The notes under the pieces were generated by a model. The model was not told the DNA's origin and did no database searches. It saw nothing but the letters and a program-made list of their open reading frames with translations. From the NCBI GenBank assembly GCA_025450375.1, contig JANWHO010000030.1, positions 1 to 5,813 on the forward strand: 5,813 nt of DNA, written 5' to 3'. Shown here piece by piece: positions 1 to 5,813 of this stretch. The translations under genes were made by a program, and so were the position numbers. Position 1 is the stretch's first letter. Each line of letters begins with the position of its first letter. Origin of the DNA: Chloroflexota bacterium. GTDB taxonomy: Bacteria; Chloroflexota; UBA5177; JANWHV01.

Positions 1-2
1 CG

Positions 3-647
3 AGCCCTGGCCGGTCGTCGCAAGGGGTTGGTGACCAGGCGTACATCGCCCTGCTCAACCCCTCGGGCCGAACGGTGACCGTGACCGCTGATTTCGCCGA
101 CGGCTCGGGAAAGGCGCTGGGGACACGGGTGACGATCAAGATAGGGACGGGTGCCAGGGGGACGATTGGCGTCAACGCCGCGATTGGTAGCCGGCCCGCC
201 GGCCCATTCAGCGTGGCTGTCGGCGCCACTGGTCCGCTCGAAGCGGAGTCTGCACAGTATTTCGGCGGCTCCCCGAACCAGGGCAGCGCTCCGGGCATCA
301 TCGTCCCGGCGGCCTCGATCCCCCTGACCGATGCCCTGTTCACCGATCTTGGGCTTACCCTGGTGGACGGGACGCCGATCACGCGGAAGGTGTATCTCTA
401 CAATCCGGGCGCCACCGCCGACCAGGTCGCGGTTACCTACTATGGCAGCGCTGGCGTCCTGGCCGGATCTCCGACCTACACCATACGAGCCGGGGGCATC
501 ACCACCGTGGACGTGGGACAAGATGAGACGGCCCGCGGCCCCATGGGGGCCGAGTTCCGCTCTTCAAGTGGCTTCGTGGCCCTGGCGGTGGGGATGACGA
601 TCGAGGGGAAATGCGCGATCGAGGAGCCGGCAAGCGCGGCATACTGA
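3..647 (+). CDS. C-terminal part of a repeat-containing, probably extracytoplasmic protein (5' end outside window)
   Basis: The frame is open to the left edge and ends at TGA 645-647, giving 214 visible residues; the true start lies upstream, so the GTG at 75 is internal. The protein is rich in Gly, Ala, Thr and Val, with few charged residues. It contains two imperfect copies of a roughly 76-residue beta-rich unit. Each begins with a strand ending in an N-P pair (YIALLNP and VYLYNPG), continues with alternating Thr/Val strands and a small turn, and ends in a strand such as FSVAVG or FVALAVG. This resembles the DUF5719-like beta-sandwich repeats of surface or secreted proteins in Chloroflexota and Actinomycetota, but the match is from memory. 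No membrane anchor or sorting signal is seen at the C terminus. It is probably co-transcribed with the DUF1349 gene 44 bases downstream. Function is unknown; a structural or adhesive role is inference. Confidence 0.7.
   Translation, partial: SPGRSSQGVGDQAYIALLNPSGRTVTVTADFADGSGKALGTRVTIKIGTGARGTIGVNAAIGSRPAGPFSVAVGATGPLEAESAQYFGGSPNQGSAPGIIVPAASIPLTDALFTDLGLTLVDGTPITRKVYLYNPGATADQVAVTYYGSAGVLAGSPTYTIRAGGITTVDVGQDETARGPMGAEFRSSSGFVALAVGMTIEGKCAIEEPASAAY
42..614 (+). repeat. Two protein-level tandem repeats inside the surface-protein gene
   Basis: Unit A covers about 42-269 and unit B about 387-614, offset by 345 bases (115 codons) and separated by a linker rich in Pro, Gly and Ala. The alignable landmarks are the N-P strand end (ALLNP / YLYNP), the Thr/Val strands (VTVTADF / VAVTYYG), the glycine-rich turn before a valine strand (GTIGV / GITTVDV) and the closing strand (FSVAVG / FVALAVG). 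DNA identity is low, so this is an old domain duplication rather than a recent DNA repeat. Confidence 0.5.
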
Positions 648-691
648 ACTGATGCCGCGCGTTCAGGTAAGACAACGAGAAGGGAAAGTCC

Positions 692-1294
692 ATGGATCAG
701 TTCGTCAGTCTGCCGCCGCTCCCCGCGCCCCTTGTCTGGCATACGCCCCCAACCCAGTGGCAGGCGACCGACTCGTCATTGACCATGGCCGCGGGCGCCC
801 GCACGGATCTTTTTATCGACCCGCAAGGAGCCGCGCCGATGCGCAACGCGCCCCGGCTGTTGGGCGCCGTCAGCGGGGATTTCCAGCTCAGCGCGCGCGT
901 CGTGGTGGACTTTGCCGCGACCTTTGACGCCGGGGTGCTCCTGATCTGGCGCGACGAGGATCACTGGGCCAAGCTCTGCTTCGAGTATTCGCCGCGGGGG
1001 CGCCCAATGATCGTGTCGGTGGTAACGCGAGGAACGTCCGATGACGCCAACGCGTTCGAGGTACCGACCAACCAGATCTGGCTGCGAGTGAGCCGGATGG
1101 GGTCGGCGTTCGCCTTCCACGCCTCCAGCGATGGGCAGGTCTGGGAGCTTACCCGTCACTTCCGCCTTGAGGACGGCGAGAAGGCCAGCCTCGGATTTCT
1201 GGCGCAGTCACCGACCGGGGCCGGCTGCACGGTGACTTTTGACGCAATCCGCTTTTTGCCCGAGGGTGTGCGAGACCTCCGCGGCGGCCAATGA
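692..1294 (+). CDS. DUF1349 family protein (concanavalin A-like fold)
   Basis: A complete 200-residue protein, close to the usual size of stand-alone DUF1349 proteins. The ATG at 692 has a strong Shine-Dalgarno GAGAAGGG at 677-684, seven bases upstream. Family-like features are the N-terminal LVWHTPP segment, a DLFIDPQG stretch near residues 39-46, paired strands GDFQLSARV (62-70) and AGVLLIWRDEDHWAKLCFE (80-98), then SSDGQVWEL (145-153) and the closing GCTVTFDAIRF (178-188). This order matches the DUF1349 / 'regulation of enolase protein 1' group, a jelly-roll lectin-like fold with no established enzymatic activity; carbohydrate binding is often suggested but not shown. No signal peptide or membrane segment is present, so it is probably cytoplasmic. 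The 44-base gap from the preceding gene holds no evident promoter, so one transcript is likely. The family assignment is fairly secure; the function is not known. Confidence 0.8.
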   Translation: MDQFVSLPPLPAPLVWHTPPTQWQATDSSLTMAAGARTDLFIDPQGAAPMRNAPRLLGAVSGDFQLSARVVVDFAATFDAGVLLIWRDEDHWAKLCFEYSPRGRPMIVSVVTRGTSDDANAFEVPTNQIWLRVSRMGSAFAFHASSDGQVWELTRHFRLEDGEKASLGFLAQSPTGAGCTVTFDAIRFLPEGVRDLRGGQ

Positions 1295-1369
1295 CCGGGG
1301 CGGGTCCGCAATGCTGGTCGTGCGGCGGCTAAGATGGCGTAGGCGCGGGCAGTGGAGATGACCAGTGTA

Positions 1370-1672
1370 TTAGCTACGCTGCTGCCCCGGGCCCAGCACC
1401 CGCACGATCTCGATGTCCGCCTCGCCTCCGTGTGAGCGGCCGTCGGCAATTACGCGATAGATCAAGACATAGCCCCAACGTGAGAGTGGTCGTTCCCGTT
1501 CGCCTTCTACATCCATGTTGGCTTGCCCTACGAAAGGTAGGGTGACCAATCCCTCGGCGGCGCGGAATAACGCACCAACCACTCGTTGGGCCTGCTTGGT
1601 GCTATCGCGCGTATTGTACTCTTGTATAGGTTCAAGGTCGGAGATTGAAGAGTCAGACCATCGGAGGGCCAT
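1370..1672 (-). CDS. ParE/RelE-family toxin of a type II toxin-antitoxin system
   Basis: A complete 100-residue protein, the usual size for ParE/RelE toxins. The pattern is that of the family: an N-terminal strand RWSDSSISDLEPIQEY (residues 4-19), a helical hairpin with AQRVVGALFRAAEGLVTLP (28-46), a linker carrying a basic stretch (ERERPLSRW), a core strand YVLIYRVI (68-75) and a last strand IEIVRVLGPGQQ (87-98). ParE members poison DNA gyrase and RelE members cleave mRNA on the ribosome. The closing I-x-I-x-R-V-L is typical of ParE-like members, but sequence alone does not settle the target. The ATG at 1672 overlaps the antitoxin stop by one base (TGATG). No separate Shine-Dalgarno is visible, so translation is probably coupled to the antitoxin. 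The gene ends in TAA and converges with the DUF1349 gene, leaving a 75-base gap without a clear terminator. Confidence 0.85.
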   Translation of the reverse strand: MALRWSDSSISDLEPIQEYNTRDSTKQAQRVVGALFRAAEGLVTLPFVGQANMDVEGERERPLSRWGYVLIYRVIADGRSHGGEADIEIVRVLGPGQQRS

Positions 1673-1947
1673 CAGTCGCGCGGATGCTCGGCGAACGGCA
1701 CATAGTTCGCCGCAAGCATTCCACGCTCCTTGAAGCGCGCGACCAAGGTCTCATGGTTCTCGAAACGTCCTTCATCCAGGTCACGCTCTCCTTCCTGGAT
1801 CAGGGCAATACGACGGCGTTTGGCGGCAAGATACTCGTCCAGGGCCTCGACCATTAGCTTACTACGGGTTCGGCCACTGAGCTGAGCCAATTCATCGAAG
1901 CCGATCCTTGTTTCGTCGGGTATGCGTAGACTGGTCGCGGTAGGCAT
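1672..1947 (-). CDS. Ribbon-helix-helix (CopG/MetJ/Arc-type) antitoxin
   Basis: A 91-residue antitoxin lying directly upstream of the toxin. Residues 4-12 (ATSLRIPDE) form the DNA-binding beta-ribbon. Residues 15-43 hold the two helices, with the SGRTRSKLMVEALDEYL segment typical of RHH antitoxins. The charged C-terminal half, with QEGERDLDEGRFENHETLV, is the likely toxin-binding arm. RHH antitoxins neutralise the partner toxin and repress their own operon as dimers. The frame stays open up to about 2262, but the longer form overlaps the rhodanese reading frame, contains no recognisable domain and lies upstream of the promoter, so it is rejected. Two adjacent ATGs exist at 1950 and 1947. The Shine-Dalgarno GGAG at 1955-1958 is 4 bases from the first and 7 from the second, so 1947 is preferred; using 1950 adds one Met. 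Base composition is lower in GC than the neighbours. Confidence 0.82.
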   Translation of the reverse strand: MPTATSLRIPDETRIGFDELAQLSGRTRSKLMVEALDEYLAAKRRRIALIQEGERDLDEGRFENHETLVARFKERGMLAANYVPFAEHPRD

Positions 1948-1987
1948 CATCCTTCTCCGATTCGTAGCACAGACGTCGTACAGACCG

Positions 1988-2016
1988 ATTGTAGCGCATG
2001 TGTAGTACATCCGCAA
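1988..2016 (-). promoter_or_regulatory. Promoter of the toxin-antitoxin operon
   Basis: Read on the minus strand, TTGCGG (2011-2016) is followed by a 17-base spacer and TACAAT (1988-1993), a good sigma70-type match. It lies about 40 bases upstream of the antitoxin ATG, leaving a short leader with the Shine-Dalgarno. Its position and orientation fit the toxin-antitoxin operon exactly. Confidence 0.6.
1990..2009 (-). promoter_or_regulatory. Candidate antitoxin operator within the promoter
   Basis: The promoter spacer carries the perfect 9-base palindrome TGTACTACA (2001-2009). The half-site CTACA occurs twice on the minus strand (2001-2005 and 1990-1994), 11 bases apart or one helical turn, and the second copy overlaps the -10 box. 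RHH antitoxins bind such short, helically phased half-sites, so autorepression by blocking polymerase is a reasonable inference. The half-sites are short and could arise by chance. Confidence 0.4.
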
Positions 2017-2101
2017 ATCGTGTGCTGACATGCTCGGTACGCTCCACGGGACTCTATATGGATTAGGCATGGCGCGTCCTAGAAAGTTGCAGCTTGAGGA
2101 T

Positions 2102-2118
2102 CTTGGCGGGCTGCCAAG
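2102..2118 (-). terminator. Hairpin downstream of the antiporter gene, weak terminator candidate
   Basis: CTTGGC-AGCCC-GCCAAG on the minus strand is a perfect 6-bp stem with a 5-base loop, 23 bases past the TAG that ends the full antiporter-rhodanese frame. No T-run follows, so intrinsic termination would be weak. It sits between the antiporter gene and the toxin-antitoxin promoter, where a transcription boundary is expected. Confidence 0.3.
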
Positions 2119-2140
2119 CGAGAGACGGCGAGAAAGTACG

Positions 2141-2287
2141 CTACCCGGCTCGCGCCGCCCCGGCGGACTTGGGCTCGACCGGATGCGCCGCCCGCCAGGC
2201 ATTGTAGCCGCCCGCGAGCACGGCGGCATCGATACCGCTCGCTTGCAGTTGCCGCGCCACACGGGCGCTGGTAGCCTCGCGTGGTCA
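2141..2287 (-). pseudogene. Second half of the rhodanese domain, in frame after the UGA; broken or recoded
   Basis: Reading through the UGA (2285-2287) in the same frame gives 47 more codons to a TAG at 2141-2143. They encode PREATSARVARQL, then QASGIDAAVLAGGYNAW, then RAAHPVEP and a short Ala/Gly-rich end. This is the expected distal half of a rhodanese domain: the active-site loop, the helix after it, and the closing L-x-GG-x-x-A-W strand and turn. The complete product would be 531 residues. No frameshift or second stop occurs, so the coding signal is fully kept beyond the UGA. Either the stop is very recent (one substitution from TGT or TGC, which fits the Cys expected here), or it is a sequencing error, or UGA is read as selenocysteine. 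The tail has no good start of its own. Confidence 0.75.
2252..2284 (-). promoter_or_regulatory. Candidate bacterial SECIS-like hairpin just after the in-frame UGA
   Basis: On the minus-strand RNA, CC(A)GCGCC (2264-2271) pairs with GGCGCGG (2252-2258): a 7-bp stem with one bulged A and a 5-base loop CGUGU (2259-2263). There are 21 bases between the UGA and the loop, and the second loop base is G. As I recall the bacterial SECIS consensus (short apical loop, G among its first two bases, 16-37 bases from the UGA), this fits. A competing fold pairs CCACGCG (2278-2284) with CGUGUGG (2257-2263). Such GC-rich sequence forms hairpins easily by chance, so confidence is low. Confidence 0.25.
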
Positions 2288-3736
2288 AGTACAGTACGCT
2301 ACCACGGCCCGCGCGCGATCCGCCTTGCTGATCCATGCCTGGATCTGGTCCGACAGCACGCGGACGCTGCCAGGAATCTGACCTTCGTCAGCGTCGTACT
2401 GGGCGCGACTCCGCACATCCAGGACCAGCGGTGGCCGCGGGCCGGCAAGACGTGCCGCCAACTGATCGGGACTGATCCGCGGCACATCGGCCGCCTCCCC
2501 GCGGAACAATCCACCCGCGCTCCCCTCGCGCTCCTCGGGGAGGGTACGATTCGCCCTGGCTACTCCGCGCCCGTACCATTGCGAGAGCGGAGTCGCCGTG
2601 ATCCCATGGGCGATCACGGAGACCAGCACCACCAGGCCAGTGATCGCCAGGAGGCGGTCCCCTTCGGGCAATCCGGCCTGCACCACGAGCAGGATGAGCA
2701 ACAACGAACTCAAGCCGCGCGGGCCAAACCAGCCGATGAAGGCGCGCGCCGTGTTGCTCAGGGTTGCCCGGAAGAAGACCAGCCCGATCGTAAGGGGCCG
2801 GATGAGCCCCAGGGTGATAACCGCCAGCCCCAGGGCCGAGAGCGTATCTACCGTTCCCAACAACTTGGAGAGCGCCGCGCCGAAGAGCATAAAGGTCAGC
2901 AGCATCGCCATCTCGGCGGTGACCGTGCCATAGTCGAGAAAGCAATCGCAGAGCGTCACGTCGAAGACGTTCACGGCGATGCCGGCGAAGAACGCGGCCA
3001 GAAAGCCGTCGCCGCCAACCAGTTGCGCCACCGAATAGGCGGCGAGCACCAGCCCGACCCCATACATGGCCTGGTACTCGCGCCGGATGCCGAGGCGCGC
3101 GTCGGCGCGGCCCATCAACCAGGCGCCGATGCCGCCGACCGCCATCCCCACCACGGGGCTCAGGACCAGCAAGCCGGCGAGAAAGCCGAGCCATCCGGCA
3201 ACCCCGTGCATCGATGCCTGGCGGACCGCGATCAGAATGAGCACGACCGGCAGGACGACAATGTCGTTCATCGCGGCCTCAATGGTGAGCGCGCGGCGCA
3301 CGGGCCGCGGAATGGCCTCATTGCGCACGACATCACGGACTACGATTGGATCGGTCGAGGCGAGGGCGGCCCCCAGGAGCAGCGCCTCCACCCACGAGAG
3401 GGACAGAAGCAGGTGGGCCACCAGGGCCACCCCCAGGAGGGTCAGCACGGTCACCGGACCCAGCGCGAGGAACGGCACGCGCCACTCACGGCGCAGCTCA
3501 TCGACATCCAGGGTGACGGCGTCAAGGAATAGGACCAGGGAGAGGCTGACGGTCGCCAGGGCGTCGAGCGCGGGCGCGCGCGGGCCGATGGCCACGATCC
3601 CCAGCGAACCGCCGCCAAGCGCGAGCCCAAGCAGCAGGAAGAGCATGGGAAAGGAGAGCGGAGCGCGGTCGACAAAACCCGAGCTAAGGGCCGCGCCGAG
3701 CAATACGACCGCGACAAGCGTGATCCACAAGAGCAC
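2285..3736 (-). CDS. CPA1-type cation/proton antiporter with C-terminal rhodanese domain, interrupted by in-frame UGA
   Basis: The frame up to the UGA encodes 483 residues. Residues 1 to about 390 form the membrane part, with roughly a dozen hydrophobic segments. Landmarks of the CPA1 Na+/H+ antiporter family are ASTDP (126-130), the Asn-Asp pair in EAAMND (153-158) that is the expected ion-binding site, and the late FGPRGLSS motif (337-344). It should exchange Na+ or K+ for protons at the cytoplasmic membrane. Residues 421-483 are the first half of a cytoplasmic rhodanese domain: ISPDQLAARL, then LVLDVRSRAQYDADEGQIPG, then VVAYCT, where C482 is in the catalytic position. The UGA comes right after T483, and the second half of the domain continues beyond it. 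The start is GTG 3736 with GGAG at 3745-3748, eight bases upstream; an in-frame TGA lies just above. If the UGA is a true stop the rhodanese half is dead, while the antiporter part is intact. Confidence 0.85.
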   Translation of the reverse strand: MLLWITLVAVVLLGAALSSGFVDRAPLSFPMLFLLLGLALGGGSLGIVAIGPRAPALDALATVSLSLVLFLDAVTLDVDELRREWRVPFLALGPVTVLTLLGVALVAHLLLSLSWVEALLLGAALASTDPIVVRDVVRNEAIPRPVRRALTIEAAMNDIVVLPVVLILIAVRQASMHGVAGWLGFLAGLLVLSPVVGMAVGGIGAWLMGRADARLGIRREYQAMYGVGLVLAAYSVAQLVGGDGFLAAFFAGIAVNVFDVTLCDCFLDYGTVTAEMAMLLTFMLFGAALSKLLGTVDTLSALGLAVITLGLIRPLTIGLVFFRATLSNTARAFIGWFGPRGLSSLLLILLVVQAGLPEGDRLLAITGLVVLVSVIAHGITATPLSQWYGRGVARANRTLPEEREGSAGGLFRGEAADVPRISPDQLAARLAGPRPPLVLDVRSRAQYDADEGQIPGSVRVLSDQIQAWISKADRARAVVAYCT

Positions 3737-3755
3737 GATGATTTCTCCGATGTCA

Positions 3756-3781
3756 GGTCAGTGACCATGGGGCGGATCCGC
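3756..3781. promoter_or_regulatory. Two palindromes upstream of the antiporter gene, possible operators
   Basis: GGTCA-g-TGACC (3756-3766) is a perfect 11-base palindrome 20-30 bases upstream of the antiporter GTG, preceded by a related half-site TGTCA (3751-3755). GCGGATCCGC (3772-3781) is a perfect 10-base palindrome six bases further out. They sit where a repressor of the antiporter gene could bind. No convincing -35/-10 pair for the minus strand was found in this interval. Confidence 0.25.
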
Positions 3782-3832
3782 GAAGGGAAGAAAGGGTCGG
3801 TAAGACACAGCGTAACCGACAACCGCCCCTCG

Positions 3833-3841
3833 TGCTAGAAT
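3833..3841 (+). promoter_or_regulatory. Possible extended -10 promoter for the FAD oxidoreductase
   Basis: TGCTAGAAT (3833-3841) is an extended -10 element: TG, one base, then TAGAAT. The -35 region at the usual distance (around 3812-3818) is poor, which is acceptable for extended -10 promoters. It would give a 5' leader of about 130 bases containing the hairpin at 3869-3895 and the repeat at 3895-3931. Confidence 0.35.
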
Positions 3842-3868
3842 CCACGAAGCACCATCGCGCTGCTGACG

Positions 3869-3895
3869 TTTCTCAACCTATCCCAGGTGGAGAAA
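3869..3895 (+). other. Imperfect 9-bp-stem hairpin in the leader of the FAD oxidoreductase gene
   Basis: TTTCTC-a-ACC pairs with GGT-g-GAGAAA around a 7-base loop (3879-3885), giving nine base pairs and one A-G mismatch. It lies between the candidate promoter and the ribosome binding site. No T-run follows, so it does not look like an intrinsic terminator; it could be an operator or an RNA structure. Confidence 0.4.
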
Positions 3896-3931
3896 TCTGT
3901 GTCAGCCGTTCGCATCCGTGCCATCTGTGTT
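3895..3931 (+). repeat. Degenerate 9-base tandem repeat with ATCYGTG core
   Basis: ATCTGTG (3895-3901), a poor copy AGCCGTT (3904-3910), ATCCGTG (3914-3920) and ATCTGTG (3923-3929) follow each other at 9-10 base steps. Three copies match ATCYGTG exactly. I recall similar runs of ATCTGTG/ATCCGTG words in intergenic DNA of other bacteria, but cannot name a family with certainty. Confidence 0.4.
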
Positions 3932-3976
3932 TTCAGGAAACGAAATGGCAGGAACGATTAAGAGGAAGGTGAAGCC

Positions 3977-5125
3977 GTGCGCAGCGCCGACGTGCTGGTC
4001 GTGGGAGCCGGGGTAGTAGGAGCGTTTCACGCCTATCACGCGGCCCAACAAGGGTACTCCGTGCTGCTGGCGGAGCGGAATCCCTGGCCGAACGACGCCT
4101 CCATGCGGAACTTTGGGATTATCGCCCGCTCGATCGTGGAGCCGGGAAGCGTGTGGGACGACTATGCCCGTGACACCCGCGACATCTACAGGGCTATCCA
4201 GCGCGAGCATGATATCACGGTACGGGAAACCGGCAGTCTGTATCTCGCCTCGACCACTCTGGAACGGGCGGTGCTGGCCGAATATGCCACCCAGGCGGAC
4301 AAGGCGGAATGCATGTTCATCGAGGGATCGGAGGCGGTCGCCCGCTATCCCTTCCTGGAGCCGGAGTATTGTCGGGGGGCGCTGCTCTTCCCCCATGACT
4401 TGGGGCTGGACCCACGGCTGATGCTCCAGCAACTGATTCCTTTCCTCGAACGTACGGGCCGCGTAACCTACCTGCCGCGGACCACAATCACCCACCTGGA
4501 GGTGAGCGGTGGGCACTGCCGCGCCCATGACGCGGCGGGGAATCCCTTTGAAGCCGCCCATGTCTTCGTATGCGGCGGGGCCGAGCGCCGCATCCTCTTC
4601 CCCGAACTGTTCACCGATGATGCCATGCGGGTCTGCAAGCTACAGATGCTCCGCACCGTGCCGCAAGTCGATTTCCGCCTCCCGCACCCCGTCCTCTCCG
4701 GCCTTTCGCTCCGCCGCTATCCGGCGTTCAAGTCCTGTCCCTCGCACGCGGCGATGTGCGCCGAGCCGGTGGAGGAGGAACTGACCGCCTTCGACATTCA
4801 CCTGCTGATCAAACAGGAAACGGATGGCACGGTGGTGATCGGCGACTCGCACGAGTACCGGTCGCCCAGCCAGGCGGCGGACCTGGAGGAGCGGACCAAT
4901 CCCGCCATTACCGAGGCCATTCTCCGCTACGCGCGGCGGATGCTCCGCTTACCCTCCTGGCGCGTCGAGGCGGGGTGGAACGGCTACTATCTGGTCCCCA
5001 AGGAGCAGGACAGCCCGCCCCAGACGATAGGTGGGCGCATCCACCTGGCGGCCCCGATCGGCGGTCGGGGAATGACCGTCGGCCCCGGCTACGCCCGCCG
5101 GTCAATCGAGCGCGCGCTGGCCTGA
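3977..5125 (+). CDS. FAD-dependent oxidoreductase, DAO superfamily, resembling the TIGR03364 phosphonate-associated group
   Basis: A complete 382-residue flavoenzyme. The N-terminal Rossmann fold reads DVLVVGAGVVGAFHAY with G10-x-G12-x-x-G15, and E33 at the end of the second strand should bind the FAD ribose. It continues ERNPWPNDASMRNFG (33-47); this S-x-R-N-F-G segment next to the flavin is what suggests TIGR03364 rather than generic glycine or sarcosine oxidases. Residues 150-300 form the substrate-binding half. APIGGRGMTVGPG (359-371) is the C-terminal FAD contact of the DAO fold. TIGR03364 members usually sit in phosphonate gene clusters, and some are reported to oxidise N-alkyl aminoethylphosphonates; no such neighbours are visible, so the substrate remains open and another amine or amino acid is possible. 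It is likely a soluble cytoplasmic enzyme. The start is GTG 3977 with GAGGAAGG at 3962-3969, seven bases upstream. Confidence 0.8.
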   Translation: MRSADVLVVGAGVVGAFHAYHAAQQGYSVLLAERNPWPNDASMRNFGIIARSIVEPGSVWDDYARDTRDIYRAIQREHDITVRETGSLYLASTTLERAVLAEYATQADKAECMFIEGSEAVARYPFLEPEYCRGALLFPHDLGLDPRLMLQQLIPFLERTGRVTYLPRTTITHLEVSGGHCRAHDAAGNPFEAAHVFVCGGAERRILFPELFTDDAMRVCKLQMLRTVPQVDFRLPHPVLSGLSLRRYPAFKSCPSHAAMCAEPVEEELTAFDIHLLIKQETDGTVVIGDSHEYRSPSQAADLEERTNPAITEAILRYARRMLRLPSWRVEAGWNGYYLVPKEQDSPPQTIGGRIHLAAPIGGRGMTVGPGYARRSIERALA

Positions 5126-5126
5126 G

Positions 5127-5148
5127 CCTCGGGCCTCCCGATTCGAGG
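5127..5148 (+). terminator. Weak hairpin after the FAD oxidoreductase gene
   Basis: CCTCG (5127-5131) pairs with CGAGG (5144-5148), with an alternative inner CGGG/CCCG pairing (5130-5140). It begins two bases after the stop codon but lacks a T-run, so its use as a terminator is doubtful. Confidence 0.2.
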
Positions 5149-5156
5149 AGTTATCC

Positions 5157-5185
5157 TTCACACGCGGAGCGCGAGCACATAGAAT
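5157..5185 (+). promoter_or_regulatory. Sigma70-type promoter for the acetyltransferase gene
   Basis: TTCACA (5157-5162), a 17-base spacer and TAGAAT (5180-5185) match the consensus at five of six positions in each box with ideal spacing. It lies about 70 bases upstream of the acetyltransferase ATG in the 129-base gap after the oxidoreductase, so the acetyltransferase is probably transcribed on its own. Confidence 0.6.
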
Positions 5186-5254
5186 GGAAAGCGGGTCGAG
5201 TCGGTGTCGGTGATTCCACCCGAACCTACCAGCCTGCCCAACCAAGGAGATGGC

Positions 5255-5813
5255 ATGACGGACTACGGGCAGCGCCAGGATCAACTGACCTGCTCGTCCG
5301 GCGACACTGGGGCGCTGACCTTTCGGCCTCGGGCCGCCGGTGACGATGGCGACATCGTGGCGATCTATAACCGGCAAGAAGCCGATAGCGCGCCCTTGAC
5401 GGTAGAACGCTACCGTCTGGAGCTAGCCGAGCAGGCCGCCAACTGCCGAGGTGAGCAGTGGGTCGCCGAGGAGGCGGGCCGCGTGGTAGGGGTGAGTAGT
5501 CTTGCCCAGGCATGGTGGACCGGCCAGCGCGGCAGCTACGCGGTTCACGTCCGCGTCGATCAGAGTCGCCGGCGACAAGGGATAGGCGGCGGCCTCGCCC
5601 GCACGCTTCGGGCACGGCTCAGTGCGCTGGAGGCAACTCGGCTCTTGGACTGGGTGCGGACTGACGCGCGGGACGGGCGGCGCTTCGCGGCGGCACGGGG
5701 GTTCCGGGAGACCGGGGAATGCCTCGAGGAGTACCGGTTACACCTGCCCGAAGCCAACATTGATGCGTATGCGGGGCTGGAAGCACGCCTGGAGGCCAGC
5801 GGAATACGGATCG
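5255..5813 (+). CDS. GNAT-family N-acetyltransferase, N-terminal part (runs off window)
   Basis: The frame opens at ATG 5255, five bases after the Shine-Dalgarno AAGGAG (5244-5249), and remains open to the right edge: 186 residues without a stop. Residues 21-160 form a GNAT domain: ALTFRPRAAGDDGDI begins it, EQWVAEEAGRVVGVSSL (67-83) is the central hairpin, and VRVDQSRRRQGIGGGLARTL (99-118) is motif A, where R107-Q108-G109-I110-G111 is the acetyl-CoA pyrophosphate-binding Q/R-x-x-G-x-G/A loop. RRFAAARGFRETGE (142-155) is the usual closing segment. It should transfer an acetyl group from acetyl-CoA to an unknown amine. The segment after 160 (LHLPEANIDAYAGLEARLEASGIRI) looks like the linker of tandem-GNAT proteins, in which a second domain follows, so the complete protein is probably about twice this length; that is inference. 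Confidence 0.8.
   Translation, partial: MTDYGQRQDQLTCSSGDTGALTFRPRAAGDDGDIVAIYNRQEADSAPLTVERYRLELAEQAANCRGEQWVAEEAGRVVGVSSLAQAWWTGQRGSYAVHVRVDQSRRRQGIGGGLARTLRARLSALEATRLLDWVRTDARDGRRFAAARGFRETGECLEEYRLHLPEANIDAYAGLEARLEASGIRI

Follow-up and report, generated by a model that had tools for sequence, protein, structure and literature searches.

Rhodanese domains with a selenocysteine (Sec) two residues behind a cysteine have been described before. In the accessible text of a 2026 review, the NCBIfam family NF041203 is entered as 'rhodanese-related (seleno)protein' and 'rhodanese-like form 3' with the motif CxU (PMC13188914), and a CxU rhodanese is also listed in the accessible part of PMC9312934. 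The review further contains TsoB (NF045694), a second rhodanese selenoprotein with a fusion-like make-up (rhodanese/DsbD); its description in the review table sets it apart from the protein studied here, with the motif UxxxxU, two Sec residues and a DsbD-like character (PMC13188914). Among transporters, the systems to be compared are the NhaP-type CPA1 antiporters (PDB 4cz8 and 4czb), the potassium/proton antiporters of NCBIfam PRK05326, and the KefC K+/H+ exchanger (8by2 and 8bxg), which combines an antiporter with a cytosolic control domain. We take KefC to be a CPA2 protein with thiol-linked gating and a nucleotide-binding-type domain, without rhodanese and without Sec.

The window analysed here, a stretch of 5,813 nucleotides from a Chloroflexota bacterium (contig JANWHO010000030.1), carries on its minus strand a gene for a CPA1/NhaP-type antiporter with a C-terminal rhodanese (2141..3736), as delimited by translation, by Pfam and by homologues that are either full length or end at the TGA. 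Its frame comprises 531 codons from a GTG start to a TAG stop at 2143-2141, and a GGAG read from the sequence 8 nt before the start (3745..3748, minus strand) is a Shine-Dalgarno-like candidate. A single in-frame TGA, codon 484 (2287-2285), is followed by 47 codons and then the TAG. Translation thus confirmed the starting point of an earlier, sequence-only reading of this DNA, namely an in-frame UGA in Y-C-T-UGA-P-R-E-A-T-S, and the residues at the site are V-V-A-Y-C-T-U-P-R-E-A-T-S. Pfam places a Na_H_Exchanger transmembrane domain (PF00999) at residues 15-386 (2579..3694, minus strand; E 3.8e-39, 135.1 bits against a gathering score of 26.2) and, when the TGA is read as a residue, one unbroken Rhodanese domain (PF00581) across UGA-484 at residues 422-516 (2189..2473, minus strand; E 1.4e-12, 48.4 bits against a gathering score of 22.2).

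The antiporter part shares its transmembrane fold and sequence kinship with the NhaP and PRK05326 proteins, whereas the rhodanese tail and the Sec belong to the window protein. The top PDB folds found by Foldseek were NhaP antiporters such as 4cz8 and 4czb, with KefC also among the matches, and the closest PRK05326 model scored 121.4 bits against a cut-off of 355; the sole PDB sequence match was 3iwh, a rhodanese-like protein. With Cys substituted at position 484, AlphaFold (56 sequences, mean pLDDT 84.9) places residues 482-484 between a strand (478-481) and a helix (485-499), which is presumably where the rhodanese active-site loop sits. By its position, Cys482 (codon 2291..2293, minus strand), invariant in alignment A1 and present in all 22 loci described below, would be the rhodanese active-site cysteine, and we assume its catalytic role from what is generally held for the rhodanese family. 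Over the rhodanese part, the best NCBIfam match was NF041203 (rhodanese_LYCAU) with 80.6 bits, or 76.6 bits for the rhodanese part alone, against a cut-off of 115, and the domain therefore appears related to that family without being a member by the cut-off rule. Both are rhodanese domains with Cys-x-Sec, and the Y-C-x-U motif of NF041203 is present here as A-Y-C-T-U (the L-Y-C-A-U of the family being our assumption, taken from its name LYCAU); the NF041203 model, however, has 126 positions, whereas in the window protein the domain forms the C-terminal end of an antiporter.

The UGA at 2285-2287 is almost certainly a selenocysteine codon, because the UGA is conserved, a SECIS hairpin follows it, the distal half of the domain is constrained, Sec and Cys are exchanged at the site, and Sec machinery is found in relatives. 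The protein search gave 7998 scored candidates, 2813 of them at E 1e-20 or better, and the figures that follow are drawn from the best 120 of these 2813. Apart from the window's own product, 68 of the 120, with lengths of 453-489 residues, end exactly after Y-C-x, which is the pattern that a gene caller stopping at a UGA codon would leave, the stop codon itself being visible only for those genes that fall within a genome locus. In 50 others Cys continues the protein at the site, and the rest are P0016, which is unclassifiable, and P0002, which is the window's own product. Most of the Cys-type homologues shown read Y-C-T-C-P-D-E, which bears out the motif YCxCPxE that the sequence-only reading had expected, with a Cys at the place of the UGA. 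Source names of the protein matches include Chloroflexota, Ktedonobacterales, Herpetosiphonaceae, Anaerolineae and Caldilineaceae.

At the DNA level, matches were present in 10 of 47 genomes of one class (1e-30) and in 23 of 400 genomes of the phylum (1e-60), the ten all being among the 23 carriers. The HMMER search of the phylum had the TGA inside the match in 14 of the 23 places, and of the 9 matches that ended before the site, 7 were extended across it by tblastn. Loci reaching the site hence come from 21 of the 23 carriers, and together with the window the aligned codon is TGA in 22/22, with the distal rhodanese half kept in each. Outside this count stand G001 and G070, whose matched contig ends before or about the site (a second G070 contig has a rhodanese frame with TGA and hairpin), and also L001-L004 and L020, where the match ends before the site or is to another protein. 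The codons before the TGA are Y-C-T except in L017 (W-C-T) and L010 (Y-C-A), and the loci fall in two deep subfamilies, at 53-77% and 36-40% identity. As judged from these aligned loci, conservation of the TGA is far beyond chance. A recent TGC or TGT to TGA nonsense mutation or a sequencing error, truncating the protein, had been thought perhaps likelier a priori in the sequence-only reading, and Cys-coding relatives do exist, including P0003 at 76% identity; but the same TGA stands in 22/22 loci with the distal half kept, and both a hairpin and a synonymous constraint lie downstream, so that we rejected this explanation and give it practically no weight. A base error at the TGA is likewise very unlikely because the TGA and the downstream hairpin are both conserved.

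The codons downstream of the UGA look selected as protein. Raw pN/pS was 0.36 for the window against L014 over the downstream codons outside the hairpin, and for the distal half it was <0.5 in all nine pairs compared. Were the UGA a true stop, a 483-residue antiporter would be the working product and the conserved downstream piece would function solely at the RNA level or as a peptide made on its own, which would fit an antiporter domain (residues 15-386) that ends well before the UGA and the gene callers that stop there. However, the distal half behaves as in-frame protein by its pN/pS, the rhodanese domain is continuous across the UGA, and the Cys forms read straight through, and on these grounds a true stop was rejected as highly improbable.

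A putative bacterial SECIS apical hairpin, GCGCC-CGUGU-GGCGC, lies at 2254..2268 (minus strand). It has 5 bp and a 5-nt loop, starts 16 nt after the UGA with its apical loop beginning 21 nt after it, and covers nucleotides 19-33 when the T of TGA is counted as 0. The full stem (5/5 pairs) is present in 22/22 loci, with compensatory changes in two (A-U replaces G-C in L010, U-A replaces C-G in L024) and a G-U pair in L013, and in 2000 synonymous-codon shuffles a full stem was found in a mean of 1.58 of 22 rows with a maximum of 7, although the hairpin counts are not independent because the loci are related and L021-L023 are near copies. No rival hairpin (5-6 bp, 3-8 nt loop, from -90 to +110) was complete in >9/22 loci. 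Moreover, synonymous identity was 1.00 at codons +6, +7, +9 and +10, where 0.23-0.36 was expected, and the serine at +6 was AGC in 22/22 loci despite the existence of six serine codons.

In the accessible text of PMC13188914, the bacterial SECIS model has a loop of 3-9 nt, a stem of 4-16 bp, a G at loop position 1 or 2, a distance of 16-37 nt between UGA and loop, and an MFE of -7.5 or lower. The hairpin of the window agrees with this model as given there, having a 5-nt loop CGUGU, 5 bp, a G at position 2 and 21 nt, and when bare its energy of -7.6 kcal/mol is within the limit; in 3/22 loci (L010, L013 and L024) the bare hairpin, at -5.5 to -6.4, is weaker than -7.5. The lowest-energy fold of the 47 nt downstream in the window (-21.2 kcal/mol) is another helix, and enforcing the hairpin gave -15.5; the hairpin is part of a lowest-energy fold in 15/22 loci, the window being among the seven exceptions. 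Folding of the 53 nt from the UGA on was not unusual (z -1.39, with 21/200 shuffles as good), and an Rfam scan of the window returned only mir-1227 at chance level (E 7.7).

Sec machinery was counted in the 23 related carrier genomes, as distinct from the window's own genome, and the search for selA, selB, selC and selD that had been proposed earlier found these genes in the carriers, though not every gene in each. Matches to selA occur in 21/23 carriers at 1e-60 (G001 and G335 not among them) and in 1/14 control genomes, E. coli. For selB, 19/23 carriers were over the cut-off and 20/23 matched at 1e-40, many of the matches being confined to roughly the first 350 of the 581 positions, and 11/14 controls matched with 2 over the cut-off. 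For selD, 20/23 carriers were over the cut-off (controls 4/14, 2 over cut-off); 16 of these 20 matches have an in-frame TGA, and they probably encode a Sec-containing SelD. A tRNA-Sec was matched in 18/23 carriers (RF01852 at 1e-9), ARAGORN reading 18/18 as tRNA-SeC with anticodon tca, and in 3/14 controls, Thermus composti among them; at 1e-3 RF01852 is useless as a test, because it matched all 400/400 genomes (344 over cut-off) and 13/14 controls (5 over cut-off). All four components occur together in 13/23 carriers, including G018 (a single 5.07 Mb contig) and G036 (with an 11.3 Mb contig), and 10/23 are without at least one. Since selA is over the cut-off in 320/400 Chloroflexota genomes, a phylum that by this count is rich in Sec users, the machinery supports the Sec reading but does not discriminate.

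Five carriers (G002, G009, G312, G070 and G095, the last being the nearest relative) have the antiporter gene and selA/selB and no tRNA-Sec match at 1e-9, perhaps through incomplete assemblies or an unusual tRNA; of 13 stretches examined, ARAGORN was run on the 10 that come from genomes without tRNA-Sec and found none there. These five carriers would fit a UGA read as some other amino acid, through a suppressor tRNA or a reassigned code. Against this, TGA is the stop codon of four other window genes (at 647, at 1294, at 5125, and the RHH gene at 1672-1950, minus strand), and wholesale reassignment is therefore unlikely, a point already made in the sequence-only reading. In addition, the SECIS-type hairpin is present in 22/22 loci, Cys is the alternate residue, and sel genes occur in the relatives, so this explanation was rejected as well and seems to us very remote. 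The conserved TGA, the hairpin and the sel genes in relatives support the remaining proposal, a Sec adjoining a catalytic thiol (C-x-U).

As for the surroundings of the gene, a ParE-like toxin gene (1370-1672), which ends in TAA, and the RHH (CopG-like) gene (1672-1950, minus strand) overlap by one base just downstream of the antiporter gene and are a probable toxin-antitoxin pair. A DAO-family FAD-dependent oxidoreductase (3977-5125, plus strand) is divergent from the antiporter gene and had no match in the 17 related stretches examined. When six window proteins were compared by tblastn with these 17 stretches, which represent 14 genomes, no shared neighbour emerged that would back the functional proposal below; the test is a weak one, most stretches having just 1.5 kb of flank on each side.

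The exchange of Sec and Cys was followed on a tree made from the residues before the site only, with 90 Sec-type and 50 Cys-type rows; it was built by a quick method with SH-aLRT only, a warning of long branches was given, and three rows were omitted, namely P0001 and P0002, both of them the window itself, which is represented by a single row of its own, and P0016, whose end is garbled. The Sec/Cys state requires at least 4 changes on this tree, compared with a shuffled mean of 41, and 0/500 shuffles were as low. One separate clade consists of 46 Cys rows, and the Cys rows P0003, P0020 and P0048+P0063 are nested inside Sec clades, so that there are at least four switches between the Sec and the Cys form, the tree being silent on gain versus loss of Sec. 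P0003, a Cys-type protein of 531 aa that is 76% identical and nested among Sec forms, is a probable Sec to Cys change. Hence both kinds of relative sought at codon 484 in the sequence-only reading exist, the TGA forms at every locus reaching the site and the Cys forms as a separate clade plus three nested groups. Among the 400 phylum genomes, with the best three candidates per genome scored, there was no Cys-type gene, and a second phylum search with a Cys-type query gave matches only in already-known genomes and no Cys-type DNA.

The Sec-bearing rhodanese is apparently not confined to the antiporter. NF041203 gave 71 matches at 1e-8 in the 23 carriers and matched 6/14 controls, with 0 over the cut-off in either set. 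The best 23 of the 71 have one in-frame TGA each, and they are 20 antiporter loci, one G070 contig and two short separate frames in G249 and G335. Among the remaining 48, a TGA is present only in a partial G335 antiporter match, 2 have TAA and 45 have no stop. The two short rhodanese frames, L184 (G335:C337:19271-19600) and L186 (G249:C29:110236-110571), read Y-C-T-UGA-P and carry the same GCGCC/GGCGC hairpin as the antiporter gene, so that the Sec-rhodanese unit of coding sequence and SECIS would also exist outside the antiporter. They apparently represent free-standing Sec rhodaneses in antiporter-carrying genomes.

In the proposed mechanism, which follows the standard bacterial pathway, SelA and SelD would make Sec-tRNA-Sec and SelB would deliver it by binding the hairpin at 2254-2268, allowing the ribosome to read UGA-484 as Sec. 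The product would be a 531-residue CPA1/NhaP-type antiporter with the rhodanese active-site loop Cys482-Thr-Sec484, whose Cys/Sec pair may take up sulfane sulfur or an oxidant, forming a persulfide or selenenylsulfide. In other antiporters, KefC among them, gating is done by cytosolic domains, and a Cys-Sec pair on an antiporter-tethered domain suggests that ion exchange is controlled by redox state or by sulfane sulfur. The idea that the Cys/Sec state gates the ion/proton exchange of the transmembrane part is tentative, and we are rather doubtful about it. Termination at UGA-484 would leave the whole transmembrane antiporter intact, and this led to the further idea, compatible with the Sec reading, of a selenium-dependent switch with two functional products, the full-length Sec form when selenium is plentiful and a 483-residue antiporter ending in half a rhodanese domain when selenium is short, so that selenium supply would set the ratio of the two. 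If true, the short form would be without a working rhodanese domain, and the Cys-Sec pair of the Sec form would sense reactive sulfur or oxidants and gate cation/proton exchange. However, 50 of the 120 best homologues carry Cys and produce the full form only, and we consider both the selenium-tuned antiporter and the functional dual product unlikely.

To the sequence-only reading the analysis adds the SECIS hairpin, the breadth of the conservation, and the likeness to the CxU rhodanese selenoprotein family. The main text of PMC13188914 has no antiporter, exchanger, sodium, potassium or PF00999, the accessible part of PMC9312934 has no mention of 'antiporter', and the main text of PMC12013277, which reports nine new families, contains neither antiporter nor rhodanese; an antiporter selenoprotein was likewise absent from the titles and abstract openings listed, although the words selenoprotein, rhodanese and antiporter do occur together in PMC11097638. 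The CxU rhodanese selenoprotein is already known, and its fusion to an antiporter was not met in the accessible review text or in these titles and abstract openings. The Sec reading would add an ion antiporter to the selenoproteins and would tie ion/proton exchange to the redox chemistry of selenium and sulfur. Moreover, for 68 of the 120 best homologues the public record probably stops prematurely at the Sec codon, and the coexistence of Sec and Cys forms would offer a natural comparison of what selenium contributes to a rhodanese domain.
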